A DNA stretch of 34,624 nucleotides from Solirubrobacteraceae bacterium (lineage in GTDB: Bacteria > Actinomycetota > Thermoleophilia > Solirubrobacterales > Solirubrobacteraceae), in assembly GCA_025934395.1 (NCBI GenBank), contig JAICYC010000026.1:1-34624 (forward strand), written 5' to 3'. The number at the start of each line of letters is the position of its first letter. Position 1 is the first letter of the stretch. A program made the position numbers and the translations under genes. Under the pieces are notes generated by a model. The model worked only from the letters and a program-made list of their open reading frames with translations. It searched no databases and had not been told where the DNA came from. Of this stretch, positions 1-34,624 are shown in pieces.

Positions 1-532
1 CCGGCGTCGAGACCTGGTGCTTCGCCGTCAACTGCAGCGAGTCGATCACGCGCAGCACCTCGTCGAAGTTGCGGCCCGTCGTCATCGGGTAGACGAGGAT
101 CAGCTTGATCTTCTTGTCGGGGCCGATCACGAAGACGTTGCGGACCGTCTGGTTGTCGGCGGGCGTGCGCCCGTCGGAGTCGCCGTGGGTGCCCGCGGGG
201 AGCATCCCGTACAGCGTCGAGACGTTGTAATCGTGGTCGCCGACGATCGGGTAGTTCGGGGCGGTGCCCTGCGTCTCCTCGATGTCCTTCGCCCACTGCT
301 CGTGCTTGCTCGAGAGGTCGACCGACAGCCCGATGATCTTCACGTTGCGCTTGTCGAACTCCGGCTTGATCGCGGCCATGTAGCCGAGCTCCGTGGTGCA
401 CACCGGGGTGAAGTCCTTCGGGTGGGAGAACAGCACGCCCCAGGAGTCGCCGAGCCAGTCGTGGAATTTGAGCCGGCCCTCGCTGGTGTCGGCCTCGAAG
501 TCCGGTGCGGTGTCGCCAAGTTGCAGAGCCAT
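1..532 (-). CDS. 1-Cys peroxiredoxin (Prx6/AhpC-TSA family), C-terminus off window
   Basis: Thiol peroxidase that reduces hydrogen peroxide and organic or lipid hydroperoxides in the cytoplasm. The protein starts MALQLGDTAPDFEADTS, and the peroxidatic motif PxxxTxxC reads PKDFTPVC with Cys45. No other cysteine occurs in the 177 codons present, and the downstream segment (SVDLSSKHEQW, then NQTVRNVFVIGPDKKIKL) is typical of the 1-Cys Prx6 branch, which is about 210-220 residues long, so roughly 35-40 C-terminal residues are missing at the left edge. The start ATG is fixed by a good ribosome site (AAGGA, about 7 bases upstream). It is divergent from the PPOX-like gene across a roughly 115-base gap. 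The family assignment is firm; resolving-thiol partner unknown. Confidence 0.93.
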   Translation of the reverse strand, partial: MALQLGDTAPDFEADTSEGRLKFHDWLGDSWGVLFSHPKDFTPVCTTELGYMAAIKPEFDKRNVKIIGLSVDLSSKHEQWAKDIEETQGTAPNYPIVGDHDYNVSTLYGMLPAGTHGDSDGRTPADNQTVRNVFVIGPDKKIKLILVYPMTTGRNFDEVLRVIDSLQLTAKHQVSTP

Positions 533-648
533 GTCGGTCCTTTCGTTGAAAAGGGGGATCTGTCGCGTCCGCCGCCCCCGGGCGGTCGCCTACCTCTAGC
601 CTAGCCCCGACCTGAAGCCCTCGCTATCTCCGATCCGTTTTCATTGAT

Positions 649-1338
649 TTGTGGAAGGGGTCGGCGATCGCGGGCACCGGGCCCGACGCCGGGCCCGCGG
701 ACGGTGCGGGCCGTCTGCCCGGCTGGACCGGCGGCGGGTACGCTCAGGGGATCGGCAAGTCCTTCGCAACGATCGATGACGACCTCGCGCGCTGGATCGC
801 GCGCCAGCCGCTGTTCTTCGTGGCGAGCGCGCCGCTCGATGCCGAGGGCCACGTGAACGTCTCGCCGAAGGGGCCGATCGACACGCTCGCCGTGCTCGAC
901 CCGAGCACGATCGCGTACCTGGACCTCGTCGGCAGCGGCGCGGAGACCGTCGCGCACGTCCGCGAGAACGGACGCATCGTGGTGATGCTGTGCGCGTTCC
1001 AGGGGCCGCCGCGCATCGCGCGTCTGCACGGCCGTGGTGAGATCGTGCCGGCCGACGACGAGCGCTTCGAGCCGCTGCTGGAGCGCTGCGGCTTTCCCGC
1101 ACAGGAGGTCGAGGAGTCCAGGCGCGCGATCGTGCTCGTGCACGTCGTCCGCGTGTCCACCTCCTGCGGCTACGGGGTGCCGCTGATGAGCTACGAGGGT
1201 GAGCGACCGCACATGGACGCGTGGGCGGCGAAGAAGGTGCGCGTCGGCGGCGCCGATGCGCTGCGCGACTACCAGCGGGCGAACAACACGCTTAGCATCG
1301 ACGGACTGCCGGCGATCGAACTCGCCGACTCGCACTAG
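649..1338 (+). CDS. pyridoxamine 5'-phosphate oxidase family (FMN-binding split-barrel) protein
   Basis: Predicted flavin-binding split-barrel protein of the PPOX-like superfamily; substrate unknown. Seen: the core begins at FATIDDDLARWIARQPLFF, followed by SAPLDAEGHVNVSPKGP, the typical first strand pair and loop of this family, then GRIVVMLCAFQGPPRIARLHG in the second half of the barrel. The only canonical start is TTG at 649, which would add about 34 Gly/Ala/Pro-rich residues and has no ribosome site. Homologues normally begin about four residues before FATIDD, that is near base 751, where the codon is ATC, preceded six bases earlier by the -10-like TACGCT (739-744). The true start is therefore uncertain. 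The alpha/beta hydrolase gene follows 22 bases downstream on the same strand. Confidence 0.85.
   Translation: MWKGSAIAGTGPDAGPADGAGRLPGWTGGGYAQGIGKSFATIDDDLARWIARQPLFFVASAPLDAEGHVNVSPKGPIDTLAVLDPSTIAYLDLVGSGAETVAHVRENGRIVVMLCAFQGPPRIARLHGRGEIVPADDERFEPLLERCGFPAQEVEESRRAIVLVHVVRVSTSCGYGVPLMSYEGERPHMDAWAAKKVRVGGADALRDYQRANNTLSIDGLPAIELADSH
739..744 (+). promoter_or_regulatory. possible -10 element (TACGCT) of a leaderless transcript
   Basis: TACGCT matches the actinobacterial -10 pattern TAnnnT and lies six bases before codon 751, where homology suggests the PPOX-like protein really begins. The same geometry is seen at several other genes in this window. No clear -35 is visible; tentative. Confidence 0.3.
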
Positions 1339-1344
1339 GTGCGC

Positions 1345-1350
1345 TAGCCT
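1345..1350 (+). promoter_or_regulatory. possible -10 element (TAGCCT) for alpha/beta hydrolase
   Basis: TAGCCT lies 10 bases before the ATG at 1361 and there is no ribosome-binding site between them, so the transcript would have almost no leader. Matches the TAnnnT pattern; not experimentally supported. Confidence 0.35.
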
Positions 1351-1360
1351 CCGACTGGCC

Positions 1361-2365
1361 ATGGGGGAGATCACGCCCGCCCTGTTCCGCGCAGGCTCCG
1401 GCGAGCCGGTCCTGCTGCTGCACGGGTTCACCGGCGCGTGGCACCACTGGCGGCCGATCCTCGGTGAGCTGGCTGCGCGCTACGAAGTGGTGGCGCCGAC
1501 GCTGGTCGGGCACGACGGTGGCGCGGCGCTGCCCGCCGGCATGGGCGTCAGCTACGAGGAAGCCACCGACGTGCTCGAAGCGCACATGGATCAGCTCGGC
1601 CTCGACACCGCGCACGTCGTGGGCAACTCGATGGGCGGCGCGCTCGCGCTGTCGCTCGCCAAGCGCGGCCGCGCACGCACGGTCGTCGCGCTCGCGCCCG
1701 CCGGTGGCTGGAGCCGCGGCGACGGCGAGGCGCAGCGCCTCGGGAGGTTCTTCGCACGCCAGATCAGGATCACGCGCGCCACCGCCTCGCGCGTGGACCG
1801 CGTGATGCGGCGCCCGCTCGCGCGCAAGCTCGCGCTGCGCGAGATCATGCGCCACGGCGAGCTGCTCGCGCCCGTCGACGCGGCGGCGCTCGCGCTCGCC
1901 GCGCTGCGCTGCGAAGTCGCCGACAAAGCGATCGCGGCGCTCGCCGCGGACGATCCCGAGCTGCTGCTCGCAGACCTCGACCGCATCACCTGCCCCGTCC
2001 TGATGGCAACGCCCGAGCACGACCGGGTGCTGCCGCCGCCGCTGCACGCGCCCCGCTACCGCCGCGAGATCCCCGGGGTGGAGGCGATCACGCTGCCCGG
2101 TTGCGGGCACGTGCCGATGTGGGACGACACCGCGCTCGTCGTGCGCACGATCGCCGGCTTCATCGACCGTCACGCCGCGCCGCAGCAGCAGCCCGCGACC
2201 GTCGGGCTGCCGGCGGCGGGCGCTGATGCACCCGTCGTGGCCGAAGCGCCCGCGGAGGTCCAGGAGCCTGCGGCGGCGCAGGCGCCGGGGGAGGTCCAGG
2301 CACCGGCGGTGGCCGAGTCGCCCGGCGTGGGCGAAGCGTCCGGGCCCGACCTCGTCTCCGCCTAG
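1361..2365 (+). CDS. alpha/beta hydrolase with Ala/Pro/Glu-rich C-terminal tail
   Basis: Serine hydrolase of the alpha/beta fold; substrate not predictable. Seen: oxyanion-loop motif LLLHGFTGAW (residues 18-27), nucleophile elbow GNSMGG with Ser90, acid Asp221 in PEHDRVLP and catalytic His250 in GCGHVPMW. The folded domain ends near residue 272; the remaining 60 or so residues are low-complexity with repeated units such as APAEVQEPA and APGEVQAPA. The start ATG is chosen because homology begins there; the open frame extends upstream only as antisense-like sequence. Its TAG stop shares the palindrome CTAG with the stop of the convergent hydrolase gene. It lies 22 bases after the PPOX-like gene but has its own -10-like element. 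The two neighbouring hydrolases are only distantly similar, so this is not a recent duplication. Confidence 0.9.
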   Translation: MGEITPALFRAGSGEPVLLLHGFTGAWHHWRPILGELAARYEVVAPTLVGHDGGAALPAGMGVSYEEATDVLEAHMDQLGLDTAHVVGNSMGGALALSLAKRGRARTVVALAPAGGWSRGDGEAQRLGRFFARQIRITRATASRVDRVMRRPLARKLALREIMRHGELLAPVDAAALALAALRCEVADKAIAALAADDPELLLADLDRITCPVLMATPEHDRVLPPPLHAPRYRREIPGVEAITLPGCGHVPMWDDTALVVRTIAGFIDRHAAPQQQPATVGLPAAGADAPVVAEAPAEVQEPAAAQAPGEVQAPAVAESPGVGEASGPDLVSA

Positions 2366-3156
2366 CCCTCTGCCGGAAGCGAGCGCAGGAAGTCGAGCAG
2401 CGGCCCGTTGACCTGGTCGGCGTGGGTCAGGTTCGCCGCGTGCGGCCCGCCCTCCACGCGCACGAGGCCCACGCAGGCGGGCAGGTCGGAGCACAGCTTC
2501 TCGCCCAACTCGATCTCGATCGACTTGTCGGCGGTTCCGTGGAAGACGATCGCCGGGCAGCTGATCTCCCCGAGCCGGCTCGTGATGTCGTCTCGCTCGA
2601 ACAGGCAGTCGCTCGGCGCCTTCCAGCTCTCCCGCGGGAGCTTCTGCCACTTCGCCGTCCACACCGCGTTGAGCTCGGGATCGCCGATGATCAGATCCGC
2701 GATCGCGTTCGCGAGGCCCTCGACCGGACCGACCTCTTCCCACGTGGCCTGCATCTGACGGTAGGCGGGCAGCTGCTCGGGGTCCTCGGTGCCCGACTGG
2801 GTGTCCATCAGGACCAGCGCGCGCACGCGCTCGGGCGCGGTCAGCGCGGCGCGCATCGACAGGAAGCCGCCCTGCGACATGCCCGCGAGCACGGCGCGCT
2901 CGACGCCCAGGTGGTCCAGCAGCCCCAGGCAGTCGGCCGCCGAGTCCCAGTAGGTGAACGGCTTGCCGTCGAACTCCGTCTCGCCGAAACCGCGCTCGTC
3001 CCAGGCGATCGTGCGGAACTCGCCCGCCAGCGCCTGCACCTGCGGCGCGAACATCTCGTGGTCCATCAGGAACCCGTGCGAGAAGATCACCGCGGGCCCC
3101 TCGCCGCCGCTGTCCTCGTAGCGGATGCGCTGTCCGTTGACGTCTGCGTACGGCAT
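2362..3156 (-). CDS. alpha/beta hydrolase
   Basis: 264-residue alpha/beta fold hydrolase, of the size of 3-oxoadipate enol-lactonase or haloperoxidase-like esterases. Seen: IFSHGFLMDHEMF (residues 24-36), AWDERGFGET at 51-60, nucleophile elbow GMSQGG with Ser94, Asp210 in FHGTADKSI and probable catalytic His239 in EGGPHAAN. The start is supported by a GGGGGA ribosome site about five bases upstream and by the -10-like TAGACT at 3190-3195. The gene lies 56 bases downstream of the FAH-family gene on the same strand, which suggests a catabolic pair (ring-cleavage product hydrolysis), but the substrate is inference. Its stop overlaps that of the converging hydrolase by four bases. Confidence 0.92.
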   Translation of the reverse strand: MPYADVNGQRIRYEDSGGEGPAVIFSHGFLMDHEMFAPQVQALAGEFRTIAWDERGFGETEFDGKPFTYWDSAADCLGLLDHLGVERAVLAGMSQGGFLSMRAALTAPERVRALVLMDTQSGTEDPEQLPAYRQMQATWEEVGPVEGLANAIADLIIGDPELNAVWTAKWQKLPRESWKAPSDCLFERDDITSRLGEISCPAIVFHGTADKSIEIELGEKLCSDLPACVGLVRVEGGPHAANLTHADQVNGPLLDFLRSLPAEG

Positions 3157-3189
3157 CTGATCCCCCGATCCCTCGACTTGGAGGGGCGC

Positions 3190-3195
3190 AGTCTA
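3190..3195 (-). promoter_or_regulatory. possible -10 element (TAGACT) in the FAH-hydrolase gap
   Basis: On the minus strand TAGACT fits TAnnnT and would start a transcript with a leader of about 27 bases carrying the GGGGGA ribosome site of the hydrolase gene. It would give the hydrolase a promoter independent of the FAH gene. No clear -35. Confidence 0.3.
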
Positions 3196-3212
3196 TGCCC
3201 TGTGCTGCGCGC

Positions 3213-4064
3213 CTATTCGGCGCGGACCGGGTTGGACACGGTTCCGAGGCCCTCCACCTCCACCTCCACGACGTCGCCGTCGCGCAGGAAGCGTCCCTGG
3301 ACCGCGCCCACGCCCGCGGGCGTGCCCGTGGCGATGATGTCGCCCGGCACCAGCGTGATCGTCCGCGACAGCCACGCCACGAGCTCGGCCGGGCCGAAGA
3401 TCAGGTTCGACGTCGTGCCGCTCTGCACCGTCTCGCCGTTGATCCGGGTGGACAGCCCGAGGCTCTCCAGGTCACCCGCCTCGTCGAGCGTCACAAGCGC
3501 GGGCCCGCATGGCGCGAACGTGTCGATCGCCTTGCCGCTGGTCCACAGCTGGTTCTGCCACTGCAGGTCGCGCGCGCTGACGTCGTTCAGCGGCATCGCC
3601 CCGGCGACGTGGGAGAGCGCATCGGCCTCGCTCACGTTGCGGGCCTGCGTCCCGATCACGAGCGCCATCTCGGCCTCGTAGTCGACGTACTCGGCGTGCG
3701 CCGCGGGGAGCACCACCTCGGCGCCGCTGCCCACGAGCGAGTTGGCGAACTTCGCGAACCACATGGGTGCCTGCGGGATCTCCTGGCCGGTCTCCTCCGC
3801 GTGGTCGCGGTAGTTCAGGCCGATGCAGACGATCTTCTCGGGTCCGGGCACGGGGGCGAGCAGACGCGCGTCCGCGAGCGCCACGCCGTCGCTCGATGCC
3901 CGCGCGCGCTCGCCGAGGGCCGCGAGCGCATCGGGGTCGCTGCCGGCCAGCAGCGCGCGCACCGAGCGCGCGCGCTCGCCGAGGGCGGCGAGCGAGACGA
4001 CGCGCTCGCCGACGAGCACGCCTGGCTGGATGCTGCGCTCGTGCTCGTAGGTGAGGAGGCGCAT
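3213..4064 (-). CDS. fumarylacetoacetate hydrolase (FAH) family protein
   Basis: Predicted metal-dependent C-C bond hydrolase, isomerase or decarboxylase of the FAH family (fumarylpyruvate, 2-hydroxyhepta-2,4-diene-dioate and related substrates). The 283-residue length is normal. Seen: IGLNYRDHAEE at 81-91, metal ligands in DYEAEMALVIG (Glu130, Glu132) and LNDVSARDLQW (Asp161), and the C-terminal TGTPAGVG turn. The start MRLLTYEHE is chosen because FAH homology begins there; the 72 codons upstream in this frame overlap the 55-residue gene in another frame. The N-terminal domain contains LAALGERAR twice (residues 26-34 and 48-56), a local duplication. Upstream small gene ends five bases before this ATG; the downstream neighbour is an alpha/beta hydrolase and the divergent neighbour a GST, together consistent with aromatic-ring degradation. 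Confidence 0.93.
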   Translation of the reverse strand: MRLLTYEHERSIQPGVLVGERVVSLAALGERARSVRALLAGSDPDALAALGERARASSDGVALADARLLAPVPGPEKIVCIGLNYRDHAEETGQEIPQAPMWFAKFANSLVGSGAEVVLPAAHAEYVDYEAEMALVIGTQARNVSEADALSHVAGAMPLNDVSARDLQWQNQLWTSGKAIDTFAPCGPALVTLDEAGDLESLGLSTRINGETVQSGTTSNLIFGPAELVAWLSRTITLVPGDIIATGTPAGVGAVQGRFLRDGDVVEVEVEGLGTVSNPVRAE

Positions 4065-4069
4065 CGCGG

Positions 4070-4237
4070 TCAGCGCAGGCAGCTCACGCGCAGGACATCG
4101 AAGGACCTGTACTCGAACGGCGCTGCGGTGACGGGACGATAGCCCGAGCAGGCCACGCGCATCCAGTCGATGCGCCCGTCGCTCGCGCTGATGTAGGCCT
4201 GCTGCTCGACCGGGAAGCTGTCCTCCGGATCCGTCAC
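4070..4237 (-). CDS. small hypothetical protein (55 aa) upstream of the FAH gene
   Basis: A 55-codon frame starting with GTG (VTDPEDSFPVEQQAYISA) and ending VLRVSCLR just five bases before the FAH start. Composition looks like a real protein: acidic and aromatic residues, mixed amino-acid usage, GC-rich third codon positions, unlike the Arg/Pro-rich translations of non-coding frames here. Centre of the protein reads GRIDWMRVACSGYRPVTAAP. No ribosome site is visible before the GTG. I do not recognise the family. It begins 29 bases from the divergent GST start, so its promoter must overlap the GST 5' region. Probably co-transcribed with the FAH gene. Confidence 0.6.
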   Translation of the reverse strand: MTDPEDSFPVEQQAYISASDGRIDWMRVACSGYRPVTAAPFEYRSFDVLRVSCLR

Positions 4238-4251
4238 CGCGCGTCACGGTG

Positions 4252-4257
4252 TACGTT
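4252..4257 (+). promoter_or_regulatory. possible -10 element (TACGTT) for GST gene
   Basis: TACGTT is nine bases before the ATG at 4267, with no ribosome site between them; same arrangement as at 1345 and 22361. Tentative. Confidence 0.3.
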
Positions 4258-4266
4258 TGCCCCGGC

Positions 4267-4854
4267 ATGGCGGTGCGCATCCACGGCTACCTGATCTCCA
4301 CGTGGACCCGTACGGCCTGCATGGCGTGCGCGGAGAAGGGGGTCGACTACGAGCTCGTCCCGCTCAAGCGGTTCACCGACGAGCACGAGGCGATGCACCC
4401 GTTCAAGCGCATGCCCGTGCTGGAGCACGACGGGCGGATGCTCACCGAGGGCCTTGCGATCACCGGCTACGTGGAGGAAGCGTTCGACGGGCCTAAGCTC
4501 GTGCCCGGGGATCTCGAGCAGCGGGCGCGCATGCGCCAGTGGCAGAGCATGTGCGCCGACTACGGCTTCCGCCAGGTGGTGCGCGGGATCCCGCGCGACC
4601 GTGATCCGAGCGGCGAGGAGCTGGCCGAGGCGCGCGGCGTGCTCGAGCGCTTCGACGCGTTCGTCGGCGAGGCGGCGTTCCTGGTGGGCGAGGCGATGAC
4701 GCTCGCTGACATCTACCTGGCCCCGCAGGTCGCGAACGCGCGCGAGAAGGCGCCGCAGCTGCTCGACGCCCTGGATGCGCTCGGCGCGTGGTTCGATCGG
4801 GTCGCGGAGCGCGAGAGCTTCACGAGCACCCGGTACGAGCCCCCGGGCCGCTAG
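4267..4854 (+). CDS. glutathione S-transferase family protein
   Basis: 195-residue two-domain GST-like protein. Seen: thioredoxin-like N-terminal domain (residues 1-80) opening with IHGYLISTWTRTACMACAEKG, where Ser/Thr/Cys residues at about 10-19 occupy the usual thiol-activating position, followed by the cis-Pro motif MPVLEHDGRMLTEGLAITGY; all-helical C-terminal domain with the N-capping motif FLVGEAMTLADIYLAPQV. ATG at 4267 preferred over the upstream GTG at 4249 because the first strand begins directly after it. Actinobacteria mostly use mycothiol, so the thiol cofactor is open. Divergent from the FAH operon, which would fit a maleylacetoacetate- or maleylpyruvate-isomerase-like role, but the sequence does not prove that. 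Confidence 0.88.
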   Translation: MAVRIHGYLISTWTRTACMACAEKGVDYELVPLKRFTDEHEAMHPFKRMPVLEHDGRMLTEGLAITGYVEEAFDGPKLVPGDLEQRARMRQWQSMCADYGFRQVVRGIPRDRDPSGEELAEARGVLERFDAFVGEAAFLVGEAMTLADIYLAPQVANAREKAPQLLDALDALGAWFDRVAERESFTSTRYEPPGR

Positions 4855-4905
4855 CTGACGTGCCTCGGGAACGGGGTCGGCCTCGGCCCGGCAGTGCGAT
4901 CGCGC

Positions 4906-5184
4906 TCACGCCTCGCGGTCTCGCGCGTCCTCGTCGCGCATCTGCCGGAACAGCTCGCCGAACTCCTCGCGCATCGCCGACGTGAGGTCCGCGTCGGTGA
5001 GCGTCCCGGTGAGGCGGATCGTCTCGCGCATCTGGCGCAGGTACTCACCGCAGTGCTCGCAGCCCGCGATGTGGGCGTCGAAGCGCCGCCGCTGCGAGCG
5101 CGGCAGCGCGCCCTCCAGGTAGTCGGTGATCAGCTCCACCATCTCCCGGCACACGTAGGGCCTGCGCAGCGCGAGGATCGTCAC
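4906..5184 (-). CDS. soluble zinc-binding anti-sigma factor (zf-HC2, RsrA-like)
   Basis: 92-residue cytoplasmic anti-sigma factor without a membrane helix. Seen: zinc anti-sigma motif H38-x3-C42-x2-C45 (AHIAGCEHC) and an additional Cys12; these are the only cysteines. The spacing C12 to H38 to C42 to C45 (26, 4, 3) equals, as I recall it, that of C11, H37, C41 and C44 in Streptomyces RsrA, the thiol-redox-sensing partner of SigR, so oxidation-triggered zinc release is a plausible mechanism. The GTG start at 5184 overlaps the TGA of the sigma gene (GTGA), giving translational coupling and a 1:1 partner. The C-terminus is charged and helical (MREEFGELFRQMRDED). RsrA identity is inference from spacing. 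Confidence 0.87.
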   Translation of the reverse strand: MTILALRRPYVCREMVELITDYLEGALPRSQRRRFDAHIAGCEHCGEYLRQMRETIRLTGTLTDADLTSAMREEFGELFRQMRDEDARDREA

Positions 5185-5810
5185 GGCGTCCCCACCTCCG
5201 CTTCGAGCGCCGCCCGCAGGCGGCTGCGCCCGCGATGCAGGAGCACACGCTGGTTTGCCTCGGTGATGTCCAGCGCCGCGCACACCTCATCCGAGCTGAG
5301 GCCGTCTACGTCGCGCAGCATCACCACCTCGCGCTGGCGCGCCGGGAGCCCGTCCAGCCCCGAGCGCAGCTGCGAGGCGAGCGCACGCGCATCGAGCCGC
5401 TCGCCGATCTCGTCCTCCCAGGGCCGTGGCGGGCTCGCCCACGCGCCGTCCGCGTCGAAGCGTGTCGGGTCGACCGCGGGGCCGGCGTCGCCGACGGCGA
5501 TCGTGCGGTGCTCACGCACGCCCGTGCTCCGCGCCCGGTTCAGCACGATCTGCAGCAGCCACGTGCGGAAGGTCGAGCGCCCCTCGAACGCCGCGAGGCC
5601 CCGCAGCACGGCCACCCACGCGTCCTGCACGACCTCCTCCGCGATCGCCGAGGAGGACACGTGCATCCGGGCGAGGCGCAGCATCGTGCCGCGATGTCGC
5701 GCGACGAGCTCCACGAACGCACGCTCCTCGCCGGCGCGCACCCGCGCGAGCAGATCGGCGTCGGGATCGGCCGGCGGGCGCGAGCGGGCGAGCGGGCTCC
5801 TGAGGGTCAC
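5181..5810 (-). CDS. ECF RNA polymerase sigma factor (sigma-70 family)
   Basis: 209-residue group 4 sigma factor. Seen: region 2 at about residues 22-95 (core-binding and -10 recognition; SSAIAEEVVQDAWVAVLRGL followed by FRTWLLQIVLNRARS) and region 4 at about 150-203 with the -35-reading helix-turn-helix (LPARQREVVMLRDVDGLSSD). The linker of about 50 residues is rather long. GTG start at 5810; no ribosome site is clear. Its stop overlaps the start of the zinc anti-sigma gene, so the pair is a two-gene regulatory unit. Upstream lie an inverted repeat (5853-5864) and the terminator of the beta-propeller gene, suggesting a separate promoter in the 108-base gap. The anti-sigma type suggests oxidative or thiol stress as the signal. 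Confidence 0.93.
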   Translation of the reverse strand: MTLRSPLARSRPPADPDADLLARVRAGEERAFVELVARHRGTMLRLARMHVSSSAIAEEVVQDAWVAVLRGLAAFEGRSTFRTWLLQIVLNRARSTGVREHRTIAVGDAGPAVDPTRFDADGAWASPPRPWEDEIGERLDARALASQLRSGLDGLPARQREVVMLRDVDGLSSDEVCAALDITEANQRVLLHRGRSRLRAALEAEVGTP

Positions 5811-5852
5811 GTGCGTGGCCCGCGCGGGTGTGACGGCAGAGGTGCATGGTGC

Positions 5853-5864
5853 GATGCTTGCATC
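5853..5864. repeat. inverted repeat GATGC-TT-GCATC upstream of sigma gene
   Basis: Perfect 5-base arms with a 2-base centre, 43 bases before the sigma start, inside the sigma promoter region. Could be an operator; could be chance at this size. Confidence 0.3.
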
Positions 5865-5873
5865 CGGGCGGAA

Positions 5874-5901
5874 GGCTACGGGCCCGCGAGGGCCCGTAGC
5901 C
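5874..5901 (-). terminator. strong hairpin after beta-propeller gene
   Basis: Perfect 12-base stem GGCTACGGGCCC / GGGCCCGTAGCC closing a four-base loop (GCGA on the plus strand, TCGC on the minus strand), beginning 17 bases after the propeller stop codon. There is no T-run, as is usual in very GC-rich genomes, so it is a stem-type terminator or mRNA 3' stabiliser. It separates the propeller gene from the sigma gene. Confidence 0.65.
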
Positions 5902-5918
5902 GATCCTCGTCGGACCGC

Positions 5919-7037
5919 TCAGGTCACGACGATCCCCTCGCCGCCGACGGCGCCGGGCACCGTCACCGAGCCGATCCGGACCAGCGTTCCCTTGGGGCCG
6001 ACTTCGAACTCGTCGACCTTCCCTTCAGCGCCGGTCTGCACGAACACGTAGTGGCCGCCCTGCGTGGTCGCCGCATCGACCGTGCCCGCGTCCGTGGGCG
6101 TGTTGCCGATATCGCTCAGGAGGCTTCCGCCCTGGCTCGAGACGAAGCCCGTGAGCGACGCGCTGCCCGCGTTGGAGGTGTAGAAGCGGTTGTGGTCGCC
6201 CACCACCCAGCACGTCGCCGCCTGTTCGGTGGCCACGGAGTCGAGCTGCGCGAGCGTGTCGTTCGCTTCGAGCTGGAACGCGACGAGCGCCCCGGCCGCC
6301 TCTGCCACCACCGGGTGGCCCTGCCCGTCGAACGCGACCGCGAACGGCACCGCTTCCGGCTCGCTGTTGACGACCGGCGCCGACAGCGTGCCGTCGGGCG
6401 CGACGTCGAGCACGTCGACCGCGTTCGATGCGGCCTTGGTGGTGACGATCAGCTTCGAGCCGTCCGGCGTGAGCGCGATCTGACCGGGCGTGTGCGTGAA
6501 CTGCGGTTCTTCCTGGGGGAGGCCCAGCGTGACGTTCGCGCCCGGGATCGGGACGAGGCGACCATCGCGGATCGCGTAGCCCTGGATGTCACCGCCCGCA
6601 GCCGCGTTCAGGACGTAGACGCGGCCGTCGCCGACCGTGACGCTCGCCGGGAAGCTGCCGCCGGTGGGCACGTCCTGGCGCAGCGCCAGGCGCTGGCCGT
6701 AGACGCCGAACACCGCGAGCGTGTCGGAGCCTGCGTTGACCGCCAGCAGCAGGTCGTCGCGCTGGTCATAGGCGAGGCTGCCCTGCGAGGCGAGATGATC
6801 GACGACCGAGCCGCTGAGCTGTCCGCCCAGTCCGCCGGTCGAGTACGTGCCGATCTGTTGGAGGCCGCCGCCGCCGTGGCGGTCGTAGGCGACGATCTGG
6901 TTGCCGGACAGGCCGTCGGTCTGGACGAACACCGTCGAGGGCGAGGCGGCGGCGAGCGCGGGGGAGAGCGAAGCGCCGGCCGTCAGCAGGGCTGCGCTCG
7001 CGAGGAGCGCTGCCGCGATGCGTGGGGAGGATCTCAT
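5919..7037 (-). CDS. secreted beta-propeller (lactonase-like) protein
   Basis: 372-residue exported protein. Seen: N-terminal signal peptide (basic MRSSPR, hydrophobic IAAALLASAALLTAG, cleavage after ALA near residue 30) followed by a repeated-blade architecture: segments such as VFVQTDGLSGNQIVAYDR, YDQRDDLLLAVNAGSDTLAV and ALTPDGSKLIVTTKAASNAV are blades of the 7-bladed YVTN/6-phosphogluconolactonase-like fold. No catalytic motif can be fixed, so it may be a binding or scaffold protein rather than a lactonase. The ATG at 7037 has a GGAG site six bases upstream; longer versions start in non-coding-like sequence. Divergent from the first arylsulfotransferase gene, itself a beta-propeller family, and followed by an ECF sigma/anti-sigma pair. 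Confidence 0.87.
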   Translation of the reverse strand: MRSSPRIAAALLASAALLTAGASLSPALAAASPSTVFVQTDGLSGNQIVAYDRHGGGGLQQIGTYSTGGLGGQLSGSVVDHLASQGSLAYDQRDDLLLAVNAGSDTLAVFGVYGQRLALRQDVPTGGSFPASVTVGDGRVYVLNAAAGGDIQGYAIRDGRLVPIPGANVTLGLPQEEPQFTHTPGQIALTPDGSKLIVTTKAASNAVDVLDVAPDGTLSAPVVNSEPEAVPFAVAFDGQGHPVVAEAAGALVAFQLEANDTLAQLDSVATEQAATCWVVGDHNRFYTSNAGSASLTGFVSSQGGSLLSDIGNTPTDAGTVDAATTQGGHYVFVQTGAEGKVDEFEVGPKGTLVRIGSVTVPGAVGGEGIVVT

Positions 7038-7258
7038 GTGGGCTCCAGGGGTCGGGGGTCTTGTGTGAACACCCGGGAGTCCCGCTCGCGCCGCGGGCGT
7101 TACACCTCCGGCTCGGTGGTCGGTGCGCGGTGGCGCATGGCAGCCGCCGGCGGCGGGGCGTCGCGCGGGCGTGACGCGAGGCCGCCAGCCCGTGTGACAC
7201 GCTTCCGCTCTGCACGCTCGCGGCCGCGACGGCTCGCGCGGGCCGCGCTGCACCGCAC
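7038..7258. promoter_or_regulatory. divergent promoter region with two GTGTGA palindromes
   Basis: 221-base gap between the divergent propeller and arylsulfotransferase genes. It holds two related short palindromes, GTGTGAACAC at 7063-7072 and CGTGTGACACG at 7191-7201, one near each start, which could be sites for one regulator. No convincing -35/-10 pair was found. The rest is GC-rich sequence with no gene I can support. Confidence 0.35.
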
Positions 7259-9148
7259 ATGCGTCGATTCGGGCTCATCATCATCGCCGCCGCGCTCGTC
7301 TGGGGCGTGCTGGCCCTGGCGACCGGCGCCGCCGACCTGCACATCGGCGGCGGCTCCGATGGCGCCACCCCCGTCGGGAGCGCCGCGCCCGACTGCCTGC
7401 CCGGCTCGATCCAGCACAGCGCCGCACTGCCGGGCACCCGCGTGGACGTCTCGCCCGCGCCGGGCACCGTCACCGCCAACCCCGCCACGCAGATCAGCTT
7501 CCTCGGGGCCCCGGCGTCGCAGATCCGCTCGGTGACGGTCGTCGGCAGCGACAGCGGGACGCACCCCGGCAGGCTGCGCGCGTACTCGCAGGGCGACGGC
7601 GCGAGCTTCGAGCCCTCGGCGGCATTCACCAGCGGGGAGGACGTGCAGGTCCGCGCGACCGTCGGAGCCGGCGCGGGCAGGCCCGTGTCGTTCTCCTTCC
7701 GCGTGGACGACCCCTACCCGACGAACCACACCGCCGGCTTCGGCAACCCGCGCGCGGCGCCCGCCGACTATCAGAGCTTCTACACCCTGCCGGGCGCGCA
7801 GCCGCCGATCCTCGATGTGACGGTGCCTGACCGCGATCCCGGCGCGGGCGACATCTTCACGACCAACGGCCCCGGTGCCGGGCAGTACGGGCCGCTGATC
7901 TACACGCCCGCGGGCCGGCTGGTCTGGTTCCAGCGGCTGCAGGGCGGGGAAGCGGCGGAGGATCTGAACGTGCAGAGCTACGAAGGCCGTCCGGCGCTCA
8001 CGTGGTGGCGCGGGAAGGTGCTGGACCTGGGCTTCGGCCAGGGCGAAGACGTGATCATGAACTCGCGCTATCAGACGATCGCGCGGATCGCCGGCGGCAA
8101 CGGCCTGAAGGCCGACCTGCACGAGCTCCAGCTCGAGCCGCACGACGTGGCGTACATCACCGCGTACAACCCGATCCGCTGCAACCTGCGGTCGATCGGG
8201 GGCAGGCGCCGGGCGGCGATCGTGGACACCGCGATCGAGGAGATCGACCTCCGCACGGGCCTGGTCCGCTGGGAGTGGCACAGCCTCGACCACGTCGCCG
8301 CGTCGGCGTCCGAAGTGGAAGTCCCCTCCAACGGGGCGCCGTGGGACTGGTTCCACCTCAACTCGATCGATCGCGAGCCCAACGGGGATCTGTTCATCTC
8401 CGCGCGCAGCACCTGGGCGGGCTACCAGCTGCAGGCAGGGACCGGGGTGATCCTGTGGACCCTCGGCGGCACCAAGAGCTCGTTCAAGCTCGGCAGCGGC
8501 GCCGCGCTGGCGTGGCAGCACGACGGGCGCGTGCAGCCCGGCGGCGAGGTCACGTTCTTCGACGACGGCTCCAACCCGCCGATCCACAGCGAGTCACGGG
8601 CGGTGCGCATCCGGCTCGACCTCGCCGATCACACCGCCGAGCTGGTGTCCTCCTACACCCACCGGAACCCGCCGCTGCTTGCGGCGAGCCAGGGCAACAT
8701 GCAGACGCTGCCGGACGGCAACACGCTCGTGGGCTACGGCGGGGTGCCCGCGATCAGCGAGTACGGCAGCGACGGCGGCCTGCTGTTCGACGCGCACGAG
8801 CCCTACGACATGATCTTCTACCGTGCCTACCGCCGGCCGTGGAGCGCGACGCCCGCGACGTCTCCGGCGGTGCTCGCGAGCCTCAACAACACCGGCGAAG
8901 AGACGATCGTGCACGCGAGCTGGAACGGCGCCACGGGGGTGACGAGCTGGCGCGTGCTCGCCGGCGGCAAGGGCGGAGCGCTCGCGCCCCAGGCGACGTT
9001 CCGCGCGGACGGGTTCGAGAGCTCGATCACGCTGCCGAAGAGGTTCGCGGCGGTGCAGGTGCAGGCGCTCGACGGTGCGGGCAGCGTGCTCGGCAGCTCC
9101 GCAACCGCGCGCGTCGAGAGCTACGCCGCGGCGCTCGCGGCGCGGTGA
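7259..9148 (+). CDS. arylsulfotransferase (ASST) family protein, membrane-anchored or secreted
   Basis: 629-residue extracytoplasmic protein of the Arylsulfotran_2/ASST type, enzymes that move a sulfate group between phenolic donors and acceptors without PAPS. Seen: a single N-terminal hydrophobic segment (LIIIAAALVWGVLALATGA, residues 6-24) acting as signal or anchor, an approximately 150-residue Ig-like N-terminal region, then the propeller. Candidate catalytic residues: His288 (DLHELQLEPHD), His366 (WDWFHLNSID) with Arg383 (SARSTWAGY) and His421 (AWQHDGRV), with LWTLGGTKSSFKL between. These match the order His, His-Arg, His of Escherichia coli ASST, where the middle His and the Arg are 18 residues apart (17 here). 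The 78 and 55 spacings nearly equal those of the fusion protein downstream. Substrate unknown. ATG start without ribosome site. Confidence 0.87.
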   Translation: MRRFGLIIIAAALVWGVLALATGAADLHIGGGSDGATPVGSAAPDCLPGSIQHSAALPGTRVDVSPAPGTVTANPATQISFLGAPASQIRSVTVVGSDSGTHPGRLRAYSQGDGASFEPSAAFTSGEDVQVRATVGAGAGRPVSFSFRVDDPYPTNHTAGFGNPRAAPADYQSFYTLPGAQPPILDVTVPDRDPGAGDIFTTNGPGAGQYGPLIYTPAGRLVWFQRLQGGEAAEDLNVQSYEGRPALTWWRGKVLDLGFGQGEDVIMNSRYQTIARIAGGNGLKADLHELQLEPHDVAYITAYNPIRCNLRSIGGRRRAAIVDTAIEEIDLRTGLVRWEWHSLDHVAASASEVEVPSNGAPWDWFHLNSIDREPNGDLFISARSTWAGYQLQAGTGVILWTLGGTKSSFKLGSGAALAWQHDGRVQPGGEVTFFDDGSNPPIHSESRAVRIRLDLADHTAELVSSYTHRNPPLLAASQGNMQTLPDGNTLVGYGGVPAISEYGSDGGLLFDAHEPYDMIFYRAYRRPWSATPATSPAVLASLNNTGEETIVHASWNGATGVTSWRVLAGGKGGALAPQATFRADGFESSITLPKRFAAVQVQALDGAGSVLGSSATARVESYAAALAAR

Positions 9149-9417
9149 TCCGCGATCAATAGGCCGGTTTGGAGGAGTGCTTGTGGACCGTCGGCGCGGT
9201 GCTGCTCGTGGACTGCTTCGGCGACGATTTTCCGCCGCACCCGGCGATCGCGAACGTGGCGGCGACCGCTGCGGAGAGCGTTAGCATGGCGGTCAGTGGC
9301 GTTCTCTTCATCGGCCGGGCTCCAATCGTCTGCGCAGGGCTCGGCCGCCCACCCTACCAGGCGTGTGTGTGAGCAAATCCGGTCGCGCAGCATGCTCCTG
9401 ACCCTCCGCTCGGCTCG
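9149..9417 (+). promoter_or_regulatory. 269-base gap upstream of MFS-ASST fusion
   Basis: A small hairpin CGCGG-TGAT-CCGCG (9141-9154) spans the stop codon of the upstream gene. A GGAGGAG at 9171-9177 precedes a GTG at 9183 that opens a 33-codon Arg-rich frame; I do not consider it a gene. A GTGTGTGTGAGCA stretch near 9364-9376 echoes the GTGTGA motif in the 7038-7258 gap. No clear promoter elements and no ribosome site before the ATG at 9418. Confidence 0.3.
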
Positions 9418-12381
9418 ATGAGCGTGGAGACAGCAGCGCCCGCGGCGGCTGTCGAGCCGCCGGTGCAGGAGCGTTCCGGGGAGGGGATGGGCTGGCTTCT
9501 CGCGGTCTGCTGCGTGGCTCAGTTCATGGTCATCCTCGACCTCAGCATCGTCAACGTAGCGCTGCCGGACATCCAATCCGCGCTGGGCTTCACCGCCCCG
9601 CAGCTGCAGTGGGTCGTCGACGCGTACGCGATCTCGTTCGCGGGCTTCCTGATGCTGGGCGGGCGAGCGGCCGACCACTTCGGACAGCGGCGCACGTTCG
9701 TGATCGCGCTGCTGATGTTCGGCCTGATGTCGCTCGTGGGCGGCCTCGCGCCCGAACAGCTCACGCTGATCGGCGCACGCGCGATCCAGGGGATCGCGGG
9801 CGCCCTGATGGCGGCGTGCTCGCTGGCGATCATCACCGCCTCGTTCCCGCCCGGCCCCAAGCTGCATCGCGCGATCGGCACGTGGGCGGCGATGAACGGG
9901 CTCGGCGGTGCCGCGGGCGTGCTGCTCGGCGGTGTGATCACCCAGCTCCTCAGCTGGCGCTGGGTCCTGCTGATCAACCCGCCGATCGCGATCGGCGCGG
10001 CGCTCGTGGCCTACCGCGTCGTCACCGAGCGCGTGCGCGCGCGTCCGGACGCGACCTTCGACCTGGCAGGCGCGCTGACGCTGACGCTCGGGCAGGTGGT
10101 GCTCGTGTTCGGCGTGGTCGAAGCGGGCCTGAAGGGGTGGAGCACCGTCGACGCGCTCGGGCCGATCATCGGAGGAGTCGTGCTGCTCCTCGCCTTCGGG
10201 GTGATCGAGTCCCGGTTCGCCCGCGAACCGCTGATCCCGTTCAAGGCGCTCAGCCTGCCGCTGCAGATCGCCAACACGATCGTGCTGCTGTTCAGCGCGA
10301 CGATCTTCCCGATGTGGATCCTGAGCTCGCTCTACCTGCAGCAGGTGCTCGGGCTCTCGCCGCTGGACACGGGCCTGATCTTCCTGCCGATGACCGTCGT
10401 GATCGCGATCGTGGCCTCGCGCGCGGGCAAGCTCGTGAGCGTGTTCGGCGTCAAGGCGGTGCTGGGCAGCGGTCTGGTGATGCTGACCGCGGGGATGGTG
10501 CTGCTCGCGCGGATCGGACCGAGCGGCAGCGGCATCGTGTACATCCTGATCCCCGGCCTGCTCACGGCTGCGGGCATCGCGATGTCGATCGTCCCGTCGA
10601 CGATCGCCGCCACGCAGGGAGCCAAGGACGGGCAGGCGGGCCTCGCCTCGGGCCTCGTCAACACATCGCGCCAGGTCGGCGGCGGGCTCGGGCTTGCGGT
10701 GCTGATCACGCTCGCCACCCAGCACACCACGCACCTGATCGGCGCCGGCCAGCAGGTCCCCGACGCGCTCACGCACGGCTTCAGGCTCGCGTTCTGGATC
10801 GGCGCGGGGCTCGCCGCCGCCGCGACGCTGTTGACGTTCGTCGCGCTGCCGCGGCCGGCGGAGGCGCCGAGCATCCCGGTGCGGCGGCTCGGCGTCGGGA
10901 TCCTCGCAGTGCTGGGCGTGTTCGCGGCGCTCACCGCCGCGTTCGCGGGGTCAACGGCGCCGCCGATCGGGCACTACACGCTCGACGGCGCCTACAGCTT
11001 CGTCGCGACACCGTCGCTGCACCCGCCCAAGGTGCGCGTCATCAAGCGAGCCAGCGGCAGCCGCCTCGCGCCGGGCTACATCTTCACGACGAACTTCCTC
11101 AACCTCAACGAACCGCCGATCCAGGGGCAGAGCGGGCCGCTGATCCTCGATCGCGACCTGCAGCCTGTGTGGTTCCAGCCGGTGCCGGAAGACGTCGTCG
11201 CTGCGAACCTCTCGCTCCAGCGCTACGAGGGCAAACCCGTGCTCGCGTGGTGGCAGGGCTTCGTCACGAACACCGGCTCCACCGAGAGCGGCGAATACGT
11301 GATCGTCGACCAGCACTACCGCACGGTGGCCCGCCTGAAGGCGACGGGCGGTTGGGTGCTCACGCTGCACGAGATCGTGATCGACGGCGACAAGGCGTGG
11401 GTCACGGCCAACAAGAACGTGCCGATGGATCTCTCCAGGTACGGCGGCGCCTACAACGGCGCGCTCGTGGACGTGGCCGTGCAGGAGTACGACCTGAGGA
11501 CGGGCAGGCTGCTGAGCAACTGGGACGCGCTCAAGCACATCCCGCTCGGCCAGTCCGAAGCGACGCTGCCGACGAACGGCTTCCCCTGGGACGCCTACCA
11601 CGTCAACTCGATCGACCTCGTCGGAAAGGACAGGTTCCTCGTGTCGATGCGCAACACGTGGGCCGCCTACCTCGTCGACCGCCGTACGGGCGCGATCGAG
11701 TGGACGCTCGGCGGCAAACACTCGAGCTTCAGGTTCGCGCGGGGCGCGTCGTTCCAGTGGCAGCACGACGTGACGATCGCGGGTTCGCGCGTGGACCTCT
11801 TCGACGACCACTGCTGCAGGCAGAAGAGCGGCGGCACCTCCGTGCACGCCACCGGTCCCTCGCGCGGAGTCGTGCTGCAGCTCGACGAACGCGCACGCAC
11901 GGCAACCCTCGTCGGCCAGTACGGCGACAGGGACGGCTTCGAATCGGAATACATGGGTGACGCCGACAGCCAAGCCGACGGCAACGTGTTCGTCGGCTGG
12001 GGCTCGGTGCCGTACTTCTCGGAGTACGACAAAGGCGGCCACCTGATCTTCGAAGGCGAGCTCCCGGGGCCCGATCTGAGCTATCGCGCCACCCTGCGGC
12101 AGTGGACCGGTCAGCCGCTCACGCCCCCTGCGGCCGCCGCTCGCCGCTCGGGATCGGGCGTGACGGTCTACTCGAGCTGGAACGGTGCCACGCGCCTTGC
12201 GTCGTGGCGCCTGCTCGCAGGCACGAGCGCGGGCTCCGGGATGAAGCCGATCGCCACCCATCCGCGGTCGGGGTTCGAGACCGCGATCTCCGCCCCGGCG
12301 GGCTATGCCAGGTTCGAGGTGCAGGCGCTCGACGCCGCCGGGCGCGTGATCGGGACCTCTCGGCCGTTCGCCGCGGGCTGA
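9418..12381 (+). CDS. MFS (DHA2) exporter fused to C-terminal arylsulfotransferase domain
   Basis: 987-residue fusion in one uninterrupted frame. Residues 22-485 are a 14-helix drug:H+ antiporter of the DHA2 type: motif D1 VILDLSIVNVALP, motif A LGGRAADHFGQRR, motif C GLGGAAGVLLGGV. Residues 488-511 (VRRLGVGILAVLGVFAAL onwards) form a fifteenth helix preceded by Arg-Arg, so by the positive-inside rule the following domain lies outside. Residues 515-985 are a complete ASST-type propeller with His651 (TLHEIVIDGD), His728 (DAYHVNSID) plus Arg745 (VSMRNTWAAY), and His783 (QWQHDVTI), the same spacing as in the free paralogue upstream. Inferred role: export of a phenolic or other acceptor coupled to sulfation at the outer face. 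Both halves look intact. Followed by a terminator-like hairpin. Alternative: the ASST-like domain only binds or senses ligand. Confidence 0.93.
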   Translation: MSVETAAPAAAVEPPVQERSGEGMGWLLAVCCVAQFMVILDLSIVNVALPDIQSALGFTAPQLQWVVDAYAISFAGFLMLGGRAADHFGQRRTFVIALLMFGLMSLVGGLAPEQLTLIGARAIQGIAGALMAACSLAIITASFPPGPKLHRAIGTWAAMNGLGGAAGVLLGGVITQLLSWRWVLLINPPIAIGAALVAYRVVTERVRARPDATFDLAGALTLTLGQVVLVFGVVEAGLKGWSTVDALGPIIGGVVLLLAFGVIESRFAREPLIPFKALSLPLQIANTIVLLFSATIFPMWILSSLYLQQVLGLSPLDTGLIFLPMTVVIAIVASRAGKLVSVFGVKAVLGSGLVMLTAGMVLLARIGPSGSGIVYILIPGLLTAAGIAMSIVPSTIAATQGAKDGQAGLASGLVNTSRQVGGGLGLAVLITLATQHTTHLIGAGQQVPDALTHGFRLAFWIGAGLAAAATLLTFVALPRPAEAPSIPVRRLGVGILAVLGVFAALTAAFAGSTAPPIGHYTLDGAYSFVATPSLHPPKVRVIKRASGSRLAPGYIFTTNFLNLNEPPIQGQSGPLILDRDLQPVWFQPVPEDVVAANLSLQRYEGKPVLAWWQGFVTNTGSTESGEYVIVDQHYRTVARLKATGGWVLTLHEIVIDGDKAWVTANKNVPMDLSRYGGAYNGALVDVAVQEYDLRTGRLLSNWDALKHIPLGQSEATLPTNGFPWDAYHVNSIDLVGKDRFLVSMRNTWAAYLVDRRTGAIEWTLGGKHSSFRFARGASFQWQHDVTIAGSRVDLFDDHCCRQKSGGTSVHATGPSRGVVLQLDERARTATLVGQYGDRDGFESEYMGDADSQADGNVFVGWGSVPYFSEYDKGGHLIFEGELPGPDLSYRATLRQWTGQPLTPPAAAARRSGSGVTVYSSWNGATRLASWRLLAGTSAGSGMKPIATHPRSGFETAISAPAGYARFEVQALDAAGRVIGTSRPFAAG

Positions 12382-12400
12382 GCGCGAGCGCCGCGGGCGT

Positions 12401-12431
12401 CGCCGGCCCCGCGATCGTGGGGTGGCCGGCG
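12401..12431. terminator. bidirectional hairpin between fusion gene and tetR-type gene
   Basis: Arms CGCCGGCC (12401-12408) and GGCCGGCG (12424-12431) pair perfectly, and the loop can extend the stem by C-C/G-G pairs with one bulge. It sits in the 60-base gap between two convergent stop codons, where a shared terminator is expected. No T-run. Confidence 0.6.
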
Positions 12432-12441
12432 GGGCCGAGGC

Positions 12442-13041
12442 TCAGGCCGCGAACGCGGGCCAGAGCGTGTCGAGCACCCGCTCGCTCCAGCCTTTCTTGG
12501 GCGCTCCATCCGCCATGTACTGGTAGAGGAAGCTGCCCATCAGAGCTTGCGCGGCCAGGGCGCTGTCGAGGTCCATGCGCACCTCTCCGCGATCCTTGCC
12601 GCGGTCGAGCGCGCCCGCGATCTCGTTGCGGCGCGGCAGGATCATCCTCTCGCGGAACTCGCGCACCAGCTCGGGGTGCTTGGTCTCCTCCACGATCAGC
12701 GTCCCCGCGAGCCGCACCGTGAATCGGCGGCGCGCGAACTCGAGGTGCGCGAGCAGGTCTCCGCGTGCGCTGCCCGTGTCGATCGGCGGCACCCGCGCGG
12801 TCTTGTCGGCGATCACCGCCGCGACGAGCTCCGACTTGTCGCGGTACCGGCGGTAGATCGCGGGCTTGCCCACACGAGCCGTCTCCGCCACGCTCGCGAT
12901 CGACATGCGCGAGTAGCCGTCACGCAGCAGCAGTTGCCAGGCGGCTCCGAGAATCGCCGAGTCGACGGTCTCGTCGAGCGGTCGTCCCGCAGCGCGCCCC
13001 GAAGGCTCCTGGTCCTCGAATGCGCGGTCGCGCCGTGGCAT
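12442..13041 (-). CDS. TetR/AcrR family transcriptional regulator
   Basis: 199-residue one-component regulator. Seen: N-terminal helix-turn-helix at about residues 20-65 (TVDSAILGAAWQLLLRDGYS, IASVAETARVGKPAIYRRYR, DKSELVAAVI) and a ligand-binding C-terminal domain (TetR_C_11-like; ERMILPRRNEIAGALDRGKD). The start is uncertain: ATG at 13041 gives normal length, while ATG at 13125 or 13146 would add low-complexity N-terminal residues, and 13146 overlaps the palindrome. It is divergent from the ABC/MmpL operon and most likely represses it and itself, releasing when it binds the exported compound. The candidate operator GATACGTATC lies between them. Confidence 0.9.
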   Translation of the reverse strand: MPRRDRAFEDQEPSGRAAGRPLDETVDSAILGAAWQLLLRDGYSRMSIASVAETARVGKPAIYRRYRDKSELVAAVIADKTARVPPIDTGSARGDLLAHLEFARRRFTVRLAGTLIVEETKHPELVREFRERMILPRRNEIAGALDRGKDRGEVRMDLDSALAAQALMGSFLYQYMADGAPKKGWSERVLDTLWPAFAA

Positions 13042-13134
13042 CGGCGCAAGTCTCGCAAACACCGCGGCCTCCGCGCCCGCGTGACGGGGGGCCCCCGGCT
13101 CCGGCCGGCCGGAGGAAGATTCCATTTCAGGATC

Positions 13135-13144
13135 GATACGTATC
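13135..13144. promoter_or_regulatory. candidate TetR operator GATACGTATC
   Basis: Perfect 10-base palindrome in the gap between the tetR-type gene and the ABC operon. It lies just upstream of the -10-like TACGCT (13147-13152) or TATGGT (13153-13158) facing the ABC operon, so bound repressor would block RNA polymerase. The AT content stands out from the surrounding GC-rich sequence. Symmetry does not extend beyond 10 bases, short for TetR. Confidence 0.45.
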
Positions 13145-13196
13145 ATTACGCTATGGTAACGTCACGGAATCCGATTCGCATCCGAAGGGAGCACCG

Positions 13197-13217
13197 ATGG
13201 CAGAGGCAGTCCGATGA
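13197..13217 (+). CDS. six-codon leader ORF (MAEAVR) overlapping ABC ATPase start
   Basis: ATG-GCA-GAG-GCA-GTC-CGA-TGA is preceded by the strong ribosome site GAAGGGA six bases upstream, whereas the ABC ATPase ATG at 13214 has no ribosome site of its own and overlaps the leader stop as ATGA. Ribosomes loading at the leader could reinitiate on the ATPase. A translated leader is inferred from this arrangement; no codons suggest classical attenuation. Confidence 0.4.
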   Translation: MAEAVR

Positions 13218-14176
13218 CCCACTCCCGCGACGGCGTACCAGCGGTGGAGGTCAACGGCCTCCGCAAGACCTACCCCGGTGGGGTGGAAGCCGTGAAGGGG
13301 ATCGACTTCGTGGTGGCGCCCGGCGAGGTGTTCGGGCTGCTCGGCCCCAACGGTGCAGGCAAGTCGACGACGATCGGGATGTTGACCACGACGGTGATCC
13401 CGAGCGGGGGATCCGCACGCCTGGCTGGCTTCGACGTGGCCGAGCAGCCGCTGCTCGCGCGAGGCGTCAGCAGCGTCGTGTTCCAGGACGCCGTGGTGGA
13501 CTCGTCGCTGACCGGGCGCGAGAACCTCGAGCTGCACGCCCGCCTCTGGGGCATCGCGGCCGCCGATGGGCGCGCCCGCATCGACGACGTGAGCGATGCC
13601 CTCGGCGTCTCCGAGCTGCTGGAGCGACCCGTCGGCAGCTTCAGCGGCGGCCAGCGGCGGCGTCTGGAGATCGCGCGCGCTCTCGTGTCGAGGCCGCGCG
13701 TGCTGTTCCTCGACGAGCCCACCGTCGGGCTTGATCCACGCATCCGCCACGAGCTGCTCGACGTGGTCGCGAACCTGCGCGGTCGCGAGCAGACGACGAT
13801 CGTGCTCACCACGCACTACCTCGACGAGGCGGAGCGGCTGTGCGATCGAGTGGCGATCATCCGCCTCGGTGAGATCGTCGCGATGGACTCGCCGCGCGCG
13901 CTGCTGGCAGGTCTCGGCAACGAGATCCTCGAGCTGCGCGTCTCGGGCGAGGCCGAGCACGCGATCGCGGAGCTGCGCGAGCGCGGCGTCGGCGGCGAGG
14001 ACGCGTTCGCGATCGGCGCACGTCTGACCATCCCCCTGCACGGGTGCGCGCCGTCGGAGGCGCTCAGCGTCCTCGAGGAGGCTCGGATCCGCGTGTCGGA
14101 GATCGCGACGCGAACGCCCACGCTCGACGACGTCTACCTGAACCGAACCGGCGAGCGCCTCGCGGCCGTCGCCTGA
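13214..14176 (+). CDS. ABC transporter ATP-binding protein (DrrA type)
   Basis: 320-residue ATPase of a drug/lipid exporter (daunorubicin-resistance DrrA subfamily). Seen: Walker A GPNGAGKS (44-51), Q-loop Gln91, signature FSGGQRRRLE (143-152), Walker B VLFLDE with Glu168, D-loop VGLDPR, H-loop His201 in LTTHYLDEAE, and a C-terminal extension of about 90 residues typical of DrrA ending TLDDVYLNRTG. Works with the permease encoded 23 bases downstream; two copies of each would form the exporter. Start overlaps the MAEAVR leader stop. Likely controlled by the divergent TetR protein. Confidence 0.95.
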   Translation: MTHSRDGVPAVEVNGLRKTYPGGVEAVKGIDFVVAPGEVFGLLGPNGAGKSTTIGMLTTTVIPSGGSARLAGFDVAEQPLLARGVSSVVFQDAVVDSSLTGRENLELHARLWGIAAADGRARIDDVSDALGVSELLERPVGSFSGGQRRRLEIARALVSRPRVLFLDEPTVGLDPRIRHELLDVVANLRGREQTTIVLTTHYLDEAERLCDRVAIIRLGEIVAMDSPRALLAGLGNEILELRVSGEAEHAIAELRERGVGGEDAFAIGARLTIPLHGCAPSEALSVLEEARIRVSEIATRTPTLDDVYLNRTGERLAAVA

Positions 14177-14199
14177 GAGCACTCGAGAAAGGAACCACG

Positions 14200-15060
14200 A
14201 TGGCCACGACCGCCACCGCAACCGCACCCCTCACGCTCGCGCCGCCGGAGACCCGCGTGCGACCTGCAAGCGCGCTGTTGACGCTCGCGCGCAGGCGCGC
14301 GATGCTCACCTCGCGGACCCCTCGCCAGATCGCCGTGCCGCTGCTCGGCCCCGCGCTGCTCGCCCTGATCCTCGCGCCTGCGCTCAAGAAGGCGACCGGC
14401 GGGCTGCACTCCCACATCGACTACACCTCGTTCGTCGGCGTGGGGGCGGTAGGTCTCGTGATCCCGTTGAGCTGTGTGTTCGCCGGTCTGAGCGTGCTCG
14501 TCGACAGACACTCGGGCGCGCAGCGCGAGCTGCTCGCGGCGCCGGTGGGGCGCGCGTATCTGGTGCTCGGCAACATGCTCGTCGCGATCGTCCTGTCCGC
14601 GCTGCAGGCGCTGGTCGTCGTGGGCCTCTCCGCGCTTCGTGGAGGGTCGTTCCACATCACCGGCGCGGGCGTGGCGTGGTTCCTTGCGGCCGCGCTGCTG
14701 TTCACGGTGTTCATGTACGGGCTGGCGGAGACCGTCGCGAGCCGTGTGCACAAGGAGGAGGACTACGTGGGCGCCACCCCCGTGCTCGCGATCCTGCCGT
14801 TCTTCTTCGCCGGGGCCCTGTTCCCGATCTCGGCGATGCCCGCCGCGCTGACGACGATCGCCAAGCTGCTGCCGCTCACGCATGCGCTCGCGCTGATGCG
14901 CTACGGCTTCGTCGATCCGTCAGGTCGCGGGCTGCACGACATCTGGGGGATGGGCAACGCCACGACCGAGGCGTGGCTCAGCCTCGGGGTGGTCGCGCTC
15001 TTCGCCGCGGCGCTCGTGACGATCTCGGTGCGCGTGTTCGCGCGGTCGGCCGTCGCATGA
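14200..15060 (+). CDS. ABC transporter permease (ABC-2/DrrB type)
   Basis: 286-residue membrane subunit with six predicted helices, of the ABC-2 type. Seen: cytoplasmic N-terminus to about residue 45, helix 1 QIAVPLLGPALLALILAPAL, helix 2 around VGAVGLVIPLSCVFAGLSVL, and the C-terminal pair ending ALFAAALVTISVRVFA. The segment GALFPISAMPAAL is the typical ABC-2 loop near the fifth helix. The ATG at 14200 has an AAAGGA ribosome site about seven bases upstream; the longer open frame upstream is antisense-like. Partner of the preceding ATPase. Its stop overlaps the MmpL start (ATGA), so the three transport genes are translationally coupled. Confidence 0.93.
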   Translation: MATTATATAPLTLAPPETRVRPASALLTLARRRAMLTSRTPRQIAVPLLGPALLALILAPALKKATGGLHSHIDYTSFVGVGAVGLVIPLSCVFAGLSVLVDRHSGAQRELLAAPVGRAYLVLGNMLVAIVLSALQALVVVGLSALRGGSFHITGAGVAWFLAAALLFTVFMYGLAETVASRVHKEEDYVGATPVLAILPFFFAGALFPISAMPAALTTIAKLLPLTHALALMRYGFVDPSGRGLHDIWGMGNATTEAWLSLGVVALFAAALVTISVRVFARSAVA

Positions 15061-17288
15061 GCGCGACCGCGGCGGGATCGGCGGACAGCAGGATCGCGCG
15101 CCTGGCGCGTTGGGCGATGGCGCGCCGCCTGCGCATCGCGGCGGCATGGACGGCTCTGCTCGTCATCACCATGCTCGCCTCCAACGCGGCGGGAACGCAC
15201 TTCAAGAACGACCTCGAGCTCGCGGGCACCGACTCGCAGCGCGCCAGCACGCTCCTGCGCGAGAGCTTCCCCGCCAAGGCCGGCGACGTGGACGAGGTCG
15301 TGCTGCACACGAGCGGGGGATCGGTCGACTCGCCCTCCGTGCGTGCCCGCGTCGCGCCGATGCTGCAGGCCCTCTCTGCGCTCCCCCACGTGACCGGAGT
15401 CGCCAGTCCGTTCCTGCCCGGCAGGAGCGCACAGATCGCGGGGGACGGGCGCACGGCGTTCGCGGTGGTGAGCTTCGACGGGCAGGCCACCGAACTGCCC
15501 GTGGGCGACGTGGAACGCGTGATCGCCACGGCGCAGCGCGCGCGGACGCCGTCGCTGGCGGTCGAGCTGGGTGGCCAGGGCATCGAGCAGGCGCAGAGAC
15601 CGTCGCTCGGCGCCGCGACCGCGATCGGGCTGCTCGCGGCGATCGTGATCCTGCTCATCACCTTCGGCTCGGCGCTTGCGATGAGCCTTCCGATCGTGAC
15701 GGCCCTCCTCGGGCTCGGCACCGCGCTGGCGGCCGCGGGGCTCGCCTCGCACGTGGTCGAGACCCCTGATTTCGCCACCCAGCTCGCCGCCCTGATCGGA
15801 CTCGGGGTGGGGATCGACTACGCGCTGTTCGTCGTGACGCGATTTCGCACCGCCTATCGCGAGCACGAAGAGCTGGAGGCGGCGGTCGCCTCCGCGATGG
15901 ACACCGCCGGCCGCGCGGTGCTGTTCGCGGGAGCGACGGTCATCATCGCGCTCCTGGGGTTGTTCTCCCTCGGCGTCAGCCTCCTCTACGGGGTTGCGGT
16001 GGCGGCGTCGCTGTCGGTCCTGTTGACGATGCTCGCGGCGCTCACCGCGCTCCCGGCGCTGCTGTCCCGCTTCGGCGAGCGGATCGGCGCGGCGGGTTCC
16101 CGTGGGGACGCCGCGGGTTCCCGTGGGAGCAGCGGGCGCGGGCGCGCGCCCCTGTGGCCGCGCTGGACGGCGGCGGTCCAGCGCCGGCCGCGGCTCGCGC
16201 TGGGCGCGGGCCTCGCCGTCATGCTCGTGCTCGCGGCACCTGCGACCGCGCTGCGTCTGGGGTTCAGCGACGCCGGCAACGACCCGGCCGGCAAGACCAC
16301 GCGGCGCGCGTACGACCTCCTCGCGGCGGGGTTCGGCTCCGGGTTCAACGCCCCGTTGAAGGTGGTCGTGGCGGGCGCGGGTGCGAGCCGGCCGCAGACA
16401 GCCTCCCGCGTGAGCGCGACGCTGCGCGAGACGCCCGACGTGGCCGGCATCTCGCAGCCTGAGCGCAGCGCCGACGGCCGCACGCTGGTGCTCACCGCCT
16501 ATCCGGCGTCCGCGCCGCAGGCGCTCGCGACCACTCGGCTCGTGGACAGGCTGCGAGCCGAGCGCCTGCCGCCGCTGGCGCGGCAGGAGGGAGTCCGGAT
16601 CCTGGTGGGTGGCCAGCAGGCCACCTCGGTCGACTTCACGAACGTCCTGTCGGGCAAGCTGGCGCTGTTCATCGGGGTGGTCGTGGGGCTGTCCGCGCTG
16701 CTGCTGCTCGCGATGTTCCGCTCGGTCGCGATCCCGATCCAGGCGGCGGCGATGAACCTCCTGTCGGTCGCGGCGTCGCTCGGCGTCGTGGTGGCGGTCT
16801 TCCAGTGGGGGTGGTTGGGCTCGCTGCTGGGGGTGCGCTCCGCGCCGATCGAGCCGTTCATCCCCGTGGTCATGTTCGCGATCGTCTTCGGCCTGTCGAT
16901 GGACTACGAGGTGTTCCTCGTCTCGCGCATCCACGAGGCCTGGTCGCGAAGCCGTGACGCCACCGGCGCGATCCACGAGGGCTTCGGCTCGACCGGTCGC
17001 GTGATAACCGCGGCCGCCACGATCATGCTCGTCGTCTTCCTGTCGTTCGTCACGGGCGAGCAGCGCGTGGTGAAGGTGTTCGGCCTGAGCCTCGCCAGCG
17101 CCGTCTTCCTCGACGCGTTCGTGGTGCGCAGCCTGCTGCTGCCGGCCGTGCTGGAGCTGCTGGGAGAGCGCGCCTGGGCGCTCCCGCGCGCGCTCGAGCG
17201 GCTCCTGCCACGGCTCGCGATCGCGGCCTCCGCCGCCCGCCCCGACGGCCCCTTGCCGCGACCGGAGCCCGCACCCGATGCGGCCTGA
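15057..17288 (+). CDS. MmpL/RND family transporter
   Basis: 743-residue inner-membrane proton-driven transporter of the MMPL family, which in actinobacteria exports lipids, lipopeptides or antibiotics. Seen: two repeats each with TM1, an extracytoplasmic domain and a helix bundle; proton-relay Asp-Tyr pairs in GLGVGIDYALFVVTRFR and FGLSMDYEVFLVSRIHE; an internal cytoplasmic loop with a duplicated AAGSRG unit near residues 345-358. Length is usual for the short actinobacterial members. ATG start overlaps the permease stop by four bases. Co-expression with an ABC exporter is uncommon and suggests one substrate class handled by both. Ends six bases before the convergent MerR stop. Confidence 0.94.
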   Translation: MSATAAGSADSRIARLARWAMARRLRIAAAWTALLVITMLASNAAGTHFKNDLELAGTDSQRASTLLRESFPAKAGDVDEVVLHTSGGSVDSPSVRARVAPMLQALSALPHVTGVASPFLPGRSAQIAGDGRTAFAVVSFDGQATELPVGDVERVIATAQRARTPSLAVELGGQGIEQAQRPSLGAATAIGLLAAIVILLITFGSALAMSLPIVTALLGLGTALAAAGLASHVVETPDFATQLAALIGLGVGIDYALFVVTRFRTAYREHEELEAAVASAMDTAGRAVLFAGATVIIALLGLFSLGVSLLYGVAVAASLSVLLTMLAALTALPALLSRFGERIGAAGSRGDAAGSRGSSGRGRAPLWPRWTAAVQRRPRLALGAGLAVMLVLAAPATALRLGFSDAGNDPAGKTTRRAYDLLAAGFGSGFNAPLKVVVAGAGASRPQTASRVSATLRETPDVAGISQPERSADGRTLVLTAYPASAPQALATTRLVDRLRAERLPPLARQEGVRILVGGQQATSVDFTNVLSGKLALFIGVVVGLSALLLLAMFRSVAIPIQAAAMNLLSVAASLGVVVAVFQWGWLGSLLGVRSAPIEPFIPVVMFAIVFGLSMDYEVFLVSRIHEAWSRSRDATGAIHEGFGSTGRVITAAATIMLVVFLSFVTGEQRVVKVFGLSLASAVFLDAFVVRSLLLPAVLELLGERAWALPRALERLLPRLAIAASAARPDGPLPRPEPAPDAA
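16092..16127 (+). repeat. 21-base tandem duplication inside mmpL-type gene
   Basis: GCGGGTTCCCGTGGG occurs at 16092-16106 and again at 16113-16127, period 21 bases, encoding AGSRGDA then AGSRGSS in the linker between the two transporter halves. In frame, so tolerated; a possible length-variable site. Confidence 0.7.
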
Positions 17289-17300
17289 GCAGCCTCAGGC
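17283..17300. terminator. compact hairpin containing both convergent stop codons
   Basis: GCCTGAG (17283-17289), loop CAGC, CTCAGGC (17294-17300). The MmpL TGA (17286-17288) and the MerR TGA (complement 17295-17297) lie in opposite arms of the stem. Only six bases separate the genes, so any shared termination signal must lie here. Short stem and no T-run make termination uncertain. Confidence 0.4.
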
Positions 17301-18056
17301 GGCGGCGCCGCGCTCGAGCGGGGCGCCCTGCTCGAGCGTCGCGCTTGCCATCTCCCGGAGCCGTGCGCGTTCGGTGGCATCGCGCATCAACACGGCAAAA
17401 GCGACGGCGACCGACTCCCCGGCGAGCCCGCGCAGACGCACGAGCGTCTGCTCCAGCTCGTCCCAGCGCACGTCCCGGGCCGCGGAGCCCTCGACGGCGG
17501 GGCGCCAGACGCGCTCGATGAACAGCGCGATGTAGCTCTCCGCGATCGCACCGAGATGTGTCTCGAGCGTCGCGAGCAGCTCGACGGCATCGGCGAGCGG
17601 GATCTCCAGGTCGCTGAGCTCGTAGCCGATGCGCAGCAGGGCCGGGCTGCGCACCTCGACCTCGCCGTCTGCCAGCGCGCGAAAGAAGGAGGTATCGAGA
17701 GCGCGCGCGGCGCTGTTGGCTTCGCCGGCGCTCGCCCAGCGCTCCTGCAGGTCGTCGAAGTGGGCGTGGACCGGCTCCTCGTTGGTGGCGTCGTCGAGCA
17801 GCGTCTGCATGAAGCGCAGGTGCCCGCCGTCGGTGCCGCTGAGCACCCGCGCGATCGCCTCGAGACTGAGCCCCTCCTCGCGCAGCGCGGCGATGCGGCC
17901 GAGCCGCGCGGCGTGGGTGGCGTCGTAGAACGCCATGCGGCCGCGCCGCTGCGGCGCTGCGATCAGCCCGAGCTCCTGGTAGTAGCGGATGTTGCGCACG
18001 CTCACGCCGGTCTGCTGCGCGAGCTCCTCCACGGTCAGGCCGTCGTGTGACGACAT
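17295..18056 (-). CDS. MerR family transcriptional regulator
   Basis: 253-residue MerR-type activator/repressor. Seen: winged helix-turn-helix at residues 7-75 (LTVEELAQQTGVSVRNIRYY, then LGLIAAPQRRGRMAFYD), the dimerisation helix near 85-105 and a large C-terminal domain of about 150 residues with no recognisable ligand motif and no conserved metal-binding cysteines, so it probably senses an organic ligand. The start ATG lies seven bases from the -10-like TATGAT, suggesting a leaderless transcript; the longer open frame upstream is antisense to the P450 gene. Divergent from the P450 gene across 76 bases containing a 17-base dyad, so it very likely controls that P450 and itself. Confidence 0.92.
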   Translation of the reverse strand: MSSHDGLTVEELAQQTGVSVRNIRYYQELGLIAAPQRRGRMAFYDATHAARLGRIAALREEGLSLEAIARVLSGTDGGHLRFMQTLLDDATNEEPVHAHFDDLQERWASAGEANSAARALDTSFFRALADGEVEVRSPALLRIGYELSDLEIPLADAVELLATLETHLGAIAESYIALFIERVWRPAVEGSAARDVRWDELEQTLVRLRGLAGESVAVAFAVLMRDATERARLREMASATLEQGAPLERGAAA

Positions 18057-18062
18057 CCACAC

Positions 18063-18068
18063 ATCATA
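18063..18068 (-). promoter_or_regulatory. -10 element TATGAT of merR-type gene
   Basis: TATGAT on the minus strand, close to the consensus TATAAT, ends seven bases before the MerR ATG, so transcription would begin at or next to the start codon. Surrounded by an AT-rich island unusual for this sequence. Confidence 0.55.
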
Positions 18069-18073
18069 ACACC

Positions 18074-18090
18074 AAGACTGATACAGTCTT
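18074..18090. promoter_or_regulatory. candidate MerR operator AAGACTG-ATA-CAGTCTT
   Basis: Perfect inverted repeat with 7-base arms and a 3-base centre in the 76-base gap between the divergent MerR and P450 genes, immediately upstream of the MerR -10. MerR-family proteins bind dyads of this size in the promoter spacer. The best operator candidate in the window. Confidence 0.65.
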
Positions 18091-18132
18091 ACTGGTAACG
18101 ACCGCCTCGTACGAAACGGAGCGATTTCCGCA

Positions 18133-19632
18133 ATGCAGCAGACACTCGAACGCCCGTCAGCAGAGCAGCAGACCGAGCCGCCGCAGGGCGGGGCCGCGCC
18201 CGCCGCCGCGCCGAAGGCTCCCCCCGGACCGCAGGGACGCGAGACGCTGCGCATGCTGCGCGTGCTCGCACGCCAGGAAGGCCCGCTCGAATTCCTCGAC
18301 CAGATGGGCGCCCGCTACGGCGACGTGGCGCTGCTCGACGCGCCCAAGCGGGCCCTCCTCGCGGTGAAGGGGCCGGAGGCGCTGCGCCACGTGCTCCTCG
18401 CAAACCAGGACAACTACGGCAAGTCGAACCAGTACGAACTGCTCACGCCGGTGCTCGGCAACGGCCTCGTCACGAGCGAAGGCGAGCTCTGGCAGCGCCA
18501 GCGCAAGCTCGTCCAGCCGATGTTCGCCAAGCGTCACCTCGAGCCGTTCGCCGACCACATGGCCGCCGCGGCGGATTCCGCGCTCAGCGCCTGGGACGCG
18601 GGCTGGGAGGACGGACGCCGGATCGAGCTCTCGCGCGAGATCCTGCACATCGGCCTCGACACGGTCGGGAGGGCGCTCGTCAGCCACGACTTCAGCTCCC
18701 ACTCGGAGGCGTTCGGCGAGGCGCTCGCAAACGCGCTGCACCAGGTGGGCGCCGCCTCGCGCAGCGTGGGCGTGAACGCGATCCAGGTGCTGCCGCGGAT
18801 GACGGTCAAGCGCGCCACGCGCCTCGCCAACAACCGACGCTGGAAAAGCGGCATGGCGAGCGCAGACGTGCTCGTGGGGATCGCCCGCGAGATGATCGAC
18901 GAGCGCCTGCGCAACGGCCACGGCGACCGTGACGATCTGCTGCGCCTCCTGATGGAGGCGACCGACGAGGAGACCGGGCAGCACATGAGCCGCCAGCAGG
19001 TGCTCGACGAGCTGCTCACGTTCGTCGCGGCCGGCCACGAGACGACCGCGCACGGGCTCTCGTGGATGTACTACCTGCTCTCGCAGAACCCCCAGGCGCG
19101 CGAGCAGCTGGAGGCCGAGGTCGAGGAGGTCCTCGGCGGCCGGATCCCGCTCGCGGACGACGTCGAGCGCCTGCCCTGGACCAAAGCGTGCTTCGAAGAG
19201 GCGATGCGCATCTTCCCGCCCGTGTGGCACGTGCAGCGGGTGGCGCTCGACGACGACGTGATCTGCGGCTACTCGGTCGCGAAGGGCACGCGCGTGTTCG
19301 CGTCGATCTGGACCACCCACCGCGACCCGTCGATCTGGGAGAACCCCGCGGGCTTCGACCCGCGCCGCTGGCTGGGCGACGCGCCCAAGGAACGGCCCCG
19401 CTTCAGCTACCTGCCGTTCGGCGGGGGCAGGCGGATCTGCGTGGGCCAGGGTTTCGCGATGATGAACGCGACGATCCTCGCCGCGATGATCGCGCAGCGC
19501 TTCCGCTTCGACTTCGTCCCCGGCTCGAAGATCGTGCTCGACCCCACGGTGACGCTGCGCCCGCTGCACGGGATCCCGGTGACGGTGCACCGGCGCACGC
19601 GCGGCCAGGTCCCGGGCCCGGTCGCGGCCTAG
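18133..19632 (+). CDS. cytochrome P450
   Basis: 499-residue haem monooxygenase. Seen: Pro-rich N-terminal segment APKAPPGPQGRE, I-helix AGHETT (300-305, Glu303/Thr304), ExxR Glu356-Arg359 (EEAMRIFPP), PERF-like FDPRRWLGD, and haem-binding FGGGRRICVGQG with Cys436. The 35-residue Ala/Pro/Gln-rich N-terminus has no membrane anchor, so the protein should be soluble and use ferredoxin/reductase partners, which are not encoded in the window. ATG start with GGAG about 12 bases upstream. It converges on a second P450 gene and their stop codons share CTAG. Regulation by the divergent MerR is likely. Substrate unknown; class resembles bacterial CYPs related to fatty-acid or terpene hydroxylases. Confidence 0.95.
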   Translation: MQQTLERPSAEQQTEPPQGGAAPAAAPKAPPGPQGRETLRMLRVLARQEGPLEFLDQMGARYGDVALLDAPKRALLAVKGPEALRHVLLANQDNYGKSNQYELLTPVLGNGLVTSEGELWQRQRKLVQPMFAKRHLEPFADHMAAAADSALSAWDAGWEDGRRIELSREILHIGLDTVGRALVSHDFSSHSEAFGEALANALHQVGAASRSVGVNAIQVLPRMTVKRATRLANNRRWKSGMASADVLVGIAREMIDERLRNGHGDRDDLLRLLMEATDEETGQHMSRQQVLDELLTFVAAGHETTAHGLSWMYYLLSQNPQAREQLEAEVEEVLGGRIPLADDVERLPWTKACFEEAMRIFPPVWHVQRVALDDDVICGYSVAKGTRVFASIWTTHRDPSIWENPAGFDPRRWLGDAPKERPRFSYLPFGGGRRICVGQGFAMMNATILAAMIAQRFRFDFVPGSKIVLDPTVTLRPLHGIPVTVHRRTRGQVPGPVAA

Positions 19633-20963
19633 ACGGTCGCGGTGGTCGTCGCGGGCCGCGTGGCGGCGGGCAGCCTCCGCTCGACCGCCACGCGCACACC
19701 GTGCTTGGGCGCGAGCGTGATGCCGCGGAGCACGACCGGATCCGGCGCCGCGCGCAGCGGCCTCAGCTCCACGAGCGGCACCGCGACGCGAAGCACCTCG
19801 GCCATCTCGGCGGTGGCGAGGGCCGCTCCGATGCATCTCCTGATGCCGCCGCCGAACGGGATCCACGAGTAGGAGTCGGCGCCGTCCTCGGTGAACCGCT
19901 CCGGGCGGAACTCGTGCGGGTGCGGGTACAGGTCCGCGCGGTGCTGGATCAGCACGATCCCCGGGTACACCTTCACCCCCGCCGGAAGCTCCCAGCCCGC
20001 CACCGTGCGCGGCTTGGTGAGCGTCCGCTCGGCGGCGTCGATCACCGGGCGCAGGCGCAGCGTCTCCCTGACCACCGCCTCGAGGTAGGCGTCCTCGCCG
20101 CCGGCCAGCTCCGCGCGCAGACGTGCGAGCGCCGCGGGGTTGTGCAGGAGCAGCTCGAACGCGAACGCGAGCCCGGTCGCGGTGGTCTCGTGTCCCGCGC
20201 CCAGCATCGTGAACAGCTCGTCGCGCAGCTCGCGGTCGCTCATGCCGCGGCCGTCCTCATCGCGCGCGCGCAGAAGCAGGGAGAGCACATCGGAGCGCGA
20301 CTCCAGGTCCTCGGCGTGGCGTCGGCGGTCGATTTCCTCGTACAGCGCCGCGTCGGCCGCGACCAGGCGCTCCCGGAAGCGCCGCCCGGGCGTGCCCGGG
20401 CCGAGGTCCTTGCGCAGCGCGCCCGAGAGCATGAACAGGGGGCTGCTGTCGATCACCGCACCGAGCTTCGCGCGGAGCGTCTCCACGCGGTCGGGCTCGG
20501 TCACGCCGAACACCGCACGGCAGATCACCTCGAACGTGAGCGCGCGCATGCGCTCGCGCAGGACGAGCTCGCCGCCGGGGCGCCACCGTGCCACCTCGCG
20601 CTCGGCCACGTCGCGGATCACCTCGCGGAACGCGGTGACGCGCGAGCCCTGGAACGGCGGCAGCAGCAGCTTGCGCTGCCGTAGGTGCTCGCTGCCGTCG
20701 AGCACCAGCACCGAGTGCGGCCCGAGCACCGGCTCCATGAACGAGTTCGCCTCGCCCGCGCGAAGGTCCGACTGGTCGCCCGTGAACAGCTCCCGGATCG
20801 CGTCGGGATCGGCGACGTAGACGCCGACGCCGAAGCCGGGCATCTTCACCGTGAAGGTGTCGCCATAGCGCGCGTGCCAGCCTTGCAGCGTCGCCAGCGG
20901 CCGGCGCGCGAACCGCAGGAGGTTCAGCGGGGCGGGCGTGCGGGGCCCGGGGGGAAGGGCCAT
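19629..20963 (-). CDS. cytochrome P450
   Basis: 444-residue haem monooxygenase. Seen: N-terminal LPPGPRTPAPLN, I-helix AGHETT (256-261), ExxR Glu300-Arg303 (RETLRLRP), FRPERF (352-357) and haem motif FGGGIRRCIGAA with Cys377. No signal or membrane anchor. The motifs IQHRADLYPHPHEF and PGVKVYPG-like loop are typical of soluble bacterial CYPs related to the CYP110/CYP1xx group. It is clearly diverged from the convergent P450, so the pair is not a recent tandem duplication. The -10-like TAGACT six bases before its ATG suggests its own leaderless promoter even though it lies 46 bases downstream of the metallo-beta-lactamase-fold gene. Confidence 0.95.
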   Translation of the reverse strand: MALPPGPRTPAPLNLLRFARRPLATLQGWHARYGDTFTVKMPGFGVGVYVADPDAIRELFTGDQSDLRAGEANSFMEPVLGPHSVLVLDGSEHLRQRKLLLPPFQGSRVTAFREVIRDVAEREVARWRPGGELVLRERMRALTFEVICRAVFGVTEPDRVETLRAKLGAVIDSSPLFMLSGALRKDLGPGTPGRRFRERLVAADAALYEEIDRRRHAEDLESRSDVLSLLLRARDEDGRGMSDRELRDELFTMLGAGHETTATGLAFAFELLLHNPAALARLRAELAGGEDAYLEAVVRETLRLRPVIDAAERTLTKPRTVAGWELPAGVKVYPGIVLIQHRADLYPHPHEFRPERFTEDGADSYSWIPFGGGIRRCIGAALATAEMAEVLRVAVPLVELRPLRAAPDPVVLRGITLAPKHGVRVAVERRLPAATRPATTTATV

Positions 20964-20969
20964 GGGCGG

Positions 20970-20975
20970 AGTCTA
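20970..20975 (-). promoter_or_regulatory. possible -10 element (TAGACT) of second P450 gene
   Basis: TAGACT on the minus strand, six bases before the ATG at 20963 with no ribosome site in between; predicts a leaderless transcript. Same hexamer as at 3190-3195. Confidence 0.4.
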
Positions 20976-21009
20976 TTCCGTCGCGTCGGCCATGCGCCGC
21001 GGCGGCGAC

Positions 21010-21867
21010 TCAGGCGACCGGCACACCCACGTCGAGCACGGTTTCTTCGCGTGCGAGCTCGAGCGTGGCCGGGTCGCGGCCGCGATCGGCCCACCGCTCG
21101 CGGCCGTCGTTCAGGACCTGGTCCAGCTGCTCGTCGGTGTGGCTCGGGTCGTGGTGGAAGAACACCGTCCTCGCCACGCGGCACCGAGCGGCGAACTCCA
21201 CCACATGCGCGGTCGCGGAATGCCCCCAGCCGCTGTGCGCGGGGTACTCCTCATCGGTGTACTGCGCGTCGTGGATCAGCAGATCCGAGTCGCGCGCGAG
21301 CGTGTAGCCCGAGAGCCACTCGTCGCCCATCTCCTCGAGCGGCCCGATCAGCGCGGGCTCGTGGTCGGGCAGGTAGCACAGCGTCGCGTCGGCGTCTTCG
21401 ATCCGGAACCCCAGCGTGGGGCCGCGGTGGATGACAGCCTCCGCGTGGATGCGCGCCGACCCCAGCCGCCATTCCCCGATCGGGCAGTTGCGGAACTCCA
21501 GCCGCGAGGGAAGCTCGCGGATCTCCACCGGTGTGAGCGGCGCCGACATGTAGCGGCCGATGCGGTTGCGCAGGGGGATCGCGCCCGCGGCGGGGCCCCA
21601 GATCGTCACCTCGGCGCCGGGTTCGAACAGGGGCGCGAAGAACAGCAGGCCCTGGATGTGATCGAGGTGCAGGTGGGTCAGCAGCACGTGCACCGGTGCG
21701 TCGGCGCCGTCGAGGTCCACGTTGCGGATGCCCGTACCGGCGTCGAGGATCACGTGCGTCCCGTCCGACAGCGTCACGTGCGCGCACGAGGTGTTCCCGC
21801 CGTAGCGCGTGCTTGCGAGGCCGGGGGTGGGCACCGAGCCCCGCGTGCCGCAGATCCGCACGCGCAT
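21010..21867 (-). CDS. metallo-beta-lactamase-fold hydrolase
   Basis: 285-residue MBL-fold enzyme of the RNase Z/phosphodiesterase-like subgroup. Seen: N-terminal RICGTRGSVPTPG, GGNTSCAHV, metal motif LTHLHLDHIQG (His65, His67, Asp69, His70), further ligands in CYLPDHEPAL, LLIHDAQYTDEE, GWGHSA and FFHHDPSHTDEQL. Substrate is unknown; related proteins act on phosphodiesters or cyclic nucleotides and often sit beside signalling genes. The ATG overlaps the stop of the PAS gene by one base (TGATG), so the two are translationally coupled and the PAS domain may control the hydrolase. P450 gene follows 46 bases later. Confidence 0.9.
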   Translation of the reverse strand: MRVRICGTRGSVPTPGLASTRYGGNTSCAHVTLSDGTHVILDAGTGIRNVDLDGADAPVHVLLTHLHLDHIQGLLFFAPLFEPGAEVTIWGPAAGAIPLRNRIGRYMSAPLTPVEIRELPSRLEFRNCPIGEWRLGSARIHAEAVIHRGPTLGFRIEDADATLCYLPDHEPALIGPLEEMGDEWLSGYTLARDSDLLIHDAQYTDEEYPAHSGWGHSATAHVVEFAARCRVARTVFFHHDPSHTDEQLDQVLNDGRERWADRGRDPATLELAREETVLDVGVPVA

Positions 21868-22256
21868 CAGCCGGACCGGTCCCAGAAGATCGCGAGCGCG
21901 CCCGTCTGGCCGGACCTGCCCGCGAGCGGGAACGCGGTCACTTCGATGTCGCGCACCTCCCCGGTCGCCGACTGGATGCGCATCGGCGCGTGCGCGGCGC
22001 GGCCCCCCATCGCGAGCGCGAGCGGCAGCTCGGCGACCGGCAGCGGCTCGCCGTTGGGCGTGGTGGGCGTGAACCGCGCGCTCCACTCGTCCGCTGCCAT
22101 CGGGCCCGCCTCCTCGAACTGGACGCCTAGCAGCGCACCCGCGGGCTCGTTGAAGAACAGCAGCGTGCCGTTCGCGTCAACGAGGAACACAGCCGTCGTC
22201 AGGTTGGTGGCGAGCCCTCGCGCGAGAATCAGCTCTACCGGGTGCTGGTCGGTCAC
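21867..22256 (-). CDS. PAS-domain protein
   Basis: 129-residue stand-alone PAS domain. Seen: VFLVDANGTLLFFNEPAGAL, the canonical first strands and helix of PAS, and the C-terminal strand pair around VRDIEVTAFPLAGRSGQTGA. No kinase, cyclase or DNA-binding domain follows. GTG start at 22256 is preferred because PAS homology begins about 20 residues later; no ribosome site is obvious. Co-expressed with the MBL-fold hydrolase (overlapping stop/start), which it may regulate by direct contact; ligand unknown. Divergent from the hydrolase-LuxR gene. Confidence 0.82.
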   Translation of the reverse strand: MTDQHPVELILARGLATNLTTAVFLVDANGTLLFFNEPAGALLGVQFEEAGPMAADEWSARFTPTTPNGEPLPVAELPLALAMGGRAAHAPMRIQSATGEVRDIEVTAFPLAGRSGQTGALAIFWDRSG

Positions 22257-22360
22257 AGCGGTGACGCTACAGCGTTCGTGGGGTTCGGCGACGTGCGAAC
22301 GCCGCCCGCGCCCGGTGCGGGTGTGAGAGCTCGGCCGATGACCGCCCCGTCCGGTGCGTG

Positions 22361-22366
22361 TAGCCT
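22361..22366 (+). promoter_or_regulatory. possible -10 element (TAGCCT) of hydrolase-LuxR gene
   Basis: TAGCCT lies eight bases before the ATG at 22375; the GGGAGG between them is too close (one base) to act as a ribosome site. Identical hexamer and similar spacing to the element at 1345-1350. Confidence 0.35.
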
Positions 22367-22374
22367 CGGGAGGC

Positions 22375-23412
22375 ATGACCGAGGAGCGGGGGGTCCGGTT
22401 CTTCACCTGGGCTGGTCGCCGCGTCGCCTACGGGGTCACCGGGGACGGGCCGCCGCTGGTGGCGGCCGCGTGGTGGGTGAGCCACCTCGAGCTCGACTGG
22501 CAGGACCGGCGCTTCCGTGACTTCTTCGGCGCGCTCGCGGTGGGTCGCCGGCTCGTCCGCTACGACCGGCCGGGCGTGGGGCTTTCGGACCGCGACGCGC
22601 CGTCGGGACGGCTGACGATCGAGACGGAGGTGGAGCTCCTCGGCGCCCTGCTCGACGAGCTGGACCTCGAGCGCGTGACCCTGTTCGGCGGCTCCTCCGG
22701 GGGCTGCGCGGCGATCGCGTTCGCCGCGCGACACCCCGAGCGCGTGGAGCGGCTGCTGCTGTACGGGACCTACGCCGACGGATCGGCCGTCGCGCCCGCC
22801 CCGGTGCGGGAAGCGGTCGTCGGTGCCGTGCGCTCGCACTGGGGCCTCGGATCGCGGCTGCTAGCGGACGTGTTCCTCGGGGAGGCGGAGTCCGCGGAGC
22901 GGCAGAGGTTCGCGCGTGCCCAGCGCGAGGCGTGCAGCGCGGAGACCGCGGCGGCGCTCCTGGAGCACGTGTACCGCGTGGATGTGCGCGCAGATCTGGC
23001 ACGCGTGCGGGCGCCCACCACGATCGTCCATCGGCGCGAGGACCGCGCGATCCCCTACGAGCTCGGCCGCGGGCTTGCGGCCGCGATCCCCGAGGCCTCG
23101 CTCGTGTCGCTCGACGGCACCGCTCATTTCCCGTGGCTCGGAGACGCGCCAGCCGTCGCGAGCGCGCTGCGTACCGGGTCGGTCGCCTCGCCGCAGCGCG
23201 ACACCGGAGCGTCGCCGTCCGTGCTCCTCTCACCGCGGGAGCGCGAGGTGCTCGCGCTGGTCGCCGCCGGCCTCACCGAGCGCGAGATCGCCGCGCAGCT
23301 CGTTCTCAGCACGCACACGGTCCACCGCCACATGGCGAACATCCGCATGAAGCTGGGTCGCGGCTCCGGTGCGGCGGCGGTCGCCGAGGCGAGCCGCCTC
23401 GGGCTGATCTGA
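22375..23412 (+). CDS. alpha/beta hydrolase fused to LuxR-type helix-turn-helix
   Basis: 345-residue two-domain protein. Residues 10-265 are an alpha/beta hydrolase with [13 protein letters not shown], nucleophile elbow GGSSGG (Ser108), acid Asp223 (RREDRAIP) and His251 (GTAHFPW). Residues 283-345 are a LuxR/GerE DNA-binding domain with [20 protein letters not shown] and [13 protein letters not shown]. The catalytic triad is complete, so the protein may hydrolyse its inducer or use the pocket as a sensor. Start: ATG at 22375; a GTG at 22354 would add seven residues. A hairpin terminator follows. Divergent from the PAS-MBL unit, which it might regulate. Confidence 0.9.
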
Positions 23413-23438
23413 CCCGGCAGGACCGGCTGGAGCGCCCG

Positions 23439-23454
23439 TGGCCCGAAAGGGCCA
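23439..23454 (+). terminator. hairpin after hydrolase-LuxR gene
   Basis: TGGCCC-GAAA-GGGCCA: perfect 6-base stem closed by a GNRA tetraloop, 26 bases after the stop codon. No T-run. Its position also argues that the following methyltransferase starts at 23516 rather than at 23438. Confidence 0.55.
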
Positions 23455-23503
23455 GGCCTCCAAGATGGCCGCAACGGGCGATGACGCCGGAGCACGCCGC
23501 CAC

Positions 23504-23509
23504 TACCTT
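23504..23509 (+). promoter_or_regulatory. possible -10 element (TACCTT) of methyltransferase gene
   Basis: TACCTT lies six bases before the ATG at 23516, with no ribosome site, again predicting a leaderless transcript. Confidence 0.35.
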
Positions 23510-23515
23510 GCGAGC

Positions 23516-24196
23516 ATGCACACAGCCACCACCGCGAACGCCGCGAGCCCTTCGCGCAGCACCCCGGCAGACCGCTTCCTCGCGCTCATCTACGACCCGT
23601 TCCTGTGGCTCGGCGAGCGACGTGCCCTGCAGGCCCGCCGCGGGGAGCTCCTGAAGCAGGCACGCGGCCTGACCGTCGAGATCGGCAGCGGCACCGGTCT
23701 CAACCTCGCCCACTACCCGAGCGGGCTCGATCAGCTCGTGCTCGCCGAGCCGGATCCGGCGATGCGCCGCCGGCTGCAACGACGCGCAGGACGCGTGGTC
23801 CCGCAGGCCTCGGTCATCGACGCCTCCGCCGAACAGCTCCCGTTCGCCGACGAGACGGTGGACACCGTCGTCTCGACGCTCGTGCTCTGCACGGTGGAGG
23901 CGCCCGAGCTGGCGCTCCAGGAGATCGCTCGCGTGCTCGCCCCCGGCGGGCAGCTCCTGTTCATCGAGCACGTCCGCGCGAGCACCCCGGCACGGTCCTT
24001 CTGGCAGGACGCCCTGGCGGGGCCATGGGCAGCGTTCGCGGGGGGCTGCCGGTGCAACCGGCCGACGGTGGCCACGATCGCCGAATGCGGCTTCGAGCTC
24101 GACGTCAGCGAGGCGCCATGGCGCGGGATGCCGGGGATCGTGCGGCCGCTAGCCTGCGGGCGCGCCCGGCCGTTCCGGGCGGCGGGAGCCGTCTGA
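23516..24196 (+). CDS. class I SAM-dependent methyltransferase
   Basis: 226-residue methyltransferase (Methyltransf_11 fold). Seen: SAM motif I TVEIGSGTGLNL (53-64), acidic residue after strand 2 in VLAEPDP, motif II IDASAEQLPFADETVD, motif III with LAPGGQLLFIEHVRA, and a C-terminal GGCRCNRPT segment resembling the METTL7/UbiE-like branch (small thiol or lipid acceptors). Acceptor unknown. Start at ATG 23516 follows a -10-like element and lies downstream of the terminator hairpin; the longer GTG version (23438) would begin inside that hairpin. The 3' end overlaps the frame-shifted tail of the convergent glycerate kinase by 48 bases. Confidence 0.9.
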   Translation: MHTATTANAASPSRSTPADRFLALIYDPFLWLGERRALQARRGELLKQARGLTVEIGSGTGLNLAHYPSGLDQLVLAEPDPAMRRRLQRRAGRVVPQASVIDASAEQLPFADETVDTVVSTLVLCTVEAPELALQEIARVLAPGGQLLFIEHVRASTPARSFWQDALAGPWAAFAGGCRCNRPTVATIAECGFELDVSEAPWRGMPGIVRPLACGRARPFRAAGAV

Positions 24197-25206
24197 GGAC
24201 GCCGGATGCTCGTTCGCGCACTCCGCTCCCCAACGGCACGCGACGTCTTCGATGGCGGCGAGCGTCCGGGCCTCCGACGCTCGCGAGATCGACGCGCCGC
24301 GAGCTCCTGCTCGTCGAGCTCGACCCTGCCGGCGATCACCGCGAGCGGGCGCGGGATCTCCGCACACAGGCGAGCCAGCCGCCCGACGAGCTTGCCGTGC
24401 AGGCTCTGGCTGTCCAGGCACCCCTCCCCGGAGATCACCCAGCGGCTGGCCGCCAAACGTGCGGGCGCATCGACCGCGGTGAGCACGCGTTCGGCGCCCG
24501 AGCTCAGAGCAGCGTCGAACGCTGCCCAGAGGCCCCCGGCGAGGCCGCCCGCAGCGCCGGTCCGCGGGCGCCCGCGCGGGTCCCTGGGCAGCTCATGGGC
24601 GAGACCCTCCAGGCGGCGATCGAGCTGCGCGACCGACCGGGCGTCTGCGCCCTTCTGGGGCGCGAACACCGTCGCTGCGCGCTCGAAGGGCTCGTCGGTG
24701 TCGCAGAGCACCTCCAGTCGCGCGCCGCGCAGGCCGCCGCCATCCCGGATCACCTCGATCGCGCCCCGGCCCCCGTCGGTGCTCGCGCTGCCGCCCGCGG
24801 CGACCAGCACGGTCCGCGCGCCCGCGTCGAGCGCCGCGAGCACGAGCTCTCCCGTTCCGCGCGTGGACGCGGCCAGCGCGTCACGCTCCTGCTCGGAGAC
24901 GAGGCCAAGCCCCGAGGCGGCCGCCACCTCGACGACCGCGGTGCTCCCGTCGGCGAGCAGCGCGAACGCCGCCTCGATCGTCCTGCCCAGCGGGTCGGAA
25001 GCGGCGGCGCCCACGAGCTCGCCGCCCAGCGCGGCCAGCAGCACCTCCGCGGTGCCTTCCCCGCCGTCGGCGAGCGGGCATCGGTCGCTGCGGACCCCCA
25101 CCCGGTCGAGCCCGTTGGCGATCGCAGTGGCGACCGCAGCGGCGGAGAACGTCCCCTTGAAGGAGTCCGGCGCGAGGAGCACCGCGCCGCTCTGCGTGGC
25201 GGACAC
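24149..25206 (-). pseudogene. glycerate kinase, frameshifted near 3' end
   Basis: Glycerate 2- or 3-kinase of the GarK/GlxK family. Seen: LLAPDSFKGTFSA at residues 10-22, PLADGGEGT, AAGGSASTDGG, GAAGGLAGGLWA and VISGEGCLDSQSLHGKLVG in order. The frame is normal to VELDEQELAAR, then runs into Arg-rich non-coding-like sequence for another 190 or so codons antisense to the methyltransferase gene. Another frame from about 24295 reads SISRASEARTLAAIEDVACRWG, which fits the expected kinase C-terminus, to a stop at 24149. One missing base in GCGGCGCG near 24291-24300 explains this. Either a sequencing error or a recent mutation. GTG start, 17 bases after the DUF1801 stop. Confidence 0.75.
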
Positions 25207-25223
25207 GTGGTGGGCGCGCCGAG

Positions 25224-25622
25224 CTAGCGCGCCTTCTTGCCGGCCCGGTTGAGCTCCACCGCTTCTCGGACGAGCGCTTCCAGGGCGGCGTCGTCGAGCT
25301 CCTCGCCCTCGCCGATGTCGATCGCGCGCCTGACCTTGCCCTCGAGGCTGGAGTTGAACAGGCCCGCGGGGTCCGCCAGCGAGGCGCCCTTGAAGAACGT
25401 GAGCTTCACCACGCTCTTGTAGGCCTCGCCTGTGCAGATGCCGCCGTTGTCCGCCCAGACGGGGGTCCCGGGGCTCGTGGCCTTCGCCCATTTCCATTCC
25501 TCGACCACGTTCGGGTCGGCGCGCCTTATCGCCTCGCGAACCCTGCTGAGGGTCGCGCCGCGCCAGTCGCCGAGCTCGGCGATCCTCCCGTCTATCTGCT
25601 TGGAAGCTTCATCGTCGGCCAT
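25224..25622 (-). CDS. DUF1801 domain protein
   Basis: 132-residue protein of the DUF1801/YdhG-like fold. Seen: RVREAIRRADPNVVEEWKWA, GICTGEAYKSVVKLTFFKGA and FNSSLEGKVRRAIDIGEGEE, the conserved core of this family. Biochemical role unknown. Two ATGs are possible; the ribosome site GGAGG is eight bases from ATG 25622 but only two from 25628, so 25622 is chosen. Part of the minus-strand cluster with the APH-like kinase 57 bases upstream and glycerate kinase downstream. DUF1801 and DGPF genes often occur together with small resistance-type enzymes in actinobacteria (recollection). Confidence 0.9.
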   Translation of the reverse strand: MADDEASKQIDGRIAELGDWRGATLSRVREAIRRADPNVVEEWKWAKATSPGTPVWADNGGICTGEAYKSVVKLTFFKGASLADPAGLFNSSLEGKVRRAIDIGEGEELDDAALEALVREAVELNRAGKKAR

Positions 25623-25679
25623 GCTCATCTCCTCCGGTCGGACCCCGCCAGCGTAGGGGAGCGCGAGCGGGGGCGGCGC

Positions 25680-26564
25680 CTACGGCCGTTGCAGGAGCCG
25701 CTCGGTCCAGAGCGCGTGAAGGCGCAGGAGCGCCGGCTCGTCGAGGTCGGGGCGCCCGAGCGGTGCGTAGTTCGGTCCCCAGCTTCCGACGACGTCGTGG
25801 GAGCGGGCAGCCGCCCAGCGGTCCCACAGCGCCACGTCCCTGCAGCTCTCGCCGGCGGCCTTCTCGTAGGCGGCGGTGAAGCGGTTCGCGATGCGCTCGC
25901 CGTGGAGCAGCACGAGGTCGAGCCGGCACCAGCCCACGTCATAGCCACGAGGCCCGCGTGCAGCGCCCGGCCAGTCGACCACCCCGGTCAGGAGCCCCTC
26001 GTGCCAGACCACGTTGCCGGACCAGTAGTCGGTGTGGGTGAGCACCGTCGGCGAGGCGAGGAGCTGCGGCCAGCACGACCTCACCCGGCCTGCCAGCGGC
26101 CCGTTCAAGTCCGCCGGCGAGACCCGGGCGTCGAACACGCTCGGCAGGCCCGCGAGCAGCTCGCCCGGCGCCGCGTGCACGCGCGCCAGCGTGCGACCGA
26201 GCTCGCGAGCCCAGGCCTCAGGGTCGCCGGGCGACAGGTCCGGCGCGCCGTCGATCCAGCTGATCAACGACGTGGGATGCTCCGACCACCGGCCATCGAC
26301 GTCACAGCCGAGCGGCTCGGGCGCGAGACCCCCGAGGCCTCCGAGGACCCGCAACACGGCCTGCTCGCGCGCAGCGCCGGGATCCTCCGGCGGGAACTCG
26401 CGCACGACCACGCTGCGTGACGGGTGCTCGGTGTCGACGCGCCAGGTGCTCGCGTGCTGGCCGCCATCGAGTCGCGCAACGCGCAGGATCGCTGCCGAGG
26501 CGCCTGCGAGGCGCCGCACCTCCTCCAGCGCTCCAGCCGAGGGCTGAGGGTCGGCTGCGCTCAC
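25680..26564 (-). CDS. aminoglycoside phosphotransferase family (APH-like) kinase
   Basis: 294-residue small-molecule kinase of the APH/choline-kinase fold. Seen: nucleotide-loop region ARLDGGQHASTWRV (30-43), VVVREFPP (52-59), where Arg55 stands at or near the usual ATP-binding Lys, Brenner motif LTHTDYWSGN (His177, Asp179, Asn184) and metal-binding Asp197 in GVVDWPGAA. Most such actinobacterial proteins are not proven drug-resistance enzymes; substrate unknown. GTG start nine bases after the ECF42 stop, no ribosome site, likely in the same transcript. Confidence 0.9.
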   Translation of the reverse strand: MSAADPQPSAGALEEVRRLAGASAAILRVARLDGGQHASTWRVDTEHPSRSVVVREFPPEDPGAAREQAVLRVLGGLGGLAPEPLGCDVDGRWSEHPTSLISWIDGAPDLSPGDPEAWARELGRTLARVHAAPGELLAGLPSVFDARVSPADLNGPLAGRVRSCWPQLLASPTVLTHTDYWSGNVVWHEGLLTGVVDWPGAARGPRGYDVGWCRLDLVLLHGERIANRFTAAYEKAAGESCRDVALWDRWAAARSHDVVGSWGPNYAPLGRPDLDEPALLRLHALWTERLLQRP

Positions 26565-26573
26565 GACGGGATT

Positions 26574-27827
26574 CTACGCCTGCTGGTCCCGCAGGGCCCG
26601 CAGCCGGGCCTGCAGAAAGGCCCGCTCGGGCGCGTTGCGGGTGAGCTCGAGCGCTGCCGTGTACGCGGCGGCGGCCTCGCCCCGGCGATCGAGACGACGG
26701 AGCAGCTCCGCGCGCGTGGAGTGGTAGGGCTGGTAGTCGGCCAGATCGAGGTCGGCGAGCTCGGCGAGACCCGCCTCCGGCCCCGAGGTCTCGGCGATCG
26801 CGATCGCGCGGTTCATCGCGACGATCGGGTTGGGGGCGAGCGCGAGCAGCTGGTCGTAGAGCGCGCGGATCGCCGTCCAATCGGTCTCCGCCGGGCTTGC
26901 AGCGCTCGCATGGACAGCGTTGATCGCGGCCTGGATCTGGAACGGCCCCGGTTCTCCACGCTGCAGCAGCCGCCGCACGAGGGCGAGACCCTCCTCGATC
27001 AGCGCCCGGTCCCAGCGGCCGCGGTCCTGCTCGGCGAGCAGGGCCGGCATGCCGTCGGGTCGCGTTCTCGCCGGGCGACGCGCGTCGATCAGCAGCAGGA
27101 GCGCGAGCAGGCCGAGCACCTCCGGCTCGTCGGGCATCAGCTGCGCGAGCAGCCGCGCGAGACGGACGGCCTCCTCGCACAGCTCGCGCCTGACGAGCGC
27201 CTCGCCGTCCGCCGCGGCGTACCCCTCGTTGAAGATCAGGTACAGCACGGTCAGCACCGAGCGCAGCCGCGCCGGGAGCTCGGCGTGCTCCGGCACGCGG
27301 TAGGGGATGTTGTTGGCGGCGATCTTGCGCTTCGCGCGCACCAGCCGCTGTGCCATCGTCGGCTCGGGTACGAGGAACGCGCGCGCGATCTGCGGCGTCT
27401 GCATGCCTCCGAGGAGGCGCAGGGTGAGCGCGATCCGCGCCGTGGGCGCGAGGGCGGGGTGGCAGCACGTGAAGATCAGCCGCAGGCGGTCGTCGCCCAT
27501 CGGCCCCTCGTCGGGCTCCTCGTCGCGCTCCTCGGTCGGCGGGCTCATACGCATCGCATCGGTCTCGCGCTCGCTCCGTGTGGACTCGCGTCGCACGACG
27601 TTCAGCGCGCGGTTGCGGGCCGTCGTCGTTATCCAGCCGCCCGGGTTCGGGGGCAGGCCGTCTCGCGCCCAGTGCGCGAGCGCGATCGCGAACGCGTCCT
27701 GCACGCTCTCCTCGGCGAGGTCGATGCTGCGGAACTGCCGGATCAGCGTCGCGGTGACGCTTCCCGACTCGCGCCGGAAGACAGCCTCCACCTCGCCGGG
27801 GGTTACGCGCGTTGGTGCTCCGCTCAC
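26574..27827 (-). CDS. ECF42-type sigma factor with C-terminal TPR-like domain
   Basis: 417-residue ECF sigma factor of the DUF6596/ECF42 group. Seen: region 2 (residues 10-80; SIDLAEESVQDAFAIALAHW, GWITTTARNRALNVVRRES), region 4 (about 115-175; ARIALTLRLLGGMQTPQIAR, PTMAQRLVRAKRKI), then an approximately 230-residue helical domain with VLYLIFNEGYAAADGE, RGRWDRALIEEG and AMNRAIAIAETSG, characteristic of the group and required for its activity according to the literature I recall. These sigma factors lack an anti-sigma and are linked to DGPF proteins, as here: the GTG start overlaps the stop of the DGPF gene (GTGA). Confidence 0.95.
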   Translation of the reverse strand: MSGAPTRVTPGEVEAVFRRESGSVTATLIRQFRSIDLAEESVQDAFAIALAHWARDGLPPNPGGWITTTARNRALNVVRRESTRSERETDAMRMSPPTEERDEEPDEGPMGDDRLRLIFTCCHPALAPTARIALTLRLLGGMQTPQIARAFLVPEPTMAQRLVRAKRKIAANNIPYRVPEHAELPARLRSVLTVLYLIFNEGYAAADGEALVRRELCEEAVRLARLLAQLMPDEPEVLGLLALLLLIDARRPARTRPDGMPALLAEQDRGRWDRALIEEGLALVRRLLQRGEPGPFQIQAAINAVHASAASPAETDWTAIRALYDQLLALAPNPIVAMNRAIAIAETSGPEAGLAELADLDLADYQPYHSTRAELLRRLDRRGEAAAAYTAALELTRNAPERAFLQARLRALRDQQA

Positions 27828-28180
27828 TCCTGCGGAACCGGCTGGAACGGGCGCACCTCGACGGGGTTCTCGCAGGCGCGCGCGCCTTCCTCGGCCAGCG
27901 CGAGCGCGGCGTCGAGGTCCTTCGCCTCGATCACCCAGAAGCCGCCGATGTGCTCCTTGGACTCCGCGAACGGGCCGTCGGTGAGCACGGCCTCGCCGCG
28001 CTCCACCCGCACCACCGTCGCGGTGTCAGGCGGTTCCAGTCCGCCCGCGAACACCCACGCGCCGGAGCGCCGCAGCCGCTCGTTGAACTCCTCGACCGCG
28101 CCGAATATCTCGGGCAGCCGCTCCGGTGGCGGGGGCTCCTGCCCCTCGACGCCGTGCACTGAGAGCAGGTACTGGGTCAT
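27824..28180 (-). CDS. DGPF/YCII-related protein
   Basis: 118-residue YCII-like (dimeric alpha/beta barrel) protein with the diagnostic motif TDGPFAESKEHIGGFWVIE. N-terminus TQYLLSVHGVEGQ is typical. DGPF proteins are the conserved partners of ECF42 sigma factors; their biochemical role is not settled. Starts 13 bases after the reductase-like gene and overlaps the sigma gene by four bases, so all three are one transcript. Start ATG at 28180; no strong ribosome site. Confidence 0.95.
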   Translation of the reverse strand: MTQYLLSVHGVEGQEPPPPERLPEIFGAVEEFNERLRRSGAWVFAGGLEPPDTATVVRVERGEAVLTDGPFAESKEHIGGFWVIEAKDLDAALALAEEGARACENPVEVRPFQPVPQE

Positions 28181-28193
28181 CTCGCGGCCCAGT

Positions 28194-28730
28194 CTATGCG
28201 GCGTCGTAGGTGAGGACGACGATGCCGCTCGCGGTGCTCGCGGTCTCCTTCAGCGACAGCGCGCGCTCCGGCTGTGAGGCGAACAGGCGCTTGCCCTCGC
28301 CGACCAGGACGGGATACACGATCAGCCGGTACTCGTCGATCAGCGAGAGGCGGGTGAGCTCGTCCACCAGCTCGCCGCTGCCGTAGATCAGGATGTCGGC
28401 GCCGTCCTCCTGCTTCATCGCGCGCACCGCCTCGCCGAGGTCTCCGTCGATGATCGCTGCGTTCCACTCCGCGTCGCTCAGCGTGCGGGAGGCGACGCGC
28501 TTGGGCATCGAGTTCATCTTCCTGCCGAAGTCGCCCGTCTCCTCCTCCATCGTCGGCCAGGACGCCGCGAACCCTTCGTAGGTGACGCGCCCGAGCAGGA
28601 GCTCGTCGGAGGAGTACAGGTACTCCTCCTGCATCGCCGAGATCTCGTCGTTCCAGTAGGGCGCCGTCCACGCGGGGTTCTCCACCACGCCGTCGAGCGC
28701 CACGTACATCGCCAGCTTGACCTTCCGCAT
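28194..28730 (-). CDS. RibD C-terminal/dihydrofolate reductase-like protein
   Basis: 178-residue reductase-fold protein (RibD_C, YwjB/YyaP-like). Seen: VKLAMYVALDGVVENPAW at the N-terminus, DELLLGRVTYEGFAASW, nucleotide-binding YGSGELVDEL and DEYRLIVYPVLVGEGKRLF. Probably an NAD(P)H-dependent reductase; substrate unknown. The ATG at 28730 is fixed by GGAGGTG five bases upstream; the longer frame is Ser/Arg-rich and non-coding-like. First gene of the ECF42 cluster, and directly downstream of a TGTCGA element. Confidence 0.93.
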   Translation of the reverse strand: MRKVKLAMYVALDGVVENPAWTAPYWNDEISAMQEEYLYSSDELLLGRVTYEGFAASWPTMEEETGDFGRKMNSMPKRVASRTLSDAEWNAAIIDGDLGEAVRAMKQEDGADILIYGSGELVDELTRLSLIDEYRLIVYPVLVGEGKRLFASQPERALSLKETASTASGIVVLTYDAA

Positions 28731-28775
28731 CGCTGCACCTCCGGTTCGTGAGCCACCAGTTGCGCCTCTCCAACC

Positions 28776-28806
28776 TGTCGAGGAACGGCGAGCGCCGAAA
28801 TCGACA
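28776..28806 (-). promoter_or_regulatory. candidate ECF42-dependent promoter (TGTCGA ... CGAC)
   Basis: On the minus strand TGTCGA (28801-28806) is followed 19 bases later by TCGACA (28776-28781), which contains CGAC. As I recall, ECF42 promoters have TGTCGA at -35 and CGA/TC at -10. It lies about 46 bases before the first gene of the ECF42 cluster, which fits autoregulation. The spacing is somewhat long, and the two hexamers also form an inverted repeat. Confidence 0.5.
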
Positions 28807-28881
28807 CTTCGCCCAAAGATCTTTCTCCGGGCAGGCGCGACGCGGCCCGGCCGGTGCGAGGCCGAGAGCCCTGCGTGCCGG

Positions 28882-29571
28882 CTAGCGCTGTCGCCCGCCG
28901 CCGAACAGCTGCAGGAAGAACAGGAAGACGTTGAAGACGTCGAGGAAGATCGACGCGGCGATCGGGACGGCGAGCTCGTTGCCGGCACGCCGCAGCCGGT
29001 TGAAGTCGACCACGGTGAAGCCGCCGAAGATCACCAGGCCGAGCACCGCGTAGATGATGTTGGCGTGGGGGATCGCGACGAAGATCGCGACGAGCCCGAA
29101 CACGATCAGCGCCAACAGCGCGAAGAACAGCGCCCGGGCGTATCTCGAGAGGTCACGTCGTGTCGCATAACCGAGCGCTCCGAGCCCTCCGACGAACGCG
29201 CCCGTCGCTCCTGCGGCCTGCCACAGGACCGCGGGCTCGGTTTCCGCATAGACGCGGAGCACCGGCCCGACGGCGGCTCCGAGCAGCACGCCGAGCCCGA
29301 ACAGGAACCCGATCGCGAGCTGCTCGCGGCCTCGTGAGGTGGCGATCTGGAGGCCGAAGATGCAGCCGAACGCGAGAAGGAAGGCGCCGATTCCGACGCC
29401 GCCCGAGAGGTTGCGGCCGAGATAGGCGCCCAGCGCCGCGCAGCCGACCGTGAGGGCCACGAGCCCCATCACCTGCCCGAAGAGAGCGCGCGTGTCCTCG
29501 CGACCCCGCAGCTCGCCTGGGGCCTGCAGCGCGCGCTCGCCGATCGGTAGACGTGTCTCTTCGCTGCTCAT
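28882..29571 (-). CDS. Bax inhibitor-1/YccA family membrane protein
   Basis: 229-residue protein with about seven transmembrane helices, of the BI-1 (TMBIM) family; bacterial members are pH-sensitive calcium leak channels. Seen: cytoplasmic N-terminus with LFGQVMGLVALTVGCAALGA as helix 1, GIGAFLLAFGCIFGLQIA as helix 2, and the conserved C-terminal part ALLALIVFGLVAIFV, IIYAVLGLVIFGGFTVVDFN and ASIFLDVFNVFLFFLQLFGG, with the family Asp in VVDFNRL and FLDVFN. ATG at 29571 has GGGGAG upstream at normal distance; the longer frame is non-coding-like. Monocistronic as far as seen. Confidence 0.93.
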   Translation of the reverse strand: MSSEETRLPIGERALQAPGELRGREDTRALFGQVMGLVALTVGCAALGAYLGRNLSGGVGIGAFLLAFGCIFGLQIATSRGREQLAIGFLFGLGVLLGAAVGPVLRVYAETEPAVLWQAAGATGAFVGGLGALGYATRRDLSRYARALFFALLALIVFGLVAIFVAIPHANIIYAVLGLVIFGGFTVVDFNRLRRAGNELAVPIAASIFLDVFNVFLFFLQLFGGGRQR

Positions 29572-29669
29572 CGAGATGCTCCCCGGTGATTGTCGCACGG
29601 CCCCCGGCACGCGCGGCGGCGAGGCGTCGGTTGCGCCGCACCGCCGCTCGCGCGGGGGACGCCCGCCGC

Positions 29670-29984
29670 CTAACCGTCCGCGCTGCCGAAGGTGCGGTAG
29701 TCGCCCACCAGCTCGGGCTCCGCGAAGGCGGCCGCCTGCTCGTGGCGATCCTGTGCTCCTTCGATGAACGCCTGAAACGACGGCAGCTGCTGCAGCGTGC
29801 CGGACGCGGCGCCCTCGCCCGTGTAGAGGTGGACGAACTGGCGCGACCCCGGAACCTGGAAGACCGCGTAGCGGAAGCCCTCGGGGCGCGTCTGCTCGAG
29901 CTCCGCGAACACCGCGCGCACGAGCGCGGCGTTCTCCTCCTCGCGTCCGGGCTTGACCGTGTAGGTGACCATCGTGTAGCTCAT
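29670..29984 (-). CDS. antibiotic biosynthesis monooxygenase-like (ABM fold) protein
   Basis: 104-residue single-domain protein of the dimeric alpha/beta-barrel type. Seen: TMVTYTVKPGREEENAALVR, then FRYAVFQVPGSRQFVHLY, the strand-helix pattern of ABM/EthD-like proteins. Function unknown; these are often cofactor-free monooxygenases or haem-handling proteins. ATG preceded by AAGGAG seven bases upstream. Divergent from the MFS exporter gene across 180 bases that contain a long-arm inverted repeat, so the two may be co-regulated. Confidence 0.8.
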   Translation of the reverse strand: MSYTMVTYTVKPGREEENAALVRAVFAELEQTRPEGFRYAVFQVPGSRQFVHLYTGEGAASGTLQQLPSFQAFIEGAQDRHEQAAAFAEPELVGDYRTFGSADG

Positions 29985-30044
29985 CGTCGACTCCTTCGTG
30001 TCGGTGGAGGACTGTCGGAGGGTTCAACGACCGCAGGCGCCGGA

Positions 30045-30093
30045 ACTCATCGGCGGCCCGGCCGCGCGAAAGCTCGCACTCCCACCGATGAGT
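30045..30093. repeat. inverted repeat ACTCATCGG ... CCGATGAGT in divergent promoter region
   Basis: Perfect 9-base arms (30045-30053 and 30085-30093), centres 40 bases apart, about four helical turns, inside the 180-base gap between the ABM-like and MFS genes. Candidate paired operator half-sites; the loop is too long for a simple terminator. Confidence 0.45.
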
Positions 30094-30164
30094 CTCGGCG
30101 TCGGCGGCCGTTTGACCGTGCGAAGTGCCATGACCGGCAATCCCGCACACGACAGGAGCACCAC

Positions 30165-31631
30165 ATGACCTCCACCTCACCCCACGTCCACCGCTGGCGC
30201 GCCTTCGCGCTGCTCGCGGTGGCCTACTTCATGACGATCGTCGACCTGACGATCGTGAACGTCTCGCTGCCGACGATCGGCCGCGCGCTCCATTTCTCGG
30301 AGACCAACCTGCAGTGGGTCGCGACCGCATACGCGCTCACGTTCGGTGGCTTCCTGCTGCTGGGCGGGCGCGCGGCGGACGTGCTCGGCCGGCGCCGGGT
30401 CCTGATGGTGGGCCTGGGGCTGTTCACCGCCGCCTCGATGGCCTGCGGCGTGGCGCACAGCGACACGCTCCTGATCGGAAGCCGGGCGGTGCAGGGGCTC
30501 GGCGCTGCGATCATGCTGCCGGCGGCCCTGTCGATCGTGATGAACATGTTCGCCGAGGGCGCCGAGCGCAACAAGGCCCTCGGCATCTGGGGCGGGCTGG
30601 GTGCAGGCGGCGCGACCGCGGGGATGATCGTCGGCGGCCTGCTCACCCGGTACGCCGGCTGGGAGTACATCTTCTACCTCAACGTCCCGATCGGCGTTGC
30701 GGCGTTGCTGCTCACGCCGCGGATCGTGCCCGAGAGCCGGGTGACCGGCGTCCGCCGGCGGTTCGACGCGGCGGGTGCGCTCACCGGCACCGGCGGCCTC
30801 GTGCTGCTCGTGGACGCGATCTCCCAGGCCCCGCAATACGGCTGGGGTGCGACGCGGACGGTCGCGATGCTCGCCGCGGCGGCCGCGCTGCTCGCAGGGT
30901 TCCTCGCGATCGAGAGCCGCGCGAAGGACCCGGTCCTGCCGCTCTCGATCTTCCGGCTGCGCACGCTCGCGGGCGCGAACGTGGCGGGCCTGCTGCTGGG
31001 CGGCAGCTTCTTCGCGTTCATCTTCGTGGGCACGCTGTACATGCAGGACGTGATGCGCTTCAGCGCGCTTCAGACGGGCATGGCGTGGCTCGCTGCCTCG
31101 CTGACCTCGGTCGCGCTCGCAGGCGTCTCGCAGGCGCTCGTCACCCGCGGCGGGGCGAAGCTCGTGATGGTGCTCGGGATGACGCTGATCGGCGCGGGCG
31201 TGCTGTGGGCGACCCAGGTTCCCGTGCACGGCCGGTTCGTCGGCAACCTGCTCGGGCCGTTCGCGGTCGCCGGCGCGGGGACCGCGTTCGCGTTCATCCC
31301 GATCTCGATCGCAGCGCTCGCAGGAGTGGACGAGGAGCGTGCTGGGCTCGCGTCGGGCCTGCTGAACACCAGCCAGCAGCTCGGCGGCGCGATCGGGATC
31401 GCGATCGCCTCGAGCGTGGCCGCGAGCCGCACCCAGGCGCTGCTCCACGCGGGCCACAGCGCCCCCGCGTCGCTGACCGGCGGATTCCAGGACGCGTTCT
31501 GGGTGCTCGGTGCGATCGGACTCCTCGCCGTGCCCGCGATCTTCGTGCTGGTCCGACGCAACGAGCTCTCCGATGCCGTCGCGAAGACCACCGTCCGCGA
31601 GCCGCGGCCCGCTCTCGTTGCGGCGGGGTGA
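30165..31631 (+). CDS. MFS drug exporter (DHA2, 14 helices)
   Basis: 488-residue proton-driven multidrug exporter of the DHA2/EmrB type. Seen: motif D1 TIVDLTIVNVSLP, motif A LGGRAADVLGRRR, motif C around GLGAGGATAGMIVGGLL and 14 predicted helices ending FVLVRRNELSD. It resembles the transporter half of the MFS-ASST fusion but has no extra domain. ATG has AGGAG seven bases upstream; the longer frame upstream is non-coding-like. Its TGA overlaps the GTG of the sigma-region-2 gene, so exporter, truncated sigma, full sigma and DUF3224 genes follow each other on one strand with gaps below 40 bases. Confidence 0.94.
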   Translation: MTSTSPHVHRWRAFALLAVAYFMTIVDLTIVNVSLPTIGRALHFSETNLQWVATAYALTFGGFLLLGGRAADVLGRRRVLMVGLGLFTAASMACGVAHSDTLLIGSRAVQGLGAAIMLPAALSIVMNMFAEGAERNKALGIWGGLGAGGATAGMIVGGLLTRYAGWEYIFYLNVPIGVAALLLTPRIVPESRVTGVRRRFDAAGALTGTGGLVLLVDAISQAPQYGWGATRTVAMLAAAAALLAGFLAIESRAKDPVLPLSIFRLRTLAGANVAGLLLGGSFFAFIFVGTLYMQDVMRFSALQTGMAWLAASLTSVALAGVSQALVTRGGAKLVMVLGMTLIGAGVLWATQVPVHGRFVGNLLGPFAVAGAGTAFAFIPISIAALAGVDEERAGLASGLLNTSQQLGGAIGIAIASSVAASRTQALLHAGHSAPASLTGGFQDAFWVLGAIGLLAVPAIFVLVRRNELSDAVAKTTVREPRPALVAAG

Positions 31632-31981
31632 GCGCCTCCAGCCCCCCGAGCCCGAACGAAGCCGGCGGGCGAGCGCCCCTCGAGCACGCGCGCGACGGCG
31701 GCGGGCACGCGATCGGCCCGCTGCTCGCACAGCACCGGAGAGGCCTCGAGCTGTTCTGCCACCTGATGCTCGGCGATCGCGCGAGCGCCCGGGCAGCGGT
31801 TGCGGACGCCGCGCTCGAAGCATGCGCCTCGCCGGACGCTCGCGATCCGGCCACGCCGGTGCGGATCTGGCTCTACCGGCTGGCGTTCCACGCGTGCTCG
31901 GACCTGGAGGCGCGAGCCCGATCGGCCCCGGAGCGCGCCGGGCCGATTAGTTTCGAGGCCCCCGACCGTTGGACGGACTGA
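31628..31981 (+). CDS. sigma-70 region-2-only protein
   Basis: 117-residue protein aligning with region 2 of the ECF sigma factor encoded six bases downstream: LELFCHLMLGDRAS corresponds to LAVHCYRMLGSVHD and VRIWLYRLAFHACSDLE to LQTWLYRIATNACLDELE. I count about 17 identities in 64 positions. The acidic core-binding segment of the normal protein (DSEELVQETLLRAW) is replaced by ASARAAVADAALEACA, and there is no region 4. The N-terminus is Pro/Ala/Gly-rich. GTG start overlaps the exporter stop. It could be a degenerate duplicate or a modulator that competes with or pairs with the full-length sigma factor; neither is proven. Confidence 0.72.
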   Translation: MSASSPPSPNEAGGRAPLEHARDGGGHAIGPLLAQHRRGLELFCHLMLGDRASARAAVADAALEACASPDARDPATPVRIWLYRLAFHACSDLEARARSAPERAGPISFEAPDRWTD

Positions 31982-31987
31982 GAGACG

Positions 31988-32947
31988 ATGAGCGACACGC
32001 CCACCAACACCGACCAGAGGCTGCTGCTGGCGGCCGCCCAGGCAGGGGACGAGCAGGCCTTCCAACGGCTCGTCGAGCCCTACCGGCACGCCCTCGCGGT
32101 GCACTGCTACCGGATGCTCGGCTCGGTGCACGACAGCGAGGAACTCGTCCAGGAGACGCTCCTGCGCGCGTGGCGGGCGCTGAGTCGATTCGAGCCCCGC
32201 GTGCAGCTGCAGACCTGGCTGTACCGGATCGCCACCAACGCCTGCCTCGACGAGCTCGAGCGGCGCCCCCGGCGGCCCGAGCCCGTCGATCCGTTCCCCG
32301 ACAAGCCGATCGGCGAGACCGCGGCGCCGATCTACGATCCCGCCGCGCGATACGCGATCCGGGAGGGGATGGAGCTGGCGCTGCTGCGCGCGATCCAGGA
32401 GCTGCCGGGACGCCAGCGCGCGGTGCTGGTCTTTCGCGACGTGCTCGGGTGGAGCGCGGCGGAGGTCGCCGAGCTGCTGGAGTCCACGGTCGCGTCGGTG
32501 AACAGCGCGCTGCAGCGGGCACGCGCCACGATCGAGCGCCACATGCCCGCGCCGCCATCGGGCGCGCCGGATCGCTTCGAGCGGGAGCTGCTCGGGCGCT
32601 ACGTGCAGGCGTTCGAGCACGACGACGTCGACGGGCTCGTGGCGCTGCTGCGCGAGGACGCGATGCTGCGGATGCCGCCGCAGCCGTCGATCGTGGGCGC
32701 CGCCACGATCGTGCGCTTCCTGCGCGAGCGCGCCTCCGGTGGCGATCTGCGACGGATGCGCCTCACGCCGACACGCGCGAACGGCCGGCCCGCCGTCGTG
32801 GCGCAGCGCTTGGACGCAGAGGGTGAGCTCGCGCCGCACGGGATCCTCGTCCTCGACATCTCCGACGGCGCGGTGATCGGGATCGACGCGTTCATCAAAC
32901 CCCCGCTGCTGGCGCACTTCGGCTTCCACGCGGGCGCCACGGGGTAG
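31988..32947 (+). CDS. ECF sigma factor with SnoaL-like C-terminal domain
   Basis: 319-residue sigma factor of the SigG/SigX5-like type, which carries its own regulatory domain in place of a separate anti-sigma. Seen: region 2 (28-95; HDSEELVQETLLRAWRALSR, WLYRIATNACLDELERRPRR), region 4 (about 130-185; LPGRQRAVLVFRDVLGWSAA, STVASVNSALQRARATIER) and, from about residue 195, a SnoaL-type fold (YVQAFEHDDVDGLVALLRED to FIKPPLLAHFGF). ATG six bases after the truncated relative. The exporter and DUF3224 genes flanking it are likely targets or co-expressed partners. Confidence 0.93.
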   Translation: MSDTPTNTDQRLLLAAAQAGDEQAFQRLVEPYRHALAVHCYRMLGSVHDSEELVQETLLRAWRALSRFEPRVQLQTWLYRIATNACLDELERRPRRPEPVDPFPDKPIGETAAPIYDPAARYAIREGMELALLRAIQELPGRQRAVLVFRDVLGWSAAEVAELLESTVASVNSALQRARATIERHMPAPPSGAPDRFERELLGRYVQAFEHDDVDGLVALLREDAMLRMPPQPSIVGAATIVRFLRERASGGDLRRMRLTPTRANGRPAVVAQRLDAEGELAPHGILVLDISDGAVIGIDAFIKPPLLAHFGFHAGATG

Positions 32948-32984
32948 CGGTTCTGCGGCCGCCATCCACACGATCGGAGGAGTC

Positions 32985-33377
32985 ATGAGCACCGCAGCGA
33001 CGTTCAAGATCGACAGCTGGGACGAGCAGCCCTACGTGGAGAACGACGACGGCAGCAAGCTCACCCGCGCGCACGTCGAGCAGACGTTCGAGGGAGACAT
33101 CGCCGGCCAGGGCGAGGTGGAGTGGCTGATGTGCTACCGGCCCGACGAGACAGCCGACTACGTCGGCCTGCAGCGGATCGTCGGGCGCGTCGGCGAGCGC
33201 TCGGGGAGCCTCGTGCTGATCTCGACCGGGACGTTCGACGGTACCGAGGCCAAGGGCCCTCTCACGATCGTTCGCGGCTCGGGGACCGGCGAGCTCGAGG
33301 GGATCGCGGGGGATGGGGAGCTGCGGGCGCCGATGGGCAGCCAGCCGTCGGTGGAGCTCGACTACCGCTTCGAGTGA
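32985..33377 (+). CDS. DUF3224 domain protein
   Basis: 130-residue protein of the DUF3224 (allene-oxide-cyclase-like barrel) family. Seen: TFKIDSWDEQPYVENDDGS, then FEGDIAGQGEVEWLMCYRPD and GSLVLISTGTFDGTEAKG, the conserved strands. Function unknown; genes of this family are common beside ECF sigma genes in actinobacteria, as here (37 bases after the sigma gene). The ATG has the strong ribosome site GGAGGAG four bases away. Confidence 0.92.
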   Translation: MSTAATFKIDSWDEQPYVENDDGSKLTRAHVEQTFEGDIAGQGEVEWLMCYRPDETADYVGLQRIVGRVGERSGSLVLISTGTFDGTEAKGPLTIVRGSGTGELEGIAGDGELRAPMGSQPSVELDYRFE

Positions 33378-33385
33378 GCGCGTCA

Positions 33386-33410
33386 TCGCCGGTCCGCGCC
33401 GAACCGGCGA
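33386..33410 (+). terminator. hairpin after DUF3224 gene
   Basis: Perfect 8-base arms TCGCCGGT / ACCGGCGA with a 9-base loop, eight bases after the stop codon. No T-run. Confidence 0.55.
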
Positions 33411-33446
33411 GGCCTGGGCCCGGGCGATCGGGGTAGAGGCGCGGGT

Positions 33447-34151
33447 ATGGAGGCATCCGCACAAGGTCCCCCGGCGCCAGCACGCCCGGGCGGCGCGCTC
33501 CCGGCGGTCGTGGTGCTGCGGCCGATCGGAGCGCCGCTGACCGTGGGCCTCGCAGGGCTCGGGATCGCCTCGTTGTGCGAGAGCGGTCTCGGGCTCGGAT
33601 GGATAGCGGCGTCGGAGACCACCAGCATTGGCCTCGTCCTGCTTGCGGTCCCGTTCGTTCTGCAGATCTTGGCGTGCGTGCTCTCATATCTCGCGCGCGA
33701 CGGCGCAGTCGGCGCGAACGTGGGCGTGCTCGCCACGGCCTGGCTCGCGCTGGGGCTCCTGCATCTGCACAGCGGCTCGCCCGCGCGCGACGGAGCGGCG
33801 GGCCTGCTGCTGGTGGCCGCCGGCGCGGTGCTCGTCGTATCGTCGGCCGTGATCGTTTCTGCGAATCCGCTCGCGGGCAGCATCTTCATCCTCGCGGCGT
33901 TGCGGTTCGTGGCCGCGGGCGTGTATGACCTCGGCGGATCCGAGACGTTTCAGCACGCTGCGTCGATCGTGGGCCTCGTGGTGGCCGTGCTCGCGCTCTA
34001 CGCGATCGCGGCGTTCGAGCTCGAGGGCCAGCGGCGGCACCCCGTGCTGCCGACGCTCCGCACCGGCACCGGAAGGGAAGCGGTCCTCGGCTCGGGTGCC
34101 GAGCAGCTCGACGGGGTCGCGCACGAGGCGGGCGTACGCAAGGCGAGCTGA
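33447..34151 (+). CDS. GPR1/FUN34/YaaH-like membrane protein
   Basis: 234-residue protein with six predicted helices. Seen: LRPIGAPLTVGLAGLGIASL at the first helix, resembling the YaaH/SatP opening NPAPLGL, further helices around TTSIGLVLLAVPFVLQILAC, VGVLATAWLALGLLHL, LLLVAAGAVLVVSSAVIV, FILAALRFVAAGVY and IVGLVVAVLALYAIAAF, and a basic cytoplasmic tail with EAGVRK near the end. YaaH relatives take up acetate/succinate; here the pore motif is weakened, so transport is uncertain. ATG start. A hairpin follows directly after the stop. Confidence 0.75.
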   Translation: MEASAQGPPAPARPGGALPAVVVLRPIGAPLTVGLAGLGIASLCESGLGLGWIAASETTSIGLVLLAVPFVLQILACVLSYLARDGAVGANVGVLATAWLALGLLHLHSGSPARDGAAGLLLVAAGAVLVVSSAVIVSANPLAGSIFILAALRFVAAGVYDLGGSETFQHAASIVGLVVAVLALYAIAAFELEGQRRHPVLPTLRTGTGREAVLGSGAEQLDGVAHEAGVRKAS

Positions 34152-34152
34152 G

Positions 34153-34177
34153 CAGCCGGCCCGAGGGTCCGGCTGCA
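34153..34177. terminator. bidirectional hairpin between membrane-protein and GNAT genes
   Basis: GCAGCCGG (34153-34160) pairs with CCGGCTGC (34170-34177); loop CCCGAGGGT can add two or three C-G pairs. It starts two bases after the stop codon and lies between two convergent genes. Confidence 0.6.
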
Positions 34178-34229
34178 CGCGGTCCGCCTCGGCGTCACCG
34201 CGCGCGGGCGCGCGAAGCCGGAGACCGCC

Positions 34230-34624
34230 TCACGCGGGCTCGCGCGCCCGCTCCATCACCACGTGCGGCCCGATGTCGGGCAGATCGAACTCGTCCGAGA
34301 CCGTCCGAAAGCCCGCGCGCTCATACAGGGAGCGGGCGGGGGTGCGCGCGTTGCACCAGACCCCGCGAGCCCCCATCGCGGCGGCGTGGTCGAGCAACGC
34401 CTCGAGCACAGCGGCTCCCAGGCCGCGCCCGCGCGCGTGCTCGGCGGTCGCCATGCCCCGCACCCGCCATGCGCCTGCGCTCCTGGAGGCGTCCGGGCCG
34501 ATCAGCCCGACCGCGACCAGCTCGTCACCGTCGAAGGCGCCCACCGCGAAGGCGTGCGCGGGCTCGGAGTCCGCGAGATCGTCCACGCTCTCCTGAGGAC
34601 GCAGGATCGCCCGCCGGAGCGGTC
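34230..34624 (-). CDS. GNAT family N-acetyltransferase, N-terminus off window
   Basis: Acetyl-CoA-dependent N-acetyltransferase. Seen: strand DELVAVGLIGPD, motif A with VRGMATAEHARGRGLGAAVLEALL (acetyl-CoA pyrophosphate loop RGRGLG) and the C-terminal YERAGFRTVSDEFDLPDIGPH. A GTG at 34586 could be taken as start, but the frame stays open to the edge and the upstream residues LRRAILRPQESV continue the usual family N-terminus, so the gene extends beyond the window. Substrate unknown (small molecule or protein amine). Convergent with the YaaH-like gene. Confidence 0.88.
   Translation of the reverse strand, partial: PLRRAILRPQESVDDLADSEPAHAFAVGAFDGDELVAVGLIGPDASRSAGAWRVRGMATAEHARGRGLGAAVLEALLDHAAAMGARGVWCNARTPARSLYERAGFRTVSDEFDLPDIGPHVVMERAREPA

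What the first reader, a model, noticed from the sequence alone, without database searches (positions are those of the whole stretch)
9418..12381. One-polypeptide fusion of a 14-helix MFS exporter and an extracytoplasmic arylsulfotransferase domain
Seen: a single uninterrupted 987-codon frame joins a complete DHA2 exporter (motifs D1, A and C) to a complete ASST-type propeller through one extra hydrophobic helix (488-511) preceded by Arg-Arg. Fourteen helices would leave the C-terminus inside; the fifteenth moves the sulfotransferase outside, where PAPS-independent ASST enzymes act. Inference: the exporter hands its substrate to an attached enzyme that sulfates it (or removes or transfers a sulfate) on exit, a modify-on-export machine. 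I do not recall a described example.
Basis: partly seen in the sequence, partly recalled or inferred. Interest (0 to 1): 0.88.

Follow-up and report, generated by a model that had tools for sequence, protein, structure and literature searches.

The report
Exporter fused to outside sulfate-transferring enzyme
Soil bacteria carry one protein that is both a membrane exporter and, on the outer side of the membrane, an enzyme that moves sulfate groups; neighbouring genes suggest that it ships sulfate out on a small carrier molecule made inside the cell and hands it on outside.

Summary
One 987-codon frame (9418-12381) joins a 14-helix DHA2-type MFS domain, a fifteenth helix and a complete arylsulfotransferase (ASST) propeller. 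It is no assembly error: 33 of 40 loci from other genomes hold both domains in one frame, and three His and one Arg of the putative active site are invariant in 35 of 35 aligned fusions. Loop charges and an AlphaFold model (pLDDT 86.9, pTM 0.83) fit 15 helices with the ASST outside. The closest solved ASST is Cpz4 of caprazamycin biosynthesis, whose donor is a polyketide sulfated by a PAPS-dependent sulfotransferase (passages). Such partners recur here: a PF17784 sulfotransferase directly upstream in 9 of 36 loci and in 4 of 4 later ones, an APS kinase near some, and a type III PKS beside or fused to the sulfotransferase. So the MFS part most likely exports the sulfated carrier, the donor, which the ASST domain uses outside. 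Substrates are inferred; in the window's own genome the PKS/sulfotransferase pair lies on another contig.

The parts
9418..12381 (+). whole fusion gene, 987 codons plus stop
   Evidence: conserved in other genomes
9499..10848 (+). MFS (DHA2-like) domain, aa 28-477, 14 helices
   Evidence: Pfam MFS_1 32-425; 14 helices in the AF2 model up to residue 476; nearest solved relative of this part by sequence is EfpA
10849..10887 (+). cytoplasmic linker aa 478-490 with Arg489-Arg490
   Evidence: 3.3 Lys/Arg per sequence over residues 478-491 in the alignment; junction alignment
10873..10944 (+). fifteenth helix, aa 486-509; aligned with the N-terminal signal or anchor of the unfused sister ASSTs
   Evidence: AF2 helix; hydropathy peak 2.40 averaged over 35 fusions; sister N-termini
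10990..12372 (+). ASST (PF14269) propeller, aa 525-985
   Evidence: Foldseek best match Cpz4 9kf4, TM 0.91 by target length
11368..11370 (+). His651, putative catalytic
   Evidence: invariant in 36 of 36 fused and 60 of 60 separate ASSTs; aligned with a His in Cpz4
11599..11601 (+). His728, putative catalytic
   Evidence: as His651
11650..11652 (+). Arg745, putative catalytic
   Evidence: invariant as His651 and aligned with an Arg in Cpz4
11764..11766 (+). His783, putative sulfated histidine (WQHD motif)
   Evidence: as His651; role inferred from E. coli ASST, recalled
11812..11817 (+). Cys799-Cys800, vicinal pair
   Evidence: 36 of 36 fused and 3 of 60 separate ASSTs have it
7259..9148 (+). 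separate ASST directly upstream (629 aa) with an N-terminal hydrophobic segment and extra N-terminal sequence
   Evidence: PF14269 E 3e-46 at 238-512; a same-strand ASST directly upstream in 18 of 36 other loci

Best explanation
It is the membrane step of a two-step sulfation pathway. Inside the cell an APS kinase makes PAPS; a PF17784 sulfotransferase, in some lineages paired or fused with a type III polyketide synthase, puts the sulfate on a small phenol- or pyrone-like carrier; the MFS domain exports that aryl sulfate; the ASST domain, held at the outer face by helix 15, takes the sulfate onto His783 and passes it to an acceptor outside the membrane, releasing the carrier. Shown: the single frame, its conservation, the conserved active-site residues, the topology signals, the gene neighbourhood. 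Inferred: what is exported, that it is the donor, the chemistry, and the acceptor.
For: Fusion conserved: 33 of 40 loci; 31 of 232 genomes of the order (G534 left out as ASST only; G006, G559 and G593 known only from pieces at contig ends); 5 of 248 in the order of G614. Active-site set invariant. Nearest solved protein of the ASST part is Cpz4. PF17784 sulfotransferase directly upstream on the same strand in 9 of 36 loci and in 4 of 4 later, distinct loci (a fifth, L134, repeats L053); in 7 of these 13 its stop codon overlaps an in-frame ATG or GTG of the fusion gene by 4 bases. Within 6 kb of the fusion: 7 PF17784 genes in 6 of 31 fusion genomes against 0.21 expected, and APS kinase in 5 of 31 against 0.13. 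PF17784 present in 28 of 31 fusion genomes against 31 of 201 others of the order. Type III PKS: 20 of 24 matches, one in each of 20 genomes, lie within 2 kb of PF17784, own genome included (C113); one continuous frame with PF17784 in L031; Cys, His and Asn conserved in 10 of 10 aligned. Cpz pathway as summarised in two papers (passages). Topology.
Against: In the window's own genome the PF17784/PKS pair (C113) and the APS kinase (C50) are on other contigs than the fusion. 24 of 36 loci show no PF17784 in the flank held, though many flanks are short. A PKS is beside the fusion in only 3 of 36 loci; 16 of 36 genomes searched have none, and of 8 genomes behind L047-L053 and L057 one has a PKS, with 26% identity to the one beside PF17784. 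Gene-order and co-occurrence tests ignore shared ancestry. Three fusion genomes lack PF17784, all 66-75% complete. PF17784 occurs in 31 genomes of the order without the fusion. Whether Cpz8 belongs to PF17784 was not tested. Two standalone plasmid ASSTs have no such neighbours annotated, so the link is not a general ASST feature. No substrate evidence at all.
Confidence: 0.6

Rival explanations
1. Modify-on-export: the MFS exports the final metabolite, and the attached ASST sulfates it at the exit, using aryl sulfates found or made elsewhere.
For: The enzyme sits on the outer side of the exporter. In the window and in 18 of 36 other loci a second, separate ASST lies directly upstream, so donors and acceptors may be shared among several enzymes.
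Against: The gene most tightly coupled to the fusion is a PAPS-type sulfotransferase, which would make sulfated small molecules inside. The other recurrent neighbour families that were identified (SNF2 helicase, CoA-ligase subunits, acyl-CoA dehydrogenase, sulfatase, hydrolase and others, each in at most 6 of 38 loci) form no obvious cluster for an exported product, but only representatives were examined.
Confidence: 0.2
2. Anchor without coupling: the MFS part is an ordinary exporter and only serves to tether the ASST at the membrane; the two activities are unrelated.
For: The MFS part resembles general drug exporters. Three genomes of the same genus have the closest unfused MFS with separate ASSTs on both sides, so fusion is not needed.
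Against: Those unfused MFS genes still sit between ASST genes. A single N-terminal segment would be enough as a tether, and the sister ASSTs have one. Both domains stay joined in one frame in 33 of 40 loci.
Confidence: 0.1
3. Made as one chain but cut after helix 15 by signal peptidase, so that two separate proteins result.
For: Helix 15 aligns with the signal-like N-termini of the sister ASSTs, and small residues (AFA-GS in the window) follow it.
Against: The A-x-A pattern is not kept (for example L029, L039, L047). Helix 15 is strongly hydrophobic (mean peak 2.41), but three sister segments reach 1.78-2.47 as well, so this does not decide. No signal-peptide predictor was at hand.
Confidence: 0.1

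Closest known systems
Caprazamycin two-step sulfation: type III PKS, PAPS-dependent sulfotransferase Cpz8, ASST Cpz4 (Tang 2013, seen only as cited in PMC4257720 and PMC6731281)
   Same: Same three kinds of enzyme; the nearest solved ASST is Cpz4 itself (9kf4/9kf6); His and Arg positions align.
   Different: The solved Cpz4 chain (472 residues) matches only the ASST part; here the exporter is fused on, the sulfotransferase can be fused to the PKS, and no nucleoside antibiotic cluster was seen in the parts of the window examined. Cpz8 was not compared with PF17784.
E. coli-type ASST (PF05935)
   Same: Weaker match (E 6e-14); three His and one Arg as recalled for the E. coli enzyme.
   Different: Separate periplasmic protein (recalled); no transporter domain.
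DHA2 MFS exporters (EfpA, QacA, EmrB, LmrA)
   Same: 14 helices, motifs D1 and A; EfpA is the best solved relative of the MFS part.
   Different: Extra fifteenth helix and outside enzyme; below the NCBIfam EmrB cut-off (196.6 against 230.2 bits); motif C lacks its Pro.
LplT-Aas MFS-enzyme fusions (recalled, not looked up)
   Same: An MFS transporter joined to an enzyme that acts on the transported compound.
   Different: As recalled, the enzyme there is cytoplasmic and the direction is inward.

Membership tests
PF14269 arylsulfotransferase | profile match above the curated cut-off | tested here: met
   135.5 bits against 27
PF14269 arylsulfotransferase | catalytic His/His/Arg/His in place | tested here: met
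   H651, H728, R745, H783 invariant in 36 fused and 60 separate ASSTs, aligned with Cpz4; role of each residue recalled
PF14269 arylsulfotransferase | PAPS-independent sulfate transfer between phenols | not testable with these tools
   needs an enzyme assay
DHA2 (14-helix drug:H+ antiporter) | 14 helices with motifs A and D1 | tested here: met
DHA2 (14-helix drug:H+ antiporter) | motif C with its conserved Pro | tested here: not met
   Pro absent in 35 of 35 fusions and in the 18 unfused MFS printed, so the neighbouring subfamily shares this
DHA2 (14-helix drug:H+ antiporter) | above the NCBIfam TIGR00711 EmrB cut-off | tested here: not met
   196.6 against 230.2 bits
Cpz-type two-step sulfation | ASST of the Cpz4 type | tested here: met
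   best solved relative, E 4e-83; Foldseek TM 0.91 by target length
Cpz-type two-step sulfation | PAPS-dependent sulfotransferase linked to the ASST | tested here: inconclusive
   directly upstream in 9 of 36 and 4 of 4 later loci; present but unlinked in the window's own genome; kinship of PF17784 with Cpz8 not tested
Cpz-type two-step sulfation | type III PKS making the carrier | tested here: inconclusive
   beside the fusion in 3 of 36 loci; PKS in 20 of 36 genomes, own genome included, each time beside PF17784
Cpz-type two-step sulfation | carrier sulfate is the donor | not testable with these tools
   needs metabolite analysis

The most novel reading that the evidence does not exclude
A sulfate shuttle across the membrane: the polyketide carrier is sulfated inside, exported by the MFS part, stripped of its sulfate by the attached ASST as it leaves, and the free carrier goes back for another round (perhaps by exchange through the same transporter), so that the cell sulfates outside molecules catalytically without PAPS outside. 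The several separate ASSTs of these genomes would share the exported donor.
Probability: 0.25. Interest if true: 0.9.

Novelty: new variant of a known kind. Interest (0 to 1): 0.75.

Why it matters
[quoted passage not shown] PAPS is made inside, whereas ASST enzymes act outside (established knowledge, recalled); how the sulfate crosses is an open step. A protein that is exporter and ASST at once, in some genomes encoded directly after the sulfotransferase that could make the donor, gives that step a concrete, testable candidate. It also adds a kind of transporter-enzyme fusion that my paper searches did not turn up (open-licence papers only).

Tried and rejected
Assembly error: rejected, the same frame recurs in many separate assemblies. 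G559 first looked like a split case; its two pieces lie at contig ends with overlapping protein sequence and read as one gene broken by the assembly. G534 was dropped from the fusion count: its match is an ASST with its own signal-like N-terminus. G006 is counted as a fusion although only its ASST half is seen, cut by a contig end. True split cases: G012, G013 and G017 have the closest unfused MFS (57-58% identical, no hydrophobic stretch after TM14 by eye) with ASST genes on both sides. In the MFS tree they are the sister of the fused group (0.999 for the two together; 0.845 for the fused group, which includes the contig-cut L055); the fused ASSTs form one group (0.982) whose grouping with three signal-bearing ASSTs has 0.881. 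Two standalone plasmid ASSTs (Streptomyces, Rubrobacter) have no sulfotransferase, PKS or MFS neighbour annotated, the gene table being incomplete. In the plasmid collection none of 1619 records with a match covers 80% of the fusion. Phylum sample: 1 of 396 genomes, the own one, so the fusion is uncommon.

Rows dropped: the 35-row alignment takes matches spanning more than 850 residues and drops repeats, so L055 is out. The trees take MFS matches spanning at least 360 and ASST matches spanning at least 380 residues from loci that I chose. Loop limits were set by hand. The APS kinase count leaves out the 8 weak partial matches; the PF17784 count keeps weak ones. L028-L067 and the G genomes overlap (L031 and G562 give the same matches), so their counts must not be added. 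Family F1 mixes PF17784 with type III PKS frames; the counts used are those.

Full report
What is there. The frame 9418-12381 (+) encodes 987 aa without a stop. Pfam finds MFS_1 (32-425) and Arylsulfotran_2 (601-879). The window lies in a 3.0 Mb draft genome in 151 contigs. The most similar named loci are metagenome-assembled Solirubrobacterales. The own genome also holds separate ASSTs: one upstream in the window, two each on C36 and C111, one on C96, besides many MFS genes.

Is it real. One search returned 40 loci, 33 hold both domains in one open frame (L051 and L055 run off the contig inside the ASST), L059 has a broken frame, L060 and L061 are cut by contig ends, and 4 are MFS only. In the order, 32 of 232 genomes pass the threshold; one of these, G534, is an ASST alone, leaving 31, of which G006, G559 and G593 are known only from pieces at contig ends. 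5 of 248 genomes have it in the order of the genome behind L048. An even sample of the phylum gave 1 of 396, the own genome. Records behind the fused loci are labelled Solirubrobacterales, Solirubrobacteraceae, Acidimicrobiales, Acidimicrobiaceae, Actinomycetes, Actinobacteria and, once, Nocardiopsaceae (labels of metagenome bins as deposited).

Anatomy. The junction is TM14, a short linker that usually carries Arg, helix 15, then a stretch with invariant P516 and G518 (often G-A-P-I-G-x-Y) leading into the propeller in 35 aligned fusions. Averaged over the alignment, the stretches that would be cytoplasmic carry 1.8-3.8 Lys/Arg each and the outer ones 0.1-1.3 (limits set by hand), which fits N-inside, 15 helices, C-outside. 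AlphaFold2 with 71 sequences gave pLDDT 86.9 and pTM 0.83, with helices from 21 to 476 and at 486-509, then almost only strands. Foldseek's best match is 9kf4, titled as the crystal structure of Cpz4, then EfpA for the MFS part. H651, H728, R745 and H783 are invariant in 36 fused and 60 separate ASSTs; a Cys-Cys pair at 799-800 is in all 36 fused ones and in 3 of 60 separate ones.

Origin. In FastTree trees the fused MFS domains group together (0.845, with the contig-cut fusion L055) next to the unfused MFS of G012, G013 and G017 (0.999 for both), which lie between ASST genes; the fused ASST domains group together (0.982) next to three ASSTs with signal-like N-termini (0.881). The N-termini of these sisters resemble helix 15 and the conserved stretch after it. 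The simplest reading is one fusion of an MFS with the signal-bearing N-terminus of a neighbouring ASST, the signal becoming helix 15 (inference).

Neighbours. Clustering of flanking frames over 35 fusion loci and 3 split ones and Pfam on representatives gave a PF17784 sulfotransferase, an APS kinase and a sulfatase among the recurrent families; others were an SNF2 helicase, CoA-ligase subunits, an acyl-CoA dehydrogenase and hydrolases. By tblastn, 12 of 36 loci have PF17784, of which 9 have it directly upstream on the same strand; 18 of 36, and the window, have a separate same-strand ASST in that place instead; 4 have APS kinase, 4 sulfatase, 3 type III PKS. Four further loci from three genomes, distinct from the first 36, all have PF17784 directly upstream. 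In 7 of these 13 its stop codon overlaps an in-frame start codon of the fusion by 4 bases; L049 and L059 have a start 7 bases and L052 114 bases after the first base of the stop; L051, L130 and L131 were not resolved by that script. In 31 fusion genomes 7 of 53 PF17784 matches and 5 of 32 strong APS kinase matches lie within 6 kb of the fusion (expected at most 0.21 and 0.13, Poisson P 3e-9 and 3e-7). PF17784 is in 59 of 232 genomes of the order: 28 of 31 with the fusion and 31 of 201 without (Fisher P 1e-16). These P values ignore shared ancestry.

The type III PKS. In L031 a second PF17784 domain is continuous with a chalcone/stilbene-synthase-type PKS (565 aa frame). PF02797 is found in 20 of 36 genomes; 20 of its 24 matches, one in each of the 20 genomes, lie within 2 kb of a PF17784 match, among them own contig C113. 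Eighteen of the 20 are fusion genomes; G001 and G017 are not. Ten aligned PKS keep the Cys, His (HPGG) and Asn (GN) recalled as catalytic, and 15 PF17784 proteins keep G-x-G-x-x-R-T. Of 8 genomes behind L047-L053 and L057 one has a PKS, and it is distant (26%): there the carrier would have to be something else.

Mechanism. In caprazamycin biosynthesis a triketide pyrone is sulfated by the PAPS-dependent Cpz8, and the ASST Cpz4 then moves the sulfate to the antibiotic (passages in PMC4257720, and PMC6731281; the original paper was seen only in a reference list). With the same kinds of enzyme around, the exporter most likely carries the sulfated donor out to its own ASST domain. A tether without coupling and cleavage after helix 15 are less likely but not excluded.

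Known or new. The enzymes belong to known families and the relay is known from caprazamycin. The fusion, its 15-helix layout and its tie to the sulfotransferase/PKS module did not appear in the listings, nor in the passages read of four papers. The library holds open-licence papers only and one search showed 10 of 548, so this is weak evidence of novelty.

Noticed in passing
L031 8886-10580 (+): One frame joins a PF17784 sulfotransferase to a type III polyketide synthase. PF17784 and PF02797 matches share a long frame of the same length in G006, G014, G018, G024, G561, G562 and G563 too; G562 is the genome of L031.
   Followed up: partly
window aa 799-800 (11812-11817): Vicinal Cys-Cys pair 16 residues after the putative catalytic His783, in 36 of 36 fused and 3 of 60 separate ASSTs; role unknown.
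   Followed up: partly
L077 (own contig C111) 1172-6146: Two ASST genes with a sulfatase between them on the other strand.
   Followed up: no
G636 C36 and C45 (L130, L131): One genome with two different fusion genes, each with PF17784 directly upstream.
   Followed up: no
window 22354-23412 (+): Alpha/beta hydrolase joined to a LuxR-type DNA-binding domain.
   Followed up: no
window 31988-32947 (+): Sigma-70 factor with a C-terminal SnoaL-like domain.
   Followed up: no
window 12442-17288: TetR regulator (-), ABC transporter ATPase and permease, and an MMPL transporter just downstream of the fusion.
   Followed up: no
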